A DNA stretch of 64,000 nucleotides, taken from an uncultured Acidobacteriia bacterium (lineage in GTDB: Bacteria; Acidobacteriota; Terriglobia; Bryobacterales; Bryobacteraceae). The notes beneath the pieces were generated by a model that was given only the letters and a program-made list of their open reading frames with translations, had not been told where the DNA came from and searched no databases. Location: assembly GCA_903923395.1 (NCBI GenBank), contig CAIXXM010000083.1:62001-126000 (forward strand), read 5' to 3'. Of the stretch, positions 1 through 64,000 are shown piece by piece (positions within the stretch are counted from its first letter, which is position 1; each line of letters starts with the position of its first letter). A program made the position numbers and the translations under genes.

Positions 1-1
1 G

Positions 2-511
2 CAATTCTTTAACGGTGCCATGGCAAGCACCCAGGCCGAACGCGAACCCGGTATGGCGGCCAGGATTCTGGAACGGGAAACCTTGCGTCCCGAAGATATT
101 GGAGTTGTGATCTCCAACTCAGGCCGCAACGCCGCACCGGTCGAAATGGCGGAACTGATGCGGGCCCGCGGACTCCAGGTGATCGCAATCACGAACCTTG
201 GCCAATCCCGGCAGTCCACTGCCCGCACGGCTTCCGGCAAGCGGCTCTTCGAGGTGGCGGATCTGGTGATCGATACCTGCTGTCCCGTTGGCGATGCGGT
301 GCTGCAACTCCCGGGATTGGAGCAAAGGATCGGCCCGGCCTCCACGGTCGCCGGAGCAGCGATTATGAATTCCATCATGATTGAGGCCGCCCTTGCCTTG
401 CAGAGTCTTGGGCAGGCTGTGCCGCTGCTGCCGAGCGCGAACACCGCGGACAGCGATGCCGGGCTGACGGCTCTGCTGGCGAAATGCGCCGGACGCGTCC
501 GTTATTTCTAA
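2..511 (+). CDS. SIS-domain sugar isomerase-like protein, 5' end outside window
   Basis: The reading frame is open to the left edge, reading QFFNGA before the first internal Met at 20, so only the C-terminal ~169 residues are present. The fragment has the SIS (sugar isomerase) fold signature: a Rossmann-like strand ending in VVISNSGRNAAPVE, which holds the phosphosugar-binding Ser-rich loop, then a second strand (LQVIAITNL) and an alternating helix/strand tail. SIS domains bind or isomerise phosphosugars, or sense them in regulators. This subfamily (single SIS domain, short, ending near a SAN motif) is usually annotated only as a sugar isomerase domain protein and its substrate is unknown. 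No neighbour in the window identifies the pathway. Confidence 0.75.
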   Translation, partial: QFFNGAMASTQAEREPGMAARILERETLRPEDIGVVISNSGRNAAPVEMAELMRARGLQVIAITNLGQSRQSTARTASGKRLFEVADLVIDTCCPVGDAVLQLPGLEQRIGPASTVAGAAIMNSIMIEAALALQSLGQAVPLLPSANTADSDAGLTALLAKCAGRVRYF

Positions 512-592
512 GTGCGGAGGATGAAATTCGTTAATGTGAAGGCAGCTTCATGAGCAGGAACTAACTGCTTCCGCCAGCGTTTATCCAGTCGT

Positions 593-620
593 CCGGTTCG
601 AAGAAATCAAAACGAACCGG
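593..620 (+). promoter_or_regulatory. Perfect 8-bp inverted repeat in the 5' leader of the next gene
   Basis: CCGGTTCG (593-600) and CGAACCGG (613-620) are perfect reverse complements around a 12-nt A-rich loop. The element ends 4 nt before the AAGGAG ribosome binding site (625-630) of the small secreted protein at 638. It could be an operator or an mRNA hairpin controlling translation. It is not followed by a T tract, so it is not a standard terminator. Confidence 0.45.
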
Positions 621-637
621 CCAAAAGGAGAAACGCC

Positions 638-982
638 ATGAAAAACACACTCACCTCACTGCTCCTCGCCGGAGTTTTCGTTACCGGATTACTGCCCGCG
701 CAGACGGTAGCCACAAAGAAGACGGAAGGTAAGATCCAGCAGCGCAAAGAGAACCAGCAGAAGCGCATTGCGCAGGGTGTCAAATCCGGCCAGTTGACCG
801 CAGGAGAGACTGCCAAGCTGGAGAAGAAAGAAGTCGCGGTCAACAAAGTTACGCAGGCGGACCGCGCTGCCAACGGCGGCAAGCTCACTCCCGCGGAGAA
901 GAAACAGATCAACGCAAAGCAGAATCAGGTCAGCAAACAGATCTACAAGGACAAGCACAATGCGGTTGTGCAGCCCAAGTAG
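638..982 (+). CDS. Small secreted Lys/Gln-rich protein, unknown function
   Basis: This 114-aa protein begins with a clear Sec signal peptide: a Lys near the N-terminus, hydrophobic LLLAGVFVTGLLP, then likely cleavage after PAQ. The mature part is highly charged (Lys, Gln, Glu, Asn), predicted helical and without cysteines. Two similar motifs, SGQLTAGETAKLEKKE and GGKLTPAEKKQINAKQ, look like a duplicated helical hairpin of about 32 residues. The start is fixed by a strong AAGGAG ribosome binding site 7 nt upstream. Proteins of this type are widespread in Acidobacteriota but have no assigned role. It stands alone and converges with the sulfatase gene, whose stop lies 7 nt beyond its own. Confidence 0.75.
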   Translation: MKNTLTSLLLAGVFVTGLLPAQTVATKKTEGKIQQRKENQQKRIAQGVKSGQLTAGETAKLEKKEVAVNKVTQADRAANGGKLTPAEKKQINAKQNQVSKQIYKDKHNAVVQPK

Positions 983-989
983 GTACTGC

Positions 990-2903
990 TTACAAGACCT
1001 CGCCAAAACGCTTGACCAATCTTGCGGCATACTCCGTCCTCACCCGTTCCGGTGAGGACGGATCTACCGTACCCAAGGCAAGTATCTTTGACTTCCAGGG
1101 CTGCGCCTTTGCGCCCAGCGCAGAAATCGCGTTCAACGCGTGGATGGCAATGTAGGCGCTCGATTTCGGGGCATCCGCAAGGGCCAGCAACACTTCCATG
1201 GAGGGTGGTAAGTCCTGCGGCGTGCCATAACATCCCAAGGCTTCCGCCGCAGCGATTCTTACATGCGGAGAAGCGTCCGCCAGAGCCTTGCGGACAGGGG
1301 CAATCAGCTTACTTACTTCATCCTTGCCCCGCATCAGTGCACCCATCACTCCCCAGTAACGGACCGCACTATCGCTATCCCGCATCAAGCCTTCGAGCTT
1401 TGCAGTAACTCCCGGTTGCAGATTACTGGCCAGGTCCGCCGCGGCGAGAATCCGCTCCACAGGGAAGCGCTTGGGGTCATGCCCCATTTCATAGGGCGTG
1501 GACTGGCCCGCCCGCGTGTGGATTTCCCCTTCCGGCAGCAAGCCGAGATCGCGCACCGCCAACTCATGGTCGCGATGGGCTTTGCGGAAGCGCTCCAGGG
1601 TAGCGCGGTGCTCCGGCAGGGCGGCGAGGTTATGTACCTCGTCAGGGTCATTTTGTAAGTCGTAGAGTTCTTCGGGCGGCTTGGTTTCCCAGAAGTAAGT
1701 CTGCGGCGCCTGCAGCTTACCTTCTTTGTAAAGTCTCTCCCAGACTGGTGTGGAAGGCAGACTCCACATATACTCCACATGTTGCCCGTAGATCTTATGC
1801 GGGTTGTAATTGCGGATGTACATATAGCGCTTGTCGCGGACAGAGCGCATCAGGTCATAGCGTTCATCCATGCGCCCGCGGAACCCGAAGTTATACGCGC
1901 GGGGCGGTGCCTGGTAGACGCCGGCGAAGGCTTGGCCGTCATAAAACGCAGGCGGCTTGATGCCCGCGAGACTTAACATGGTCGGGGCAAGATCCATGGT
2001 GTTCAGAAGGCGGTCACTCTTGCCGCCAGGCACATAGTCTTTGGGCGCCAGGTGCCGGTATTTCTCGGGGAAGACCAGAATCATCGGCACATGCAGGCCG
2101 GAGTCATACGGGAAGCGCTTGTAGCGCGGCATCCCGCAGCCATGGTCACTGGTCACGATGATGATGGTGTCATCCACCAGCCCATCTGCCGCCAATTCAT
2201 CGAGACGTGCCTCATGCTGGGCATCTTCCGCGGTCAGCAGGTCATGATATTGTGCCCAGTCCCGCCGGACTTCCGGGATATCGGGCTGAAACGCCGGTAC
2301 GCGGGCCTTGGCCGGGTCATGCTGGAGATTTTTGTTTGTGGCACTCAGAAAGATCTTGCTTTCATGAGTGGTCATGTTATTGAAGACGGCGAAGAAAGGC
2401 TGGCCTGGCTTCCGGTTGCGCCAATGGCCGTATTTGGGGGAATAACCTCCCGGCGCACCGCCATTGCCGCCCTGTGAAACATCCCAGGTACCCTCTGGCT
2501 TTTCGAGATTGTAATCTTCCTTGCCGTTGTTGGTGCAGTAATAGCCGGCCTCGCGAAGATAGCCGGGGAACATCTTCCAGTCCGCGGGCATGCGTGTCAT
2601 GGAACGCATATGTTCCGCACCGGTGGAGGTGGGCGAAACTCCCGTAACAATTGCCGTACGTGCCGGGGCACAAACCGGCGCACTGGCCCAGGCGTTGACG
2701 TAAACACAACCCCGTTTTGCCAGGCGGTCGAAGTTCGGAGTGCTGGAATATTCATCACCGAAGCAATGCAGGTGGGGGCCGATATCTTCCCAGGTGAGCC
2801 AGAGGATGTTCGGGGGAGGCGGGGCCGCGGCGCGCAGAAGAGGCGCAGCGGCAACACCTGCGGCAGTGCTCAAAAAGCGGCGGCGGCTGGAAGAAGAGGG
2901 CAT
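990..2903 (-). CDS. Tat-exported sulfatase with C-terminal HEAT-like repeats
   Basis: The protein is a type I formylglycine-dependent sulfatase of the alkaline phosphatase superfamily. The activating motif Cys-Ala-Pro-Ala-Arg is at residues 78-82, where Cys would be oxidised to formylglycine by FGE or anSME. The Met chosen here opens a twin-arginine signal (RRRFLS at 7-12, then an Ala-rich hydrophobic stretch); an upstream in-frame Met at 2927 would add eight residues. The metal-site segment SDHGCGMPRYKRFPYDSG is present. After about residue 500 the chain turns into helical HEAT-like repeats (AVRYWGVMGAL, HVRIAAAEALG), an extension common in Acidobacteriota and Planctomycetes sulfatases. The substrate is unknown; sulfated polysaccharide is typical for the family. 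Confidence 0.88.
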   Translation of the reverse strand: MPSSSSRRRFLSTAAGVAAAPLLRAAAPPPPNILWLTWEDIGPHLHCFGDEYSSTPNFDRLAKRGCVYVNAWASAPVCAPARTAIVTGVSPTSTGAEHMRSMTRMPADWKMFPGYLREAGYYCTNNGKEDYNLEKPEGTWDVSQGGNGGAPGGYSPKYGHWRNRKPGQPFFAVFNNMTTHESKIFLSATNKNLQHDPAKARVPAFQPDIPEVRRDWAQYHDLLTAEDAQHEARLDELAADGLVDDTIIIVTSDHGCGMPRYKRFPYDSGLHVPMILVFPEKYRHLAPKDYVPGGKSDRLLNTMDLAPTMLSLAGIKPPAFYDGQAFAGVYQAPPRAYNFGFRGRMDERYDLMRSVRDKRYMYIRNYNPHKIYGQHVEYMWSLPSTPVWERLYKEGKLQAPQTYFWETKPPEELYDLQNDPDEVHNLAALPEHRATLERFRKAHRDHELAVRDLGLLPEGEIHTRAGQSTPYEMGHDPKRFPVERILAAADLASNLQPGVTAKLEGLMRDSDSAVRYWGVMGALMRGKDEVSKLIAPVRKALADASPHVRIAAAEALGCYGTPQDLPPSMEVLLALADAPKSSAYIAIHALNAISALGAKAQPWKSKILALGTVDPSSPERVRTEYAARLVKRFGEVL

Positions 2904-2935
2904 ATTGAGACTGCGCTCAATATACACCCGGAGCC

Positions 2936-3436
2936 TTAATTCAAACGTTCCATTGCGGCAAGACGGCGGTCATGTGACTCCGCGATCTTCGCCAGAGCCC
3001 GGATGTCCGTGGCGTCTTCATTGGTGACGCGGATGAGATTCCGGATTTCCTGACTGAGGGTGGAATTCGTAGCAGCGATTTGGACGTTAACAGCGTTGAC
3101 CTGGGCCGTGACAGCATTGACCTGGGCCGTTACTTCATTCACCTGCTTTGTCACCTTGTTGACCTGCGACGTCACCTCATTCACATGGGTGGTGACTTCA
3201 TTGATATGAGCTGAGAGGCCATCCACATGACTTCCCACCTCCTCCAGATGAGTGCGAAGTTCTCCCATTTGAATACCAAGTTCACGGATTTGCTCATCCG
3301 TCTTCGCGAAGCGGGCGTCCATTTCGGCACGGCTCTTCAGCATTTCCTTGTCCAGCTTTTCCGTCAATTCGCCAATCTGTTGATTGTGCGATTCGATCGA
3401 TAACATCAAGAACTCAGCACGTTCTTCAAACGACAT
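2936..3436 (-). CDS. Heptad-repeat coiled-coil protein
   Basis: This 166-aa protein has no membrane segment or signal. It is almost entirely coiled coil, with a run of seven-residue units (INEVTTH, VNEVTSQ, VNKVTKQ, VNEVTAQ, VNAVTAQ, VNAVNVQ) at residues 78-119. Hydrophobic V/I recurs at positions 1 and 4 of each unit, as expected for a two- or three-stranded rod. The N-terminal half is also helical and charged. It lies 12 nt downstream of the epimerase gene and 32 nt upstream of the sulfatase start, so co-transcription is likely. No catalytic motif is visible and the function is unknown; a structural or scaffolding role is a guess. Confidence 0.7.
   Translation of the reverse strand: MSFEERAEFLMLSIESHNQQIGELTEKLDKEMLKSRAEMDARFAKTDEQIRELGIQMGELRTHLEEVGSHVDGLSAHINEVTTHVNEVTSQVNKVTKQVNEVTAQVNAVTAQVNAVNVQIAATNSTLSQEIRNLIRVTNEDATDIRALAKIAESHDRRLAAMERLN
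3080..3205 (-). repeat. 21-bp tandem repeat encoding heptads
   Basis: About six imperfect 21-bp units inside the coiled-coil gene encode the successive VNxVTxQ heptads. The units share a GTxAACxxxGTxACx pattern on the coding strand, so the array is visible at DNA as well as protein level and could change length by slippage or unequal recombination. Confidence 0.75.
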
Positions 3437-3448
3437 GATTCCTCAATT

Positions 3449-4396
3449 CTAGCCCGCACGCCAGCGGCCGGCCAACTGTTTCGCCGCCGCATTCCATTCC
3501 GGATATTCAAAAGCAAACCCCTCCGCCTGCAAGCGCCAGGGGATGACATAGCGGCTCTTCAGCACCAGTTCGGACTCCGTGCGCAATGCCCATGTCCCCA
3601 ATTCGAGCATCCATTCGAAGGCCGGCAAACCAATGGGAACACCGGCGGCGCGGCGCAGATCCCGCATGAATTCCCGGTTCGGCAAGGGGTTGGGCGACGC
3701 CAGATTGACGGGCCCTGTAACGTGCTCTGCCTCGATCAGGAACTCAATGGCGCGGATGAAATCGGCGTCATGAATCCAGCTCACATACTGCTTTCCGGAT
3801 CCATTGGAGCCGCCCAACCCCAGCCGGACAAGGTGCATCAAGACGTCAAAGACACCGCCGCGATCCGGGCTGAAGATAATTGAACTGCGCAGAGCCACCT
3901 TGCGGGTCCGGGGAGTGTTGGCCGCAAAGAAGGCGTCCTCCCAGGCCTTGGCAACCTCAATGGAGAAGTCCCACTTCTTCGGGGCACCCGGTTCCCCGCC
4001 GCCGAACTCACCGCTGGCCTCATCCATGGGCCGCTCCAGAGCATGCCTGTAAATGGTCGCCGTGCTGGCATTCAGCCAGACGCGCGGCGGTTGGGACAAC
4101 CCGGCGATTACTTCGCCCAGCACCCGCGTGGAATCGACACGGGAAGCCATGATCGCGCGCCGGTTCTCATCCGTGTACCGGCAGTTCACGCTCTTACCGG
4201 CGAGATTGATACAAACATCACAGCCGGAAAGCGCATCCACCCATGGCCCGCGGTGCTTCCCGTCCCAAGCGAGGACTTTCCATGGCGCGGTCTGCTCCGT
4301 GCGGCTGAGCACAGTGACATCGTGCCCTTGCCCGGTAAAGTGGCGGGCCAGCATACGACCGACCTGCCCGCTCCCGCCGGGAATCAAAATCCGCAT
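3449..4396 (-). CDS. TIGR01777-family NAD(P)-dependent epimerase (YfcH/SulA-like)
   Basis: This 315-aa extended SDR protein starts with the dinucleotide-binding loop GGSGQVG at residues 7-13. It carries the family landmarks D-C-INLAGKSV, NASTATIYRH and the C-terminal DUF1731 domain (residues ~265-315) ending in a Trp-Arg motif. The length matches the family norm of ~300 aa. Bacterial members are annotated as nucleoside-diphosphate-sugar epimerases, but no reaction is established for most. The start codon directly follows the stop of the small upstream gene (TAAATG), which suggests translational coupling. Confidence 0.88.
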   Translation of the reverse strand: MRILIPGGSGQVGRMLARHFTGQGHDVTVLSRTEQTAPWKVLAWDGKHRGPWVDALSGCDVCINLAGKSVNCRYTDENRRAIMASRVDSTRVLGEVIAGLSQPPRVWLNASTATIYRHALERPMDEASGEFGGGEPGAPKKWDFSIEVAKAWEDAFFAANTPRTRKVALRSSIIFSPDRGGVFDVLMHLVRLGLGGSNGSGKQYVSWIHDADFIRAIEFLIEAEHVTGPVNLASPNPLPNREFMRDLRRAAGVPIGLPAFEWMLELGTWALRTESELVLKSRYVIPWRLQAEGFAFEYPEWNAAAKQLAGRWRAG

Positions 4397-4645
4397 TTAA
4401 CGGTTCACCGGTACCGATTCTACCGTGACTCCGCTACCCTTGACCGGCACGGCATGACCGGGCCTCATTGCAGACCAGTTATAGTCAAACTCCTGACCGC
4501 AATCGAGACACACAATATAAGTGCCCCGGCGCGAACCGTCGGCCGCGAGTTGCAATCCGCGCGAAGACGTTTTTGATGGAGTTACAGGAAAAGAGGTGCG
4601 CTTGTGCGCACATCCGAAAACAGCAGCCAAGAAGGAAGACAGCAT
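4397..4645 (-). CDS. Small protein with Cys-x-His and CxxC motifs
   Basis: This ~82-aa protein starts with a short hydrophobic segment (MLSSFLAAVFG), followed by CAHKRTSFP and later CLDCGQEF. The C-x-H plus C-x-x-C spacing suggests a small zinc site or a zinc-ribbon-like fold. An in-frame Met at 4666 would add seven residues; the start at 4645 gives the cleaner hydrophobic N-terminus. The stop codon directly abuts the epimerase ATG, so the two are probably translated together. Similar small proteins occur in other Acidobacteriota as far as I recall, but I know of no assigned function. Confidence 0.65.
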   Translation of the reverse strand: MLSSFLAAVFGCAHKRTSFPVTPSKTSSRGLQLAADGSRRGTYIVCLDCGQEFDYNWSAMRPGHAVPVKGSGVTVESVPVNR

Positions 4646-4714
4646 ACAGCGGAACTCCTCATCCACTCTCTAAGATCCAGTGGCCGGAAGAGGGGTTTCG
4701 TATCAGGAATATTT

Positions 4715-5701
4715 TTAATGCAGGTCCGCCGCGATACCTTCGGCAATCTGCTTGCCGTGGAAGCGCCCGTTCTCAATGAAGATTTCGTTGGTATGCATGC
4801 CAGCCACAATCACCCCGGCGAGATAGACGCCCTTGCGTTCGCTCTCCAGTGTTTGCGGATCGGTTCGCGGCCGCCCCGTCTCAGAGTCGAGTGTAATTCC
4901 CGCCAGATTGAGGAACTTCCAATCCGGGGTGTAGCCCACCATGGCGAAGACGAAATCGTTCGGAATCGTCAGTTGCCCTTCCGGCGTGTTGAGCACCACT
5001 TCTTTCTCACGGATCTCCTGCACCGTGGTCTCAAAGTAGGCCTTCACTTCGCCCGCCGCAATGCGGTTTTCAATGTTGGGCTTGATCCAGTACTTCACAT
5101 GCCGGTGGATCTCTTTGCCGCGATGCACCAGGGTCACCCGTGCCCCAGTCCAGAACAACTCCAGCGCGGCGATGGCAGCCGAGTTCTTCGCACCAACCAC
5201 CAGCACATCCTGATCGAAGTACGGGTGAGGTTCCTTGTAATAATGCGCCACTTTGGGAAGATTTTCGCCCGGCACGTTCAACAGATTCGGCACATCGTAA
5301 TAGCCCGTGGCAAGAATGACCTTCTTCGTTCGAAGGACGCGGGCGACATGCATCCGGTCCATCGTGGGAATGCTGAAGTCCCCGTCAACGCCGTCGATCG
5401 AGAGCACGCGCTCATACTGCCGGATGTTGAGCTTGTAATGGTCTGCCACGCGCCGGTAATACTTGAGCGCCTCGGTGCGGGTGGGCTTTTCGTTCAGGCT
5501 GGTCATGGGGATATCCCCAATCTCCAGCAGTTCCGGCGTTGTGAAAAAAGTCATGTGCGTGGGGTAGTTGTAGAGAGAGTTCGTCAAACACCCCTTCTCC
5601 AAAATCACGCACTTCAACCCGCGCCGTTCGAGTTCAATGCCGCATGCGAGCCCCGTGGGACCCGCGCCGACAATCACTGCATCGTAAATCAGATCATTCA
5701 C
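4715..5701 (-). CDS. ypdA: YpdA-family FAD/NADPH-dependent (bacillithiol-)disulfide reductase
   Basis: This 328-aa thioredoxin reductase-like flavoprotein has an N-terminal FAD-binding motif GAGPTG (12-17) and a central NADPH loop in VLVVGAKNSAAIAALEL. It lacks a redox CxxC, as expected for YpdA/Bdr rather than thioredoxin reductase. The family reduces bacillithiol disulfide in Firmicutes. Acidobacteriota are among the phyla reported to encode bacillithiol synthesis genes, so the assignment is plausible. The start is GTG at 5699-5701, overlapping the alaS stop by 4 nt (GTGA), which indicates tight coupling to alaS. The activity is inferred from family only. Confidence 0.82.
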   Translation of the reverse strand: MNDLIYDAVIVGAGPTGLACGIELERRGLKCVILEKGCLTNSLYNYPTHMTFFTTPELLEIGDIPMTSLNEKPTRTEALKYYRRVADHYKLNIRQYERVLSIDGVDGDFSIPTMDRMHVARVLRTKKVILATGYYDVPNLLNVPGENLPKVAHYYKEPHPYFDQDVLVVGAKNSAAIAALELFWTGARVTLVHRGKEIHRHVKYWIKPNIENRIAAGEVKAYFETTVQEIREKEVVLNTPEGQLTIPNDFVFAMVGYTPDWKFLNLAGITLDSETGRPRTDPQTLESERKGVYLAGVIVAGMHTNEIFIENGRFHGKQIAEGIAADLH

Positions 5702-8337
5702 AGTTTGCTTTCAATTTCCGCCGCCGCCTGTGCCAATGCGCGAGGCAAGGCCGACGGATCTTTACCGCCGCCTTCAGCCATATCCGGCCGCCCGCCGCCT
5801 TTGCCGCCAACTGCCTGCGCGACCAGGCCAACCAGCTTGCCCGCCTGCACCTTCGACGTTAGATCCTTGGTCACCCCGGCCACAATGGAAACCGAGCCTT
5901 CCTCCGCCGAAGCCAGCACCACCACAGCCGACTGCCACTTGTTCCGAAGAGAATCTGCCAGAGTCCGAAGCTGCGCGCGGTCCATATCGTCCAACTGCGC
6001 GGCGACGAACTTCACACCGTTCTTCTCCTGCACTTTGGATTCCAGGTCACGCGCGGCGGATTGCGCCAATTTCGTCTTCAATTGCTCAATTTGGCGCTCA
6101 CTGGCACGCTTTTCCGCCAACAGGCGGTCGACTTGCATAGCCAGTTCCGGCTCAGCAACCCGCAGCAGGCTGGACATCTTCTGCAGCACGCCGCTCGATT
6201 GCTGGAACTGCTCCACGGCACCTTCGCCCGTGATGGCTTCCAGACGGCGCACACCGGCAGAAATACTGGTCTCCGAGACGATCTTGCAGAGTCCGATATC
6301 TCCGGTGCGGTTCACGTGCGTGCCGCCGCAAAGTTCCTTGCTGAAACCGGGAACATTCACCACGCGCACTTCCTCACCATACTTCTCACCGAAGAGCGCC
6401 ATGGCACCGGATTGCACAGCCTTGTCGATGGGCATCACATCCGTGGAAACCTCGGCATTGCGCAGGATTTGCTGGTTCACCAGCCGCTCCACTTCCGCGA
6501 TTTCCGCCGCATCCATGGGGGCATAATGCGCAAAGTCAAAGCGGAGGCGCTGCGGTTCCACCACAGAGCCCGCCTGCTTCACATGAGGACCAAGCACTGT
6601 GCGCAGCGCGGCATGCAACAGGTGTGTCGCCGTGTGATTTCTCTCCGTCGCCAAACGCTCCGGCGTCGCCACTTCCGCCTTCAACACAGCACCGGCCGTC
6701 AGGGGCAGCAGCGTCTTGATTTTGTGAACGGTAAGACCAGGAACTGCGGGATAGGTATCTTCCACCATTGCCACACGTGCCCCGGTTGCGGCATCCAGCA
6801 AGACGCCCTGATCGCCCACCTGGCCACCAGTTTCCGCATAGAAAGGCGTCTGATCGAGCACCAGTTCCGCCTCCGCGCCAGGCTCCAAAGACTCCGCCAG
6901 TTCGCCTTTGACCACGATGCCCTTGACCGTGGAAACCGCTTCCAACTGACTGTAGCCCAGGAACTTCGTCTTGCCCTGCGCCAGAAGGTCTTGGTACACC
7001 GGCGCGACATGACCCTTCTCCGCACCCTTCCAACTGGCGCGGGCGCGCTCCTTCTGGGTGTTCATTTCCGCATCGAAGGCATCACGGTCCAGCACAAAGC
7101 CGCGTTCCCGGGCCATATCTTCCTGCTCATCCAGCGCCAGACCGTAACTATCATAGAGCTTGAAGGTCAGCGTGCCGGGGACAACGGTTCCTTCGAGCTT
7201 GCTCAACTCATCCTGGAAGACCTTCTCCGCCACCAGGAAGGTAGTCGCATAACGGTGCTCTTCGTCTTTTACAATGCGGGCCACACGGGAAACGCTTTCG
7301 AGCATCTCCGGGTAAGCCGTCTTCATGTGTTCTGCGACGAACCCCGTCAACTGATGGAGATACGTATCCTGCTTGCCGATGGCGCGGGCATAACGCATGG
7401 CCCGGCGCATGATCTTGCGCAGCACATAGCCGCGGCCTTCATTCGAAGGCAGCACGCCATCGTGAATCAGGAAGGCAGTGGCGCGCGCATGGTCGGCATT
7501 GATGCGGAGTGCGGTGTCAATCTTCGGGTCGGTGCCATACTCCACGCCGCAGAGTTTCGCGGCTTCTTCGATGATCGGGAAGATGAGGTCCGTATCGTAA
7601 TTCGAGATCTTGCCCTGCAGCACTGCAGCGATCCGTTCGAGACCCATGCCGGTGTCAATCGAGGGCCGTGGGAGAGGGGTCATGGTGCCGTCCGCCGCGC
7701 GGTTGAACTGCATGAAGACCAGATTCCAGATCTCCATGAAGCGCCCGCCGCCATCCAGCGGAAACTCCTCATGCCCCCGGCCCGGCTCCGCGGCTTCCAC
7801 ACCCAAGTCGTAGTGGATCTCCGAACATGGACCGCAGGGCCCTGTATCGCCCATCTGCCAGAAGTTATCCTTCTCATCGAGCCGGAAGATACGGTCTTTC
7901 GGCACGCCGGCAACTTCCTGCCAAAGCTTTTCCGCCTCATCATCTTCACGGAAGACCGTAACATAGAGCTTGTCTTTGTCCAGCCCGTAGACCCGTGTAA
8001 TCAGATCCCAGGCGTATTCAATCGCTTCGGCTTTGAAGTAATCACCGAACGAGAAGTTACCCAGCATCTCGAAGAAGGTGTGGTGACGGCGCGTGTAACC
8101 CACATTCTCCAGATCGTTGTGCTTACCGCCTGCACGAACGCACTTTTGCGAAGTGGTTGCGCGCGAATAATCCCGCTTCTCCAGGCCCTGGAAGATCTCC
8201 TTGAACTGATTCATGCCCGCGTTGGCGAACATCAGCGTGGGGTCGTTTGCAGGAAGCAGGGACCCGGAGCGCACCACCTGGTGCCCTCTCTCCGCGAAGA
8301 AGTCTAGAAAACGCTGCCGTATGTCGTTGCCAGTCAC
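5698..8337 (-). CDS. alaS: Alanyl-tRNA synthetase
   Basis: This full-length 879-aa class II enzyme charges tRNA-Ala. In order it shows the class II catalytic core starting with RQRFLDFFAERGHQ, the motif 2 region around residues 65-100, the editing-domain metal site HTATHLLH (568-575) with CGGTH (670-674), and the C-terminal DHHA1/C-Ala domain with the Gly-rich GGKGGGRPDMAEGGG segment. All catalytic and editing residues expected from the family are present. It lies 28 nt downstream of tyrS and overlaps ypdA, forming an apparent tyrS-alaS-ypdA transcription unit. Confidence 0.97.
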   Translation of the reverse strand: MTGNDIRQRFLDFFAERGHQVVRSGSLLPANDPTLMFANAGMNQFKEIFQGLEKRDYSRATTSQKCVRAGGKHNDLENVGYTRRHHTFFEMLGNFSFGDYFKAEAIEYAWDLITRVYGLDKDKLYVTVFREDDEAEKLWQEVAGVPKDRIFRLDEKDNFWQMGDTGPCGPCSEIHYDLGVEAAEPGRGHEEFPLDGGGRFMEIWNLVFMQFNRAADGTMTPLPRPSIDTGMGLERIAAVLQGKISNYDTDLIFPIIEEAAKLCGVEYGTDPKIDTALRINADHARATAFLIHDGVLPSNEGRGYVLRKIMRRAMRYARAIGKQDTYLHQLTGFVAEHMKTAYPEMLESVSRVARIVKDEEHRYATTFLVAEKVFQDELSKLEGTVVPGTLTFKLYDSYGLALDEQEDMARERGFVLDRDAFDAEMNTQKERARASWKGAEKGHVAPVYQDLLAQGKTKFLGYSQLEAVSTVKGIVVKGELAESLEPGAEAELVLDQTPFYAETGGQVGDQGVLLDAATGARVAMVEDTYPAVPGLTVHKIKTLLPLTAGAVLKAEVATPERLATERNHTATHLLHAALRTVLGPHVKQAGSVVEPQRLRFDFAHYAPMDAAEIAEVERLVNQQILRNAEVSTDVMPIDKAVQSGAMALFGEKYGEEVRVVNVPGFSKELCGGTHVNRTGDIGLCKIVSETSISAGVRRLEAITGEGAVEQFQQSSGVLQKMSSLLRVAEPELAMQVDRLLAEKRASERQIEQLKTKLAQSAARDLESKVQEKNGVKFVAAQLDDMDRAQLRTLADSLRNKWQSAVVVLASAEEGSVSIVAGVTKDLTSKVQAGKLVGLVAQAVGGKGGGRPDMAEGGGKDPSALPRALAQAAAEIESKL

Positions 8338-8365
8338 AGATATCCTTTATTCGAACCGAGAGAAC

Positions 8366-9583
8366 TTAGAGTAGAACCTTGCACCACTGCTTGCCCACCT
8401 GCAAAACCAGTTCCTTCGCCTGCGGGACAATCACTAATTCCAAAACCTTTTCACCGTTGATCTGAATCGCTCCGGCCTTGCGCTTGCGGGAAGCATCGGA
8501 ACCGGATTCCGCCAGCCCGGCCTTGGTGATCAACTTCTCCACATTGATGCCGGCCGGCCCCTGCACGCCTTCCGGCATTGCAATCTCCCGCATATCCGCG
8601 GGTACTTCTTTGTTCTGCACCACGCGGGAAAACTCTTCCTCGGCGCGGCGGGCATCGGCAGCGGAATGGAAATCCGTCACAATGAGACGGCCCAGTTGCT
8701 TCTTCACTTCCATGGGATGCAGCGCACCTTCCGCAACCTGTCTCTGCATGGTGGCAATATCCGCGGCGCTCTTGTCCGTAAGCAGTTCGTAATAGCGGTA
8801 CATCAGGACGTCGCCAGTCTGCATGATCTTGCGGAACATCACCTCAGGCGCTTCCGCGATGCCAATGTAATTCCCGAGCGACTTCGACATCTTCTTGACG
8901 CCGTCCAAACCCTCCAGAATCGGCGTCATCGCCACAATCTGCGGCAGCTGGTCATAGTCCTTCTGGAGTTCCCTGCCCACCAGCAGATTGAACTTCTGGT
9001 CCGTACCGCCCATCTCCACATCGCACTTCAGCGCCACGGAATCATAACCCTGCGCGAGCGGGTACATCAATTCATGCACGGAAATCGGCTCACCGGCAGC
9101 GTAACGCTTCGAGAAATCATCCCGTTCCAGCAGCCTCGCCACTGTATACCGGGAGCAGAGCCGGATGATCTGTTCAAACTGCATCCCCGCGAGCCATTCG
9201 CTGTTGTACCGGACTTCTGTCTTCTCCGGATCCAGGATCTTGAAAACCTGCGCGGTGTAGGTTTCCGTATTGGCAACGATGGCGTCGCGCGTCAAAGGCG
9301 GACGCGTGGCGTTCCGGCCCGTGGGGTCGCCGATCATCGCCGTCGTATCACCGGCCAGGAAGATGACCTGATGGCCGAGGTCCTGGAAGTGCTTCATCTT
9401 GCGGAGCAGCACGGTGTGGCCCAGATGCAGATCGGGCGCGGTGGGGTCAAAGCCCGCCTTCACGCGCAACGGCTTGCCCTGCTTCGCACGGAGAATGATG
9501 CGCTCGCGCAGATCCTCTTCGCGGATCAGCTCGGCCATGCCCTTCTTCAGGTACGTCAGTTGTTCTTCAGGAGTGGAGGTCAC
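8366..9583 (-). CDS. tyrS: Tyrosyl-tRNA synthetase
   Basis: This 405-aa class I synthetase is of the TyrZ-like bacterial subgroup. The HIGH-type signature is HLGH at 53-56 within [12 protein letters not shown], and the class I loop is KMSKS at 231-235. A C-terminal S4 RNA-binding domain (from about residue 340, with [14 protein letters not shown]) contacts the tRNA. The length and both signatures are intact. It is the first gene of the probable tyrS-alaS-ypdA operon. The ~115 nt upstream hold no gene and must carry the promoter, but I cannot assign clear -35/-10 boxes. Confidence 0.96.
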
Positions 9584-9699
9584 CAGAATTTCATTTTAAG
9601 GGTTGAGGTCATGTGGACCCGACTGGGCAACTTGACTTCAACCATTGTGCTCGATGTTTATGCGTCCGGTATGCTCCGCAGAGGATTTTCTTGGCAGTT

Positions 9700-11061
9700 T
9701 CAATCCGTGACAACAGATCTGTAGAGGCGCCTCCGCTGCACTGTCAGCCAGATTAGTTCCAAACTGATAACCAGCATCCCAAATTGTGAGAGAGCATTGG
9801 GCTTTACCAGTTCGGGAATCTTGTTGATTTCGAGATGTTGAAGGGTCTCATCAACAAAGTGCAAACCTCCGAAATCTTGTACTGCCAGATTTACTCTGAT
9901 CGCTGCTGCGTAGCTTGACTGCAACCCGTAGACGATAGTGGCCGCAGCAGCCGGCAAAAGTAGCATTAGAAATGACAGCATTCGAGGTGCGAACGCTACC
10001 CGGCCCGATGAGGGGAATGGCAACATCAAGATACTTGCAAGCCCCTCCGACCCGGCAAGACCAGACGGAATATGCCGTACTTGTGATCTCAATGAATCAA
10101 CGACAGCACCCCACAGCAGATAGGCGGCAGCGACGCCTAATGGAAACAAATTCAACCAAACTCTTAAAGAGAACTCCGGCAGCCATTTTTCGACCTGAAC
10201 GGTTCTCTCGCCCTGCACGTTATGGACGACGGCGGCTAATTCTTCCCGCCGCTTCCTCGCATAGTTCTCGAACTGCTGAACAGTCAGTGAGGAAAGCCGT
10301 CTTGTAGAGCCGCCTTTGTCAATCGCCCGGACGAAGTTCGCATAGGCCAAGTCGTGAACAGCCCGATCTTGGGATTCTGTCTTCTGCTTGGCATAACTCG
10401 ACAAGGTATAGCTGGTTTCAGCGCTACATTGCCACCTTACAGGCTCTTTTCGTATTCTTTCCGCGAGGTCCGTAACGAACATCATAGTTGGAGTGGAGAG
10501 GCTGGCTGTCGCAGCCAATTGTGATAGGCTCGCATCCTTCAATTCCGCTCCAATAAGGCCCAGCTTGCGAGCCCTGTCCAACAGCGGGTCAAAGTCCCAA
10601 GACGCTTCTACGATCGGAGTCCTGATCATCTGTTCCGCCGCATCAATCGCGTTTTGATCCAGTGTTGATTCGACCTCACAAACCGTGGCTGATTCAACGG
10701 CGTTCTGCATGCCGATACGATGGAGAGAAGTTGCGGTGAGTTCAACATCACTCCAGAATGCGTGGAATCTTGCAATCTGCCGGGCTGGTGCCGCATCGCC
10801 GAAAACCGGAGGCTGCAGGATGAAAATGGCCGGCTGGCCAGCTACTCCGACGTTAAACTTCAGATAGTTCTCAACGAATGCCAAGGCAGTTAGTTCCCGG
10901 GAACGCTCTGCCAGATCTAAAGCGGGACCGCCATCTAACAGACCGGCCCTCGTCACTATAGTGCTTCCAGCGGTGAGGACCGATGTCAAGAGGGTGAGGA
11001 GGATGCGCGCCGCGCTCTTCCACGTGTCCTTGAAGCTCTTTTCGGCTCGGCTTTCTGGCAA
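9700..11061 (-). CDS. Membrane protein of unknown function, paired with AAA ATPase
   Basis: This 453-aa protein belongs to no family I recognise. It has one predicted N-terminal transmembrane helix (~18-36), a long soluble region rich in predicted helix (~40-300), and three C-terminal helices (~301-322, 361-383, 427-443), with a Lys/Arg-rich tail. The soluble domain contains a Cys within RWQCSAETSY but no catalytic signature. Codon choice looks less GC-biased than in the neighbouring tyrS. It lies 82 nt downstream of the AAA ATPase gene on the same strand, so the two could be one transcription unit. The ATG at 11061 was used because hydrophobic helix 1 follows it closely. Confidence 0.65.
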   Translation of the reverse strand: MPESRAEKSFKDTWKSAARILLTLLTSVLTAGSTIVTRAGLLDGGPALDLAERSRELTALAFVENYLKFNVGVAGQPAIFILQPPVFGDAAPARQIARFHAFWSDVELTATSLHRIGMQNAVESATVCEVESTLDQNAIDAAEQMIRTPIVEASWDFDPLLDRARKLGLIGAELKDASLSQLAATASLSTPTMMFVTDLAERIRKEPVRWQCSAETSYTLSSYAKQKTESQDRAVHDLAYANFVRAIDKGGSTRRLSSLTVQQFENYARKRREELAAVVHNVQGERTVQVEKWLPEFSLRVWLNLFPLGVAAAYLLWGAVVDSLRSQVRHIPSGLAGSEGLASILMLPFPSSGRVAFAPRMLSFLMLLLPAAAATIVYGLQSSYAAAIRVNLAVQDFGGLHFVDETLQHLEINKIPELVKPNALSQFGMLVISLELIWLTVQRRRLYRSVVTD

Positions 11062-11143
11062 ACTGGAAGCCCTCCTTCACCTGACTGACAAGATGTTGGG
11101 CAGGATAACATAGGCCGTCACCGCTGCACATCATAATCTCGTC

Positions 11144-12334
11144 TCACTCCCGCCAGTCATCCCCCGGCACAATCCGCTTCATAAACTCATTAAAGAGCGG
11201 CACCGTAAACGCCGTATCGCCGTGGCTGGGGCTCCAAATCATGCCCTTGTTAATTAGACTTTGCCGCACCGGACCCTGGGAGGTAACACCTTTGCCCAGC
11301 ACCTTCGCCACGTCGCCAGAACGGTGCGGACCGGGCCCGAGTTCCGCCATCGCGCGGAGATAGTGCTTCTCTTTTACCGTCAAACGGTCAAAACGGACAC
11401 GGAAGAAACTCTCATCGAGCGCTGCCATGACCTCCACTTCAGCGGCAACTACATCATCGGCCGTGATCGGACTGCGTTCCGCCACATTCCAGACGTGCTT
11501 GCCCCATTCCTGCAGGAAGTAGGGATAGCCGCGGGTGGCCTGTATGATCCGGGTCACAGCGGCGGTTTCGAACTCCACACCCTCTTCATGCGCAGGCTTC
11601 ACCAGAGCGAGTTCCACATCCGCTTCATTCAGCGGCCCGATCATTGGATACTCAAACAGCCGTTCCGAGTAGGATTTTGCATCACCCGCGCGGGCCCGCA
11701 ACTGGGGCAATCCGGCACCCACCAGCGTCAGCGGCAGATTCCCTTGCGAACATCGGTGCAGCGCGGAGATCAGCGCCGCAAACTGGTCCGTCTCCAAATA
11801 CTGCAGCTCATCGATGAACAACACCACCGCCGTGGAGGCCTTCCTCGCCGCCAGCCCAACCTCTTCCAGCAGCGCCGCGAGATCACCCTCCAGATCCCCG
11901 TTGTCCGCCAACCCGGCCAGCGGTTCCAAATCCAGGCCGACTTCAATATCGCTGTAGTGGACCTTCAACGCCATCGCAAAACCAGCCAGTGCGCGCAAAC
12001 CCCTCTGCGCCATCTTCTTTGCGGACTCCACCCGGCTGAGCCGCAGCAGAACCTGCCGCAATTGCGGTGCAAGCACAGCCGGCAGCGAACGGTTTTCCGG
12101 CGCCTCAATCCGAACCGCCTGAACCCCCGTGGCCTCAGCATCCTTCCGCATCTGATCCAGCAGCACAGTTTTGCCCACACCGCGCAGACCCACCAGGAGG
12201 ACACTCTTGGCGGCTTTGCAGCGCCGGATGCGCTCAATGGAGATCGCAACATCCTGCCGCAAGCGGTCACGTCCGGCCAATTCCGGAGGTGCGCTGCCTG
12301 CTCCCGGGGCGTAGGGATTGACGAGGGCGTTCAT
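11144..12334 (-). CDS. AAA ATPase of Orc1/Cdc6-like layout with C-terminal winged helix
   Basis: This 396-aa P-loop ATPase has Walker A GLRGVGKT at 49-56, Walker B VVLFIDE at 170-176 and a sensor-1-like segment LTLVGAGLPQLR near 203-214. The C-terminal ~80 residues (from KHYLRAMAELG) look like a winged-helix DNA-binding domain. This AAA plus wHTH layout resembles archaeal Orc1/Cdc6 and bacterial ATP-binding proteins in the AAA_16 group, whose roles are mostly unknown. No transposase or nuclease lies beside it. It heads a unit with the membrane protein at 9700-11061, and its start is preceded by an AT-rich stretch with inverted repeats, suggesting specific regulation. Confidence 0.78.
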   Translation of the reverse strand: MNALVNPYAPGAGSAPPELAGRDRLRQDVAISIERIRRCKAAKSVLLVGLRGVGKTVLLDQMRKDAEATGVQAVRIEAPENRSLPAVLAPQLRQVLLRLSRVESAKKMAQRGLRALAGFAMALKVHYSDIEVGLDLEPLAGLADNGDLEGDLAALLEEVGLAARKASTAVVLFIDELQYLETDQFAALISALHRCSQGNLPLTLVGAGLPQLRARAGDAKSYSERLFEYPMIGPLNEADVELALVKPAHEEGVEFETAAVTRIIQATRGYPYFLQEWGKHVWNVAERSPITADDVVAAEVEVMAALDESFFRVRFDRLTVKEKHYLRAMAELGPGPHRSGDVAKVLGKGVTSQGPVRQSLINKGMIWSPSHGDTAFTVPLFNEFMKRIVPGDDWRE

Positions 12335-12354
12335 AGTTATAAGAATCTTACAGA

Positions 12355-12375
12355 GTTTATCTTGCAGAGATAAAC
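12355..12375. promoter_or_regulatory. Operator-like inverted repeat upstream of the AAA ATPase gene
   Basis: GTTTATCT (12355-12362) and AGATAAAC (12368-12375) form a perfect 8-bp inverted repeat with a 5-nt spacer, 21 nt upstream of the AAA ATPase start. The surrounding 12341-12450 is strikingly AT-rich for this genome. It contains further related half-sites (TATAAAC at 12389-12395, TTTATCTC at 12423-12430) and a second small palindrome GATCT-ATAA-AGATC at 12401-12414. This fits a multi-site operator between divergent genes, possibly bound by the winged helix of the adjacent product. The binding protein is a guess. Confidence 0.5.
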
Positions 12376-12492
12376 CCTCTAAACTCTCTATAAACCAGAT
12401 GATCTATAAAGATCTTAGAAACTTTATCTCACTAGCATAATATCTCTAATTTCCTTATACATCCAGACCCTGCGGCGTGCTATTTTGGCACT

Positions 12493-12939
12493 ATGCGGAA
12501 CCTCCTGCTCGCCCTCTGTCTGCTCTGCGCGCCCCTTCGTGCAGAAGAAGCTGTTGAAATCAAAGCAGTTACCGGCACAGTCCAGAAACTCTTCGATGCC
12601 ATGGCCGCCAAGGACGGTGCCGCGATCAAAGCCCTGGTCCTGCCCGGCACATCCCTTTCCGCCCTGCGCGCGAACGGCCAAACCACAGTCACACCGATCG
12701 AGAAGTTCATCGAAACCATAAGCACTGCGCAGGGGTCTCTGGCCGAGCGCATGTGGGACCCCAAGGTGCTTGTCGAAGGCAACATCGCCACCCTTTGGGC
12801 GCCCTATGACTTCCACAGGGACGGCAAATTCACACACTGCGGGATCGACGTCGTCAACCTGCTGAAAACACCCGAAGGCTGGAAGATCGCCGGACTGAGC
12901 TATACCGTCATCCAACAGGGCTGCCAGGCACCCAAGTAA
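12493..12939 (+). CDS. Secreted NTF2-like (SnoaL/DUF4440-type) protein
   Basis: This 148-aa protein has a Sec signal peptide (LLLALCLLCAPLRA, cleaved near AEE) and a single NTF2-like cone domain. The family features are an N-terminal helix with VQKLFDAMAAKDGAAIKALV, a central WDPKVLVEGNIATLWAPYDF strand pair and a C-terminal GWKIAGLSYTV strand. Two cysteines in the mature protein (in THCGIDV and QQGCQAP) could form a disulfide. Members bind small ligands or act as minor enzymes, and no substrate can be read here. It is 23 nt upstream of the SMP-30-like gene and probably co-transcribed with it. Confidence 0.72.
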   Translation: MRNLLLALCLLCAPLRAEEAVEIKAVTGTVQKLFDAMAAKDGAAIKALVLPGTSLSALRANGQTTVTPIEKFIETISTAQGSLAERMWDPKVLVEGNIATLWAPYDFHRDGKFTHCGIDVVNLLKTPEGWKIAGLSYTVIQQGCQAPK

Positions 12940-12962
12940 AGCGATATACTTGCGGGCGATCT

Positions 12963-14000
12963 ATGTCGACCCGCCGAACCTTCCTCACCGCCGCATTGGC
13001 ACCCCTGGCCATGGCCCAGACCAAACGGGACTGGACCGGAAAAGAACCCATACGCTACCCGGACCCCGATGTTCTCGTTCTGGACAAGCGCTTCTCGAAA
13101 TACAAGGTCGGCAACAGCCCGATCCAGCGTGTCTATACCGGTGCGCTTTGGGCGGAGGGTCCCGCATGGCACGCGGGTGGACAGTATCTGGTTTTCAGCG
13201 ACATCCCCAACAACCGGCAGTTGCGCCGCGTGGAAGACGACGGCCATGTGAGCGTGATGCGCTCCAACGCCAACTTCAGCAACGGCAATACCTTCGACTA
13301 TGAAGGCCGCCAGCTTTCCTGCGAACATGACACGCGCCGCGTGGTGCGCTATGAGAACAACGGCTCGGTCACCGTGCTGGCCGACAAGTTCAACGGCAAG
13401 CGCTTCAACGCACCGAATGACATCGTCGTGCATCCCGATGGCGGCATCTGGTTCACGGACCCCGGCTACGGCATCAACGGCATCTATGAAGGCCATCCTG
13501 ATAAGTACGAAATGAAGGAAGCCGTCTACCGGATCGATAAGTCGGGCCGGGTGGACAAAGTAGCCGACGATCTCTTCAAGCCGAACGGCCTCTGCTTCTC
13601 ACCGGATTACAAGAAGCTCTATGTCTGCGATACCGGTGCGACCCACTATGACGCCGCGAAAAAAATCATACAGGTCTATGATGTGGAAGGTCAGACGAAG
13701 CTGACACACAGCAAGGTCTATTGCTCCATGGCCCTGGATGGCTTCAAGGAAGCGGGTCTTGCGGATGGAATCCGCGCCGATGCGGACGGCAATATCTGGG
13801 TCGGTGCGGGCTGGGTCGGCGCAGGTTATGACGGCGTCCATATCTTCGCTCCAGACGGGCAGCGCATCGGCCAGATCCTGCTGCCGGAAATCTGCGCAAA
13901 TATCTGCTTCGGCGGGAAACGCAGAAACAAGTTATATATGTGCGCAAGCCAGAGCGTCTACTCAGTGTATGTGGAAACGACCGGAGCGCATATCTGCTGA
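12963..14000 (+). CDS. SMP-30/gluconolactonase-like six-bladed beta-propeller, exported
   Basis: This 345-aa protein has a Tat-like N-terminus (STRRTFLTAALAPLAMAQ) and a six-bladed propeller of the SMP-30/gluconolactonase/LRE family. Recognisable blade and metal-site motifs are AEGPAWH (the Glu ligand), SNGNTFDYEGRQLSCEH, FNAPNDIVVHPDGGIWFTDP (Asn/Asp ligands) and KPNGLCFSPDYKKLYVCDTG. The family hydrolyses sugar lactones or related esters with a divalent metal. The specific lactone is unknown. It probably forms a two-gene unit with the NTF2-like gene upstream. Its last codons form half of the hairpin at 13981-14009. Confidence 0.86.
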   Translation: MSTRRTFLTAALAPLAMAQTKRDWTGKEPIRYPDPDVLVLDKRFSKYKVGNSPIQRVYTGALWAEGPAWHAGGQYLVFSDIPNNRQLRRVEDDGHVSVMRSNANFSNGNTFDYEGRQLSCEHDTRRVVRYENNGSVTVLADKFNGKRFNAPNDIVVHPDGGIWFTDPGYGINGIYEGHPDKYEMKEAVYRIDKSGRVDKVADDLFKPNGLCFSPDYKKLYVCDTGATHYDAAKKIIQVYDVEGQTKLTHSKVYCSMALDGFKEAGLADGIRADADGNIWVGAGWVGAGYDGVHIFAPDGQRIGQILLPEICANICFGGKRRNKLYMCASQSVYSVYVETTGAHIC

Positions 14001-14009
14001 GCGCTCCGG
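13981..14009. terminator. 9-bp perfect hairpin between convergent genes
   Basis: CCGGAGCGC (13981-13989) and GCGCTCCGG (14001-14009) are perfect complements around an 11-nt loop that contains the SMP-30 stop codon. It sits between two convergent genes, as a bidirectional transcription stop would. Neither strand has a proper T tract, so it may instead act as an RNA-stabilising or Rho-dependent stop structure. Confidence 0.45.
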
Positions 14010-14014
14010 GCCAC

Positions 14015-14650
14015 TTATAACTCTTTCACCCGGAAGTTTCGGAACCGCACCAGCGAGCCATGTCCCAACAGACCGATGTGGCCGCTGGTGCGCAACAAGC
14101 CGGGGTGCTTCTTCAGCACCGCTTCATCCTTGACATCATCCAGATTCGCATCCACAATCACCTTGCCATTCAGCGTGACCTTGATGTGCCGTCCGTCCGC
14201 GATAATCTCTTCGCTGTTCCACTCACCCAGCGGCTTGAACTCCCAGTTTTTCGCAGCTACAACACCATAGATCGACCCGTGGCGCTGTTCTGGCTTGAGC
14301 CAGCCCGCGTACATCTTGTCATCATGATCCAGAATCTGGATCTCCATCCCCTGATACGCCGCATCCCCCTCGAACGGAGCACGGATACCGATGCCATTGT
14401 TCGCGCCCGGAGTGAGCAGAAACTCAAACCGCAGGATGAAGTTAGAGTATTCCTTCTCCGTGAATAAGTTCCCGCCACCTTCTTTCGGACAAAGAATCTC
14501 ATCACCCTTGGGATGATAGCCGGGACCCTTGCCGCCCATCAGCTTCCAGCCGGATAAGTCCTTCCCGTTGTAAAGGGGAGTGAAGCCAGGTTCCACCTGC
14601 GCGAGACAGGCTGCCGCCAGAGCGAGAGTCAGAATTACAGATTTGATCAT
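14015..14650 (-). CDS. Secreted DUF1080 (3-keto-disaccharide hydrolase-type) protein
   Basis: This ~211-aa protein has a signal peptide MIKSVILTLALAAACLAQ and a concanavalin A-like DUF1080 domain. Landmarks are FTPLYNGKDLSGWKLMGG, LRFEFLLTPGANNGIGIRAP, YQGMEIQILDHDD and the terminal strand HGSLVRFRNFRVKEL. The start at 14650 is preferred because it opens the signal peptide and is preceded by a GA-rich ribosome binding site; an upstream in-frame start at 14683 is less likely. The family includes 3-keto-glycoside hydrolases acting in sugar catabolism, but most members are untested. Confidence 0.88.
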   Translation of the reverse strand: MIKSVILTLALAAACLAQVEPGFTPLYNGKDLSGWKLMGGKGPGYHPKGDEILCPKEGGGNLFTEKEYSNFILRFEFLLTPGANNGIGIRAPFEGDAAYQGMEIQILDHDDKMYAGWLKPEQRHGSIYGVVAAKNWEFKPLGEWNSEEIIADGRHIKVTLNGKVIVDANLDDVKDEAVLKKHPGLLRTSGHIGLLGHGSLVRFRNFRVKEL

Positions 14651-14711
14651 TTGATTGCCTTCTTTCAGGAGACTTGCGCACAACGGCGACCGGTGCGGAT
14701 ACTCTTTGCCA

Positions 14712-15887
14712 TCAATTGGCAGGCCGCGCCGGCCCTGTGCGCTTTAAAGGAGTCTTGGTTAAATTCTCAAACAGAAACAAACCACTCTTGCCCGCGGTGA
14801 CGAAGTCCAAATCTCCGTCGCCGTCAATATCTGCCACAGGGATCTGCATGCCCCCGCCGGTGCGCCCGCCGTAATCGACGGTATGTTTGACCCACTCGAC
14901 GCTGCCATCGGCCGCAGGCTTCATCGACTCATACCAATAGACGCCGAGCGGCTCCCGTTCCCCCGGATCTTTGCCGTTGTGGGCCATGAAGCGCTTCCCG
15001 GTGAGGATATCCAGCTTGCTGTCCCCGTTGAGATCCACCAGTGTCAGCGCATGCGCCTGGGACCAGCTTTCATCGATGATATGTTTCTTCCACTTGCCCG
15101 TATCGGTCTGTTCCATCCAGAACACGCCGTAGTTATGTGCCATGGAAGCCACCAGGTCCGGACGGCCATCCCCATTCACGTCCGTGACGTAGATAAAGCC
15201 GGTTTCCCCGAGATCCCAATCCGGGTGCCAGAGCCACATATCTTCGCGGGGATTCTTTGGTGCCTCAAACCAGCCCTTGGGCGTGAGAATGTCATTGCGT
15301 CCATCGCCGTTTACATCGCCCGCACCAATGCCGTGGCCATAACTCTTGGGACTTACGATATGTTGCACGAACTGCTTATTCTTCAACTCATACCAGCTCA
15401 GTGGCGCGTTGGCATTGCCGAACTCGGGAAGGATGGAAGTGGCCTTGCCTTCATTCGTCAGATCCACCGCAAAGCAGAACTCCACATTGAAGCCGGTCTG
15501 GATGTCATGTTCCTTCCACTCTCCAGCAACATTCTTCCCCGGATTCTCAGCCCACCACAGCCGCTTCTGGAACCAGCCGCAGCTGACGATATCGGGATAA
15601 CCATCGCCATTCACGTCAATGGGCAGGTCACTGAAGTCATCAATGTAGTTATTCGAAAAGAAGATCTTGCGAAAGTGGTGCCGGGTCCACTTGGGCGCTT
15701 CATACCAGTTCTCGCCGGAGATGATATCCAGCTTGCCGTCGTGGTTGATATCGGCAATCGCGGCGGCCTCGTTCTGGCTCAGATCGAGGGTATGTTTCAC
15801 GAAGGGGATCTCATCATCGGGACGCGTTCCGGCCACCATCACCAGGGTGGAGATCGTCAACAGGGTCAGGAATATCCAGCGCACCAT
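14712..15887 (-). CDS. Secreted FG-GAP/VCBS repeat protein
   Basis: This 391-aa protein has an N-terminal hydrophobic signal (IFLTLLTISTLVMVAG) and at least five calcium-binding FG-GAP/VCBS repeats with the DxNxDGxxD pattern: DINHDGKLD, DVNGDGYPD, DVNGDGRND, DVNGDGRPD, DLNGDSKLD and DIDGDGDLD. This makes a beta-propeller probably stabilised by calcium. Similar proteins are abundant in Acidobacteriota and Planctomycetes and are thought to bind glycans or other surface ligands. It lies 61 nt upstream of the DUF1080 gene in the same orientation, and about 10 nt downstream of the transglutaminase gene, so all three may be co-transcribed. Confidence 0.85.
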   Translation of the reverse strand: MVRWIFLTLLTISTLVMVAGTRPDDEIPFVKHTLDLSQNEAAAIADINHDGKLDIISGENWYEAPKWTRHHFRKIFFSNNYIDDFSDLPIDVNGDGYPDIVSCGWFQKRLWWAENPGKNVAGEWKEHDIQTGFNVEFCFAVDLTNEGKATSILPEFGNANAPLSWYELKNKQFVQHIVSPKSYGHGIGAGDVNGDGRNDILTPKGWFEAPKNPREDMWLWHPDWDLGETGFIYVTDVNGDGRPDLVASMAHNYGVFWMEQTDTGKWKKHIIDESWSQAHALTLVDLNGDSKLDILTGKRFMAHNGKDPGEREPLGVYWYESMKPAADGSVEWVKHTVDYGGRTGGGMQIPVADIDGDGDLDFVTAGKSGLFLFENLTKTPLKRTGPARPAN

Positions 15888-15897
15888 GCCGTTGATT

Positions 15898-17997
15898 CTA
15901 TCGCCCGGCGGGTGCTGCTGTCTGCATGGACTCCAACTCGTGCAAAAGACGGCTCAATTCAGTGATCGCGCGGCCATCCTGGCCGAAGCGGACACGCTCA
16001 TAGACCGCGGTGAATTCCCTGACTTTGAGCGCTTCTTCCCCGGGCAGATGGCGGGCAAATTCCGCTGCGGTAAACCAAGCCGGCTTCTCAAAACCACGTT
16101 TGGCAAGCACTTCCAGCATGCGGGAATAGAGCAGGCGGGAATCAAGGTAGCCGGTGGGTTTCGCCTGCAAGCGCCGCAAACGCCGCTGCTTCAGAAAATC
16201 GAGCAGCCACTGCCGGACCCTGGGCGCTGCGAAAAAGCCCAGCACGAAGACCGCGATCCACCCGGCCGTCCATGTCCCCCACTTTGTTATCGACGCGGCG
16301 AACTGCTCAGGCTTCATACGCAACCGGCGCCACGCGGATGAAAGACGCGAAAAGAAGGCCTCCGTCCGCGCGGTTAAAGTGACCTGGCGCCCCAGGTCAT
16401 ACCCCATGACCCACTCCTGCCAGCCATTATCCAGAAAATCGAGATACATTTCGAAGTTATGCCAGAGGCCTGTTCGCTGCTCTGAATTGCGCGCGGCGGG
16501 TGTGGGGTCAAAGGTCACCCAGCCTGTGCCATCGATGTAACCTTCCACCCAGGCATGAGCGTCTGAGCCCCGCACCACGTACAGCCCGGAGACAGGATTG
16601 AAGTAGCCACTCTGAAAACCAGTCACCAGACGCGATGGAATGCCCGCCATCCGCAACATCACAGCCATGGACGAGGCAAAGTACTCACAGTGGCCCTTTT
16701 TTCTTACGAAGAGGAAGTCCGCCAGAGGATCTTGTGGAGTCCGCTTTGGCAACCGCAGCTCATATTCGAAATCATGCTGCAGATGATTCTCAATCCGGCG
16801 CGCGCGCTCGAGTTCGGAACCGGTGCCGCTCCACTGCCAGGCGAGTTCCGAAATCCGCGGGTCCAGACGGGCAGGCAGTTGCAGATAGCGCTTGCGATCC
16901 GCCACGGGGAAAGGCAGCGGCTGGGCGAGTTGCGCGGAGATTTCATAGCGGAGCGGCTTGCCGGCGGGAAGTTCCACGCGAAGATTGCCCTCCCCATCCA
17001 TGCGGAGGGAATCCACACTGGCATTCACGAACTCCGGAATTCCGGCAACGAATAAAACGCCGGGGTCCATGTTGCGGACGTCCACGCGGTAGATCACGCG
17101 CCTGCCATCACGCCGCGACCGCTGCAGTTCACCGGCCACGCGCACGGTACCGGCGCCGGGAGCAACATCATTCCAGCGTTCGCGGACGTTGAACCAGCGC
17201 TTGCCGTCGAAATAGGTCTGCGCGGAACCGCGCCACTTCAGATCTGGAGGCAGGTTCTTCGAATAGGGCTGTATGTGCAGAATAGGCCGGTCATTCTTGC
17301 CGATTTCACCAAACCGGCCGAGATCCACGAGGCCGGAAAACCCTGGCATGTACCGCATCTGGGGGAACAATAACCGTGCTCCCCGGGCGGTTCTGGGTAC
17401 GACGAGGAAGAAGCCCGCGGCCAGCAAGAGTATCCCCGCTGCGGAGGCGCCGGCGATTATGCCAAGACGCCAGGGCAGACGAATGCCCTCCGGCACGCTT
17501 TGGGTTTCGAAGCGTTCCATGCCCCGCAGCATCTCCGCCGCCATGAGCGCCGCAAGAGAGAAGCCGGCGAACAAAGCCAGAAAGACAAAGAACAAAGGGC
17601 TCGACGACAGGACCGCCGCGGCGGCGAGTTCGAGCAGTGCAATCAGCGCCAGGAAGACGCACTCACTGCGGGAACTGGCAAAGACGATGGATACCGCACA
17701 GAAGAGATAGAAAGACATCGACAGCGCGTAATCCATGCGCCTCGGGTCCAGCATGATCGCCAGCACAGGCCAGCCAAGACAGATGAGCCCGGGCACGAGA
17801 TAAGCCCACTTGCCCGTGGGCAGCCGCAGCCATCCGGTGACGATGGCGCAACGGAGCAGAATGGCGAGCCCGGCAGGTGCGGCAAGGTCAAGCGGCAGGC
17901 GGCCTGTCGCCAATAAGGCACCGTAACCACTGGCAAGCAAACCCAGCAGGGCTGTTTCGAAAAACCGTTCCACCGCTGCTGCCGTTCGGGTCCGCAT
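15898..17997 (-). CDS. TgpA-like membrane transglutaminase (DUF3488-transglut-DUF4129)
   Basis: This 699-aa inner-membrane protein has about six N-terminal transmembrane helices (DUF3488, residues ~10-200), then a periplasmic transglutaminase-like domain. The catalytic triad is visible: Cys in KKGHCEYFASSMAV, His in GSDAHAWVEGYI and Asp in WVTFDPTPAAR. A further helix (~GWIAVFVLGFFAA) precedes a cytoplasmic DUF4129-like tail. TgpA-type proteins usually sit beside moxR and DUF58 genes; neither is present here. Family members are essential or envelope-related in Pseudomonas, and the substrate is unknown. The receptor gene upstream ends with a strong terminator, so this gene needs its own promoter. 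Confidence 0.87.
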   Translation of the reverse strand: MRTRTAAAVERFFETALLGLLASGYGALLATGRLPLDLAAPAGLAILLRCAIVTGWLRLPTGKWAYLVPGLICLGWPVLAIMLDPRRMDYALSMSFYLFCAVSIVFASSRSECVFLALIALLELAAAAVLSSSPLFFVFLALFAGFSLAALMAAEMLRGMERFETQSVPEGIRLPWRLGIIAGASAAGILLLAAGFFLVVPRTARGARLLFPQMRYMPGFSGLVDLGRFGEIGKNDRPILHIQPYSKNLPPDLKWRGSAQTYFDGKRWFNVRERWNDVAPGAGTVRVAGELQRSRRDGRRVIYRVDVRNMDPGVLFVAGIPEFVNASVDSLRMDGEGNLRVELPAGKPLRYEISAQLAQPLPFPVADRKRYLQLPARLDPRISELAWQWSGTGSELERARRIENHLQHDFEYELRLPKRTPQDPLADFLFVRKKGHCEYFASSMAVMLRMAGIPSRLVTGFQSGYFNPVSGLYVVRGSDAHAWVEGYIDGTGWVTFDPTPAARNSEQRTGLWHNFEMYLDFLDNGWQEWVMGYDLGRQVTLTARTEAFFSRLSSAWRRLRMKPEQFAASITKWGTWTAGWIAVFVLGFFAAPRVRQWLLDFLKQRRLRRLQAKPTGYLDSRLLYSRMLEVLAKRGFEKPAWFTAAEFARHLPGEEALKVREFTAVYERVRFGQDGRAITELSRLLHELESMQTAAPAGR

Positions 17998-18021
17998 CGC
18001 TGTTTTCAGTCTAGTCCAAAT

Positions 18022-18047
18022 AAAAAAGGGGAGCCCGAAGGCTCCCC
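18022..18047 (-). terminator. Intrinsic terminator of TonB-dependent receptor 1
   Basis: On the minus strand, GGGGAGCC-TTCG-GGCTCCCC is a perfect 8-bp GC-rich stem with a stable UUCG-type tetraloop, immediately followed by six T residues (AAAAAA at 18022-18027 on the plus strand). It lies 28 nt past the receptor stop. This is the clearest Rho-independent terminator in the window. Confidence 0.93.
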
Positions 18048-18074
18048 TGATTTCTCGCAGTCTCAGCTCAGTTC

Positions 18075-21000
18075 TTAGAAAGTGAACTTGGTCTGGAACT
18101 GGATCACGCGGCCCGAAACTGCCGAACCCTGGAAGGCACCGTAAGCGCTGGTGGGCGCGGAGACGGTTCCCTGGATCTGGCCGAAGGTGCCGACCGCCAG
18201 GTTGTTCACCGGCAGATCGAAGTTCGCGTGGTTGAACAGGTTGTAGAAGTTCGCACCCACCAGCAGCTTGTAGCGTTCGCTGAGGATGTTGAACGTCTTG
18301 TTCACGTTGAGATCCGAGTTGAAGTAGCCCGGTCCACGGAAAGCATTGCGACCGATGTTGCCGAAGTCACTCTGCTTGGCCTTGGTCTGGAACTGGCTGG
18401 CCGTGTAGCAGCCGGCATCGCTCGGATAGGTACAGCTGGGAAGCGAGCTGCCGCCGATCCAATCCGCGAGGAAGGTCTGCGTCGCAATACCGCTGGCGTT
18501 CTTCACACCGGCAGCCGTGCGGATGGCACTGTTGACGATGCTGAAGGGATAGCCGGAGTGGAAGAGAGCCACACCACCAACATTCCAGCCGGAAAGAGCA
18601 CCGTTCAGGAACTTGTTGTTGAACTTCTTCGAGAAGGTGTAGAGGTAGTTGGCGCTGATCGCGTGACGCACGTCATAGTCCGAGCTGCCATAGTTGGAAG
18701 CATTCGGGCTGGCCGGGCTCAGCTGGTAGCGCAGGCTGACTGCGGTCAGAGCATTGAAAGGCTCCAGACCACCGTTCGAAATGGTGTCGAGCGAGTGGCT
18801 CCAGGTGTAGTTGAACGCACCCTGGAAGTTGCTGCTCATGCGCCACTTGAAGGAGGTGACCAGACCGTCGTAGTTGGAATGCGCCATGTTGCCCAGTTCG
18901 CGGATTTCGCCGAAGCGTGCATCGACAACCTTCGTGGGAAGACCGCCGAAACCATTCGCGGCGTACTGGTTCGCGAACACGTTCTGCAGGATTTCGTCAT
19001 AGCCATGGTTGCCCACGTAGTTCACCACCAGCGAATACTTGCTGGTGAAGGCATGCTGAATTTCGAAGTTCCATTCGAGGTACTTCGGGTTCTTCAGTTC
19101 GCCGTTCAGCGTGTTGAAGTTGGGGAGGCTGAAGCCGGGAACGCTGGCCTGCAGTTGCGCCAGGGTGGAACCGCCGCTGAAGCCCTTGAAGAAGGCATTC
19201 GCGGAGTTGGTCACCAGGCCGAGCGCGGTGTTGGCACCGGTGCGGGCTGCCGTGCCGCTCGAAGCGGTGAACGAAGCAACCTGCGGAGCATTGGTCAGGA
19301 AGCGGTCAGCAATCAGACCCTGATAGAGATCAGAGAAGAGACCGAAGCCGCCGCGGATGACGGTGTCCTTCGAAACGTTGTACGCCACACCAAAGCGGGG
19401 AGCAGGAACAACCTTTTCCACGCTGGTGAAAGCTTCGCCGATGCCGGTCTTGATGGCGGCGTTATACGGGGTGGTGATGGTGTGATCCACCGACGCGAAG
19501 TTGCCGGCCAGTTCCGCAAAGCAGTTGAACTTGCACTTGATGTTGCTGTTGCGGTCAAAGCGGATGGCGAGGGTCGCGGTCAGCTTCTTGTTGACCTTCC
19601 AGGTGTCCTGCGCGTAGAAACCGGCGCTGTACATACGGAGGGGTTCCGCACCGATGGTGGTGAAGTTCTGGCCGTAGGTGGAGCCGTTGTCGAGCGAACC
19701 ATTGACGAAGTCCGTCATGGAGTTGAAGGTCAGCAGGCCGCTGGTGTTGGGACCGTAGGCGTAGCTGCTCACGTAGTTGTAGCGGATGTTGGTGCCGAAC
19801 TTGAACTCATGCTGACCCTTGATCAGAGAGAAGTCGTCCACGATCTGCCACTGGCCGACGTTGCGACCCTGGGGATAAACGTTGTCAGCACCGCCAACGC
19901 CGTTGTAATCACCGTCGCCAAACGCCCAGGTGGTGGGGAAGGCGGCCAGAGCGGCGCTCAAATTCGGCGGTCCAAAGATTGCGGAGTACCAGGAACCGGC
20001 AAGACGCAGGTCATTGACCATATTCGCGCCGATGGTCTTGGTGTAGCCCAACTGGCCGCCCTTGGAGGGCTGCACGGAGTTGGCGTTGAACACTGAGTTG
20101 ATGGGGTCAGTACCGGTGGCCTGCACGCCGTTGTCAGCGTTGTAGCGGACATACATACGGTCAGAGCTGGTCAGGTTGTAATCCACCTTCAAGGACCACA
20201 GCCATTCGGTGTTGAGGTTGTTCACAGAGCTGCGGTACTGCTTGGCGCAGGCCTTCTTGATGCCGTAGCCGGAAGCCGTGTCCGCGAAGTCGCCGCAACC
20301 ACCGGGGTCATCCGCGGTGATCGGCACATTGACTGCCGCGCCGGAACCGGGAGCACCGGCATACAGATTCAGAGCGGTCTGATAAACAGGAACAGCGTTG
20401 GGGTTGGTCTTGGCGAGGTTCGCGAGCACATAGCTGGCGAAGTCCGTGGTGGGAACATACACCGGGCCGCCGCCGGGCAGCACGTAACGCAGGCCTTCGT
20501 TGTTGAAGAAGAAGAACAACTTGTTCTTGATGATGGGGCCGGCCACAGAATCGGCCCACTGACGGGAGATGGAGAAGGGACGGTCCACGCCAGCCTGGTT
20601 GTTGAACCAGTCATTGGCGTTCAGAACGCGGCCGTTGTACCAGAAACCTGCATTGCCGTGGAACTGGTTCGAACCAGCCTTGGTCACATAGTTGACCTGC
20701 GCGCCGGACTGGCGTCCGTACTGACCGGTGTAACCATTCAGAATCACGGCCGCTTCCTGGATTTCATTGCTGCCCAGGGTCAGGTTGCTCGCACCGGAAT
20801 TGTTGAGGTTCAGGTACGGGTCCATGTTGTCGATACCGTTGATGGTGAACAGGTTCGAATCGGCCGGAAGACCGAACGCGGAGAAGTTGCCGTAGCCGCC
20901 GCCGCTCGAAACCGTAACGCCGGGAGCAGTGTACGCGAAAGCCGTCATGTCATTGCCGGGCGAAGGCAGATTTTCCAACTGCTTCAGGCTGAACGTGGTG

Positions 21001-21452
21001 GCGAGGTTCGCGTTTTCGTTGTTGATCAACGTCGCTTCCGAGCTCACACTGACAGACTGCGTCTGCGCCTGGATGCTCATCGTCACAGGCACCGGAACCA
21101 CCTGGCCGAGACCGACCTTCACGGTAGCCGTGTAGTCCGCGAAGCCGGAAGCACTCACCGTCAGCGTGTAGGCACCGGGACGCAACAGCGAGAAACGGAA
21201 CTGTCCGGCGCTGTTGGTGGTGGCTGCATTCTTTTCGCCAGTGGCGTCATTTTTCAAAGCAATCTTGGCCGAAGCCAGGACTGCATTGGAGGGATCTGTT
21301 ACCGTGCCTGCAATGTCGCCCGTCGTGATGGACTGTGCAAAAGCACCAGTGGCGAGAGAAAGCAGGAGACATATGGCCGCAAAGGCCATGAAGATTTTTG
21401 ATTTTGTTGCAAGCCGCGAGGTAGGCGGCAATTGTTGCGAATGTCCTTGCAT
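18075..21452 (-). CDS. TonB-dependent receptor 1, Oar-like, with carboxypeptidase regulatory-like domain
   Basis: This 1125-aa outer-membrane protein has a signal peptide at about residues 19-40 (AFAAICLLLSLATGAFAQ). It is followed by a carboxypeptidase regulatory-like beta-sandwich (GDIAGTVTDPSNAVLASAKI to ~130), a plug domain (ENLPSPGNDMTAFAYTAPGV, FTINGIDNMDPY) and a long beta-barrel. The last residue is Phe (FQTKFTF), the expected Bam recognition signal. Such Oar-type receptors are greatly expanded in Acidobacteriota, where they are thought to import plant-derived oligosaccharides or bind surfaces. The ligand cannot be read. No TonB or ExbBD gene is near. The gene is monocistronic, ending at the terminator at 18022-18047. 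Confidence 0.93.
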   Translation of the reverse strand: MQGHSQQLPPTSRLATKSKIFMAFAAICLLLSLATGAFAQSITTGDIAGTVTDPSNAVLASAKIALKNDATGEKNAATTNSAGQFRFSLLRPGAYTLTVSASGFADYTATVKVGLGQVVPVPVTMSIQAQTQSVSVSSEATLINNENANLATTFSLKQLENLPSPGNDMTAFAYTAPGVTVSSGGGYGNFSAFGLPADSNLFTINGIDNMDPYLNLNNSGASNLTLGSNEIQEAAVILNGYTGQYGRQSGAQVNYVTKAGSNQFHGNAGFWYNGRVLNANDWFNNQAGVDRPFSISRQWADSVAGPIIKNKLFFFFNNEGLRYVLPGGGPVYVPTTDFASYVLANLAKTNPNAVPVYQTALNLYAGAPGSGAAVNVPITADDPGGCGDFADTASGYGIKKACAKQYRSSVNNLNTEWLWSLKVDYNLTSSDRMYVRYNADNGVQATGTDPINSVFNANSVQPSKGGQLGYTKTIGANMVNDLRLAGSWYSAIFGPPNLSAALAAFPTTWAFGDGDYNGVGGADNVYPQGRNVGQWQIVDDFSLIKGQHEFKFGTNIRYNYVSSYAYGPNTSGLLTFNSMTDFVNGSLDNGSTYGQNFTTIGAEPLRMYSAGFYAQDTWKVNKKLTATLAIRFDRNSNIKCKFNCFAELAGNFASVDHTITTPYNAAIKTGIGEAFTSVEKVVPAPRFGVAYNVSKDTVIRGGFGLFSDLYQGLIADRFLTNAPQVASFTASSGTAARTGANTALGLVTNSANAFFKGFSGGSTLAQLQASVPGFSLPNFNTLNGELKNPKYLEWNFEIQHAFTSKYSLVVNYVGNHGYDEILQNVFANQYAANGFGGLPTKVVDARFGEIRELGNMAHSNYDGLVTSFKWRMSSNFQGAFNYTWSHSLDTISNGGLEPFNALTAVSLRYQLSPASPNASNYGSSDYDVRHAISANYLYTFSKKFNNKFLNGALSGWNVGGVALFHSGYPFSIVNSAIRTAAGVKNASGIATQTFLADWIGGSSLPSCTYPSDAGCYTASQFQTKAKQSDFGNIGRNAFRGPGYFNSDLNVNKTFNILSERYKLLVGANFYNLFNHANFDLPVNNLAVGTFGQIQGTVSAPTSAYGAFQGSAVSGRVIQFQTKFTF

Positions 21453-21490
21453 GCCGCTGTACGTAGCAATGCAATTGCCAGACCGTTAAG

Positions 21491-21506
21491 GTATTGTTAA
21501 CAATAC
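21491..21506. promoter_or_regulatory. 16-bp perfect palindrome upstream of TonB-dependent receptor 1
   Basis: GTATTGTTAACAATAC is a perfect 16-bp palindrome 38 nt upstream of the receptor start, in an AT-rich intergenic region (21453-21610). The position and symmetry suit a dimeric transcription factor operator controlling the receptor. No copy is apparent upstream of the second receptor at 52725. Confidence 0.5.
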
Positions 21507-21610
21507 GGTTAGCAAGTTTTCCTACCCCTTCAACATTCAAGAGTAAGTAGAGTAAGCACCTGCAAGTGGGTGTTACCTTCCAAAAGCCATATAACGAAAC
21601 TGTAAGTTCC

Positions 21611-22966
21611 TTATTCCTCTCGGATTGCGGCTGTAATCTCCAGTACAGTTTTCTCGGCGAAGGGAGCACCCACTACTTGCAGACCGGTCATCACCCCCGC
21701 ACCTGCGCCCACGAACGGAATCACCAGCGCCGGATTGCCTAAAACATTAAAACAACGGACAAAGCGCGTCGACGCAATTCGCACTTCCTCCAGCTCGCCG
21801 TCAATCTCCACATAAGGTTCCCCCAACAGCGGAGCCTCGTTCGGACTCGCGGGAACGAGCAGCGCATCGATGTGATTCCAGACCGCAGCCCACTGTTGCT
21901 GGTAAACCCGGCGCAGCCTCTGGGCGTTGATGTAATCCGTGGCGGAGATGAGCCGGCCCTGGTCAATGAGAGCGATGACATCCCCGCCAAAGTCGTCACG
22001 CCGGTGGGCGAATTGGCTCAGCAGCGCAGAGGCTTCGCTCAACAGAATCATGCGGCCGATGGTGGTGACGGCAGCGGGATCGGGCAGAGTCACGGGCACC
22101 AGCTCTCCACCGCGGGAGCGAATGCGATCAAGCGCGGCATCAAAGGCCTCCCGAACTTTGGTCTCCAAGCGCGCATTGAAGAAGTTTGCCGGCATGCCCA
22201 GACGTTTCCCCGCAAGCGAAGCTCCTGGGGCAGGCAGGTAATCCTCCACGGGATGGCTCGAACAGGTGTCATCCCGTTGATCTTTTCCAGCCAGCGCGTT
22301 CATGACGATCGCGGCATCCCGCACGGTCCGCGTCAACGGACCCATGTGGTCCAGCGAATAATCGAGCGGCAGAGTGCCATAGCGGCTGATGCGACCCGAC
22401 GTGGGCTTCAGGCCGACACAGCCACAAAAGGCCGCGGGCAGGCGGATGGAACCGCCGGTATCACTGCCCATGGCGAAGTAAACCAGACCCGCTGCCACGG
22501 CGGCGCCGGAACCACCGCTCGAACCACCCGGCACGCGGCTGGTATCGCGCGGATTCTTCACGGGTCCAAAATGCGGATTCTGGCTGGTGATGCCGTAAGC
22601 GAGCTCATGCAGTCCGGTCTTGCCGAGCAGCACCGCCCCGGCTTCCCGCAGACGTTCATAAACCGCGGCATCGTGTTCTGGGATATAGTCCGCGAAGAGC
22701 TTTGACCCGCAAGTGGTGCGGATGCCCTTGGTGCAGAACATATCCTTCAGCGCATACGGAATCCCCTGCAAAGGACCGCGGTCAATGCCATTGGCGAAAT
22801 CATCATCGGCCTGTTGCGCCTGGTTGAACGCCAGTTGCTCCGTCACGGTAATGAAGGAGTTCAAGCCGGGCTGCGATTCGTGAATTTTCGCGATGGCGTC
22901 GGCGGTGAGTTCCATCGAAGTAACCTGGCCGGAGCGGAGGCGGGCTGCTGTTTTTTCGATGGTCAT
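21611..22966 (-). CDS. Amidase signature family enzyme (GatA-like)
   Basis: This ~451-aa amidase signature protein shows the full Ser-cisSer-Lys apparatus: catalytic Lys in PYALKDMFCTKG, cis-Ser in PGGSSGGSGAAVAAG, and nucleophile Ser in GSDTGGSIRLPAAFCG. It is similar in length to GatA. The start at 22966 overlaps the stop of a small GatC-like gene by 4 nt (ATGA), so the longer in-frame opening to 23134 is rejected. With no gatB nearby it is more likely a free amidase or hydrolase with a small stabilising subunit than part of the tRNA amidotransferase, but a dispersed GatCAB set cannot be excluded. Confidence 0.85.
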   Translation of the reverse strand: MTIEKTAARLRSGQVTSMELTADAIAKIHESQPGLNSFITVTEQLAFNQAQQADDDFANGIDRGPLQGIPYALKDMFCTKGIRTTCGSKLFADYIPEHDAAVYERLREAGAVLLGKTGLHELAYGITSQNPHFGPVKNPRDTSRVPGGSSGGSGAAVAAGLVYFAMGSDTGGSIRLPAAFCGCVGLKPTSGRISRYGTLPLDYSLDHMGPLTRTVRDAAIVMNALAGKDQRDDTCSSHPVEDYLPAPGASLAGKRLGMPANFFNARLETKVREAFDAALDRIRSRGGELVPVTLPDPAAVTTIGRMILLSEASALLSQFAHRRDDFGGDVIALIDQGRLISATDYINAQRLRRVYQQQWAAVWNHIDALLVPASPNEAPLLGEPYVEIDGELEEVRIASTRFVRCFNVLGNPALVIPFVGAGAGVMTGLQVVGAPFAEKTVLEITAAIREE

Positions 22967-23151
22967 TCGCCCAGTACCGCCTGTTCGGAGAGGATGATGG
23001 AGGGCTCCACGGTGTAGGGAAGCTGTTCCAGCAGCGGCGCGAATGCCGCATGCAGCGAAGTGAAGCCGGGGGCGATCCGCGTCACGGCGTCTTCGGGGAT
23101 ATTCAGGTCCCTGGCCTTCGCCAGCGCAACCCAATCGATGTTTGCAGCCAT
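22963..23151 (-). CDS. Small GatC/DUF4089-like partner of the amidase
   Basis: This 62-aa acidic protein is translationally coupled to the amidase (ATGA overlap). Its pattern, LNIPEDAVTRIAPGFTSLHAAFAPLLEQL followed by an EPS segment near the end, resembles the short GatC-like or DUF4089/AtzG-type proteins that wrap around amidase signature enzymes and stabilise them. Similarity is by pattern only. The ATG at 23151 is the only good start. Confidence 0.6.
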   Translation of the reverse strand: MAANIDWVALAKARDLNIPEDAVTRIAPGFTSLHAAFAPLLEQLPYTVEPSIILSEQAVLGE

Positions 23152-23174
23152 AGGGTCAATCTAACCTATAGGTG

Positions 23175-23525
23175 ATGGCCGAACATCTCTTCACTTACGG
23201 CACTCTGCGGCGCGGCTTCAACAACCCTTACTCGGCAATGGTCCGGGCGCGTGGCCAGTTCGTCCGGGAAACGACGGTGCCGGGAACCATCTACCAACTG
23301 GAAGGCTACCCCGGCTTTGTGCCGGCTGCCGGCACGAACCCTGTGCGGGGCGACCTGTACTCCATTCCGGAGAGCCTGCTGGAAGATTTGGACGACTATG
23401 AGGGTCCGGCCTACAAGCGCGTCCGCATCATGACGGCCTGCGGGGTGGAAGCCTGGATCTACCAATACACCGCTCCTGTTGCGGGCAGGCAGGTGATTGC
23501 GTCTGGAGACTTCGCGAAACCATGA
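23175..23525 (+). CDS. Gamma-glutamylcyclotransferase-like protein (YtfP/GGCT fold)
   Basis: This 116-aa protein has the GGCT-fold signature: N-terminal LFTYGTLRRGFNNPY (the YGTL loop binding the gamma-glutamyl moiety) and the catalytic Glu region in LLEDLDDYEGPAYKR, ending with a short strand (EAWIYQYT). The family releases 5-oxoproline from gamma-glutamyl compounds; YtfP-like members are often untested. The start is ATG at 23175; a GTG codon directly before it (23172) is possible. It overlaps the aminotransferase start by 4 nt, so the pair forms an operon. Confidence 0.85.
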   Translation: MAEHLFTYGTLRRGFNNPYSAMVRARGQFVRETTVPGTIYQLEGYPGFVPAAGTNPVRGDLYSIPESLLEDLDDYEGPAYKRVRIMTACGVEAWIYQYTAPVAGRQVIASGDFAKP

Positions 23526-24649
23526 GATTTTCGAGACGGCTGCCCCAGGCGGGTTCCGAAAACACCATTACCCGAATCCTGCAGGCGAAACGCGCCGCGG
23601 GAGTGAAGGTCCTGGATCTGACGGAATCCAACCCCACACACGCGGGAATTACTTACCCTGCAGGCCTGCTGGCCGGGCTGGCTGACCCACGGGCCCTGCA
23701 ATACGAACCCGAATCCTTCGGCCTGCCCGCTGCCCGGCAACTGGTTGCCGACCAATATGGGGTCCCGTTCAGCCGCGTGCTGCTTTCGGCCAGTACAAGC
23801 GAAGCATACAGTTGGATCTTCAAACTGCTCTGCGACCCCGGCGATGAAATTCTGATCCCGCAGCCATCGTACCCGCTCTTCGAATACCTGGCAGCACTCG
23901 AAAATGTCACGGTGAAGCCGTACCCGCTCTTCTACGATCACGGCTGGTTCATCGACTTCCATGCGCTCGAGCAGTCACTGAACAGCCGCACAAAGGCGAT
24001 TGTCCTCGTCAATCCGAACAACCCCACCGGCCACTTTCTGCGCCAGCATGAGTTGCTCGAACTGACCGAACTCTGCAGCAGGCACGGGATCGCGATCCTC
24101 TCCGATGAAGTCTTCGCCGATTACCAACTCCACCCGGCTCCAGACAGCGTACCCACTCTGCGCTGTGTTGCCGACGTGCTGACCTTCTGCCTCAACGGAC
24201 TTTCGAAGACCGTCGGATTGCCCCAGATGAAGCTCGCCTGGATGTTCGTCAACGGTCCCCAAGCGCTTCTCGATGACGCCTTATCGCGGCTGGAAGTCAT
24301 CGCGGACACCTACCTCTCCGCCAGCACTCCTGTGCAATTGGCCCTGCCCGGCTTCCTGGCGGCGCGCGGCTTCATCCAGGACCAGATCCTTTCGCGCCTG
24401 CACCAAAACTTGGCGCTGCTGCGGCAAGGCCGTTTGCGGATTCTCAGCGTGGAGGCCGGCTGGTATGCCGTGGCTGCACTCGGCCAGCCGGAAGAACCCT
24501 GGGTCGAGGCGCTTCTCGAACAGTACAACGTTCTCGTACAGCCGGGCTTCTTCTATGACTTCCAGAGTTCCGGCTACGCCGTCATCAGCCTGCTCACGGA
24601 CCCGGAGAACTTTCGCGAAGGCCTGGCCCGGATCAACAACTTCCACTAA
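23522..24649 (+). CDS. Class I/II pyridoxal-phosphate aminotransferase
   Basis: This 375-aa fold type I PLP enzyme has motifs in the expected order: ASTSEAYSWIFKLLCDPGDEI (cofactor phosphate region), VNPNNPTGHF (the NPNNPTG aspartate aminotransferase signature), ILSDEVFADYQ (Asp pairing with the pyridine nitrogen) and LNGLSKTVGLPQMKLAW with the Schiff-base Lys. The substrate is unknown; its coupling to a gamma-glutamylcyclotransferase hints at amino acid or glutathione-like metabolism, which is an inference. Its 3' end overlaps the convergent ECF sigma factor gene by 4 nt. Confidence 0.9.
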   Translation: MRFSRRLPQAGSENTITRILQAKRAAGVKVLDLTESNPTHAGITYPAGLLAGLADPRALQYEPESFGLPAARQLVADQYGVPFSRVLLSASTSEAYSWIFKLLCDPGDEILIPQPSYPLFEYLAALENVTVKPYPLFYDHGWFIDFHALEQSLNSRTKAIVLVNPNNPTGHFLRQHELLELTELCSRHGIAILSDEVFADYQLHPAPDSVPTLRCVADVLTFCLNGLSKTVGLPQMKLAWMFVNGPQALLDDALSRLEVIADTYLSASTPVQLALPGFLAARGFIQDQILSRLHQNLALLRQGRLRILSVEAGWYAVAALGQPEEPWVEALLEQYNVLVQPGFFYDFQSSGYAVISLLTDPENFREGLARINNFH

Positions 24650-25179
24650 GCCGCCAGGCCTCTGGCTGTCAGTTCGAGTCCCCGCCGGACGCGTGTCTTC
24701 ACCGTGCCGAGGGGAATCCGGCACACTTCCGCGATCTCGCTGTGCGTATAGCCGTCATAGAAAGCCATCTGCACGGCTTCACGATGGATCGCGGGCAGGG
24801 CAGTCACCGCCTGTTCGAGCGTGTAGCGCTGTACATTCATCACATACAGATTCTCCGGACTCGGCCCCGTCCCTGCGATCTCAGCCGGTAATTCCTCCTG
24901 CAGCCGCTCTTTCCGGTTTCTCCGCAGCCGGTCCAGAGCTCTGCTGGATGCGATTTTCATGATCCAAGCCAGAGGATTGCCGCGGGTAGGGTCATAGGAG
25001 TTCGCATTTTTCCAGATTTGGAAGAACGTATCCTGCGCGACTTCTTCCGCCGTCTCAAAGTCACGGACAATTCGCAGCGCGCAGTCAAAGACCAAGCGCC
25101 ACCGCGACTGGTAGAGCTGCGCCATGGCGTCCTGCGAGCCGGTTTGGATTTCGAGGATGAGGACCAGATCGGGATTCAT
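24646..25179 (-). CDS. ECF-family RNA polymerase sigma factor
   Basis: This 177-aa sigma70-family factor has only regions 2 and 4. Region 2 spans about residues 20-90, with the core-binding and -10 recognition helices (ALRIVRDFETAEEVAQDTFFQIWK, PLAWIMKIASSRALDRLRR). Region 4 (~118-172) holds a helix-turn-helix in GYTHSEIAEVCRIPLGTVKTRVRRGL. ECF factors direct stress or envelope regulons and are normally held by an anti-sigma factor. No classic anti-sigma gene follows; the downstream neighbour is convergent. The only co-oriented partner is the 59-aa gene overlapping its start. Confidence 0.92.
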   Translation of the reverse strand: MNPDLVLILEIQTGSQDAMAQLYQSRWRLVFDCALRIVRDFETAEEVAQDTFFQIWKNANSYDPTRGNPLAWIMKIASSRALDRLRRNRKERLQEELPAEIAGTGPSPENLYVMNVQRYTLEQAVTALPAIHREAVQMAFYDGYTHSEIAEVCRIPLGTVKTRVRRGLELTARGLAA

Positions 25180-25355
25180 GACCGGCCTCCCATGAGGCGG
25201 ACATTCATCTCAGCGATCCAGCAGAGGATCTCATTGAGGTCTGGGGAGCGAAGCTTGTCGCCCGTCTGGGTGTTTTCGACGGTGTAACTGAGGGGTGTCA
25301 GGCTGCCGGAAGCTTCAAACCAGCAGCGGATCAGGAAAGACGTTTGCAATGGCAT
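25176..25355 (-). CDS. 59-aa protein overlapping the ECF sigma start
   Basis: Reading the minus strand between 25355 and 25176 gives an uninterrupted 59-residue frame starting at ATG 25355-25353. Its TGA overlaps the sigma ATG by 4 nt (ATGA). The sequence begins MPLQTSFLIRCW, continues with SYTVENTQTGDKLRSPDLNE and ends ILCWIAEMNVRLMGGRS. I recall small bacterial proteins with the same plan (S-F/Y-L-x-R-x-W, a strand ending in RTGE, then a helix), which supports it being real. It has no membrane helix. The tight overlap suggests co-translation with the sigma factor, possibly as a modulator, which is inference. Confidence 0.6.
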   Translation of the reverse strand: MPLQTSFLIRCWFEASGSLTPLSYTVENTQTGDKLRSPDLNEILCWIAEMNVRLMGGRS

Positions 25356-25450
25356 GGAGCCAGCTTGCGTGCCAGCCGTTCCAAGCCCCTGCCCCGCAGG
25401 TTCCCCCGCACTTCCAACTCACTTCCAGATTGATTCAAAAAGACTTAACA

Positions 25451-25906
25451 CTAAAAATAGTTTTTCTCAACCCGCACTTCCACATGATCAAAACCCTCAC
25501 CCAGGGAAGGCGGAATGACCCTGGCCGCCATCAACTCCATTACTTGGGGCGGCACTTTGCGGTCCCGGGCGGCATTTCTGGCGAGGCAAACCGCCAGCGG
25601 AACGTCAAAATAGACGGCTTCCACACGCGCACCTGATGCCTTCGCCATTTGTAGAAACGGTTTGCGGTTCGAACGGACGAGATTGGTTGCATCCACGTAC
25701 GTGACCGGCCGCCGCAGTTCCAGCCGCTGCTGCAAGAGGTAGCGGGCGGTGGCAAAGACGCGTCCGTGGATGGTTTGGTCTTCTTCGTTATCCGCCAGTT
25801 GCAGACGGATGGCATCGCTCGAGATCGGGTTGGCTCCGATGCTGGCGAGCCAGGTCGATTTCCCCGAGCCAGGCAAGCCAACCAGGATGACGACCCTCGG
25901 GGTCAC
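25451..25906 (-). CDS. P-loop kinase of the AAA_33 / polynucleotide-kinase-like group
   Basis: This 151-aa protein has Walker A GLPGSGKS at 10-17, a Walker B-like strand (RRPVTYVDATN) and a lid Arg cluster (CLARNAARDRKVPPQVM). The size and motif order match the stand-alone zeta toxin/PNK-like kinase domain seen in bacterial predicted-kinase proteins, which phosphorylate small hydroxyl substrates or RNA ends. No toxin-antitoxin partner is adjacent. It starts 6 nt after the prfA stop codon, so it is likely the last gene of the DUF1385-prfA transcription unit. Confidence 0.85.
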   Translation of the reverse strand: MTPRVVILVGLPGSGKSTWLASIGANPISSDAIRLQLADNEEDQTIHGRVFATARYLLQQRLELRRPVTYVDATNLVRSNRKPFLQMAKASGARVEAVYFDVPLAVCLARNAARDRKVPPQVMELMAARVIPPSLGEGFDHVEVRVEKNYF

Positions 25907-25912
25907 GGCTGG

Positions 25913-26980
25913 TTAAGCTGCCTCTTTTTGCAACTTCTCGGCCTGGTAGTGCTGCACCAGAGCATCGATGATCTGGTCCAGACGGCCTTCCATCACCAGA
26001 TCCAACTGGTGCAGGGTCAGCCCGATCCGGTGATCGGTCAAACGGTTCTGCGGGAAGTTGTAAGTCCGGATCTTTTCACTGCGGTCACCAGTACCGACCA
26101 TGCTGCGGCGTTCGGCACCAATCGCGGCGTTCTGCTTTTCCATCTCCAACTCATAGAGCCGTGAGCGGAGAACGCGCAGCGCCTTGGCACGGTTCTTGAT
26201 CTGGGACTTTTCGTCCTGGCAGGAAACAATCACGCCCGTCGGCAGGTGGGTGATGCGGATCGCGGAATAAGTGGTGTTGACGGATTGGCCGCCGGGTCCC
26301 GAAGAACAGAATGTATCCACACGGATATCCTTTTCCTCGATCTTCACTTCCACTTCGTCGGCTTCCGGCAATACGGCAACTGTGATCGCGGAGGTATGTA
26401 CACGCCCCTGCGTTTCCGTGGCCGGAACGCGCTGCACGCGGTGCACGCCGGATTCGTACTTCAACTTGCTGTAGACCTTGTTTCCGCTGACCAGCGCGAG
26501 CACTTCCTTCATGCCGCCAACGCCGGATTCGCTTTCACTGGTGACTTCCACCTTCCAGCGCTGTGTTTCCGCGTAACGGAGATACATGCGGAAGACTTCT
26601 GCCGCGAACAAACTGGCTTCGTCGCCGCCGGCACCCGCGCGAATTTCCAGCACAACGTCCTTGTCGTCGTTGGGGTCCTTCGGCAAGAGCAGGATCTTCA
26701 AATCGCTCTCGATGGTTTCGAGTTCCGGCTCCAGACGTTCGATCTCCATGGCGGCAAGTTCCGCCATTTCCGGGTCTGACATCATCTGGTGGGCTTCTTC
26801 GAGCTGTGACTTCGCCGTCTTATAGTCGCGGTATTTGCCCACGACCTCTTCGATATCGCTGCGCTGCTTGGAGATCTTGCGGTAGGCATCACCATCGGAG
26901 ATCACGGCAGGATCTGCCATTTTTTCGGTGAGTTCTTCAAAGACCTTCTCGAGCGATTCGAGCTTTTGTGAATATTGCAT
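25913..26980 (-). CDS. prfA: Peptide chain release factor 1
   Basis: This 355-aa class I release factor reads UAA and UAG stop codons. It has the RF1-specific tripeptide Pro-Ala-Thr at 186-188 ([10 protein letters not shown]) rather than the SPF of RF2, and the catalytic GGQ at 230-232 ([15 protein letters not shown]), which is methylated on Gln by PrmC in other bacteria. Full length and intact. The upstream DUF1385 gene and prfA are often neighbours across bacteria, usually followed by prmC; here prmC is absent and a P-loop kinase follows instead. Confidence 0.97.
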
Positions 26981-27002
26981 GGATTCCGTTCAGATCAACC
27001 GC

Positions 27003-27962
27003 TTACGCGATGACCAGTTCGCCCCCTTGGCGGGATTCGAGAGCCATCGCGCCGTTGAGTGCCGTGATGGCGACTTCGGCCTGTTCATTGGATGGCGTTT
27101 TGGTGGTGATGCGCTGGAGCCAAAGTCCAGGGGCGGTAAGAAGCGCCATGGCGGAGCCCTGCCGTTTCGCTGCAAAGCGAATCAATTCATAGCTGAGACC
27201 GGTAATGACTGGCAGCAGAATGATGCGGCTGATCAGCTTGGCGGCAAAAGTGGGGGCGGGGATGACCATGTAGACCAGCATGGAGATCACCATGATGACC
27301 AGCATGAAACTCGTGCCGCAACGGGGGTGCCAAGTCACGAAGGTCTGCGCGTTCTCCACATTCACTGGCTTGCCGGATTCGAAATTGAAGACCACTTTGT
27401 GCTCGGCACCATGGTATTCAAAGACCCGGCGGATATCTTTGGAACGCGAGAGGAAATATAGAAAGCCGAGGAAGATCCCGATCCGGATCATGCCATCCAG
27501 GAAGTTGAAGGCAATCTGGCCTTTGAAGAACGGCGCGGCATTGCTGATATATTCGGCCAGCTTCAGCGGCACCAGCTTGTAGAGAAAGATAAAGAAGAGG
27601 ACCGAGACAGCCATCTGGCCGTACATCATCCAGTCTGAGATCTCCTTCTTCTCTTTGCCGTCCGCTTCCTGTTCCGCGGTAATGGCGGCGTTGGCGGAGA
27701 ACTGCAGTGCCTGCAACCCGAGCCCCATCGCCTGCCCCAACGTACCGAGACCGCGCAGAACCGGGTATTTGAAGATAGGATACTTCTCAGACACCCTCGG
27801 CACCGGCTTCTCTTCCATCACGATGGTGCCATCTGGCTTGCGGACCGCAACGCAATAACTGTGCGGGGCGCGCATCATCACACCTTCCATCACAGCCTGG
27901 CCGCCGACGAGGGTCTCCTCGCCGCTTTCCAGAACCGGAAGCAGTTGAATGTGCGCGAACAT
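27003..27962 (-). CDS. DUF1385 membrane protein (YqhQ-like)
   Basis: This ~319-aa DUF1385 protein has the conserved N-terminal GGQAVMEGVMMRAPHSYCVAVR, several transmembrane helices in the middle (MAVSVLFFIFLYKLVPL, IGIFLGFLYFL) and the conserved FEYHGAEHKVVFNFE and FVTWHPRCGTSFMLVIM segments, whose His/Glu/Cys residues suggest a metal site. The function is unknown. An in-frame GTG at 27986 would add eight residues; the ATG at 27962 directly precedes the conserved part. Linked to prfA, as in many genomes. Confidence 0.88.
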   Translation of the reverse strand: MFAHIQLLPVLESGEETLVGGQAVMEGVMMRAPHSYCVAVRKPDGTIVMEEKPVPRVSEKYPIFKYPVLRGLGTLGQAMGLGLQALQFSANAAITAEQEADGKEKKEISDWMMYGQMAVSVLFFIFLYKLVPLKLAEYISNAAPFFKGQIAFNFLDGMIRIGIFLGFLYFLSRSKDIRRVFEYHGAEHKVVFNFESGKPVNVENAQTFVTWHPRCGTSFMLVIMVISMLVYMVIPAPTFAAKLISRIILLPVITGLSYELIRFAAKRQGSAMALLTAPGLWLQRITTKTPSNEQAEVAITALNGAMALESRQGGELVIA

Positions 27963-28038
27963 GCGTAATGCGGAACGTAAGGACACTAATAAACCTCGGA
28001 TTCTTCATTATACGGCGAAACGGCGTTACACTGCGTTC

Positions 28039-28326
28039 ATGTCTCTCGTCATCGACGAGTCCTACCTTCCGGCGACCCTGACCGCACCTGCGATGAGCGA
28101 CGCGGCGTTTGCTGAGTTCTGCTCGCAGTTTCCCGACCGGCTCTCCAGACTTCGCCACAAAATGGAGGATTGGATCGCCAACGGTGTGGCCCTCGCATGA
28201 CTGATGATCCCGAACGCTGCGGGAAACGGGCCGCGGATTGTGGCATCGGCGGAGAGCGTATCGGGAGAAGGGCCAGTTGCCGGATTCACCCTGGACCTCA
28301 GCACTGTCTGGGACCACGCCCGGTAA
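28039..28326 (+). pseudogene. Uma2-family (DUF820) endonuclease-like remnant with internal deletion and in-frame stop
   Basis: From ATG 28039 the frame reads an N-terminus typical of Uma2-family proteins (LPATLTAPAMSDAAFAEFC), then jumps directly to a C-terminal Uma2 segment (RLSRLRHKMEDWIANGVALA). It then meets TGA at 28198-28200, where a Trp codon would be expected. The same frame continues past the TGA with ESVSGEGPVAGFTLDLSTVW to TAA at 28324-28326. The central ~100 residues, including the PD-(D/E)XK nuclease core, are missing. The joint at FPDRLSRL looks like a clean in-frame deletion. Uma2 genes are abundant in this lineage. The remnant cannot encode an active nuclease. Confidence 0.75.
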
Positions 28327-28341
28327 ACTTCTCCACGGGCA

Positions 28342-28360
28342 TCCGGTAAAACTTACCGGA
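28342..28360. promoter_or_regulatory. Inverted repeat and iterated GGTAA sites upstream of the coiled-coil gene
   Basis: TCCGGTAA (28342-28349) and TTACCGGA (28353-28360) are perfect complements separated by AAC. Related half-sites lie on both sides: CGGTAAACT at 28321-28329 and ACTTACCGTT at 28391-28400. The cluster lies 45-125 nt upstream of the gene starting at 28445 and could be a multi-site operator. The short 3-nt loop argues against a terminator. Confidence 0.45.
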
Positions 28361-28444
28361 CGCGCCGCATCGCTTCATTGAAAATAAAAGACTTACCGTT
28401 TGGCATCTCCCGCGCATTAGCAGTGCGCAGGAGGCAGTCATCCT

Positions 28445-29329
28445 ATGAACGAACAACAGAATTTCCAGCCAGCCGTGATTGAGGTTAAGCGCTCCTATTG
28501 GCTTCCCCTCCTCGGCGCAGGCGTCCTGGCCGCGGGCATGTTCACGGTCTATGAAGGGTCGCAGACCAGCGAACTCCGCCAGCAGGTGGCCGCGTACAAG
28601 CATGAAAATGACGCCATTCGCGGCAAGCTGATGGCCAATGATTCGCAACTGCAAAGCACGCTTGCGGAACTGCGCGATGAAGTCGCCAACACCAAACAGG
28701 AAGCAGCCACCAGCGTGGGCCGCGCCAAGACCGAGGCTTCCCGCCATGCCGACATCCTGGTGAAGCGCGTGGAAAAGGCACAGCAACTGCAGGCACAACA
28801 GGCGCAGATGCTGGGCGAGCAGATCGGACAGGTGAAGGAATCCACCACGCAAGCACAGGCCCGGATTGACGGCATCTCGAATGAGGTGGGCTCAGTGAAG
28901 GACGAAGTCGCCTCCACCAAGACCGGGTTGGCTGACACCAACGGCGATCTACAGCGCGTCCGCGGCGATATGGGCGTGATGAGTGGACTCGTCGCCACCA
29001 ACTCGAAAGAAATTCAGTATCTGCGCGAACTGGGTGACCGCAACATCTATGAGTTCACGGTCACCAAGAGCCAGGGCCTGCAAAAGGTCGGCAATATTCA
29101 ACTGCAATTGCGGAAATCTGACGCCAAACGGAACCGCTACACGGTGGATGTGCTCGCCGATGACAAGCATGTGGAGAAGAAAGACAAAGGCGCGAACGAA
29201 CCCGTGCAGTTCTACACTTCCAGCGCCCGCCAGCCCTATGAACTTGTTGTGAATGAAGTCTCGAAAGACAAGATCAAGGGCTATCTGGCCACGCCGAAGG
29301 TCACCATCTCACGCGCTTCCGCGCAGTAG
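28445..29329 (+). CDS. Membrane-anchored coiled-coil protein, unknown function
   Basis: This 294-aa protein has one transmembrane helix (~21-38, LPLLGAGVLAAGMFTVYEG) after a short cytoplasmic N-terminus, then a long coiled coil (~40-200) rich in Gln, Glu, Ala and Lys. The C-terminal beta-rich domain (~200-294) begins IYEFTVTKSQGLQKVGNIQLQ and has no catalytic signature. An AGGAGG ribosome binding site at 28429-28434 supports the start. The topology suggests a periplasmic or extracytoplasmic rod anchored in the inner membrane. It is 9 nt upstream of the frameshifted glycine-zipper gene. I do not recognise a characterised family. Confidence 0.75.
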   Translation: MNEQQNFQPAVIEVKRSYWLPLLGAGVLAAGMFTVYEGSQTSELRQQVAAYKHENDAIRGKLMANDSQLQSTLAELRDEVANTKQEAATSVGRAKTEASRHADILVKRVEKAQQLQAQQAQMLGEQIGQVKESTTQAQARIDGISNEVGSVKDEVASTKTGLADTNGDLQRVRGDMGVMSGLVATNSKEIQYLRELGDRNIYEFTVTKSQGLQKVGNIQLQLRKSDAKRNRYTVDVLADDKHVEKKDKGANEPVQFYTSSARQPYELVVNEVSKDKIKGYLATPKVTISRASAQ

Positions 29330-29338
29330 GAGCCGAAC

Positions 29339-29907
29339 ATGAAAACACTTGTTGCTTTGTTGATTCTGAGCGCCGGCGCAACTCTTGCGCCGGCGCAGGA
29401 AACCGGGTCACCGTTCCTGCGGGAGCCACGATCCGGGTGCGTTTGAACCAATCCATCAGCACGAAGCAGAGTCGTCCGGGAGATCACTTTGACGGCGTGG
29501 TGGAAAACCCCATTGAAGTGGATGGCCGGATTGCGATCCACAAAGGTGCGGTGGTGCACGGCGTGGTCCGTGAGGCCAAACCTTCCGGCCGCTTCAAGGG
29601 ACGCGCGGAGATCATGCTCTCGCTGGAGAGTGTGGATTCGAATGGCGAGCATATTCCCATACGCACCGTTGCCGCCGTGCGGAAGAGCGGGAGTCACAAG
29701 AAGCGTGATCTCGCCATGGTGGGAGGCGGGGCAGGGACAGGCGCATTGATCGGCGCTGCGGCAGGTGGCGGCGTCGGGGCTGCGGTTGGCGCTGGAGTCG
29801 GTGCGACGGCGGGCTTCACCGGTGCGGTAATCACCGGCAAGAAGCAGCTTCGCATTCCGGCGGAAACCGTGGTGACCTTCCGCCTGGCCAAAGCTGCACA
29901 GGTTTGA
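29339..29907 (+). pseudogene. Secreted glycine-zipper protein gene with an apparent 1-nt frameshift
   Basis: ATG 29339 opens a signal peptide (MKTLVALLILSAGATLAPAQ) that runs out of frame and stops at 29441. The mature domain continues in the next frame: from about 29407 it reads VTVPAGATIRVRLNQSISTK and goes on to TGA 29907. One extra G in the GGG at 29405-29407 would join them perfectly. The mature part has a beta-rich region followed by a glycine zipper (GGGAGTGALIGAAAGGGVGA) that would insert in a membrane. The internal GTG at 29437 gives only a signal-less protein. This is either a real frameshift mutation, a sequencing error or, less likely, recoding; no slippery heptamer is visible. 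Confidence 0.7.
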
Positions 29908-29908
29908 G

Positions 29909-30382
29909 TCAGCGCAGGGATTTGACGAGATCGGCACTGAGCAGGTCAGCCCGGCGGGCCAGTTGAGCCGCGGTGGGTAGATCTTTGGACCGGGCTTCGA
30001 TGGCTTGTGCCACGAAAGTCCGGATGCGGGCGGCGGTGTTGCGCTGGTCCGCGGTGAGCGTGGCCTTTGCAGCCTGGTCGAGTGCGGCCTTTGCGCGGCC
30101 AATGCTCTGGTCGAACCCCGTTTCCAATTGCCGCCGCCGCTCGGGAGAAAGCATCTCTCCGAGTTGCGGCGGCGCCGTTGTTGGTAAAGGTGCGGGCGCA
30201 GGTGTGGGTACAACCGGCTGCGGCTTCTTCACCGGCACGGGCGCAGGTTGTGGCTTCGCTTCCGGCTGTGGAGCAGGAACAGCGGCCACCGGGGCTGGTG
30301 CGGGCACAGGAATTTGCTGGGGCTTTTTCTTGCAGGCTATGGCCAGCAGGCCCGCAGTGAGGAGCAGCAGGCTTCGCTTCAT
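29909..30382 (-). CDS. Putative lipoprotein with Pro-rich linker, upstream partner of histidine kinase operon
   Basis: This 157-aa protein has a lipoprotein signal: hydrophobic LLLLTAGLLAIAC with Cys at residue 17 in an A-I-A-C lipobox. It is followed by Lys residues, then a ~55-residue Pro/Ala/Val-rich linker of PVPAPAP-type repeats, then a helical C-terminal domain (~75-157, SPERRRQLETGFDQSIGRAK). The helical part may be surface- or periplasm-exposed. Its ATG overlaps the stop of the sensor kinase gene by 4 nt, so it is the last gene of the response regulator/kinase operon and may be linked to its signal, which is inference. Confidence 0.72.
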   Translation of the reverse strand: MKRSLLLLTAGLLAIACKKKPQQIPVPAPAPVAAVPAPQPEAKPQPAPVPVKKPQPVVPTPAPAPLPTTAPPQLGEMLSPERRRQLETGFDQSIGRAKAALDQAAKATLTADQRNTAARIRTFVAQAIEARSKDLPTAAQLARRADLLSADLVKSLR

Positions 30383-31920
30383 ACGGCTCCCGGCAACGTC
30401 ATCGTAAATGTGGTCCCCTGTCCCAATTCGCTATCCACTTCAATTGTCCCCCCATGCAACTGGGCGGCACGGAATGCCATGGCCAGTCCAATGCCGGACC
30501 CGCTCTTCTTGGTCGTGAAGTAGAGATCGAAGATGCGGGCACGCAAGTCCGGCGGGATGCCCGGGCCGTTGTCGCTGATGCGAATGCGCTGGAGGCCTGT
30601 GGCGCGCTCCACCTGCAGCCGTAGCGTTCCACCGGAATCCATGGCCTCCACACCGTTCATGGCGATGTTGAGCAGCGCCTGCCGCAGCAGGTCGCGGTCC
30701 ATCCTCACGAGGACTGGCTCCGGGGGCACGGAGACCTCCAGCGTCACCTGCCGCAGCTCCGCTTCCGGGCCGAGAAACGCGGCGATCTCCTGCACTTCAG
30801 CATTGAGATCCACCTCGACGGGTGCAAGTTCCACAGGCCGGTTGAAATCCAGAAACGTGCGCACTACACGGTCCAGCCGGGTGACTTCTTCGGAGAGCAC
30901 CTGGAACTCTTCGGCCGACTCTTCGCTCTCTTCGCTGAGCCTGGCCCGCAGCATCTCCAGCCGCAGAGCGATGGAGTTCAGAGGGTTCTTAATCTCATGG
31001 GCCACGCGCCCCGTCAGCTTCCCGATGGCGGAGAGCCTCTGCGCCACGGCCAGTTGGTCCTCCACCTGCTGCCTGCTGCCCGCATCCAGTTTGGCGAGTG
31101 CCCCTTCCAAATTGCCGCGCAACCGGGTGGCATCCTCGCGGGCGTCACGGAACTGCTCGCCCAGCAGATGCAGCTTGGTTTCGATGATGCTGAGCTCCGA
31201 ACCCGGGCGCACCGCACCGGCTGGCATCTCTCCGCCTTCCGCGATCTCATCAATCAACTCCCCCACTTGCCGCAAGGGCCGCAGCGCCAGAACAGAAGAC
31301 CAATAGGCCAGCAACACCGCAAGCAGCAAAGCGATGCCGGAGGCGATCCCGACACTGCGCAATTCGGGCATCACGGCATCGCGCAGAAACACGGAAGAAA
31401 CCAGCACCTGCACCGTGAACAGCGGTTTCTTCTGGCCAGGAATGCCCAGCGGAACGCGGGTCTCGTAGTCGTCACGGCCGGTGAGAATCGCCGCCGTGCG
31501 CTTCCACAAACCGGCATCGCGCAACGCCCGCAATTCCGTCTTGGGCAACATCAGACCGCCGCGCCGCGCGGGGCTGGAGGAGGCAAGGATCCAGCCTTCC
31601 TCATCACTGACGCTGATCTCCACAATGGCCCTGGATTGCGCCATGGTCTGCTCCAGCAGCGCCGTGAGGTCAGCGTCTTCGAGTACCGTGCGCTTCCACA
31701 AGGCCTTGGTCTCGTCCACACTTCGCACGCGCGCCGGGGTCACGTCCTCCAGGCGGTGCTGCAGAAAGGATTTCAACTGGCGGCCGGACATCTCCGCACT
31801 GCTGACGGCAACCTCCAGCGCGCTTGCGGCGAGGCTGTTCAGGTTCACCGCCGTCATCACGAGAGCGACAGCGGCCACCATGGAAAGCGTCAGCAGCAGT
31901 AAGCGGGTGCGCAGAGTCAT
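30379..31920 (-). CDS. Sensor histidine kinase (NtrB-like)
   Basis: This 513-aa transmembrane kinase has helices at ~5-27 and ~190-212 that bracket a periplasmic sensor region, then a HAMP-like linker. The dimerisation domain has phospho-acceptor His308 (GRVAHEIKNPLNSIALR) and the ATPase domain shows N box (ALLNIAMNGVEAMDSGG), G1 (ISDNGPGIPPD) and G2 (GSGIGLAMAFRAAQLHGG). It should phosphorylate the sigma54-dependent regulator encoded just upstream, since the two genes overlap by 4 nt. The signal is unknown. Confidence 0.93.
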   Translation of the reverse strand: MTLRTRLLLLTLSMVAAVALVMTAVNLNSLAASALEVAVSSAEMSGRQLKSFLQHRLEDVTPARVRSVDETKALWKRTVLEDADLTALLEQTMAQSRAIVEISVSDEEGWILASSSPARRGGLMLPKTELRALRDAGLWKRTAAILTGRDDYETRVPLGIPGQKKPLFTVQVLVSSVFLRDAVMPELRSVGIASGIALLLAVLLAYWSSVLALRPLRQVGELIDEIAEGGEMPAGAVRPGSELSIIETKLHLLGEQFRDAREDATRLRGNLEGALAKLDAGSRQQVEDQLAVAQRLSAIGKLTGRVAHEIKNPLNSIALRLEMLRARLSEESEESAEEFQVLSEEVTRLDRVVRTFLDFNRPVELAPVEVDLNAEVQEIAAFLGPEAELRQVTLEVSVPPEPVLVRMDRDLLRQALLNIAMNGVEAMDSGGTLRLQVERATGLQRIRISDNGPGIPPDLRARIFDLYFTTKKSGSGIGLAMAFRAAQLHGGTIEVDSELGQGTTFTMTLPGAV

Positions 31921-33290
31921 TCGGGAGCGCCGTACTCACGCAATTTATTGAAGAGCGTCTTGGTGCTGATGCCCAGCATCTCCGCCGCGCGCGTGCGGTT
32001 GTTCGCGGTATGTTCGAGAGTCAGTTCGATCAGGGCGCGCTCCACTTCCGCAATCGTCATGCCTGCGGCGAACGCCGGTCCGGTTGGCACTTGCGGCGGC
32101 ACCGGAGCACCCGCAAACCCTCTGGGAAGATGCGCCACGGCGACGGTTCCCGTACCTGCAAGAATCACCGCGCGCTCCAAAACGTTGCGCAACTCCCGCA
32201 CATTGCCAGGCCAGTCATAGGCCTGAAAGAGCGCCCTGACCTCCGGGGAGAGATCCGTCACGCGGCAATTGTATTTTGCGTTCAGGGATTGCAGCAGGTT
32301 CCGGCTGAGCTGGCCAATGTCATCCTTGCGGCGCCGCAGCGGCGGCAGTTCCACTTCGAAAACATTCAGGCGGAAGTAGAGATCCTCACGGAACTTCCCC
32401 TTGGCCGCGGCTTCCCGCAGGTTGACGTTCGTGGAGGCCAGCACCCGCACATCCAGATCTGTTTCTTTGGCTGACCCCAGCCGCCGGATCTTCCGTTCTT
32501 CCAGCACCCGCAGCAGTTTGGCCTGTGTGGGCAGCGGCATGTCCCCGATCTCATCCAGCAACAGTGTTCCGCCTTTGGCCAACTCGAAGCACCCCGCACG
32601 CCGGTCCACCGCACCGGTGAAAGCGCCCTTCTCATGCCCAAAGAGTTCGCTTTCGATCAGGGCTTCCGGCATGGCCGCGCAATTGACTGCAAAGAAGGGC
32701 CCATTGCGCCGCGGACTCAACTGATGGATACTGCGCGCCGCGATTTCTTTGCCCGTGCCGCTTTCGCCTGTGATCAGGATGGTGGCCGTCGTGGGTGCGA
32801 CCTGTTGCAGAAGATGAAAAATCTCCTGCATGGCGGCCGACTCTCCCGTCAACTCACCCAGCACGCCGCGCGAGGCCAGTTCCCGCTCCAGCAACTGGAC
32901 CTGCTTCCCGATGCCCTTCCGCTCCACCGCACGGCTCAGAATCATCTTCATCGCTGCCGGCTGCAGCGGCTTTTCGAGATACCAGAAAGCGCCCAGCCTG
33001 TGGACGGTTTCGAGCGCCAGTTCCAGGTTCCCGAATGCGGTGAGTACGATGGCGACCGGAGGATCGGGATGACGGTGCAGTTCTTCGAGAAGACCTTTGC
33101 CGTCCATGACGGGCATGTGGATATCGGTCACGACGATATCGGCGTCGAAGGTCTTCAGCTGGAACAGCGCTTCGGCTCCATTGCCGGCGGATTCGACGGT
33201 GTAGCCCCACGACGCGATCAAACGCACCAGGGCGCTGCGCTGGTTGACTTCATCGTCCACCACAAGGATTTTCGCCGGAGTGTTTTCCAT
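31917..33290 (-). CDS. Sigma54-dependent response regulator (NtrC family)
   Basis: This ~457-aa regulator has three domains: receiver (acidic Asp12/13, phospho-acceptor Asp56 in VVTDIHMPVMDG), AAA+ sigma54-activating domain (Walker A GESGTGKE 175-182; GAFTGA loop at 222-227, which contacts sigma54; DEIGDMPLP Walker B) and a C-terminal Fis-type helix-turn-helix (NNRTRAAEMLGISTKTLFNKLR). The ATG at 33290 begins right before the receiver; the longer in-frame opening to 33386 is rejected. It is the first gene of the regulator-kinase-lipoprotein operon and should drive a sigma54 promoter somewhere outside what I can identify. Confidence 0.94.
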   Translation of the reverse strand: MENTPAKILVVDDEVNQRSALVRLIASWGYTVESAGNGAEALFQLKTFDADIVVTDIHMPVMDGKGLLEELHRHPDPPVAIVLTAFGNLELALETVHRLGAFWYLEKPLQPAAMKMILSRAVERKGIGKQVQLLERELASRGVLGELTGESAAMQEIFHLLQQVAPTTATILITGESGTGKEIAARSIHQLSPRRNGPFFAVNCAAMPEALIESELFGHEKGAFTGAVDRRAGCFELAKGGTLLLDEIGDMPLPTQAKLLRVLEERKIRRLGSAKETDLDVRVLASTNVNLREAAAKGKFREDLYFRLNVFEVELPPLRRRKDDIGQLSRNLLQSLNAKYNCRVTDLSPEVRALFQAYDWPGNVRELRNVLERAVILAGTGTVAVAHLPRGFAGAPVPPQVPTGPAFAAGMTIAEVERALIELTLEHTANNRTRAAEMLGISTKTLFNKLREYGAPE

Positions 33291-33407
33291 GATGTGGCCG
33301 GTTTCAGTGTAGCGGAGAAATCGAAGCTGCACGGGTCCATCCACACAGGGAGTAATGCCTGAATCAGGCCTGTGACGAAAAAACATCCTTCTTGCTATTC
33401 CGGATTT

Positions 33408-34814
33408 CTACCGGAAAACGGGGTTGGTCATTGGCAGACCGCAACCTTGCCGGCCAGATTTCGGGATCTTCTGGAGGCTCGGCCTGCTAAGCCTCACTGT
33501 CGCCGAACCCGGGCCGGCGAAACGCATTGCCAGCCTTGCGGTAACCGCGGTAGTGACGCCTTCAGACAGCGGGAATGGAATCGTTCTCAGGTAATATCGG
33601 TAAGCTTCCGAAGGCCCTGAATGATCCCCAAAAGTAAATAGATCGAATACGTTTGGGACTTGACCTTCAGACATAAACAGTGGCATGAGACATACTGTGA
33701 AATTTGTGGAGCCTGCCTGAACCGCAACGTCCATCGCCTGGAACACCGAATCCCCAGGGAGGTACGTGTCTGGAGAGGGCGTGAAATCCAACTGAACTGT
33801 ATCTTGCTCTGCAGCGTTTAGAGAAAGAACCAAGTCATTCCCAAAGCCAGCAGAGTTGGGCTCAGTGAAAACACTGGCAGTTGTTGCGGGCTTCAGGACG
33901 TTCAGCACATATGATGCCGGGATATCGCCGGTTACCTTCCCTTGTCCGAACCAGGCGCCACCAGCCGTGCGCTGAAAGTCTGGATTGGTGATTAGTTCTA
34001 CGTGACAGGAACCGTATTGATCCAGTGAGCTCATTAGTCCGGTCTGGCTTTGTCCAATATATTGTGAAATCCAGGACGCGAAGGCTTTCCCTATGACATA
34101 AGCTCCGAGCACATTCAAGTGAGTGCCGTCGTCGGACAGACCGGGCAGAAAGACGACAGCATCAGACGGAGTTGAATCCCACAAACCTGCGGTGATATCC
34201 CAATAATAAACTCCCGGGTTCTGTTGCTGAAAGTTCATGATCCGCTGATTGTATCTTGATACTGCGCGGACTGGAGGTTGAGTTTTGAAGGACGTACTCC
34301 CTGACTCAGCGACCAACACTACACTCTTTCCGTGAGCCCGGAAATGCATTACTGCCTCGATCACAGCATCGGCAGCGACATCACCAACGTTCTCCTGGGT
34401 AACTGTCAATCCCCTTGAATTCACATAGCTCCCAAGAGCGCTTGTCTGCGAAATGTCATTGAGCGGCCCACCAATGACAACAAATTCAGCTATGTCATTC
34501 AATGCCTCTGACATGATCACATCAGATAGAAACCGATCGCTGGTTGCACCGGCAATTGCATAGTTACCGACGATTTTCATCGTGTGCCCAGTCAGAGCAT
34601 TGGCAGAGTTGAACCAGTGAAAACCACTTACACTACCGACAAAATCGGACTGAACACTAAGCTCCGCCATCCTGCTGTCGCCCAGGAAGCTAAAGGACCG
34701 CGGAGACAGATTGACTTTCCTGGAGGCAAATAAATGGCCGGGGTTGAGTAACACCACCAGCACAGCTACAAACACAGGCGAGTAACTAATTCGCGGGCTG
34801 CTATAGTTAGTCAT
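33408..34814 (-). CDS. Secreted SGNH/GDSL-type hydrolase with C-terminal beta domain
   Basis: This 468-aa protein has an N-terminal membrane or signal segment (SPVFVAVLVVLLNPGHLFA) and an SGNH hydrolase domain (~40-260). Block I is FLGDS with Ser47, block III is GGPLND (115-120) and block V is Asp229-Gly-Thr-His232. The C-terminal ~200 residues look like a beta-sandwich, possibly carbohydrate-binding. SGNH enzymes deacylate polysaccharides, peptidoglycan or lipids. Codon use appears noticeably less GC-rich than that of the flanking genes, which suggests recent acquisition. It is isolated, with no polysaccharide synthesis genes beside it. Confidence 0.72.
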   Translation of the reverse strand: MTNYSSPRISYSPVFVAVLVVLLNPGHLFASRKVNLSPRSFSFLGDSRMAELSVQSDFVGSVSGFHWFNSANALTGHTMKIVGNYAIAGATSDRFLSDVIMSEALNDIAEFVVIGGPLNDISQTSALGSYVNSRGLTVTQENVGDVAADAVIEAVMHFRAHGKSVVLVAESGSTSFKTQPPVRAVSRYNQRIMNFQQQNPGVYYWDITAGLWDSTPSDAVVFLPGLSDDGTHLNVLGAYVIGKAFASWISQYIGQSQTGLMSSLDQYGSCHVELITNPDFQRTAGGAWFGQGKVTGDIPASYVLNVLKPATTASVFTEPNSAGFGNDLVLSLNAAEQDTVQLDFTPSPDTYLPGDSVFQAMDVAVQAGSTNFTVCLMPLFMSEGQVPNVFDLFTFGDHSGPSEAYRYYLRTIPFPLSEGVTTAVTARLAMRFAGPGSATVRLSRPSLQKIPKSGRQGCGLPMTNPVFR

Positions 34815-34878
34815 ACCTATCTATCCCTACAGGGTAGCACGCTAACATGGGTTTCAATCTTGGGCAGAACCGGAACAC

Positions 34879-35211
34879 TTAGGTCTTGGGTTTGGAGCGC
34901 TTCGGTTTCGGGGCGGGAAGTTCATCTGCCGTGGCAGCCATCAGACGGGACAGCAGTTCGCGGTCTTCCAAGCCATCATCGAGACGGAAATAGTTCGTCG
35001 CACCGGGGTAAGGCGGGGCTTCCACCACCTCCCCCAGGATCATCTTCCCCGCGGCAGTTGGTTTGAGAAAGAACTGGTTGTCGCAGATGACCGCCACCAT
35101 CTTGTCTCCGGAATAGACCCCGTATTCCCCGAACATCTTGCGGGCGGAAACTTCGCGCGCTCCGCTCAGTTGGTCAAGGATGTAATCGACGAATGTTAGA
35201 TCGGATGCCAT
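34879..35211 (-). CDS. TfoX N-terminal domain protein
   Basis: This ~110-aa protein matches the TfoX/Sxy N-terminal domain: DLTFVDYILDQLSGA, then SARKMFGEYGVYSGDKMVAVICDNQFFLKP and YPGATNYFRLDDGLEDRE. It ends in a Lys-rich tail. TfoX regulates competence in gammaproteobacteria, but stand-alone N-domain proteins are widespread and mostly uncharacterised. The start at 35211 precedes the domain directly; the longer in-frame opening to 35409 adds 66 residues with no resemblance to the family and is rejected. Confidence 0.85.
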   Translation of the reverse strand: MASDLTFVDYILDQLSGAREVSARKMFGEYGVYSGDKMVAVICDNQFFLKPTAAGKMILGEVVEAPPYPGATNYFRLDDGLEDRELLSRLMAATADELPAPKPKRSKPKT

Positions 35212-35739
35212 GGATTTGAGTGGCGCGCCCGCCGCAACCCACTTAGTATAGTGGAGGCAAGCTGCAAGGTCTGTGAATGTTTCTCTGCAAAGCCCCCCAG
35301 TTAGAAACCTGGTCCCCGAACTTCGCTCCATCCGGCTTGCCACGTCCCATATGGACGCGGCTGTGCTTTGGACAGCGCCCGATCCAGAGGACTCCCGGGC
35401 CACCGGCATTGCGCGGTTCGGAGCAATCGCTTCCCTGCGGCCACCTGGTCTGCTCTTCAGAGGGCGGGAGTTCCAAACTCCAGAGTACTTCGGGAAGCTA
35501 CTGGTGTTGAACTCCGGAACGCGTGGCTGCCACTGAGATGGAGGAATAAGTCAGATATCGAAGTTATTGCGGCCATTCGCGGCAGCCTCCCTGGTGCAGA
35601 TGGACTGAAGACGGCCGAAGCCATCCGTCATGTCGAGTCGTGGCTTGCCTACTTCCATGAATACGCCGCGAAGGCAGACAACAACTACATCCCATATTTC
35701 GGGGCAGGCCTGGCTCTGGTGCCGGCCGGGTAGCCGTTG
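35212..35739. other. Intergenic stretch with a possible degraded plus-strand gene
   Basis: This 528-bp gap lies between two minus-strand genes. Two overlapping plus-strand frames look partly protein-like: 35273-35536 (ending TPEYFGKLLVLNSGTRGCH) and 35368-35733 (ending EAIRHVESWLAYFHEYAAKA then DNNYIPYFGAGLALVPAG). They could be one gene broken by a frameshift near 35520, or chance. I recognise neither. The promoter of the TfoX-like gene should also lie here. Confidence 0.35.
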
Positions 35740-37242
35740 TTAGAGTCCCGTCTCCCGGTACTCCCCAAACACCTTCCGCAGCACATCAGAAATCTCCCCC
35801 ACCGTACCCATGGCTTCCGCGGAAGCCAGAATGTGCGGCATCAGGTTCTCCGTTCCCCGTGCCGCGGCTTCGAGGGCTTGCAGGCGTTCCTGCAGCACTT
35901 CGGCATTGCGTGAAGCACGCACCGCACGGACCCGCTCTGTCTGGTGCCGCTCCACCGCCGGGTCAATCCGGAACACGGGCACAGGGACTTCCTTCTCCGC
36001 CTGAAACCGGTTCACGCCCACGATAATCTGCTTGCCGCTCTCGATCTCCAACTGCGCCACATAGGCAGCATTTTGGATCTCGCCCTGCACGTAACCCTGC
36101 TCAATCGCCTGCAAGGTTCCGCCCATGGCATCGATGCGCGCGAGATACTCCACTGCTTCGGACTCAATCCGGTCAGTCAGCGCTTCAATGTAGTAACTGC
36201 CGCCCAGCGGATCGGCTTCCGCGATGACTCCCGTTTCGCAGGCGATCACTTGTTGCGTCCGCAGCGCCAGCGTGGCGGATTCTTCGGTCGGCAGGCCCAG
36301 TGCTTCGTCCTTGGAGTTGGTATGCAGAGACTGCGTGCCGCCCAGCACGGCCGCCAGAGCCTGATAGGCCGTGCGAACCACGTTCACCTCAGGCTGTTGC
36401 GCGGTCAGCGTGCTTCCCGCTGTCTGGGTATGGAAGCGCAGCATGCAGGCGCGGTCCGTCTTCGCGCCGAATCTCTCCCGCATGATCTTCGCGTAGAGAC
36501 GGCGCGCCGCGCGGAACTTGGCCACTTCGGTCAGGAAATCAGAATGCGAGTTGAAGAAGAAACTGATGCGGGGTGCGAAGCGGTCTACATCCAACCCGGC
36601 AGTGATCGCGGCTTCCACATAGGCAATGGCGTTCGCAAAAGTGAAGGCGATTTCCTGCACGGCGGTCGAACCGGCTTCGCGGATATGGTACCCGGATACC
36701 GAAATGGTATTCCATTCCGGGATTTCCGTGTTCGCCCAGGCAAAAAGGTCAGTAATGATCCGCAGCGCCGGACGCGGCGGATAAATATATGTCCCCCGCG
36801 CAACATACTCTTTGAGGATGTCGTTTTGGATGGTGCCGGAGAGTTTTTTCACATCCGCACCCTGTTCGCGGGCTACCAAAACATAGAACGCCAGCAGAAT
36901 CGCCGCGGTCGAGTTAATGGTCATCGACGTGGAGACCTGGTCGAGTTGGATCTGATCAAACAGCACCCGCATATCCGCGAGCGATGCAATGGAGACGCCG
37001 ACTTTCCCCACTTCCCCGGCAGCAAGCGGATGATCGGGGTCCAGGCCCATCTGCGTGGGCAGGTCAAAGGCGACGGAAAGCCCTGTGGTTCCTTGACTTA
37101 GCAGGTAGCGGTAGCGCGCATTGCTTTCTTCGGCGGACCCGAAACCGGCATATTGACGCATGGTCCAAAGCCGGCTGCGGTACATATCCGCATAGATCCC
37201 CCGGGTAAAAGGGTACTGGCCGGCCGGCGGCTGCTGCGTCAT
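35740..37242 (-). CDS. Methylmalonyl-CoA mutase large (alpha) subunit, without B12 domain
   Basis: This 500-aa protein is the TIM-barrel substrate-binding part of a B12-dependent acyl-CoA mutase. Hallmarks are [69 protein letters not shown] and [17 protein letters not shown]. The Tyr at 31 (RQYAGF) matches methylmalonyl-CoA mutase rather than 2-hydroxyisobutyryl-CoA mutase, which has Ile there. The C-terminal B12-binding domain (DxHxxG) is absent, so a separate small subunit must be encoded elsewhere. It interconverts succinyl-CoA and methylmalonyl-CoA in propionate or odd-chain metabolism. The start overlaps the stop of the upstream membrane protein by 4 nt. Confidence 0.92.
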
Positions 37243-37562
37243 TTGTCTTTCCGGAAAAAGCTCTTACCGGCGATCTTGCGGGCTTTCAAGACGGACGAGG
37301 CCCCATAGCCACCCACAACCACGATAAAGATAAGCGCAATCAGGAACTGCGGGACTTCGAGCTTCTTCTCCGAACTGAAAAGCTTCCACGCCCCGAGCCC
37401 GGAGAAAGTTAAGAAAACAAAGCCCAAAACCTCATGCCAGAGCGAGTGCAGCGGTTTGACCGTTGACCCCACCACGTGCTTTGTGAACATCCCCGCCGTC
37501 CGCGCAAACTGGTTGGTTTGTTCCTGCGTTGGCACGGCCTTGTTCGCCAGCTTGGCCGCCAT
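37239..37562 (-). CDS. Small membrane protein coupled to the mutase gene
   Basis: This ~107-aa protein begins [19 protein letters not shown] and carries two predicted transmembrane helices ([18 protein letters not shown] and [17 protein letters not shown]), with a Lys/Arg-rich C-terminus. The ATG at 37562 is chosen over the longer opening to 37715, whose extra residues look like noncoding DNA. The stop overlaps the mutase start (ATGA). The role is unknown, and the link to the mutase may be only transcriptional. Confidence 0.65.
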
Positions 37563-37933
37563 TTTCCCGAATCCCTGTGTTTCCACTCTGTCATGGTAAC
37601 CCAGCGGAAAGCGGCCACCTTGCGGAAGGCGGAACGCATTTTGGGGCAATCGGATGCCTGGGAGCCTCCTGCCCCGGCACTGACACGAACACGAACGCGG
37701 CTCAATCTTTATCAAGATCTGGTGGATCTGCCTCAGTAAACTACTGGTGACACAGAGTACTCAGCGTACTTTGTTGCTACCGAAATGCAGTCTTGTAGAC
37801 TGGCTACTTCGCCTGTACAATCAGGAAAATCGATTTGCATTGGATGAGGAACCGTTGGCCCACAACGTGCATCCAAAAGTTATTCGAAATATCGCCTCGC
37901 GCGATAATGGGAAAGCCCGGGAAAGGGGCCTAC
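37563..37933. promoter_or_regulatory. Divergent intergenic region
   Basis: This ~370-bp gap lies between the divergent starts at 37562 and 37934 and has no convincing gene. It contains small inverted repeats (AGATC-TGGTG-GATCT near 37713-37727 and AGTAC-TCAGC-GTACT near 37757-37771). It should hold promoters for both sides, but I cannot assign boxes with confidence. Confidence 0.3.
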
Positions 37934-38230
37934 GTGGAAGAACGGCTGAAAGGGTTAATGCAGGACCTCGGGAACGCGATCAATTCATCGCTTTCCGACT
38001 CGGAAAATATCGCTGAAGCAATCGGCGAAATCAAACGTGCGGGATACGACGTTTTCCTCGTGCTGGAAGCCACCATCGGGTTCAACAAACGGGATGACGG
38101 CGACGAAATTCCGTCGGACGAAATGATGGATGAACCGCAGGAAATTGGCACGAATGGCCGCGTCCGGTTCACCACGCAAGATCACCGCTTCCTGAAAGCA
38201 CTGCGGATCGCGGTCGACGAGGAAGCCTAG
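37934..38230 (+). CDS. Small conserved protein of unknown function
   Basis: This ~98-aa soluble, acidic protein has two helices (VEERLKGLMQDLGNAINSSL, ENIAEAIGEIKRAGYD) and a strand YDVFLVLEATIGFN, then a charged segment and a C-terminal FTTQDHRFLKALRIAVD. The GTG at 37934 is preferred because a GAAAGGGG ribosome binding site lies at 37921-37928; upstream ATGs at 37835 and 37907 lack one. I recall similar small proteins in Acidobacteriota, all hypothetical. Its 3' end is followed at once by the hairpin repeat at 38232. Confidence 0.6.
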   Translation: MEERLKGLMQDLGNAINSSLSDSENIAEAIGEIKRAGYDVFLVLEATIGFNKRDDGDEIPSDEMMDEPQEIGTNGRVRFTTQDHRFLKALRIAVDEEA

Positions 38231-38231
38231 A

Positions 38232-38308
38232 GCGGCCCGACCACACACAGGCATTCGCTGCCGCCCAAAGTCCGTTTTGCCGGCGAAGATTTAAGAGAGC
38301 AATTCTGA
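38232..38308. repeat. Dispersed hairpin-forming intergenic repeat, copy 1
   Basis: This ~75-bp stretch matches 52590-52665. Shared blocks are GCGGCC at the left, CATTCGC, GCCGCCC, and an 18-nt identical core GTCCGTTTTGCCGGCGAA (38270-38287). Arms TTCGCTG and CGGCGAA can pair (one G-T). It lies between convergent genes and supplies the stop codon of the glycosyltransferase gene (TAA at 38291-38293), so it may serve as a bidirectional stop region. Confidence 0.7.
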
Positions 38309-39298
38309 GTAGACCCCAGCGGTCTGCTGCACCGCCTTTGCCCAAGTGAACCGGGCCGAGTGCGCCTTGCCGGCGGGGATGAGCACTTCCCGACGCCCAT
38401 CTGCTTCCAGCAAGCCCGCGGAGATGGCCTCTTCACTTGTTGGGTCTACCAGCACCGCTGCGTCTCCACAGACTTCCGGCAGCGCGGCACGGTTCCCTGC
38501 CAACACCGGTATTCCGGCCGCCATCGCTTCCAGAACAGGCATTCCAAACCCTTCATCAAAAGAGGGAAATGCGAAAAGCGAAGCCCTGGCGTACCATCCG
38601 GCCAGTTCCTCGTCTGCCAAATACCCGGTGATGAGAATCCTGTCCTTCGCGGGACTTTCTGCCACCGCAGCCAGCGTTTCTTCCGCACCAAAGCCCGCCG
38701 ACCCTGCCAGCACCAACTGCCAATCCTGCGGCATCGCACGGAAGGCCCGCACCAGGGCCGCCTGATTCTTGCGCTTCTGCACCGCACCGACACACAGAAC
38801 TACTTTTTCGCGTTGCCGGACAGGCAAGACCCGCGGCACAATCCCGTGGTGGATGACCCGAATCCGGCTGGCGGGGACTTTTAGATACTCTTCCAACTGC
38901 CGCGCAGTGAAAGCGGAGACGGCGATGAGCAGATCTGACGTCTCCGCCGCGTGACGGGCCTGCGCGGCGAAGCGCGTCCGAAATTCTGCCGTGCTGTATT
39001 CGCCGGAAAGAACAAACAGATCATGGAACGTGGCGACCTGCCTCTTGAACTTCCGCACCGGCAAACGCTGGTTCAACCCGTGGAACAGCGCGGCGCTCCG
39101 GCTGCCAAAGCTTTCGAGCAAGAGCTTCCGCCGCACATTGCCCGGTAGATCATTCGCCTTGAAGTACTTATTCGACCGGTAAAACCACTGCCACGGCCCG
39201 GGCTGTGACGCAGCAAGCCCCTGCAAAATCTCGCGCGAGTACACGCCAACCCCCGAAAGATTCCGTCCTGTGCTGTACGTCGCGTCGAGGGCGATCAC
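38291..39298 (-). CDS. Glycosyltransferase family 4-type enzyme
   Basis: This 335-aa GT-B fold retaining glycosyltransferase (GT4/Glycos_transf_1) has N-domain strands (MIALDATYSTG, ATFHDLF), a linker HHGIVPRVLPV, C-domain nucleotide-sugar motifs (VLCVGAVQKRKNQAALVRAF) and the E-x7-E motif EGFGMPVLE. The donor and acceptor are unknown; polysaccharide or lipid glycan synthesis is typical. It overlaps the M24 peptidase stop by 4 nt, so it is co-transcribed with an exported peptidase, an unusual pairing with no obvious shared pathway. Confidence 0.9.
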   Translation of the reverse strand: MIALDATYSTGRNLSGVGVYSREILQGLAASQPGPWQWFYRSNKYFKANDLPGNVRRKLLLESFGSRSAALFHGLNQRLPVRKFKRQVATFHDLFVLSGEYSTAEFRTRFAAQARHAAETSDLLIAVSAFTARQLEEYLKVPASRIRVIHHGIVPRVLPVRQREKVVLCVGAVQKRKNQAALVRAFRAMPQDWQLVLAGSAGFGAEETLAAVAESPAKDRILITGYLADEELAGWYARASLFAFPSFDEGFGMPVLEAMAAGIPVLAGNRAALPEVCGDAAVLVDPTSEEAISAGLLEADGRREVLIPAGKAHSARFTWAKAVQQTAGVYSELLS

Positions 39299-40581
39299 GC
39301 CTTGTCGAACGGACGCTCCAGCGAAGGACTCTGCGCCGTCAGCAGTTCCGCGCCCTTCTCCGTGATCACCATATCATCTTCCAGGCGCACGCCGAACTCA
39401 CCGGGAATGTAGATACCGGGCTCGTCGGAGAAGACCATGCCCGGTTCCAGCGGTTGCGTATTACCCTTCACCAGGTAGGGCCATTCATGCCCGTCCATAC
39501 CCATGCCGTGGCCAAGGCGGTGTGTGAAGTACTTGTAGCCGGGGCCGAAGCCCGCATCCACAATGACCTTGCGCGCGGCGGCATCCACCATCTGGCACTG
39601 CACGCCGGGTCCGGCGGCCTTCAACGCGGCGGATTGCGCACGGTGCACAATCTCAAAGACCTGCTTCATCTTGTCCGTGGGTTTGCCCAGCACAAACGTG
39701 CGGCTGATATCAGATTGATACCCCTCCACCGTGCAGCCATCATCAATCAGCACGATGGTGCCTTCCTTAATTTGCTGCGGCTGGACGGAACCATGGGGCA
39801 AGGCCGAGTATTCACCAACTTCCACGGAGGCGAAGCCGGGGAAACCGAGTTGCGTGAAGGCCTGCCCGATCAGCGCGGAGAACGCCCGCGTGGTCATCCC
39901 TTCCTTGCAACTCTTCCAGGCGGCCTCATAGGCGTCGATGGTGACCGAACAAGCCAGCCGCATGAGAGCCAGTTCCGCGGGACTCTTCCGGGCGCGGCAC
40001 CCCGCCGTGATCACCGTCGCGTTCGTGACCTGATACTTGGGGTTCGCTTTGCCAATGCCATCGGCAAACACGAAAGGCGTCTTCTCTTCAATGCCGACAG
40101 CGCCGCTCAAGATGTCGACATCACGCAACCCCTTGCCCACCATGGAGTAGGCGTTGTCATCTTCCTGCCAGGTATAGATGCGGGCATCTTTCCCGCCCGG
40201 CACCTGCTCCCGCACGCGGTCTTCCTCAAAAGCAGGGCTCACATAGAACGGCTTGCCGCGCCGTGGAATCACCAGCGAGAAGATCCGCTCACTGTTACCC
40301 CAGCGCATGCCGGTGAAGTAAGTCAGAGTGGTGCCGCCGGGGATACAGATGGCCTCAATCTTGTTCTTCGCCATCAACTCGCGCGCACGTTCGAAGCGCT
40401 GTTCGCGCTCTGCATTGCTGATGGGCACGGCTTCGTTCTTCCGGCTTTTCAAAGCGGCAATCGCGGGCGGGAGCGGCCCCGTCATTCCGGGACTTCCCCC
40501 GCCCCGCTGCGCGCGCAAGGGAGGAACATTCAAGACCGCACCCACACCGGCGGCAGCAAGGAGATCACGACGGGTCCACAT
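39295..40581 (-). CDS. Tat-exported M24 metallopeptidase (Xaa-Pro aminopeptidase-like)
   Basis: This ~428-aa protein has a twin-arginine signal (MWTRRDLLAAAGVGAVLNVPP), an N-terminal creatinase-like domain (to ~200) and a pita-bread M24 catalytic domain. The five metal ligands are recognisable: Asp in IVLIDDGC, Asp in YQSDISRTF, His in HRLGHGMGMDGHEW, Glu in FSDEPGIYIPGEFG and Glu in VRLEDDMVI. The family cleaves N-terminal residues before Pro using two divalent metals. The ATG at 40581 opens the signal; the longer opening to 40668 is rejected. Confidence 0.92.
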   Translation of the reverse strand: MWTRRDLLAAAGVGAVLNVPPLRAQRGGGSPGMTGPLPPAIAALKSRKNEAVPISNAEREQRFERARELMAKNKIEAICIPGGTTLTYFTGMRWGNSERIFSLVIPRRGKPFYVSPAFEEDRVREQVPGGKDARIYTWQEDDNAYSMVGKGLRDVDILSGAVGIEEKTPFVFADGIGKANPKYQVTNATVITAGCRARKSPAELALMRLACSVTIDAYEAAWKSCKEGMTTRAFSALIGQAFTQLGFPGFASVEVGEYSALPHGSVQPQQIKEGTIVLIDDGCTVEGYQSDISRTFVLGKPTDKMKQVFEIVHRAQSAALKAAGPGVQCQMVDAAARKVIVDAGFGPGYKYFTHRLGHGMGMDGHEWPYLVKGNTQPLEPGMVFSDEPGIYIPGEFGVRLEDDMVITEKGAELLTAQSPSLERPFDKA

Positions 40582-40606
40582 GATCTCCGATGATACTCCG
40601 AACAGG

Positions 40607-41053
40607 TTAGCTGCCCGCTTCGGAACCCTTGATTTGCGCGTCAATCTGCAGCGGCAGGCTCGCGTCATACTTGCCCACGTGGAAGGCCGCGCGGTTGGTG
40701 CCTAAGATGCGGAAGTTCCCGGAGATCAGCTTCTGCCTGCCATTCACGGTCTGGTAGAAGGTGGCCGAATAGGTCCGGAAATCGCCATTCTTCATGGTGA
40801 GAACAATATGTCCGGCCTGGTTCATGTGCACCTGATCCACATCTTCAAACTGCAACTGGATCGCGTTCGGATCCCCGCCGGGTTCCACAGTGTAAGCCAT
40901 GGTGCGCTTGGTGGCTGTGACGGTCGCCTTGGCCGACACCAGATTGAAAGACACCACGGAAGCCAGGTTGGGGGTTACTGCACGGGTCTTCGCGGCTCCC
41001 GTGCTCACAATTGCGGCAGCGACAAGGGCCGCGGTCAAAATCTTGTTGGTCAT
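40607..41053 (-). CDS. Secreted small beta-rich protein, unknown function
   Basis: This 148-aa protein has a Sec signal peptide (NKILTAALVAAAIVSTGAA) and a beta-rich mature part (VVSFNLVSAKATVTATKRTM, HIVLTMKNGDFRTYSATFYQ) without catalytic signatures. A strong GAGGAGAG ribosome binding site just upstream fixes the start at 41053. It is divergent from the ECF sigma gene at 41165, and the 111-bp spacer must contain both promoters. It could be a target of that sigma factor, which is a guess. Confidence 0.68.
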   Translation of the reverse strand: MTNKILTAALVAAAIVSTGAAKTRAVTPNLASVVSFNLVSAKATVTATKRTMAYTVEPGGDPNAIQLQFEDVDQVHMNQAGHIVLTMKNGDFRTYSATFYQTVNGRQKLISGNFRILGTNRAAFHVGKYDASLPLQIDAQIKGSEAGS

Positions 41054-41164
41054 GTTGTTTCTCTCCTCGTTTTGCAGCCTTCTCTTGCTGCTCTGTCCGG
41101 ATACGCGCAAGCTGCAGGAAAACGGGATCAAAAAAGTTTTGTGCCAGAATCGAGTTGTCTTTCC

Positions 41165-41719
41165 ATGCCAGATCTTACCCGCCTGCTCGTGGATTGGAGC
41201 CACGGCAACCGCCAGTCCCTGGACGAGCTCATGCCACTGGTCCATGCCGAGTTGAAGCAGCTTGCCGCAGGCTTTCTGCGGCGGGAGCGGGGCGACCATA
41301 CTCTGCAGGCCACGGCCCTGGTGAATGAAGCTTTTCTACGCTTGATCCAGCAGCATGGCGTGGAATGGAAGAGCCGCGCGCATTTCTTCGCGATTTCAGC
41401 TCAGATGATCCGCCGCATCCTGGTGGATCACGCCCGCGCCCAGCGCGCGGAAAAGCGCGGGTCCGGCGGCATCAAGATCGAAATCGATGAGGCCATGGCC
41501 ATCTCGCCGGCCGTGGACCTGGATATCGTACTGCTCGATGACGCGCTCGAAAAACTCGCCCGGCTCGACGCCCGGCAGAGCCGCATCGTGGAACTCCGCT
41601 TCTTCGCCGGACTCTCCGTGGAGGATACCGCCGGGGTGATGGAGATCTCCACCGCCACCGTCAAACGCGAATGGAGTTCCGCGCGCGCCTGGCTCTTCCG
41701 CGAACTGAAAGGCGGCTGA
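41165..41719 (+). CDS. ECF sigma factor of the TIGR02999 type paired with a Ser/Thr kinase
   Basis: This 184-aa sigma factor has region 2 (DELMPLVHAELKQLAAGFLRRE, TALVNEAFLRL, HFFAISAQMIRRILVDHARA) and region 4 with a helix-turn-helix (LSVEDTAGVMEISTATVKREW). This subgroup is typical of Acidobacteriota and Planctomycetes, where it commonly lies beside a Pkn-type kinase gene and lacks an anti-sigma factor; activity is thought to depend on phosphorylation. The ATG at 41165 is used; longer in-frame openings upstream run through the divergent gene. It ends 17 nt before the kinase start. Confidence 0.93.
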   Translation: MPDLTRLLVDWSHGNRQSLDELMPLVHAELKQLAAGFLRRERGDHTLQATALVNEAFLRLIQQHGVEWKSRAHFFAISAQMIRRILVDHARAQRAEKRGSGGIKIEIDEAMAISPAVDLDIVLLDDALEKLARLDARQSRIVELRFFAGLSVEDTAGVMEISTATVKREWSSARAWLFRELKGG

Positions 41720-41736
41720 GTGCGTATTTGCTCTTT

Positions 41737-44124
<2,388 letters not shown>

Positions 44125-44142
44125 AGCGATATCGTAGTAGAG

Positions 44143-45399
44143 ATGTCGACATTAGCCTACGAACAGATTCTTCCCACCGTCCGCGAGGAACTGCAGAGCC
44201 TCAAGATCATTGATATCCACACCCACCTCTACATGCCCTCGCTGGGTTCCGTGGGGCTTTGGGGCATCGATGAACTGATTACCTACCACTATCTGGAAGC
44301 CGAACTCTTCCGCTCGCACTCCATCACCCCGGAAGTCTATTTCAGCCTCTCGAAGACCGAAAAGGCGGATCTGATCTGGAAGACTTTGTTCATCGACAAT
44401 CCGCCGGTTTCTGAAGCCACCCGCGGCGTGGTGGCCGTACTCCAGGGGTTGGGGCTGCCGACCGCCGGAACGCTGGAAACGCTGAAAGATGCCCGCGCGT
44501 TCTTCGCCGCCCAAAAGCTGGAAGATCACATCGGCAATGTCTTCAACGCCGCCGGTATCAGCGAAGTGGTCATGACGAATGACCCGCTCGACCCCGCGGA
44601 ATATCCGCTCTGGGAGCAGGGGGCAGAGCCGGACAGCCGGTTCCATGCCGTGGTCCGCCTGGATCGCATCCTGAACAAGTGGCCGGAACACTGGAGCATT
44701 CTGAAGGAAAAGGGTTACGACGTAAACCTGGAAGCAACCGGCAATACAGCTTCGGAGGTCCGCCGCTTTATCTCCAACTGGTGCAAACGGATGAAGCCGG
44801 TTTATATGGCCTGCTCGCTGCCGGATACGTTCCAGTTCCCCGAAGAAAGTACGCGGGCGATGTTCTTCCGCGAAGCCGTGCTGCCTGTTTGCCGCGAGTT
44901 CAACATTCCGATGTCGATCATGATCGGCGTCCGCTATCTGGTGAACCCCGCGTTGAAGCTGGCGGGGGATGGTGTGGGCAAGGCCGATCTTCGTGCCGTC
45001 GAGCGCCTCTGCCTCGAATTCCCCGATAACCGCTTCTTTATCAGCCTCTTGAGCCGGGAGAACCAGCATGAACTCTGCGTTTATGCCCGCAAGTTCGCGC
45101 AACTGATGCCGTTTGGCTGCTGGTGGTTCCTGAACAACCCTTCCATCGTGGAGGAGATGACCCGCGAACGCATGGAGATGCTGGGCACCACGTTCATTCC
45201 GCAGCATTCCGACGCGCGCGTCCTCGAACAGGTGATTTACAAGTGGAAGAACACGCGCCGCACCCTGGCTCCGATTCTTGCCGGTACCTACCAGACGCTG
45301 GCGGAGGATGGCCGTCCGGTCACCCGCGCCGACATCCAGCACGACCTGCAGAAGCTCTTCCGCAGTAACTTCACCAACTTCGTCGCTGGCGTGAAGTAG
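44143..45399 (+). CDS. Uronate (glucuronate) isomerase-like amidohydrolase-fold protein
   Basis: This 418-aa TIM-barrel protein has the metal-binding IDIHTHLYMPS motif near the N-terminus and the uronate isomerase hallmarks at the C-terminus: FGCWWFLNNPSIVEEMTRER, LGTTFIPQHSDARVLEQVIY. It is a little shorter than E. coli UxaC (~470 aa). The family converts glucuronate to fructuronate and galacturonate to tagaturonate, the first step of hexuronate use. Acidobacteriota and Planctomycetes carry divergent members of uncertain specificity. An ExuT-like transporter follows at 47755, which supports a uronate role. Confidence 0.85.
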   Translation: MSTLAYEQILPTVREELQSLKIIDIHTHLYMPSLGSVGLWGIDELITYHYLEAELFRSHSITPEVYFSLSKTEKADLIWKTLFIDNPPVSEATRGVVAVLQGLGLPTAGTLETLKDARAFFAAQKLEDHIGNVFNAAGISEVVMTNDPLDPAEYPLWEQGAEPDSRFHAVVRLDRILNKWPEHWSILKEKGYDVNLEATGNTASEVRRFISNWCKRMKPVYMACSLPDTFQFPEESTRAMFFREAVLPVCREFNIPMSIMIGVRYLVNPALKLAGDGVGKADLRAVERLCLEFPDNRFFISLLSRENQHELCVYARKFAQLMPFGCWWFLNNPSIVEEMTRERMEMLGTTFIPQHSDARVLEQVIYKWKNTRRTLAPILAGTYQTLAEDGRPVTRADIQHDLQKLFRSNFTNFVAGVK

Positions 45400-45439
45400 C
45401 ACGGGCCACCACCGCGAAACCTGCAAACTAGTGAAATTC

Positions 45440-45470
45440 CTACCCGTCTCCTGCTAATGGAGGCGGGTAG
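45440..45470 (+). promoter_or_regulatory. 12-bp stem hairpin upstream of the GGDEF-EAL gene
   Basis: CTACCCGTCTCC (45440-45451) and GGAGGCGGGTAG (45459-45470) pair over 12 positions with a single G-T wobble and a 7-nt loop. It lies 40 nt after the uronate isomerase stop and 33 nt before the next start. There is no T tract, so it is either a non-canonical terminator or a leader hairpin of the PAS-GGDEF-EAL gene. Confidence 0.5.
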
Positions 45471-45502
45471 TTCCGCCGATCTTTCTCCTGCGACGGGAAT
45501 TT

Positions 45503-47659
45503 ATGGCGACAGCGGCAGATGGAATCGAAGTGACGGGCAGTGAAAAGCGGTTTCACACGTCAAGGCTCGTGTGCATACCCGGTGCAGGCAGCGTGGATGA
45601 CGTCCCCTGTGGACACATCACCGCAGGGATGGATGGCAAAATCCTCTCCGTCAATCTGACCTTGATGGCCTGGACCGGTCGGCGCCGGGATCAAGTGCTG
45701 GCTGGCTTGAAAATCCCGGATCTGCTGACTAATGGCTCGCGCATCTTCTACGAGACTTACTTGGAACCGCTGTTGCGCGCACAGGGCTCCGTCAATGAAG
45801 TCGCCTTGGAACTGCAGCGGGAGGACAATGAGTCTCTTCCTGTCTTCGCCAACCTCGCAGTCCGCTCCAGCGGAAATACGAATACGATTCGAGTGGCGAT
45901 CTTCAATGCGTCCCAGCGCCGCCGCTACGAACGGGGGTTACTTGCTGCGCGCCGGGAAGCGGAGCGGATCGGCGTGGAACTGGCTCTGGTCCTCGAAAGC
46001 ACCAGTGACTGCGTTGTTGTGATCGATCCCAATTGGAGGGTCACCTTTGCCAATTGCCGGGCTGCGGCTCTGTTTTCCCGCGAGGTTCCGCTGGTTGGCG
46101 AAGACCTGCGGACGCTGCTGCCCGGGCAAACCGAGGGGGATTTTCTCTATGAGTGCCAGCAGGCAATCCGCAGCCAGACACCGCGGACATTTGAGGCATA
46201 CGTGCCACTGCTGCAACGCTGGTTCTCCGCCAACGCGTGTCCCACGGCGGAAGGGCTTTCTGTCTTTTTCCACGACATTACAGAATCGAAGCTGATGGAA
46301 GAAGAGCGGGCACTGGCGTTGAGCCGCCTGACCTTCCTGGCGCACCACGATCCGCTCACCGGGTTGCCCAACCGCTTGAATCTGCAGACCGAACTATCCC
46401 GGTATTGTGCAGAATCAAAACCGTTCGCTGTTCTTTACCTGGATCTGGACCATTTCAAGTACATCAATGACACGATGGGCCATTTGGCCGGAGACGAACT
46501 GCTCTCAGAAGTTGCCAAACGTCTGCGCCAGGTCGTTAAGCCGGAGGACTTCGTTGCCAGACTGGGCGGTGACGAATTCGCGGTGATTGCCGGCTTCCCG
46601 GAAACCCTGGATGGACCTGCACTTCTCGGGTGCAGGATTCTCGATGAGATCGCAAAACCATTTGCGCTGCAGGGCGGCACGGTGGGAATTTCCTGCAGCA
46701 TGGGGATCGCACTGTCCCATGAAGGCTCCCGGACGCCCGATGCGCTGCTGCGTGAGTCAGACATTGCGCTGTACCGTGCGAAGGCGGCAGGTCGGCGGTG
46801 CTGTCAGTTCTTCGAAGACTCGATGGATGTTCAATTCCAGGATTTCCAGGCCCTGAAACCGGAGTTGGACCGCGCGGTGCGTGACAACGAATTCGAATTA
46901 CATTACCAGCCAATCGTGAGTTTGCGCACGGACCGCGTCACGTGCATGGAGGCATTGATCCGCTGGCGCCATCCGGTACGCGGTTTGCTGCCGCCCTCGG
47001 CTTTCATCCCCGTGGCGGAGGAAACCGGTCTGATTGTGGCGATCGGCAACTGGGTGATCCAGCGGGCCTGCGGAGATGCTCTGGCCTGGCCGGAAGAGGT
47101 GCGGGTCGCCGTCAATGTCTCGGCAATGCAGTTCCAAACCGGAAGACTGGTCAGTGATGTCCGCGCTGCCCTGGCGAGATCTGGAATCGCTCCGCGCCGG
47201 CTTGAACTCGAAGTCACCGAATCATTCCTGCTGAAGGACAAAGCCGGTACCCTCTCCGTTCTCCGTCAATTGCGAAGCGCCGGTGTGCGGATTGCTCTGG
47301 ATGATTTCGGGACTGGCTATTCTTCCCTCAGCTACCTCGGGAGTTTTCCCTTCGACAAGGTCAAAATCGATCAGTCATTCGTTGCGGGCCTGTTTGCGAA
47401 ACAGGAAAGTCTTGCCATCATCCGGGCGATCATCGGTATCGGGTCCAGCCTGGGAGTGGTGGTCACCGCTGAGGGTGTGGAAACACTCCGGCAACTCAAT
47501 GCCGTTCGGGCAGAAGGCTGCGACGAAGGGCAGGGCTATTACTTCAGCCGTCCCGTACCGTCGGATCAGGCAGCGCAAATCTTCGAGCGTTTTGAACCCC
47601 TGCGTCCAAAAGGTCTCGGTTCGGCACCGGAGGTCCAGTTGATATCGCAGACGGCATAA
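45503..47659 (+). CDS. PAS-PAS-GGDEF-EAL cyclic-di-GMP protein
   Basis: This 718-aa soluble protein has two PAS-like sensor domains (~35-135 and ~160-265), a GGDEF domain with intact GGDEF at 355-359 and an EAL domain with EALIRW at 483-488 and DDFGTGYSS. All signature residues for both cyclase and phosphodiesterase activity look intact. The inhibitory I-site position preceding GGDEF reads Lys-Pro-Glu-Asp instead of Arg-x-x-Asp, so product inhibition may be weak. No transmembrane helix is present. It is placed between two uronate genes but probably has an independent signalling role. Confidence 0.94.
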   Translation: MATAADGIEVTGSEKRFHTSRLVCIPGAGSVDDVPCGHITAGMDGKILSVNLTLMAWTGRRRDQVLAGLKIPDLLTNGSRIFYETYLEPLLRAQGSVNEVALELQREDNESLPVFANLAVRSSGNTNTIRVAIFNASQRRRYERGLLAARREAERIGVELALVLESTSDCVVVIDPNWRVTFANCRAAALFSREVPLVGEDLRTLLPGQTEGDFLYECQQAIRSQTPRTFEAYVPLLQRWFSANACPTAEGLSVFFHDITESKLMEEERALALSRLTFLAHHDPLTGLPNRLNLQTELSRYCAESKPFAVLYLDLDHFKYINDTMGHLAGDELLSEVAKRLRQVVKPEDFVARLGGDEFAVIAGFPETLDGPALLGCRILDEIAKPFALQGGTVGISCSMGIALSHEGSRTPDALLRESDIALYRAKAAGRRCCQFFEDSMDVQFQDFQALKPELDRAVRDNEFELHYQPIVSLRTDRVTCMEALIRWRHPVRGLLPPSAFIPVAEETGLIVAIGNWVIQRACGDALAWPEEVRVAVNVSAMQFQTGRLVSDVRAALARSGIAPRRLELEVTESFLLKDKAGTLSVLRQLRSAGVRIALDDFGTGYSSLSYLGSFPFDKVKIDQSFVAGLFAKQESLAIIRAIIGIGSSLGVVVTAEGVETLRQLNAVRAEGCDEGQGYYFSRPVPSDQAAQIFERFEPLRPKGLGSAPEVQLISQTA

Positions 47660-47709
47660 CGGCCTGGCTCCATCCGCCCGATTTCTTCCACAAGCTGCGG
47701 AGAGACCGT

Positions 47710-47715
47710 TATACT
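47710..47715 (+). promoter_or_regulatory. Possible -10 box for the MFS gene
   Basis: TATACT at 47710-47715 lies 40 nt before the transporter start and is close to the sigma70 -10 consensus. The best -35 candidate (TTCCAC at 47686-47691, 18-nt spacer) is weak. Support is positional only. Confidence 0.3.
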
Positions 47716-47754
47716 CTTTGAAGACCGCCAGCCGTCCCGGTCCCGCTGCCTTTC

Positions 47755-49005
47755 ATGAAAAAAAATCTACGCTGGGTCATTTGTGGCCTGCTCTTCTTTG
47801 CAACCACCGTCAACTATGTCGACCGGCAAGTCCTCGGCTTGCTCAAGCCGACCCTCGAAAAGGATCTGGGCTGGCAGGAATCCGATTATGGCTGGATCGT
47901 GTTCGCTTTCCAGGGCGCGTACGCCATCATGATGCCGATTGCGGGCCGGATTATTGACTGGCTCGGCACAAGACTTGGCTACACACTGGCTGTGATTGTC
48001 TGGAGCCTGGCTTCCATGAGCCACTCGCTGGCCCGTACTCCCATGCAATTCGGCTTCGCACGCTTCGGACTCGGCATCGGCGAAGCGGCGAACTTCCCCG
48101 CCGCAATCCGGACGGTGGCAGACTGGTTTCCGCGCCGCGAACGTGCCTTTGCCACCGGCATCTTCAACAGCGGTTCAAATATTGGGGCGATCGTCGCCCC
48201 CATCCTGGTCCCTCTGGTCGCCGCCGCGATGGGCTGGCGCGCCTGCTTCCTGGTAACCGGCGGGCTGGATCTCATCTGGCTTGCTGTCTGGCTGGCGTTT
48301 TACCGCAAACCCTCAGAACACAAAATGCTCTCGAAGGAAGAATACGCCATTATTCAGTCGGATCAGGAAGATGAGCGCCCGCGCAATGTGTCTTTCTCCG
48401 TTCTGATCAAACAGAAGGCTGCCTGGGCATTTCTTCTTGGAAAATTTCTCACAGATCCCGTTTGGTGGTTCTATCTTTTCTGGGTTCCCGGCTTCCTGAA
48501 CAAGCAGTATCATCTCGACCTGACCCATCTCGGCCCGCCATTGATTGTGATTTATCTGGCGGCGGACATTGGTTCCATCGGCGGCGGCTGGCTTTCGTCG
48601 TTCTTCGTGAAACTGGGCTGGGATTTGACCCGCGCCCGCAAGACTTCGATGTTGATCTGCGCCCTGGCCGTAACGCCTGTGATGGGCATCATGTTCACGG
48701 GCGGCAACTTGTGGCTCACCGTGGCACTGCTGTCCTTCGCAACGGCAGCGCACCAGGGCTGGTCCGCCAACCTCTACACGTTGACGTCGGATACCTTCCC
48801 GCGCCCGGCCGTAGGCTCAGTGGTCGGCTTCGGCGGCATGGGCGGTGCCATCGCCGGCATGCTGGTCGCTCCCGCCGTCGGCTACTGGCTCGATTTCTCA
48901 CACTCCGCCTATGGACCGCTCTTCATCATCGCGGGCATCATGTACCTGATCGCTCTCTCGGTCATCCATCTACTGCTGCCGAAGTTGGAGCAGGTCGAAA
49001 TCTGA
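47755..49005 (+). CDS. MFS transporter of the anion:cation symporter (ExuT-like) group
   Basis: This 416-aa protein has 12 predicted transmembrane helices. Family landmarks are NYVDRQVLGLLKPTLEKDLGW at the first helix-loop, a conserved RFGLGIGEAANFPAAIRTVADWFPRRERA segment between helices 4 and 5, and GIFNSGSNIGAIVAP. This group imports hexuronates (ExuT) or related sugar acids with protons or Na+. The combination with the uronate isomerase upstream supports uronate import, though the order in the cluster is interrupted by the cyclic-di-GMP gene. Confidence 0.9.
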   Translation: MKKNLRWVICGLLFFATTVNYVDRQVLGLLKPTLEKDLGWQESDYGWIVFAFQGAYAIMMPIAGRIIDWLGTRLGYTLAVIVWSLASMSHSLARTPMQFGFARFGLGIGEAANFPAAIRTVADWFPRRERAFATGIFNSGSNIGAIVAPILVPLVAAAMGWRACFLVTGGLDLIWLAVWLAFYRKPSEHKMLSKEEYAIIQSDQEDERPRNVSFSVLIKQKAAWAFLLGKFLTDPVWWFYLFWVPGFLNKQYHLDLTHLGPPLIVIYLAADIGSIGGGWLSSFFVKLGWDLTRARKTSMLICALAVTPVMGIMFTGGNLWLTVALLSFATAAHQGWSANLYTLTSDTFPRPAVGSVVGFGGMGGAIAGMLVAPAVGYWLDFSHSAYGPLFIIAGIMYLIALSVIHLLLPKLEQVEI

Positions 49006-49014
49006 GGGGCAACC

Positions 49015-49740
49015 ATGCGGATGCTGCTTCTGCTGCTTGCGGGTTACACCCTCACCGGACAGCCCGCGAGCGTTCTGGATACCCTCACATCCAGCATGCA
49101 GGATTACGCCCGCGGCATTACAGAAAACCGCTTTGACGTGAGTTGCAAACTCAACCGGTTTGACCCTGCTGGAAAGCTGACCAAGACGAAGGACACCAAA
49201 CACGTCCTCGAATTCAGCAGGGGCATCTTCAAGACCGCCGGCGACTGGAGCGCCACCTGGAACGTGCGCGGTGACCGCAAAACACTGGGCCTCGAAATCC
49301 ATACCGACGATGGCGCTCTACTCCCGGTATTTGTCTTTTCTCCCGCGAAGCGAAGCCGGATGATCTTTCACCCCGCCACCCCGTCTGCTTCCGGCGCTGT
49401 AACGGTTTCCTTCCAGCCCGCGGAACCCTGCCAATCCTTCAAACCCGCCACAAAAGGCTTCACTTTGAACGAAATTTCATGCGGCACGGGCCAAATCCTT
49501 CTGGATGAGAAGGCGGCGGTCCCCTTGCGGGCCAGTCTCGATGGTGCCGGATTCCCGCTTGTCAGCGGCAAGGAATCCATGGATCACTTCCATGTGGAGA
49601 GTGAATTCGAAAAGGTCGTGGTACCCGGTGCCAAACGCCCCTTCATCTTCCCGAAAAGAGTGATTGCTAACTTCGGCTTCAGCGGAGGCAAAGTTACCGC
49701 AACCTGCGAATATCAACCGCACACCAACAAAAAACGTTAG
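49015..49740 (+). CDS. Secreted protein of unknown function
   Basis: This 241-aa protein has a short signal peptide (MRMLLLLLAGYTLTGQ) and a mature beta-rich domain with three cysteines (SCKLNRF, EPCQSF, EISCGTG and a later ATCEYQ). The pattern of FDVSCKLNRFDPAGKLTKTKD followed by antiparallel strands resembles lipoprotein-localisation folds, but I cannot assign it. It starts 9 nt after the MFS gene and is probably co-transcribed with it. It overlaps the convergent regulator gene by 4 nt at the stop codons. Confidence 0.7.
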   Translation: MRMLLLLLAGYTLTGQPASVLDTLTSSMQDYARGITENRFDVSCKLNRFDPAGKLTKTKDTKHVLEFSRGIFKTAGDWSATWNVRGDRKTLGLEIHTDDGALLPVFVFSPAKRSRMIFHPATPSASGAVTVSFQPAEPCQSFKPATKGFTLNEISCGTGQILLDEKAAVPLRASLDGAGFPLVSGKESMDHFHVESEFEKVVVPGAKRPFIFPKRVIANFGFSGGKVTATCEYQPHTNKKR

Positions 49741-50876
49741 GCTGGCAGGCGCATCGAAAGCAAGCTGTCATTCGGATAGAAGTGATCCACGTTTTCCGGC
49801 GAAATCACCTGATGATTCGTAAACACGGCAGGGGATGTCGCTTTGCCGGCGAGGATATCGAACGCCAGCTTCAACAAACCATCCCCATACTTCTCGGGGA
49901 AGTAACCCACCGAAGCAATCAGACGCGACCGCGGCGTCCGCATTTCCGCCCGTGCCTCCTGCTCGGCATTCTGGCCGACCACCACGCAATCATTCGCCCG
50001 CCCCGCCTCTTCGAACGCACGCAGGGCACCAAGCGCGCTCGAATCATTCGCCGCACCCACCAGGATCCTCTTCGATTTTGAGGTCCGCAGGTGTTTTCTC
50101 ACGCGCTCCAGTGCCGTCTGGAACTGTCCGTCACCATCGATGGAAATACTGCGGCAAGTCTCTGGAATTCGGATCGTCTCCTCAATGCCCGCCATGATGC
50201 CGCGGATGCGCGCCTGCGGCAGAGAACCTGCCCGCTGCAATTCAATCAACAGAATCTCTTCCGGTTCGCCATCCCATGACTTCTTCGCCCAGCGGCCCAG
50301 ATAACGGCCAGCCAGCAAGCCCGCCTTGTAGTTATTCGCGCCGAAGTAAACGCCGCCGGGATGCGGAATATCAATCGCGATGAACGGAATATTCGCCTCC
50401 AGATACTTCGAAGCAATCGCCGAAGCAATCACCTCATCCGACTGGAACTCAATCACCAGATCCACATGTTCGCGAATCAGGAAATCCGCGTTTCGCAGAG
50501 CAATCTTCGGCTGATAGCGGTTGTCCACTGTAATCAGTTCCACCTGCTCGCGCTCGGCGGCGCGCTGCAGCCCTTCGCGCACTTCCCGGTCAAACGATGA
50601 ATGCTGCCCTTGTGCCGCATACCCGATCCGGTAAAGTCTCCTGCGGCGGACTTCGGAAGCCAAACGGTAATGGTTCTCGCCCACCTTGTCCAGAAATCCG
50701 CACTCGTGCAGCGTGTAAATGAGCCGGAAACACATCCCTTTGTTGAAGCCGGTCCGGGTAACCACGTCGCGCAGCCGCAAGACATCTCCGGGCGATTCAA
50801 ACGCGTCGAGAATTCGCGCGGCATGCACCAGTGATTTGACGAGATACCGGTTTGACGGTTCGGCTTTTTCAGACAT
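49737..50876 (-). CDS. Regulator: IclR-type HTH fused to a sugar-binding (Peripla_BP) domain
   Basis: This 379-aa cytoplasmic protein has an N-terminal winged HTH of the IclR type (~10-80: YLVKSLVHAARILDAFESPG, RDVVTRTGFNKGMCFRLIYTLHECGF). It is joined to a type I periplasmic-binding-protein-like sensor (~85-360: VDLVIEFQSDEVIASAIASK, PFIAIDIPHPGGVYFGANNY, ILVGAANDSSALGALRAFEEAG). In the LacI family the same sensor type follows a LacI HTH; here the DNA-binding part is IclR-like. It lies divergently beside the GH51 gene, so it probably senses a sugar and controls that gene and the carbohydrate cluster. Confidence 0.82.
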   Translation of the reverse strand: MSEKAEPSNRYLVKSLVHAARILDAFESPGDVLRLRDVVTRTGFNKGMCFRLIYTLHECGFLDKVGENHYRLASEVRRRRLYRIGYAAQGQHSSFDREVREGLQRAAEREQVELITVDNRYQPKIALRNADFLIREHVDLVIEFQSDEVIASAIASKYLEANIPFIAIDIPHPGGVYFGANNYKAGLLAGRYLGRWAKKSWDGEPEEILLIELQRAGSLPQARIRGIMAGIEETIRIPETCRSISIDGDGQFQTALERVRKHLRTSKSKRILVGAANDSSALGALRAFEEAGRANDCVVVGQNAEQEARAEMRTPRSRLIASVGYFPEKYGDGLLKLAFDILAGKATSPAVFTNHQVISPENVDHFYPNDSLLSMRLPA

Positions 50877-50976
50877 GGAAATCCCCTGTTGAGGCAGTTG
50901 TAGCAGTTCCGCATCGCAAAACGCAAGGCCTTACAATACAAACCACGGCGCAGTGTGATATTCCTTTCCTGACGCC

Positions 50977-52521
50977 ATGTTGAACCGCCGCGAATTCACA
51001 CTAGCCCTCGCCACGCCCCTGCTTGGCCTTGCACAGCCCAGCGCATTGAAGGCCCGGATCAAGCTCGATACCGAGCGCATCATCTCTCCCATTGACCCGA
51101 AGATTTACGGCAACTTCGCCGAGCATCTCGGCCGCTGCATCGAAGGCGGCATCTTCGAGGAGGGGTCGCCGCTCTCTGATTCCCGCGGCTACCGCAAAGA
51201 CGTGATGCAGGCAATCAAAGATTTGCACGTCACACAGATGCGCTGGCCTGGCGGCAACTTCGCTTCGAATTACCACTGGAAAGACGGCATCGGCCCGCGC
51301 GACCAGCGCCCGCCGCGCCTGGAAATGGCTTGGGGCACCATCGAAAGCAACCGCTTCGGCACCCATGAATTCCTCGATTATTCCGAGATGATGGGCATGG
51401 AACCCTACATCTGCACCAATCTGGGCACGGGCGATTGGAATGAAGTGCAGCAGTGGGTGGAGTACTGCAACCAGCCCGAAGGCACGGCGATGGCGAAACT
51501 CCGCAAGCAGAATGGCCGCGAGAAACCCTGGAAAGTCCGCTACTGGGGCCTGGGCAATGAGATGGACGGCCCCTGGCAAATGGGCCACCGCAGCGCCGAA
51601 GATTACGGTAAGTTCGCGCTCGAAGCCGCCAAGCTGATGAAGTGGACCGACCCCGACGTTCAACTCATCGCCGCGGGCAGTTCCAACTTCGGCGGCAATA
51701 TCGACTGGGTGGGGTGGAACCGCACCGTGCTGGCCTATCTCAAAGACCACATGGAGTATCTCTCGCTCCACACTTACGTCGGCAACTCCGCGAATGATTA
51801 CTACGAATTTCTGGGCAACTCGATTGAGCTGAACGCAAGAATCAAGATTGCCGCCGGGATCATCGAATCCGCGCTCGCCACCTCACCGGGCCACAAGAAG
51901 ATCTACATCGCGTTCGATGAATGGAATGTCTGGTACAGAGCCCGCGGTGGTGCGAAGGGCCGCGGCCGCAATGCGCTGGAAGAGCGGTACAACCTGGAAG
52001 ACGCTCTCAGCGTCGCCACCATGCTGAACACCTTCGTCAACAATGCCGACACCGTCAAGATCGCCAACATGGCGCAGATTGTGAACGTGATCGCACCCAT
52101 TTTCACCAACCAGCAGGGCCTCTTCCTGCAGACCATCTACTACCCGCTGCAGTTGTTCGCCGCCAACGCACGCGGCACCGCACTGGAGACCTTCGTCGAC
52201 TGCCCCACCTACACGAGCAAGAAGTTCGGCAAGGTTCCCTATCTCGATGTCTCCACTTCTTACGACCAGGGCACCGCGATCATCAACGTCGTCAACCGCC
52301 ACCTGGAGCAGGAGATTGAAGTCGAAATCGAGGCGCAGGATAAATCTTTTGGTGGCAAGTTTGAGATTGCCACCGTCACCGGCAATGACATCAAAGCGGA
52401 AAATGATTTCGGGTCAACGAAGATCAAGACCGTGACCAGCACCGATACGGCCAGCGGGCACAAACTCCGTCACCGCGTGCCGGCAAAGTCTTACACACAG
52501 ATCAAAGCGAGACTCAGTTAG
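50977..52521 (+). CDS. Exported GH51 alpha-L-arabinofuranosidase
   Basis: This 514-aa glycoside hydrolase family 51 protein is a (beta/alpha)8 barrel with acid/base Glu195 (GLGNEMDGPW) and nucleophile Glu315 (IAFDEWNVWY), followed by a C-terminal beta-sandwich. A Tat-like or Sec signal (NRREFTLALATPLLGLAQP) indicates export. GH51 enzymes release arabinose from arabinan and arabinoxylan. It lies between the divergent sugar-binding regulator and TonB-dependent receptor 2, as in polymer-utilisation clusters. A hairpin follows the stop. Confidence 0.94.
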   Translation: MLNRREFTLALATPLLGLAQPSALKARIKLDTERIISPIDPKIYGNFAEHLGRCIEGGIFEEGSPLSDSRGYRKDVMQAIKDLHVTQMRWPGGNFASNYHWKDGIGPRDQRPPRLEMAWGTIESNRFGTHEFLDYSEMMGMEPYICTNLGTGDWNEVQQWVEYCNQPEGTAMAKLRKQNGREKPWKVRYWGLGNEMDGPWQMGHRSAEDYGKFALEAAKLMKWTDPDVQLIAAGSSNFGGNIDWVGWNRTVLAYLKDHMEYLSLHTYVGNSANDYYEFLGNSIELNARIKIAAGIIESALATSPGHKKIYIAFDEWNVWYRARGGAKGRGRNALEERYNLEDALSVATMLNTFVNNADTVKIANMAQIVNVIAPIFTNQQGLFLQTIYYPLQLFAANARGTALETFVDCPTYTSKKFGKVPYLDVSTSYDQGTAIINVVNRHLEQEIEVEIEAQDKSFGGKFEIATVTGNDIKAENDFGSTKIKTVTSTDTASGHKLRHRVPAKSYTQIKARLS

Positions 52522-52563
52522 CCGCACAGGCGCGAAGGCAGCATCGTCCGTTGTGCGGCTTTC
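52520..52563 (+). terminator. Probable terminator after the arabinofuranosidase gene
   Basis: AGCCGCACA (52520-52528) pairs perfectly with TGTGCGGCT (52552-52560), which is followed by TTCT. The arms are 9 bp and the loop is 23 nt. The stem begins inside the stop codon. The T run is short, so this is a moderate terminator candidate. Confidence 0.55.
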
Positions 52564-52589
52564 TCCGTAGCTAGCCGGCAAAGGCCGGG

Positions 52590-52665
52590 GCGGCCTCATG
52601 ACATACAAGCATTCGCCGCCGCCCCGAGGTCCGTTTTGCCGGCGAATACTTAGGAGCGGATTGTC
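52590..52665. repeat. Dispersed hairpin-forming intergenic repeat, copy 2
   Basis: This is the second copy of the element at 38232, with the same order of conserved blocks (GCGGCC, CATTCGC, GCCGCCC, GTCCGTTTTGCCGGCGAA). Here the arms ATTCGCCG (52611-52618) and CGGCGAAT (52640-52647) form a perfect 8-bp stem. A CCGGC-AAAG-GCCGG palindrome sits just upstream (52575-52588). It lies between the GH51 terminator and receptor 2. Confidence 0.7.
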
Positions 52666-52724
52666 ACCCAAACTTGCGCGATTCGCGATAAGATGTCCCA
52701 AAACTCCCTGTGGAGTGAGGGTTA

Positions 52725-55700
52725 ATGAGAATTCTTTATGTCTTACCGCTCCTGTTCGCGGCCTTGCTGCCTGCGCAGGATTATCGCGCGACTTTGAACG
52801 GCAGAGTAACCGACCCCCATGGCGCGGCCGTGGCGGGAGCAGTGGTGCTGCTGCGGAACATTGAGCAGAATGAAACGCAGCGCCAGACCGCGGATAAAGA
52901 GGGCAATTACATCTTCCCTCTGGTCCAGCCGGGCGAATACGAACTCAAGGTCTCGCATCCGGGCTTCAAGACCCTCACCCGCGCGGGGCTGACGCTGAAT
53001 GTGAACCAGTCCGCGACGGCGGATGTCGCGCTGGAGGTCGGCCAGACCACGGAACAAATCACGGTCACCGCGGATGTTCCTATGCTGGACCTTGCGTCGG
53101 GCGACCGCGGCGGCCTGATCGATGGCAAGACAATCAGTGAAATGCCGCTGAACGGCCGCAATCCCTTCATGCTGGCTTCGCTTGTGACGGGCGTGGATTA
53201 CAACGGCTCTCTGGCCTATCAGCGCCCCTTTGATAACGGTGCCATCGCCCAGTGGGGTGTCGGCGGAACCTCCAGTTCAGCCGCCTTTCTCATTGACGGT
53301 GTACCCAATGATTCCCAGGCAGGCACGAATAACATCGCCTATGTTCCGCCGGTTGATTCCGTGCAGGAATTCAAGGTGCAGACCAACGCCTACGACGCGC
53401 AGTACGGCAAGACCGCCGGCGGCGTGATGAATGCTGTGCTGAAAAGCGGCGCGAACTCCGTGCACGGCTCACTCTATGAATACATGCGGCGGAACTGGCT
53501 GGATGCGAATTCCTTCCAGAACAATGCGCGGGGCGCCCCAAAGGACGGCCATTCGCTCGACCAGTACGGCCTGCTGGTCAACGGCCCGGTCTACTTGCCC
53601 AAACTCTATGACGGTCACAACAAGACCTTCTTCATGGCCAACTATGAGCGCTATCTGGAGGATTCGCCGCAACCGCTGATTCTCTCCGTGCCCGCACTCG
53701 AAATGCGCCAGGGAGATTTCTCCAAGCTGAAAGACAAGAACGGCAATCTGAATGTGATTTATGATCCAGCGACGGGATTCACCAACTCAGCCGGAACCTT
53801 CGACCGCCTGGCATTCCCGGGCAACATCATCCCGCCCAGCCGGATCAACCCGATTGCGCAGAAGATCATTAGTTACTACCCTGCACCGAATGTAACCACC
53901 GCTGGAGCAACTTACTCGCAGAGTAACTTATTCCTCTCCGGCGGCGATAACCCGGCCCGGGATACTTTCTACAACCTCGCGGTGAAGATCGATGAGAACC
54001 TGAGTGATAAGCACCGCTTCTTCGTCCGGTATACACGCAATGACCGCACAGAGATCCGGCCCACGGACGGTGTTGCGCCGAACTCCCCGGGCGTTGATGG
54101 GCCTGACCCGCTGAAGCGCACCAATGACTCCGCAGCGATTGACTGGATCACCGTGATCTCGCCCTCCCTCCTGCTGAACGTCAGAACCTCCTTCGCCCGC
54201 TATCTGGAATCCTCACGCGGCTCGGGAAATGATAACTTCGACCTGACTTCACTCGGCTTCCCGGCATCTCTTGCAAAGCAACTTCCTTACGGCGCGGAGT
54301 TCGGACGTTACACATTCACAAACTACCAGTCGCTTGGCGAGTATCCCAGCCAGAACATCTCCAATACCTTTACTTTGCACCCCAGCATCACGTGGTCACA
54401 TGGCTCGAAGACCCTGCGCGGCGGTGTGGATATGCGGCTCCTGCAGTATTCGACGCAGAACCCGGGTAACGTGCTTACATTGAATTCCGCGGTAACCTTC
54501 ACGCAGGAACTTTATAACTCCGCACAGGCGCTGAAGGGGGATTCCATTGCCTCCTGGCTGTTGGGAACACCCAGCTCAGGCTCCGTCACTTATGCTGCCT
54601 TCCCGATCTTCCAGTTCCCTTACGCCGCCCCGTGGGTACAGTTCGACTGGAAGGTGCTTCCCCGCTTGACGGTCAATGTCGGTTACCGGCAGGACTTCAA
54701 CCTGCCTCCCACCGAACGCTACAACCGCCTGAACCGGGGCTTTGATCCGAACGCGGCAACACTTGCGGATAACTTAGTGAACCGGACGATTTATCCCGTG
54801 GGTCCCATTACCGGCGCGCTGCAGTTTGCCGGAGTTGGCGGGCAATCCGCGCGTCCGACAGATCCCTACCTCAAGACCTGGCAGCCACGTTTCGGATTTG
54901 CCTATGCCCTGACGCCAAAGACGGCGCTGCGCGGCGGCTGGGGACGTTTCTATATGAATGCCAACAATGACTATCTGCAGAATGTTGGCTTCAGCAACAC
55001 AACCCCTCTGGTGATCTCAGCCAATGAGAGCAAACTGCCACTCGACAACCTCATCAACAATCCGTTCCCGAGCGGTGTCATTACGCCTTCGGGTTCTTCC
55101 CTGGCATCACTTACCGGCCTGGGAACAGCTTTCAATATTGTCAATACCAAGTTCCGCCTGCCCCATGTAAATACAATCTCACTCAGTATCCAGAGGGCTC
55201 TGCCCATGCGGAGTTCGCTCGATATCGCATACTCCGGCACCAAAGGCGTTGACTTACAGGACTCCAGGACCCTGAATAACATCTCCGCCTCATTGCGGGA
55301 TAGCTGCAATCTCTTCGCAGGTGGCGCACCTGCCCCTTGCGACAAGACGTACTCCAACCCGTTCGCCAATCAGGCTCCCTATGTGGGGACCAGCCTTTAC
55401 ACCAGCACCAGTCTTTCGAAGGCGACACTCTCCGTGCCTTTCCCGCAGTTCGGACAGATCACGGAACTGATGCGGAATGATGCCAGGTCCTGGTATAACT
55501 CCGTGCAAACCAGTTACTCCATCCGCAACCGCTGGACAACGTTCCGGGCTAATTACACCTTCTCAAAGACCATGGAGAAGAATGGCTTTCTCGATCCGCA
55601 GAATTTTGTGATGGAGAAAGGGCCTGCTGCTTATGACGTTCCGCACCACTTCTCACTCAGTGCGGTTTCGCAGTTACCGTTCGGCAAGACGGGCAACCGC

Positions 55701-56231
55701 TTCAAGCGGATGATCCTGGGCGGCTGGCAGCATTCTCTCATCGTCCAGCAGCAATCCGGACGTCCCTGGAGCTTGCCGACCAACGTCCTCTACACGAAGC
55801 AGGCGGGCATCAATGTCGATTGGTCCGGCTCCGTGGTGAAGGGTCTGGATAACTGTGTTTCGCAGTGGAACAGCAATGGCACGATCCCGCTGCTTGCCAC
55901 CAGCGTCGCGAATGGGTGCACGGTTGCGAATTGGGTCATTTCACCGAACTACTCCCCCCGCTATGAGCCGAACCGCGAAACGAACATCCGCCTGCAGGGC
56001 TTCCGCTTGATCGATATGTCGCTCGACAAAACCACTTCCTTCGGGGAGCGCTGGAAATTCCAGTTCCGGGCGGAGATGTTCAACGTGTTGAACTCGTTCT
56101 ATCTCACCAACCAGGCCTTCGATAACTCCGCCTCCAGCGCAACCTTTGGCACCATTATCAAAGCCAGCGTCAGTGCCCCGAACTCGAATTACCCCCGGCA
56201 GGCACAACTCGGGTTTAAGCTGTTGTGGTGA
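52725..56231 (+). CDS. TonB-dependent receptor 2, Oar-like
   Basis: This 1168-aa outer-membrane receptor has a signal peptide (RILYVLPLLFAALLPAQ), a carboxypeptidase regulatory-like domain (~25-105; LNGRVTDPHGAAVAGAVVLL), a plug (~115-240; EMPLNGRNPFMLASLVTGV, FLIDGVPNDSQAG) and a ~900-residue beta-barrel ending in Trp (LGFKLLW). The position beside an arabinofuranosidase and a uronate cluster suggests uptake of arabinose- or uronate-containing oligosaccharides, an inference. A GAGTGAGGG purine-rich site precedes the start. The stop overlaps the following DUF1080 gene (GTGA). Confidence 0.93.
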   Translation: MRILYVLPLLFAALLPAQDYRATLNGRVTDPHGAAVAGAVVLLRNIEQNETQRQTADKEGNYIFPLVQPGEYELKVSHPGFKTLTRAGLTLNVNQSATADVALEVGQTTEQITVTADVPMLDLASGDRGGLIDGKTISEMPLNGRNPFMLASLVTGVDYNGSLAYQRPFDNGAIAQWGVGGTSSSAAFLIDGVPNDSQAGTNNIAYVPPVDSVQEFKVQTNAYDAQYGKTAGGVMNAVLKSGANSVHGSLYEYMRRNWLDANSFQNNARGAPKDGHSLDQYGLLVNGPVYLPKLYDGHNKTFFMANYERYLEDSPQPLILSVPALEMRQGDFSKLKDKNGNLNVIYDPATGFTNSAGTFDRLAFPGNIIPPSRINPIAQKIISYYPAPNVTTAGATYSQSNLFLSGGDNPARDTFYNLAVKIDENLSDKHRFFVRYTRNDRTEIRPTDGVAPNSPGVDGPDPLKRTNDSAAIDWITVISPSLLLNVRTSFARYLESSRGSGNDNFDLTSLGFPASLAKQLPYGAEFGRYTFTNYQSLGEYPSQNISNTFTLHPSITWSHGSKTLRGGVDMRLLQYSTQNPGNVLTLNSAVTFTQELYNSAQALKGDSIASWLLGTPSSGSVTYAAFPIFQFPYAAPWVQFDWKVLPRLTVNVGYRQDFNLPPTERYNRLNRGFDPNAATLADNLVNRTIYPVGPITGALQFAGVGGQSARPTDPYLKTWQPRFGFAYALTPKTALRGGWGRFYMNANNDYLQNVGFSNTTPLVISANESKLPLDNLINNPFPSGVITPSGSSLASLTGLGTAFNIVNTKFRLPHVNTISLSIQRALPMRSSLDIAYSGTKGVDLQDSRTLNNISASLRDSCNLFAGGAPAPCDKTYSNPFANQAPYVGTSLYTSTSLSKATLSVPFPQFGQITELMRNDARSWYNSVQTSYSIRNRWTTFRANYTFSKTMEKNGFLDPQNFVMEKGPAAYDVPHHFSLSAVSQLPFGKTGNRFKRMILGGWQHSLIVQQQSGRPWSLPTNVLYTKQAGINVDWSGSVVKGLDNCVSQWNSNGTIPLLATSVANGCTVANWVISPNYSPRYEPNRETNIRLQGFRLIDMSLDKTTSFGERWKFQFRAEMFNVLNSFYLTNQAFDNSASSATFGTIIKASVSAPNSNYPRQAQLGFKLLW

Positions 56232-56827
56232 GACTTGCCGTATTACTTCTGGCCGCCTGTTCAGCCTTCGCGCAGGGGACCTGGACGCCGCTCTTTGATG
56301 GCAAGTCCCTCAGCGGCTGGCGGGCTGCCGCGTTTAAGAGTCAGCCGGCCCTCAAAGTGGAAGCAGGCGCGATTCTCATCGAGGCCGGTGCGCCACTCAG
56401 CGGCGCCGTGCGGCCGGACTTCAAGCTCAAAGCGGATTACGAGATCCGCTGGGAGGCGATGCGGAAATCCGGAGGCGATTTCTTTTCCAGCCTGACGTTC
56501 CCGGTGGAGGATTCCTTCGTCACCTTCGTGACAGGCGGCTGGGGCGGCGACATCACCGGCATTTCCAGCATCGATGGCTGGGATGCCTCCGACAACGAAA
56601 CCCGCAATTACTTCACCTTCGAAACAGGAAAATGGTATTCCTTCCGCATCCAAGTCACTGCCGCGAAGTTACAAGCCTGGATTGGCGATCAATCCGTGGT
56701 GGATGTGAACATCACCGGCCGCACCCTCAGCCTGCGTCCGGGAGATACAAAACTCACCACGCCCTTCGGCTTCATGACTTACAACACCACCGGTGCGATT
56801 CGAAAAGTCGAAGTTAGGACGTTGTAA
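56228..56827 (+). CDS. Secreted DUF1080-like protein coupled to receptor 2
   Basis: This ~199-aa protein has a signal peptide (RLAVLLLAACSAFAQG) and a concanavalin A-like DUF1080 fold: WTPLFDGKSLSGWRAA near the N-terminus, YEIRWEAMRKSGGDFFSSL in the middle and a final strand TTGAIRKVEVRTL. The GTG at 56228 overlaps the receptor stop by 4 nt (an adjacent GTG at 56225 is also possible), so it is translated together with the receptor. It may act on the sugar imported by that receptor. The second DUF1080 gene in the window is at 14015. Confidence 0.78.
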   Translation: MRLAVLLLAACSAFAQGTWTPLFDGKSLSGWRAAAFKSQPALKVEAGAILIEAGAPLSGAVRPDFKLKADYEIRWEAMRKSGGDFFSSLTFPVEDSFVTFVTGGWGGDITGISSIDGWDASDNETRNYFTFETGKWYSFRIQVTAAKLQAWIGDQSVVDVNITGRTLSLRPGDTKLTTPFGFMTYNTTGAIRKVEVRTL

Positions 56828-56884
56828 CCGCGCGGGATCACTGCCACCAATCCGCTCCCGCCTGCATCCAAAGACCCGATACCC

Positions 56885-57520
56885 ATGCCCCACAACATTC
56901 TTCTCTTTGGAGCCTCCGGCATGATTGGCTCCCGCATTCTCGCCGAAGCCCTGCACCGCGGTCACTCGGTCACCGCTGCCGTGCGGGACATCTCGAAACT
57001 CACCCCAGCCGTCAACCTTACGGCGATCACCGCGAACGTCCTCGATCCGGCCGCCGTTGCCGCCGCGGTACCCGGGCATGATGTGGTCATCAGCGCGTTC
57101 GGGCCGGGGCCGGAGAATCCCCGTCCTGTGGTGGATGCCGCGCAAGCCCTCACCACAGCGCTCGCGCAATTCCCTGAAGTCCGCCTCATCGCGGTTGGTG
57201 GCGCAGGCACGCTGGAAGTGGCTCCTGGCGTTCGCTTCGTGGATGCTCCCGGCTTCGTCGAAGAATGGAAGCCCATCGCGCTCGCCCATGCCGACGCCTG
57301 GGACATCATTCGCAATTCCTCCGCCAACTGGACCTATGCTGCGCCCTCCGGTTACATTCATCCCGGTGAACGCACGGGCGTCTTCCGCCTGGGGACCAAC
57401 GAACTCCTGAGAACAGAAAAGGGCGACAGCGAAATCACAGCTGAGGATTTCGCAATCGCCCTGATCGATGAAGTGGAACACCCGAAACATGTCCGGGCCC
57501 GGTTTACGGCCGGCTATTAA
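56885..57520 (+). CDS. NAD(P)-binding oxidoreductase of the NmrA/YwnB-like group
   Basis: This 211-aa atypical SDR protein has GASGMIGSR as its dinucleotide-binding loop (residues 9-17), an acidic or Arg-based selector at VRDISKL, and further conserved strands HDVVISAFGPG, VRLIAVGGAGTLEV and WTYAAPSGYIHPGERTG. These are annotated as NADH-flavin reductase-like or NAD(P)H-binding proteins, usually without the catalytic Tyr-x3-Lys. It stands alone; its stop overlaps the convergent ssb stop by 4 nt. Confidence 0.86.
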   Translation: MPHNILLFGASGMIGSRILAEALHRGHSVTAAVRDISKLTPAVNLTAITANVLDPAAVAAAVPGHDVVISAFGPGPENPRPVVDAAQALTTALAQFPEVRLIAVGGAGTLEVAPGVRFVDAPGFVEEWKPIALAHADAWDIIRNSSANWTYAAPSGYIHPGERTGVFRLGTNELLRTEKGDSEITAEDFAIALIDEVEHPKHVRARFTAGY

Positions 57521-58008
57521 AACGGAACGTCGTCGTCGGTAATTCCCTGCCCATAAGGATCATCCATCGGCTGTGCCGCCGGAGCCGGACGCCCGCCGCC
57601 CGCGCTCCGCGGCATGGAAACAGGCCGCGATGAGTAGCCGCCGCCATCGCCATCGTCGCGGCCACCGCCGCCACCCTGGCCACCCAGCAGAATCACGTCA
57701 TCCGCCACGACTTCTGTCGAATAAACTTTCTTGCCGTCCTTATCTTCGTAGCTGCGTGTCTGCAAGCGGCCTTCCACGTAGACCTGCTTCCCCTTCTGCA
57801 GGTAGTTGGCAAGGTTTTCCGCCCGCCAAAGCACCACGTTTGACCAGTCGGTCTCATCTTTCCATTCGCCCGACTGCTGATCTTTCCATCTGCGGTTCGT
57901 CGCAACAGAGAACCGCGTCACAGACGCCCCGCCCGGCGTGAACTTCGTCTCGGCATCCCGACCGAGATGTCCCACGAGAATCACTTTATTTACACTTCGC
58001 GATGCCAT
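57517..58008 (-). CDS. ssb: Single-stranded DNA-binding protein
   Basis: This 163-aa SSB has an OB-fold (~1-110: VNKVILVGHLGRDAETKFTP, TDWSNVVLWRAENLANYLQKG, VYVEGRLQTRSYED), a Gly-rich disordered linker and the conserved acidic tip DDDVPF that recruits repair and replication partners. It lies 25 nt downstream of a ComEA-like gene on the same strand, rather than next to rpsF/rpsR as in many bacteria. Confidence 0.96.
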   Translation of the reverse strand: MASRSVNKVILVGHLGRDAETKFTPGGASVTRFSVATNRRWKDQQSGEWKDETDWSNVVLWRAENLANYLQKGKQVYVEGRLQTRSYEDKDGKKVYSTEVVADDVILLGGQGGGGGRDDGDGGGYSSRPVSMPRSAGGGRPAPAAQPMDDPYGQGITDDDVPF

Positions 58009-58033
58009 ACTGTTTGCACTGTATCACCGCCCG

Positions 58034-58363
58034 TTACGGCCTGGCGACAATCCTTTCTTTGATCTTCTTGTAAATCCCCTCCGGCAGAACCTTCCGGGCC
58101 ACCAGTTGCCCCTTGTTCTTGTATGGGCGTCCCTTCACCACCGCCGCCGCGTATTCTTCGCCAATTTCCGGGATTGCCTTCAGTTCCTCCAGCGTCGCCC
58201 GGTTGATATCGGTCAGGGCGGTGGCTGCGGCATCCTTCATTGCTTCTTTGTCCGTCGCACGGGTGTTCTTCGAAACCGGCGGTTTCTCCTTCTGCATGCT
58301 CACACCCTGCCCGCCACAAGGCAGCGCGGCCAAAACAAGAATGAGATGTCTTGTAAACTTCAT
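58034..58363 (-). CDS. ComEA-like helix-hairpin-helix protein, secreted
   Basis: This ~109-aa protein has a signal peptide (KFTRHLILVLAALPCGGQG) and a ComEA-type double helix-hairpin-helix: DINRATLEELKAIPEIGEEY, then GRPYKNKGQLVARKVLPEGI. ComEA binds incoming DNA at the cell surface during natural transformation. Acidobacterial variants have the same fold but lack testing. The start at 58363 excludes four residues of a longer opening. It is probably co-transcribed with ssb. Confidence 0.85.
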   Translation of the reverse strand: MKFTRHLILVLAALPCGGQGVSMQKEKPPVSKNTRATDKEAMKDAAATALTDINRATLEELKAIPEIGEEYAAAVVKGRPYKNKGQLVARKVLPEGIYKKIKERIVARP

Positions 58364-58410
58364 CGCGGCAATCATACCCCGCCGACGAAGTTTTGCGATA
58401 CTACCTATGT

Positions 58411-59661
58411 ATGTCCTTGAAGATTCTTTTCGCCGGAGCGCTTGTCGTCTGCTCCTTCTCCGCCACCCGGCTCGCCGCCGCTGACAATCCGAACGTCCGC
58501 GTGGTTGAGGAAATTGTTGCCAAGGTCAACAACGACATCATCACCCGCGGCGAATTGCTGAAGCAGCGCGAGTACTTCCGGCAGGAACTGATGGCGCAGG
58601 GTGTTCGCGAACCCAAGCTCACCCAGCAGGTGGAACAGCGGGCCGCAGACGCACTCCGGGAGCAGATTGACTCGCTCCTGCTGGTGCAAAAAGGCAAGGA
58701 TCTCGCCATTAACGTGGATGGCGAAGTGAATAAGTACATCGCGCAGATCCAATCTGAATCGAAGATCGCGGAAACCGACAAGTTCCAGGCCTATGTTCGT
58801 GAGAAGACCGGCGAATCTTTCGAGGATTTCAAGCAGCAGATCCGGAACAAGTACCTGACGCAGCGGGTCATCGGCCAGGAAGTGGGCCGCAACATCACCA
58901 TCCCGACCGCTGATCTCCAGAAGTACTACGACGAACACAAGAACGAATTCATCCGCGAGGAAATGGTTCTCCTCCGCGAAATCATGATCCCGATCACGGA
59001 CCCCTCCCCGGCTGGCATCGCCGCGGCGGAAAAGAAGGCGAAGGACATTGTCGCCCGCGCCCGCAAAGGGGAAAAGTTCGGTGAGCTTGCCCGCCAGTAC
59101 TCCGCTGCCGCGACTGCGCAGCAGGATGGCGAACTCGGCGCGTTCAAGCCCGGTGATTTGAAGAAGGAAATCGGCGACATCGTCTTCAAGCAAAGCAAGG
59201 GCTACGTTACCGAGCCCATCCGCCTGCCGAATGGCTTCGAGATTATGCGCGTGGAAGAGCGCTATGCCGCCGGCCAGGCCGCTTTTGATGAAGTCAAGGA
59301 AAGCATTCAGGGCAAGTTCTACGAAGAGAAGATGGCCCCGAAGGTCCGCGATTACCTCACCACACTGCGCGTCGATGCGTTCCTCGAAATCAAGCCCGGC
59401 TTCAGTGACTCCGGCGCAGCGCCCGGCAAAGACACCACCTGGAAAGATCCGGCACAGTTGAAGCCCGAAACGGTCCGCAAAGAAGACGTTTCCACACGCA
59501 AGAAGCGGAAGTTGCTCGGCGTGATCCCGGCGGGCACCAAGAAGGGCAAGCCCAGCAGCGAAACAACGCCTGCGCCTGCTGCTCCCGCAACCCCGGCAGC
59601 AACGCCTGCAACCACACCTGCAACTCCCCCGGCCACCACGCCGCCGGCTCCACAGCAATGA
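58411..59661 (+). CDS. Periplasmic peptidyl-prolyl isomerase (SurA/PpiC type)
   Basis: This ~416-aa protein has a signal peptide (SLKILFAGALVVCSFSATRLAAA), a SurA-N-like helical chaperone domain (~25-165) and a parvulin domain (~170-275; MIPITDPSPAGIAAAEKKAKD, FGELARQYSAA, LGAFKPGDLKKEIGD). It ends in a low-complexity Pro/Ala/Thr tail (~380-416). This class assists outer-membrane protein folding, fitting a cell with many large beta-barrel receptors. The start at 58411 is preferred to the ATG at 58393. The stop overlaps yhaM by 4 nt. Confidence 0.9.
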   Translation: MSLKILFAGALVVCSFSATRLAAADNPNVRVVEEIVAKVNNDIITRGELLKQREYFRQELMAQGVREPKLTQQVEQRAADALREQIDSLLLVQKGKDLAINVDGEVNKYIAQIQSESKIAETDKFQAYVREKTGESFEDFKQQIRNKYLTQRVIGQEVGRNITIPTADLQKYYDEHKNEFIREEMVLLREIMIPITDPSPAGIAAAEKKAKDIVARARKGEKFGELARQYSAAATAQQDGELGAFKPGDLKKEIGDIVFKQSKGYVTEPIRLPNGFEIMRVEERYAAGQAAFDEVKESIQGKFYEEKMAPKVRDYLTTLRVDAFLEIKPGFSDSGAAPGKDTTWKDPAQLKPETVRKEDVSTRKKRKLLGVIPAGTKKGKPSSETTPAPAAPATPAATPATTPATPPATTPPAPQQ

Positions 59662-60794
59662 AGACCCCGTCCATTCGGGACCTTCAGCCGAACGAACTAG
59701 CCACCGCGTACTTCCTGGTCCAGTCCAAGGAGGTGCGGCAGAAGCGTACCGGTGAGCCCTATCTTTCTCTCATCCTCGCGGACCGCACCGGCGAGATTGA
59801 TGCGAAGATGTGGGACAACGTGGCGGAAGTCATGGACACCTTTGACAAAGACGATTTCGTCAAAGTCAAAGCCCTGATGCAGCTCTACAACAACCGCCCG
59901 CAGCTGACGCTTCACAAACTCCGCCGCGCCCAGGACCACGAAATCGACTTCTCTGATTTCTTCGCCGCCTCACTTCGCGACCCCGAAGAGATGTGGCAGG
60001 AACTCCGCGCGATGATCTCGGGACTCGACAACCAGCACATCCGCGCGCTGCTGGATAGTTTTCTGGACGATCCCGAAATCGGCCCCCGCTTCAAAATTGC
60101 GCCTGCCGCCAAGACGATTCACCACGCCTTCCGGAGTGGGTTGCTCGAACACGTGCTCTCGCTGGCGAACCTGGCCAAGCGCGTGGTGCCGCATTACGAA
60201 GTCCATTACAACCTCGACTTCAACCTCGTGCTCGCCGGCGTGATCCTGCATGACATCGGCAAGATCCACGAGCTCACTTACGACCGCGGCTTCGGCTACA
60301 GCACAGAAGGCCAACTCATCGGCCACATCCCCATCGCCTTCCGCATGCTGAATGACAAGCTCCGCGAATTTCCCGGCTTCCCGGGCGAATTCCGCTCCAT
60401 GCTGGAGCATATGATCCTGAGCCACCACGGCCAGCTCGATTTCGGTTCGCCGAAAGTGCCCATGTTCCCGGAAGCCTTGCTGCTTCACTACCTGGACGAT
60501 CTGGATTCGAAGATGGAGGCCATGCGCGCTCTATCGGAACAAGATCCCCAAGCCGAAGGCCTGTTTACCCGCTATAGTCCGTCGCTCGAACGCGTTGTCC
60601 TGCGCAAGTCCCGTTTCCTGAATGGGCCGGCCGCCGCGTCAAGCCCTGTTTCCAGCACTGCAAAGTCCACGTCAGACGACCACTGGGACGCCACACCCGC
60701 CGTCCCGGCAAAGCCAACCCCTAAACCGTCGCCTGCCTCCAATTCGCTCTTCGCGGAACGGCTCAAACTGGCGATCTCAGACGAAAGGAAATAA
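59658..60794 (+). CDS. yhaM: YhaM-like 3'-5' exoribonuclease (OB-fold plus HD domain)
   Basis: This 378-aa protein has an N-terminal OB-fold nucleic acid-binding domain (~15-90, YLSLILADRTGEIDAKMWDN) and an HD-superfamily phosphohydrolase domain (~155-310) with His165, HDIGK (His198/Asp199) and HMILSHHG. The Pro/Ser-rich C-terminal tail is longer than in Bacillus YhaM. The family degrades RNA and DNA from 3' ends in a Mn2+-dependent way in Firmicutes. It is the second gene of the tightly packed 58411-62169 operon. Confidence 0.88.
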   Translation: MKTPSIRDLQPNELATAYFLVQSKEVRQKRTGEPYLSLILADRTGEIDAKMWDNVAEVMDTFDKDDFVKVKALMQLYNNRPQLTLHKLRRAQDHEIDFSDFFAASLRDPEEMWQELRAMISGLDNQHIRALLDSFLDDPEIGPRFKIAPAAKTIHHAFRSGLLEHVLSLANLAKRVVPHYEVHYNLDFNLVLAGVILHDIGKIHELTYDRGFGYSTEGQLIGHIPIAFRMLNDKLREFPGFPGEFRSMLEHMILSHHGQLDFGSPKVPMFPEALLLHYLDDLDSKMEAMRALSEQDPQAEGLFTRYSPSLERVVLRKSRFLNGPAAASSPVSSTAKSTSDDHWDATPAVPAKPTPKPSPASNSLFAERLKLAISDERK

Positions 60795-60797
60795 CCC

Positions 60798-61148
60798 ATG
60801 GCCCGCGACCGGGAACTTCCGCCGCCGCTGGAAATGCTCTGCCTCAACGCCCTCTGGTCTATTGGAGAAGGCAATGTCGAACAAATCCGCTCGCTGATTC
60901 AATATGAGCGCCCGCTGGCTTACACAACAGTCCTAACGCTCTTGGACCGTTTGGAACAACGTAAAGTGGTTAGCCGGAGGAAAGAAGGCCGGGGATTCCG
61001 TTATTCACCGGTAGTGGAACGTTCCAAAATCCGCCAAACGGCTCTCGAACAGTTCCTGGAACTGTATTTCGATGGCAATGTGGCAGAATTGCGGGAGTTC
61101 CTGAATAGAATAGAGACTCCGCCCATGGCTGCATCAGCCTCGGCGTAA
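60798..61148 (+). CDS. BlaI/MecI-family transcriptional repressor
   Basis: This 116-aa winged-helix protein has the BlaI/MecI architecture: recognition helix in YTTVLTLLDRLEQRKVVSRRKEGR, wing GFRYSPVV and a C-terminal dimerisation helix (ALEQFLELYFDGNVAELREFL). BlaI is normally released from DNA by the BlaR1 membrane protease; no blaR1 gene is adjacent. It starts 3 nt after yhaM and ends 4 nt before waaF, so it is fully embedded in this operon and perhaps autoregulates it. Confidence 0.9.
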   Translation: MARDRELPPPLEMLCLNALWSIGEGNVEQIRSLIQYERPLAYTTVLTLLDRLEQRKVVSRRKEGRGFRYSPVVERSKIRQTALEQFLELYFDGNVAELREFLNRIETPPMAASASA

Positions 61149-61152
61149 CTCT

Positions 61153-62169
61153 ATGAGCCGTAAAGTCCTCATCCGTGCCACTAACTGGCTGGGGGACGCT
61201 ATCATGTCCCTCCCCGCGATCCGGCAGGCCGCAACCGCGTTCGCCGGGGCGGAAATCCATGTTATGGCCCGCCCGGCTGTGGCTCCCGTTTACCAATACG
61301 AACGGAGCATCACCCGCGTCATCCCACTTCCAGCCGGGCGGGGACTCTCAGATTTCGGCAGCAAACTCCGGATAGCGGGCGAACTCCGCAAAGAACAGTA
61401 TGAGGCGGCGATACTGCTCCCCAACTCGTTTGAGAGCGCGTTGATCCCGAAACTGGCGGGCATCAAACGCATCATTGGCTACAACCGGGATGGCCGCGGC
61501 TTTCTGCTGTCAGAAGCCATCCACGTCCCCAAATCCGAGCATACGCAGCCACACGAACGCTATTACTACCTGGAACTCCTTCGCCGCGCCACGGTCATTC
61601 CAGATGTTCCCGACGTACCCGTCATTCTCTTCGATCAACTCCCTGCAGCACGCGACCGCGGCACGAAACTCTTCGAATCGCTTGGAATTGCGCTCCCGGT
61701 GATCGGTATCGCTCCCGGTGCAGCTTATGGAACCGCAAAACGCTGGCTCCCCGAAAACTTCGCCGAGGCCGCGAAGGATCTCGCCGCTGACGGGTATTCC
61801 ATTGTCATTTTCGGCAGCGATTCTGAAAAGGAGGATTGCGATCTTGTGGCGAAGCTCAGCGGTGGCCGCAACCTCGCAGGGCAAACCAAACTCCGCGATT
61901 TCCTGGACCTGACCGCCGCCGCATCACTCTTCCTCACCAATGATTCCGGTGCCATGCACGCTGCTTACGCGTCCGGCATTCCTACGGTCACGGTCTTCGG
62001 CCCCACCAAAGAACTACACACCGGCCCCGTGGGACCCAAGGCCCGCATCCTGCGCCACAATGTGGAATGCGCCCCCTGCATGCTGCGCAAGTGCCCGATT
62101 GAAGACCACCCCTGCATGTCTCTGGTCCCGGCAGCGAAAGTGGTGCAGATCGCGAAAACGCTGCTATAG
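61153..62169 (+). CDS. waaF: Lipopolysaccharide heptosyltransferase II-like (GT9)
   Basis: This 338-aa GT-B glycosyltransferase family 9 member has N-terminal ATNWLGDAIMSLPAIRQ, a middle IGIAPGAAYGTAKRWLPENF (ADP-heptose-binding segment) and C-terminal LTNDSGAMHAAYASGIPTVTVFGPT, the WaaF/WaaC signature. It transfers heptose to the LPS inner core. The length is typical. It is the last gene of the surA/ppiC-yhaM-blaI-waaF set, all outer-envelope or RNA-related, and converges with the uncharacterised gene at 62186. Confidence 0.92.
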   Translation: MSRKVLIRATNWLGDAIMSLPAIRQAATAFAGAEIHVMARPAVAPVYQYERSITRVIPLPAGRGLSDFGSKLRIAGELRKEQYEAAILLPNSFESALIPKLAGIKRIIGYNRDGRGFLLSEAIHVPKSEHTQPHERYYYLELLRRATVIPDVPDVPVILFDQLPAARDRGTKLFESLGIALPVIGIAPGAAYGTAKRWLPENFAEAAKDLAADGYSIVIFGSDSEKEDCDLVAKLSGGRNLAGQTKLRDFLDLTAAASLFLTNDSGAMHAAYASGIPTVTVFGPTKELHTGPVGPKARILRHNVECAPCMLRKCPIEDHPCMSLVPAAKVVQIAKTLL

Positions 62170-62185
62170 CGGGTGAACTGAATTG

Positions 62186-63397
62186 TCACCAGGGCAATTG
62201 GGAGCCGATGGGATCCAGTCCCTTGCTGATATCGATCTCCTCGCAACCTGGCGTCAGGCGCGGGGTAATTCCAATCATGCGCAATTCGGACGCGCGTTCG
62301 CCGGAGATGCGGAAGACGATGCTGTGCGGTTCGTCCGCGATACGGACCGCAACCTCCCAAACGGGCGGCGGCCCCGAGCAACGGGCTACAGCCTTCCATT
62401 CGGAAATCCCGGATTTTAGAGCTATGGCAGTTGCCGAACGGCGTTCAGTCGCCACGGCTGTTGCGTAATCCGACGGATGGATATCACCCGCGTCAAGCCA
62501 CTCTGCGATGAATCCAGCCCGGGTCAGCGCGATAGGCGACTGTCGAACCGCACGGCCGTGCTCAATCTTGTAGCTTGCAATGGAAGCGGTCTCCGCTAAC
62601 TCGGTATCCGGGAGTCCCCCGTTATAAAGAAAGGTGACCTCACTGCCGCGGATCGAAGCCAAGACCGGCGGACCCTCTCTGTCATGCGCCCAAAGCGGGC
62701 GGGCAAGCAGATTGAAATTGGACACGCCATTCATTCGATCAATTCGAATGCTCTTTCCGTTCCAAGTCGATGTACAGTTCGAGATTGCCCATCCACTGGC
62801 GAAAATGCGTCCGCCCCGGGCATCTTTCCCACCTACTGCGAGGCTCGAAAGATAGAACGCTCCGGATGCAGGAAGACCGCCATTGACCCAGCCGAGCCTT
62901 CGGCGCGACGGTTTGTCATAGAGGATCAATGTAACATCTAGTCCACACCAATCGTTCGTATAGATCGGGGCCTGAACAGCAAGCAAATCTTGTACGTCCG
63001 CGATTTGCACTTCCGCAGGAGGTTCGATACGCCCAACGTCCGACAAGTTAATATCCAAACTGGAGGCGTTGGTCTGCTTTGGAAGCGCACCCGCCGCCTT
63101 AAGCTCCGACGCCATACTTTTCCAGCTTTCGCGGGCTTTGACGCGGGTATCAATCCATGCGAGATACGCAGCCTGTATCTGCAGGAACTTGGCTTTTGAC
63201 AGTGACTTATCGGACTGTGCGCCACGCAGGTAACGCGCCAAAACAGCCGTATCAGGACGGGTTACTGCAGCCGCCAGGAGGAATACGCCGCTGGCGGCAC
63301 CCCGCGTGGGTCGACTGTTCGGCATTTCGGTTAGTAGCGGTGCAAGAACCTCCAAACCTAACATCGCCAGCACGAGCGGGAGAATACGGAGCACCAT
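62186..63397 (-). CDS. Exported protein of unknown function
   Basis: This ~403-aa protein starts with a hydrophobic segment (MVLRILPLVLAMLGLEVLAPL), likely a signal peptide or anchor. The remainder alternates helix (AKFLQIQAAYLAWIDTRVKA) and beta-rich parts (VTLILYDKPSRRRLGW, GRIFASGWAISNCTSTWNGK), with two cysteines close to ends of strands. No catalytic motif is visible. The longer in-frame opening to 63652 is rejected because it runs through the divergent gene. Codon use seems a little less GC-biased than in waaF. I do not recognise a family. Confidence 0.65.
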   Translation of the reverse strand: MVLRILPLVLAMLGLEVLAPLLTEMPNSRPTRGAASGVFLLAAAVTRPDTAVLARYLRGAQSDKSLSKAKFLQIQAAYLAWIDTRVKARESWKSMASELKAAGALPKQTNASSLDINLSDVGRIEPPAEVQIADVQDLLAVQAPIYTNDWCGLDVTLILYDKPSRRRLGWVNGGLPASGAFYLSSLAVGGKDARGGRIFASGWAISNCTSTWNGKSIRIDRMNGVSNFNLLARPLWAHDREGPPVLASIRGSEVTFLYNGGLPDTELAETASIASYKIEHGRAVRQSPIALTRAGFIAEWLDAGDIHPSDYATAVATERRSATAIALKSGISEWKAVARCSGPPPVWEVAVRIADEPHSIVFRISGERASELRMIGITPRLTPGCEEIDISKGLDPIGSQLPW

Positions 63398-63488
63398 TGA
63401 ATTATCGCAGTTTGAATATGGGTGCCCGGAGGGAACTATAGCCGGGCAATTCGCAGCCGCAAGGTCCGAATATGTAGAGAATAGTGCT

Positions 63489-64000
63489 ATGTCAGCAACA
63501 GCCCGTCCAAACCGGCAAGCCCCTCGTTTGGCAGTACTTCTGGCTGCGGAAGCACCGGTGGGCGTTGTCTTGCGGCGCGGGCCAACAAAACTGGTGCAGG
63601 TGATCATCTGGAACCGTGAGACCGATAAATTCAGACTAGGCCCATGGTTCAAAGGCCGGATATTCGCCGACCGCTCGGATGTGTCCCCGGATGGACGCCA
63701 CTTGATTTACTTCGCCATGGGCGGTGTGGCCTGGGCCATCCCAGCCACAGGGGGAACCTGGACGGCAATTTCAACCTTGCCCTCACTGAAAGCTGATGCG
63801 CTTTGGGGGCAAGGCGACACGTGGGGCGGTGGCGGAGTGTTTACCTCCAATAACTCTTTCTGGCTTAATGCGGATGAGAACACCTTTTTGATCCATGACA
63901 ATTCGGGCCTCCGCAGAGATACCATCCCGCCAGCGTCTCCACGTTTGCTACGCAAGGGCTGGGTATGCAGCAATAGCACGGAACCCGTTGATTGTATTTA
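63489..64000 (+). CDS. Uncharacterised conserved protein, 3' end outside window
   Basis: From ATG 63489 the frame stays open for 170 codons to the window edge. The N-terminus LAVLLAAEAPVGVVLRRGPT, then LVQVIIWNRETDKFRLGPWF, SDVSPDGRHLIYF and LWGQGDTWGGGGVF match a pattern I recall from hypothetical proteins in several phyla (R-L-A-V-L-L then V-L-R-R-G-P, and later GxGGGGxF). The fold is probably a beta-propeller-like repeat of WD- or kelch-type strands. It is divergent from the gene ending at 62186, with about 90 bp between the two starts. Confidence 0.6.
   Translation, partial: MSATARPNRQAPRLAVLLAAEAPVGVVLRRGPTKLVQVIIWNRETDKFRLGPWFKGRIFADRSDVSPDGRHLIYFAMGGVAWAIPATGGTWTAISTLPSLKADALWGQGDTWGGGGVFTSNNSFWLNADENTFLIHDNSGLRRDTIPPASPRLLRKGWVCSNSTEPVDCI

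Follow-up and report, generated by a model that had tools for sequence, protein, structure and literature searches.

A promoter dyad marks an Orc-like ATPase gene as a probable self-contained unit, separate from its membrane-protein neighbour

The question raised by this locus is whether an ATPase gene and the membrane-protein gene beside it form an accessory two-gene system, possibly for defence or sensing, as the original prediction had it. Both open reading frames lie where they were first placed in the window (by which we mean the whole 64,000-nucleotide stretch analysed), 82 bases apart on the same strand, and the housekeeping genes described to one side are there as tyrS and alaS; we take two of the window genes to be alaS and ypdA from their sequences. 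The features concerned are:

9700-11061, minus strand: gene for an orphan membrane protein of 453 amino acids, outside the ATPase unit (no relatives, atypical codon usage)
11144-12334, minus strand: gene for an AAA+ ATPase of 396 amino acids with a C-terminal winged helix (Pfam AAA_16, fold model)
12335-12461, unstranded: the whole AT-rich control region, 29% G+C
12337-12394, unstranded: proximal dyad, a palindrome of about 58 bp with six half-sites (R1 profile, nhmmer)
12405-12460, unstranded: second, tandem dyad (R1 profile, nhmmer)

The description of the ATPase as Orc1/Cdc6-like with a winged helix-turn-helix held up. The protein belongs to Pfam family AAA_16 (58.9 bits against a gathering score of 32.6, E 1.1e-15), has the Walker A and Walker B motifs GLRGVGKT and LFIDELQY, and in its structure model (pLDDT 92.3, pTM 0.89) folds as an ATPase of Orc/SSO1545 type that closes with a winged helix at the C-terminus; Pfam detected no further sensor or effector domain in its 396 residues. 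The gene is intact and shares 54-70% identity with the 50 intact homologues aligned to it in A1, an alignment that leaves out loci with stops in the reading frame (L037, L063, L062, L076 and L008), partial matches (L074, L077 and L080-L082) and also L039, L040, L046, L052, L053, L059, L061, L064, L069 and L071. Purifying selection acts on the family, dN/dS being 0.024-0.123 in 11 of 12 pairs and saturated in one.

The ATPase is accessory, as had been proposed: it is sporadic among relatives' genomes (11 of 151 at E<=1e-30; 21 of 396 at E<=1e-60), and homologues occur in ten phylum-level groups and in 112 plasmid records. It is nearly absent from phages (1 of 50,697 records), and viral contigs yielded no relative of either protein. 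Rampant transfer across phyla is unsupported since the gene tree tracks phyla rather well, with 13 changes of phylum where the minimum possible is 9 and the shuffled mean is 29.8. Outside sets of closely related loci we found no constant neighbour; shared context was confined to four Caldilineaceae loci and to one ABC-type cluster that recurs at 10 loci in varying places. In Vibrio sp. HDW18 the ATPase gene, a dyad and a hairpin followed by a T-run lie between two attC-like repeats, oriented against most cassettes, and no integrase is among the features of Vibrio 551000-599487. This is the one copy seen to be bounded by attC-type sequences like a one-gene integron cassette; the window copy is not. 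In same-genus genomes the tyrS and lum-type genes have no context in common with the window, and the insertion boundaries in the window are therefore unreadable. A search for an empty site in the Sphingobium context gave, among the matches listed, only the same insert or IS21 alone.

What sets the ATPase gene apart is the DNA in front of it. The AT-rich control region noted at the outset is real and extreme (29% G+C at 12335-12461 against a window mean of 58.6%, with no equally low 127-base window outside 12200-12600), and consists of two tandem palindromes of about 58 bp, each with six half-sites. The proximal dyad ends just short of the ATPase start codon, at a distance of 2 bases, and the two dyads, with centres 67.5 bases apart, differ in sequence and share their geometry. 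Searched against its own genome, the R1 model, whose alignment contained both window dyads, matched the proximal dyad at E 3.4e-8 (minus strand) and 3.3e-7 (plus strand) and the second at E 7.5e-8 (minus) and 1.0e-5 (plus). No further dyad was found in the 6.15 Mb of that genome at E<=10, which rules out a regulon.

The dyad recurs with the gene. Our test set comprised 66 distinct upstreams of homologues at least 50% identical; a profile built from 37 of 67 gap-free upstreams (R1 came from 34 dyads) recovered the dyad ahead of the gene's start in 47 of them, and a flexible half-site geometry found it in 57, against a mean of 3.1 and a maximum of 6 in 30 rounds of shuffling. A centre spacer of exactly 11 was present in 38 of the 66 (0.13 in shuffles) and a strict 35-base pattern in 28 (0.035 expected). 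All 63 occurrences of the strict pattern in 1.2 Mb of loci, some of them overlapping, precede an ATPase gene or its relic. Furthermore, (i) the dyad was present at one place each in 6/6 tested genomes with a homologue at least 63% identical and in 0/8 without one; (ii) held-out detection with R1 (E<=0.01) succeeded at 7/8 loci at least 65% identical, 2/3 at 55-57% and 0/11 at 52% or below; and (iii) the arms co-vary, with 459 complementary cells in 27 non-redundant dyads against 407.7 +/- 9.6, a value reached in 0/2000 permutations, which ignore the kinship of the sequences.

Spacing and sequence of the dyad drift with clade. The profile misses 19 of the 66 upstreams and matched 12 of the 29 on which it had not been trained, and an nhmmer search found no dyad in G130, G120, G146 and G090, which are among the more distant or decayed homologues. 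In a distant clade (L167-L169 and L171) the middle half-sites are CTG/CAG-like in both arms and the winged helix differs as well, a joint change that counts as a single event.

The geometry also bears on the promoter. Only 3 of the 66 upstreams have a Shine-Dalgarno-like motif, and the window ATPase gene, unlike the membrane gene, has no Shine-Dalgarno site; in 39 of 46 scored copies the end of TATAA is 6-12 bases upstream of the initiation codon. In the window copy and four more of the 46 the dyad is scored as abutting the start codon (0 bases), and in two more it stands 2-3 bases away. So near the start codon, the TATA of the dyad could not form the -10 box for a leaderless transcript of full length, and a leaderless promoter is therefore uncertain in such copies, the window's included.

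We consider it probable, from these sequence comparisons, that this is a self-contained ATPase gene with its own dyad operator, predicted to regulate itself from a usually leaderless promoter. We infer operator autoregulation because of the exclusivity of the dyad, its geometry and the co-variation of its arms. In the mechanism that we propose, an ATP-bound oligomer with three protomers on each arm would place its winged helices on the half-sites TATA-TTA-TTA / TAA-TAA-TATA. In most copies the assembly would mask the outer TATA, the putative -10 box of the leaderless promoter, and so keep the gene's own expression low; the assembly might then be broken up, and expression released, by the nucleotide state, by a partner or by DNA that competes. 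A unit with its own regulated promoter, free of a ribosome site, could function in any host, and spread on plasmids and in an integron-type cassette would therefore fit. The cellular output may be action against invaders, maintenance of a plasmid or island, or the remodelling of complexes on DNA; as jobs for the ATPase, both defence and selfish maintenance are plausible.

The best surviving alternative, which we regard as possible but well short of an even chance, is that the gene is a single-gene anti-phage or anti-plasmid device in which the ATPase is effector or sensor and the dyad holds its level safe. The Vibrio cassette sits amid toxin-antitoxin and abortive-infection genes, and enrichment of ATPase homologues in defence islands is suggested by a scan of 110 of 112 first-neighbour ORFs (mechanical ORF picker; eight near-copy loci excluded). 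Among the best 25 of 55 PADLOC families matched by these neighbours were SoFic (3 members), type IIG restriction, DrmMI, AriA, AbiEi and DrmD. However, 110 control ORFs, all taken either from the window or from genomes of its genus, also matched 39 families (among the best 25, PD-T4-6 and RtcR-type models with a single member apiece predominate), the count in both cases being of families rather than of proteins per system, and many ATPase neighbours are housekeeping genes. The ATPase itself resembles mad8 of MADS weakly (E 1e-6, residues 45-216). This is its best PADLOC match, short of a specific assignment; the others are weaker P-loop matches, and all may reflect the shared P-loop. Its fold is kin to that of the STAND ATPases, and BREX BrxC and BrxD are ORC/Cdc6 ATPases according to the available text of PMC12839542, but the protein comprises only an ATPase and a winged helix, with no effector or sensor domain, and its absence from viral contigs and near-absence from phage records argue against a defence role.

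A bolder reading strikes us as rather unlikely: a minimal one-gene unit of bacteria whose Orc-like ATPase sits as paired three-subunit spirals on its promoter, at an origin-like dyad of six sites, and is released by competing or invading DNA, or by a change of nucleotide, to act on foreign replicons. If true, it would be a stand-alone sentinel derived from an initiator-type protein.

It is improbable that the palindrome is instead an RNA hairpin, whether an attenuator or an mRNA-stability element. Co-variation of the arms would be expected of a hairpin too, and the proximal dyad of the window would be transcribed if the promoter lay in the distal one. Nevertheless, nearly invariant half-sites at about 9-base spacing with degenerate spacers are what a protein site looks like, the usual distance from TATAA to start codon implies a leaderless message without the dyad, and no Rfam family matched in 9500-12700.

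We give still less credence to an origin-like unit, in which the ATPase would initiate replication or act in the manner of a partition protein, with the dyad as its origin or centromere. In archaea, ORB repeats lie beside orc1/cdc6, and here too a dyad of repeated half-sites occupies an extremely AT-rich stretch beside a gene whose product matches the Orc1/Cdc6 fold (ORC2 1w5t_A, Z 19.8, rmsd 6.1 over 340 residues; 2qby_B, Z 19.1); dyads are in tandem in the window and threefold in L050 and L054. Against this, chromosomal copies are single, at one place per genome, the gene also occurs in an integron-type cassette, no helicase or loader gene is constant nearby, and the sequence scores 19.6 bits with TIGR02928 against a cut-off of 181.3.

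This leaves the neighbour. The 453-residue protein has four hydrophobic 19-residue windows and, as first described, no recognised family: the single Pfam row, EAD8 at E 0.032, falls below threshold, and NCBIfam, PADLOC and PHROGs gave no match. No convincing relative was found in any collection searched, viral contigs included. A phylum search returned three weak rows (E 0.0028, 0.0051 and 0.0065), which we attribute to chance as they are short (69-87 residues), of low identity (32-34%) and, in one case, run through three stops. A single-sequence structure model was unusable (pLDDT 37). The lower GC bias reported for the gene was borne out (53% G+C; GC3 0.57 against 0.68-0.78 in ten neighbours). 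It alone among twelve genes has a negative codon-bias score, and since the ten neighbours are the reference set it is more fairly compared with the ATPase gene, which is outside that set (-0.168 against 0.153). Codon usage is neighbour-like in the ATPase gene and not in the membrane gene, and the two therefore probably differ in history. Side-by-side recurrence, the check put forward with the two-gene proposal, was not found; adjacency that is rare elsewhere had been held to count against a module, and in the 82 loci compared the membrane protein adjoins no ATPase but that of the window.

That the two proteins act jointly as a sensor or defence pair is thus very improbable: both genes are accessory and adjacent on one strand at 82 bases, and a same-strand ORF lies within 100 bases downstream at 8/46 other ATPase loci, but the membrane protein is at no other ATPase locus, has no relatives that we could find, differs in codon usage, has its own Shine-Dalgarno site (AAGGAGG, 9 bases ahead of a TTG start) where the ATPase gene has none, and is missing from the Vibrio cassette in which the ATPase moves as one gene. 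It is probably an unrelated recent neighbour.

The ATPase is annotated just as "ATP-binding protein" and, at 54-70% identity across phyla, is nevertheless in few genomes and beside no particular neighbour. The dyad provides a first handle on it, as a defined DNA target for binding and repression assays, and lets members be found that domain models cannot tell from other AAA_16 proteins. Should the six-half-site assembly be real, it would connect the AAA+ spirals of initiator-type proteins with autoregulation and with mobile cargo of one gene. In the open-access PMC literature, our scope here, we found no account of a gene and dyad joined in this way.

With regard to known systems, integron cassettes that carry their own promoter (toxin-antitoxin type) are resembled by the Vibrio cassette, seen once; other copies lie in chromosomes and plasmids, attC-like repeats having been sought in Vibrio only. 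The transposition ATPases TnsC (7mbw, Z 16.8) and MuB (8xvb, Z 14.7) are alike in fold, and phrog_296, "DNA transposition protein", matches at E 3.4e-4, but no constant transposase lies near the ATPase gene. BrxC and BrxD are ORC/Cdc6-clade AAA+ proteins, BrxC with a winged helix and BrxD standalone, in the text available from PMC12839542. The likeness is one of description, and they work in large gene clusters whereas the window ATPase has no constant partner. The ATPase and winged-helix core of STAND proteins (CED-4, plant NLRs, MalT) aligns at Z about 15-19, but their sensor repeats and effector domain are missing here and the scores fall below cut-off (nSTAND1 26.8 against 27.1; NB-ARC 11.2 against 23.5). 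Orc1/Cdc6 initiators share the order of AAA+ domain then winged helix and have, as here, dyad-symmetric DNA repeats next to their gene, although the window ATPase shows no sign of a replication role. The best folds are those of archaeal SSO1545 and PABY2304. A phmmer search of PDB sequences gave no match, and the SSO1545-type family ATPase_2 (PF01637) scores below cut-off (20.6 against 33.2 bits), yet at an identity of 14-16% the likeness to these two is nearly whole-length (2fna_A, Z 22.8, rmsd 4.0 over 316 residues; the PABY2304-type structure 2qen, Z 23.3 over 321 residues).

The module in this window is the ATPase gene together with the palindromic dyad in front of it, and not the gene pair put forward in the original prediction. 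Both open reading frames lie where that prediction placed them, 82 bases apart on the minus strand of a 6.15-Mb, 169-contig genome.

9700-11061, minus strand: open reading frame, membrane protein of 453 aa; TTG start behind a good Shine-Dalgarno site
11144-12334, minus strand: open reading frame, ATPase of 396 aa
12337-12394: proximal dyad, palindrome
12405-12460: distal dyad, palindrome, in tandem with the proximal one

A two-gene module is unsupported because the membrane protein has no convincing relative in the collections searched, occurs at none of the other ATPase loci compared and has a codon usage unlike that of the ATPase gene. We found that: (i) among 151 related genomes its sole match was itself; (ii) 396 genomes of the phylum gave three further rows, short stretches of 32-34% identity (E 0.003-0.007) that we interpret as chance; (iii) none of 30 pattern matches in genome contigs was a relative, and plasmids, phages and viral contigs gave no match; (iv) tblastn against 82 ATPase loci recovered only its own locus, the remaining rows having E values of 1.3 or worse, so that the side-by-side recurrence expected of a module was not seen and (v) its codon usage deviates from the neighbourhood while that of the ATPase gene conforms. 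The lower G+C bias ascribed to this orphan did hold when it was compared with its neighbours. Defence-type models were commoner among the nearest neighbours of ATPase homologues than in a same-genus control, which was a narrow one.

The ATPase belongs to a real but sporadic family, with matches in 11/151 relatives (E<=1e-30), 21/396 phylum genomes (E<=1e-60), 69 loci in genome contigs, 112 plasmid records out of 72,556 (identity 60-80% in 10) and one of 50,697 phage records. Its closest named kin are Acidobacteriota, and aligned intact homologues (n=50) are 54-70% identical to it. Of 12 close pairs, one was saturated and the other 11 gave dN/dS of 0.024-0.123. The gene has also decayed in places: an in-frame stop was present in 5 of 82 aligned loci; in one genome (G130) the gene is split over two frames, and in another (G016) a dyad precedes a truncated, broken start on one contig, with the 3' piece on a second. 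In this relic (about 1500-1670 of locus L141) the dyad is well kept, the control element outlasting the gene. Two genomes from the phylum search (G292, G454) have a second copy of the gene. Identity with the window's ATPase is 69 and 51% in the one pair, 55 and 56% in the other, and one G454 copy has a stop. The gene tree required 13 changes of phylum label (minimum 9; shuffled mean 29.8); much of the descent appears to have run within phyla, with some crossings, and binned contigs are possibly misplaced.

No neighbour family holds a constant place across the ATPase loci, save within sets of closely related ones. The copy of Vibrio sp. HDW18 is flanked by attC-like repeats (14 core copies in 13 kb) and oriented opposite to most cassettes, with a dyad in front and, as judged by eye, a hairpin with a T-run behind. 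It forms a single cassette there (L086, 6001-7176) in an array with many toxin-antitoxin and abortive-infection genes, and in this locus the array stretch ends at a predicted chloramphenicol-acetyltransferase gene. Other loci adjoin conjugation, partition, Tn7-like, IS21 or ordinary metabolic genes.

The AT-rich control region was correctly noted: at 29% G+C, 12335-12461 is the window's lowest stretch of such length. The two dyads in it, centred 67.5 bases apart, each comprise six half-sites, which read TATA-TTA-TTA / TAA-TAA-TATA on the minus strand; the gaps between the inner ones are of 6 bases and the centre is of 11. With flexible gaps the pattern occurred in 57 of 66 distinct upstreams of homologues at least 50% identical (mean 3.1, maximum 6 in 30 shuffles), the centre being exactly 11 in 38/66 as against 0.13 in shuffles. 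When outer sites were scored too, in a count made without a control, the centre was 11 in 51/57 and both gaps were 6 in 37/57. The strict form was found in 28/66 upstreams (expectation 0.035), and all 63 copies of it in the 1.2 Mb of loci, a total in which overlapping loci count more than once, lay upstream of the ATPase gene or the remains of one. The sequence does drift, since a profile trained on 37 upstreams matched 47/66 overall and just 12 of the 29 outside the training set. Two Nitrospinota loci (L050, 4-371; L054, 4619-4988) carry three tandem dyads, about 155 bases apart, before the gene, and in L054 a 17-codon reading frame opens after one upstream dyad. The gene divergent from the window's ATPase (12493-12939) is weakly of SnoaL/lumazine-binding type and has its start at a distance of 33 bases from the distal dyad; in G014 and G017 the homologues of this divergent gene showed no dyad of their own.

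The dyad accompanies the ATPase gene. A search model built from 34 dyads, the window's two included, matched those two and nothing else in the window's own genome at E<=10. In a 14-genome test the dyad occurred at one place each in 6/6 genomes with a homologue at least 63% identical and in 0/8 without one; outside this test, nhmmer gave no dyad match in the loci examined from four genomes whose homologues are distant or split (G090, G120, G130, G146). In held-out phylum loci the search model detected it at E<=0.01 in 7/8 cases at >=65% identity, 2/3 at 55-57% and 0/11 at <=52%. In plasmid loci it did so in 4/5 cases at 60-72% identity (E<=0.02; the match in the Vibrio locus was weak, E 0.25) and 0/10 at 41-52%. 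Distant members often have different palindromes at the same place: 8/13 beat all 100 shuffles, and 11/22 reached p<=0.01 in a set that includes near copies of the dyad. One clade combines CTG/CAG-like middle half-sites in both arms with a differing winged helix.

The arms of the dyad vary together, with 459 complementary cells against 407.7 +/- 9.6 when arms were permuted between sequences (0/2000 as high). The half-sites stand about nine bases apart within an arm, are mirrored, and are conserved along with the winged helix, all of which suggests oligomeric binding of the dyad by the ATPase itself. In 39/46 scored copies, 6-12 bases separate the end of the right arm's outer TATA from the start codon, and Shine-Dalgarno-like motifs are rare (3/66), as expected for what is most likely a leaderless message whose -10 box, the outer TATA, would be covered by the operator. 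The ATPase would then repress its own promoter until a presumed trigger. This leaderless reading fails for the window copy, because the dyad there ends two bases before the ATG; the distal dyad may play a part in that copy.

The protein itself is of a known kind, an Orc/STAND-like AAA+ ATPase with a winged helix. Phmmer found no match among PDB sequences. The structure model (pLDDT 92.3, pTM 0.89) aligned best with the archaeal Walker-type ATPase 2qen (Z 23.3, 321 residues, rmsd 4.4) and archaeal SSO1545 (2fna, Z 22.8), ahead of Orc 1w5t (Z 19.8) and with STAND ATPases at Z about 15-19; Foldseek's own ranking put Orc1/Cdc6 and RuvB on top. Of the solitary gene-plus-dyad unit we found no description in searches of the open literature, PMC12409362 and PMC12839542 included. 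The fold is also like that of TnsC (Z 16.8; MuB, Z 14.7), and it is for this likeness that a distant homologue in Rhodococcus opacus (L130, 1-3749), which adjoins TnsA-, transposase- and TniB-type genes, is of interest.
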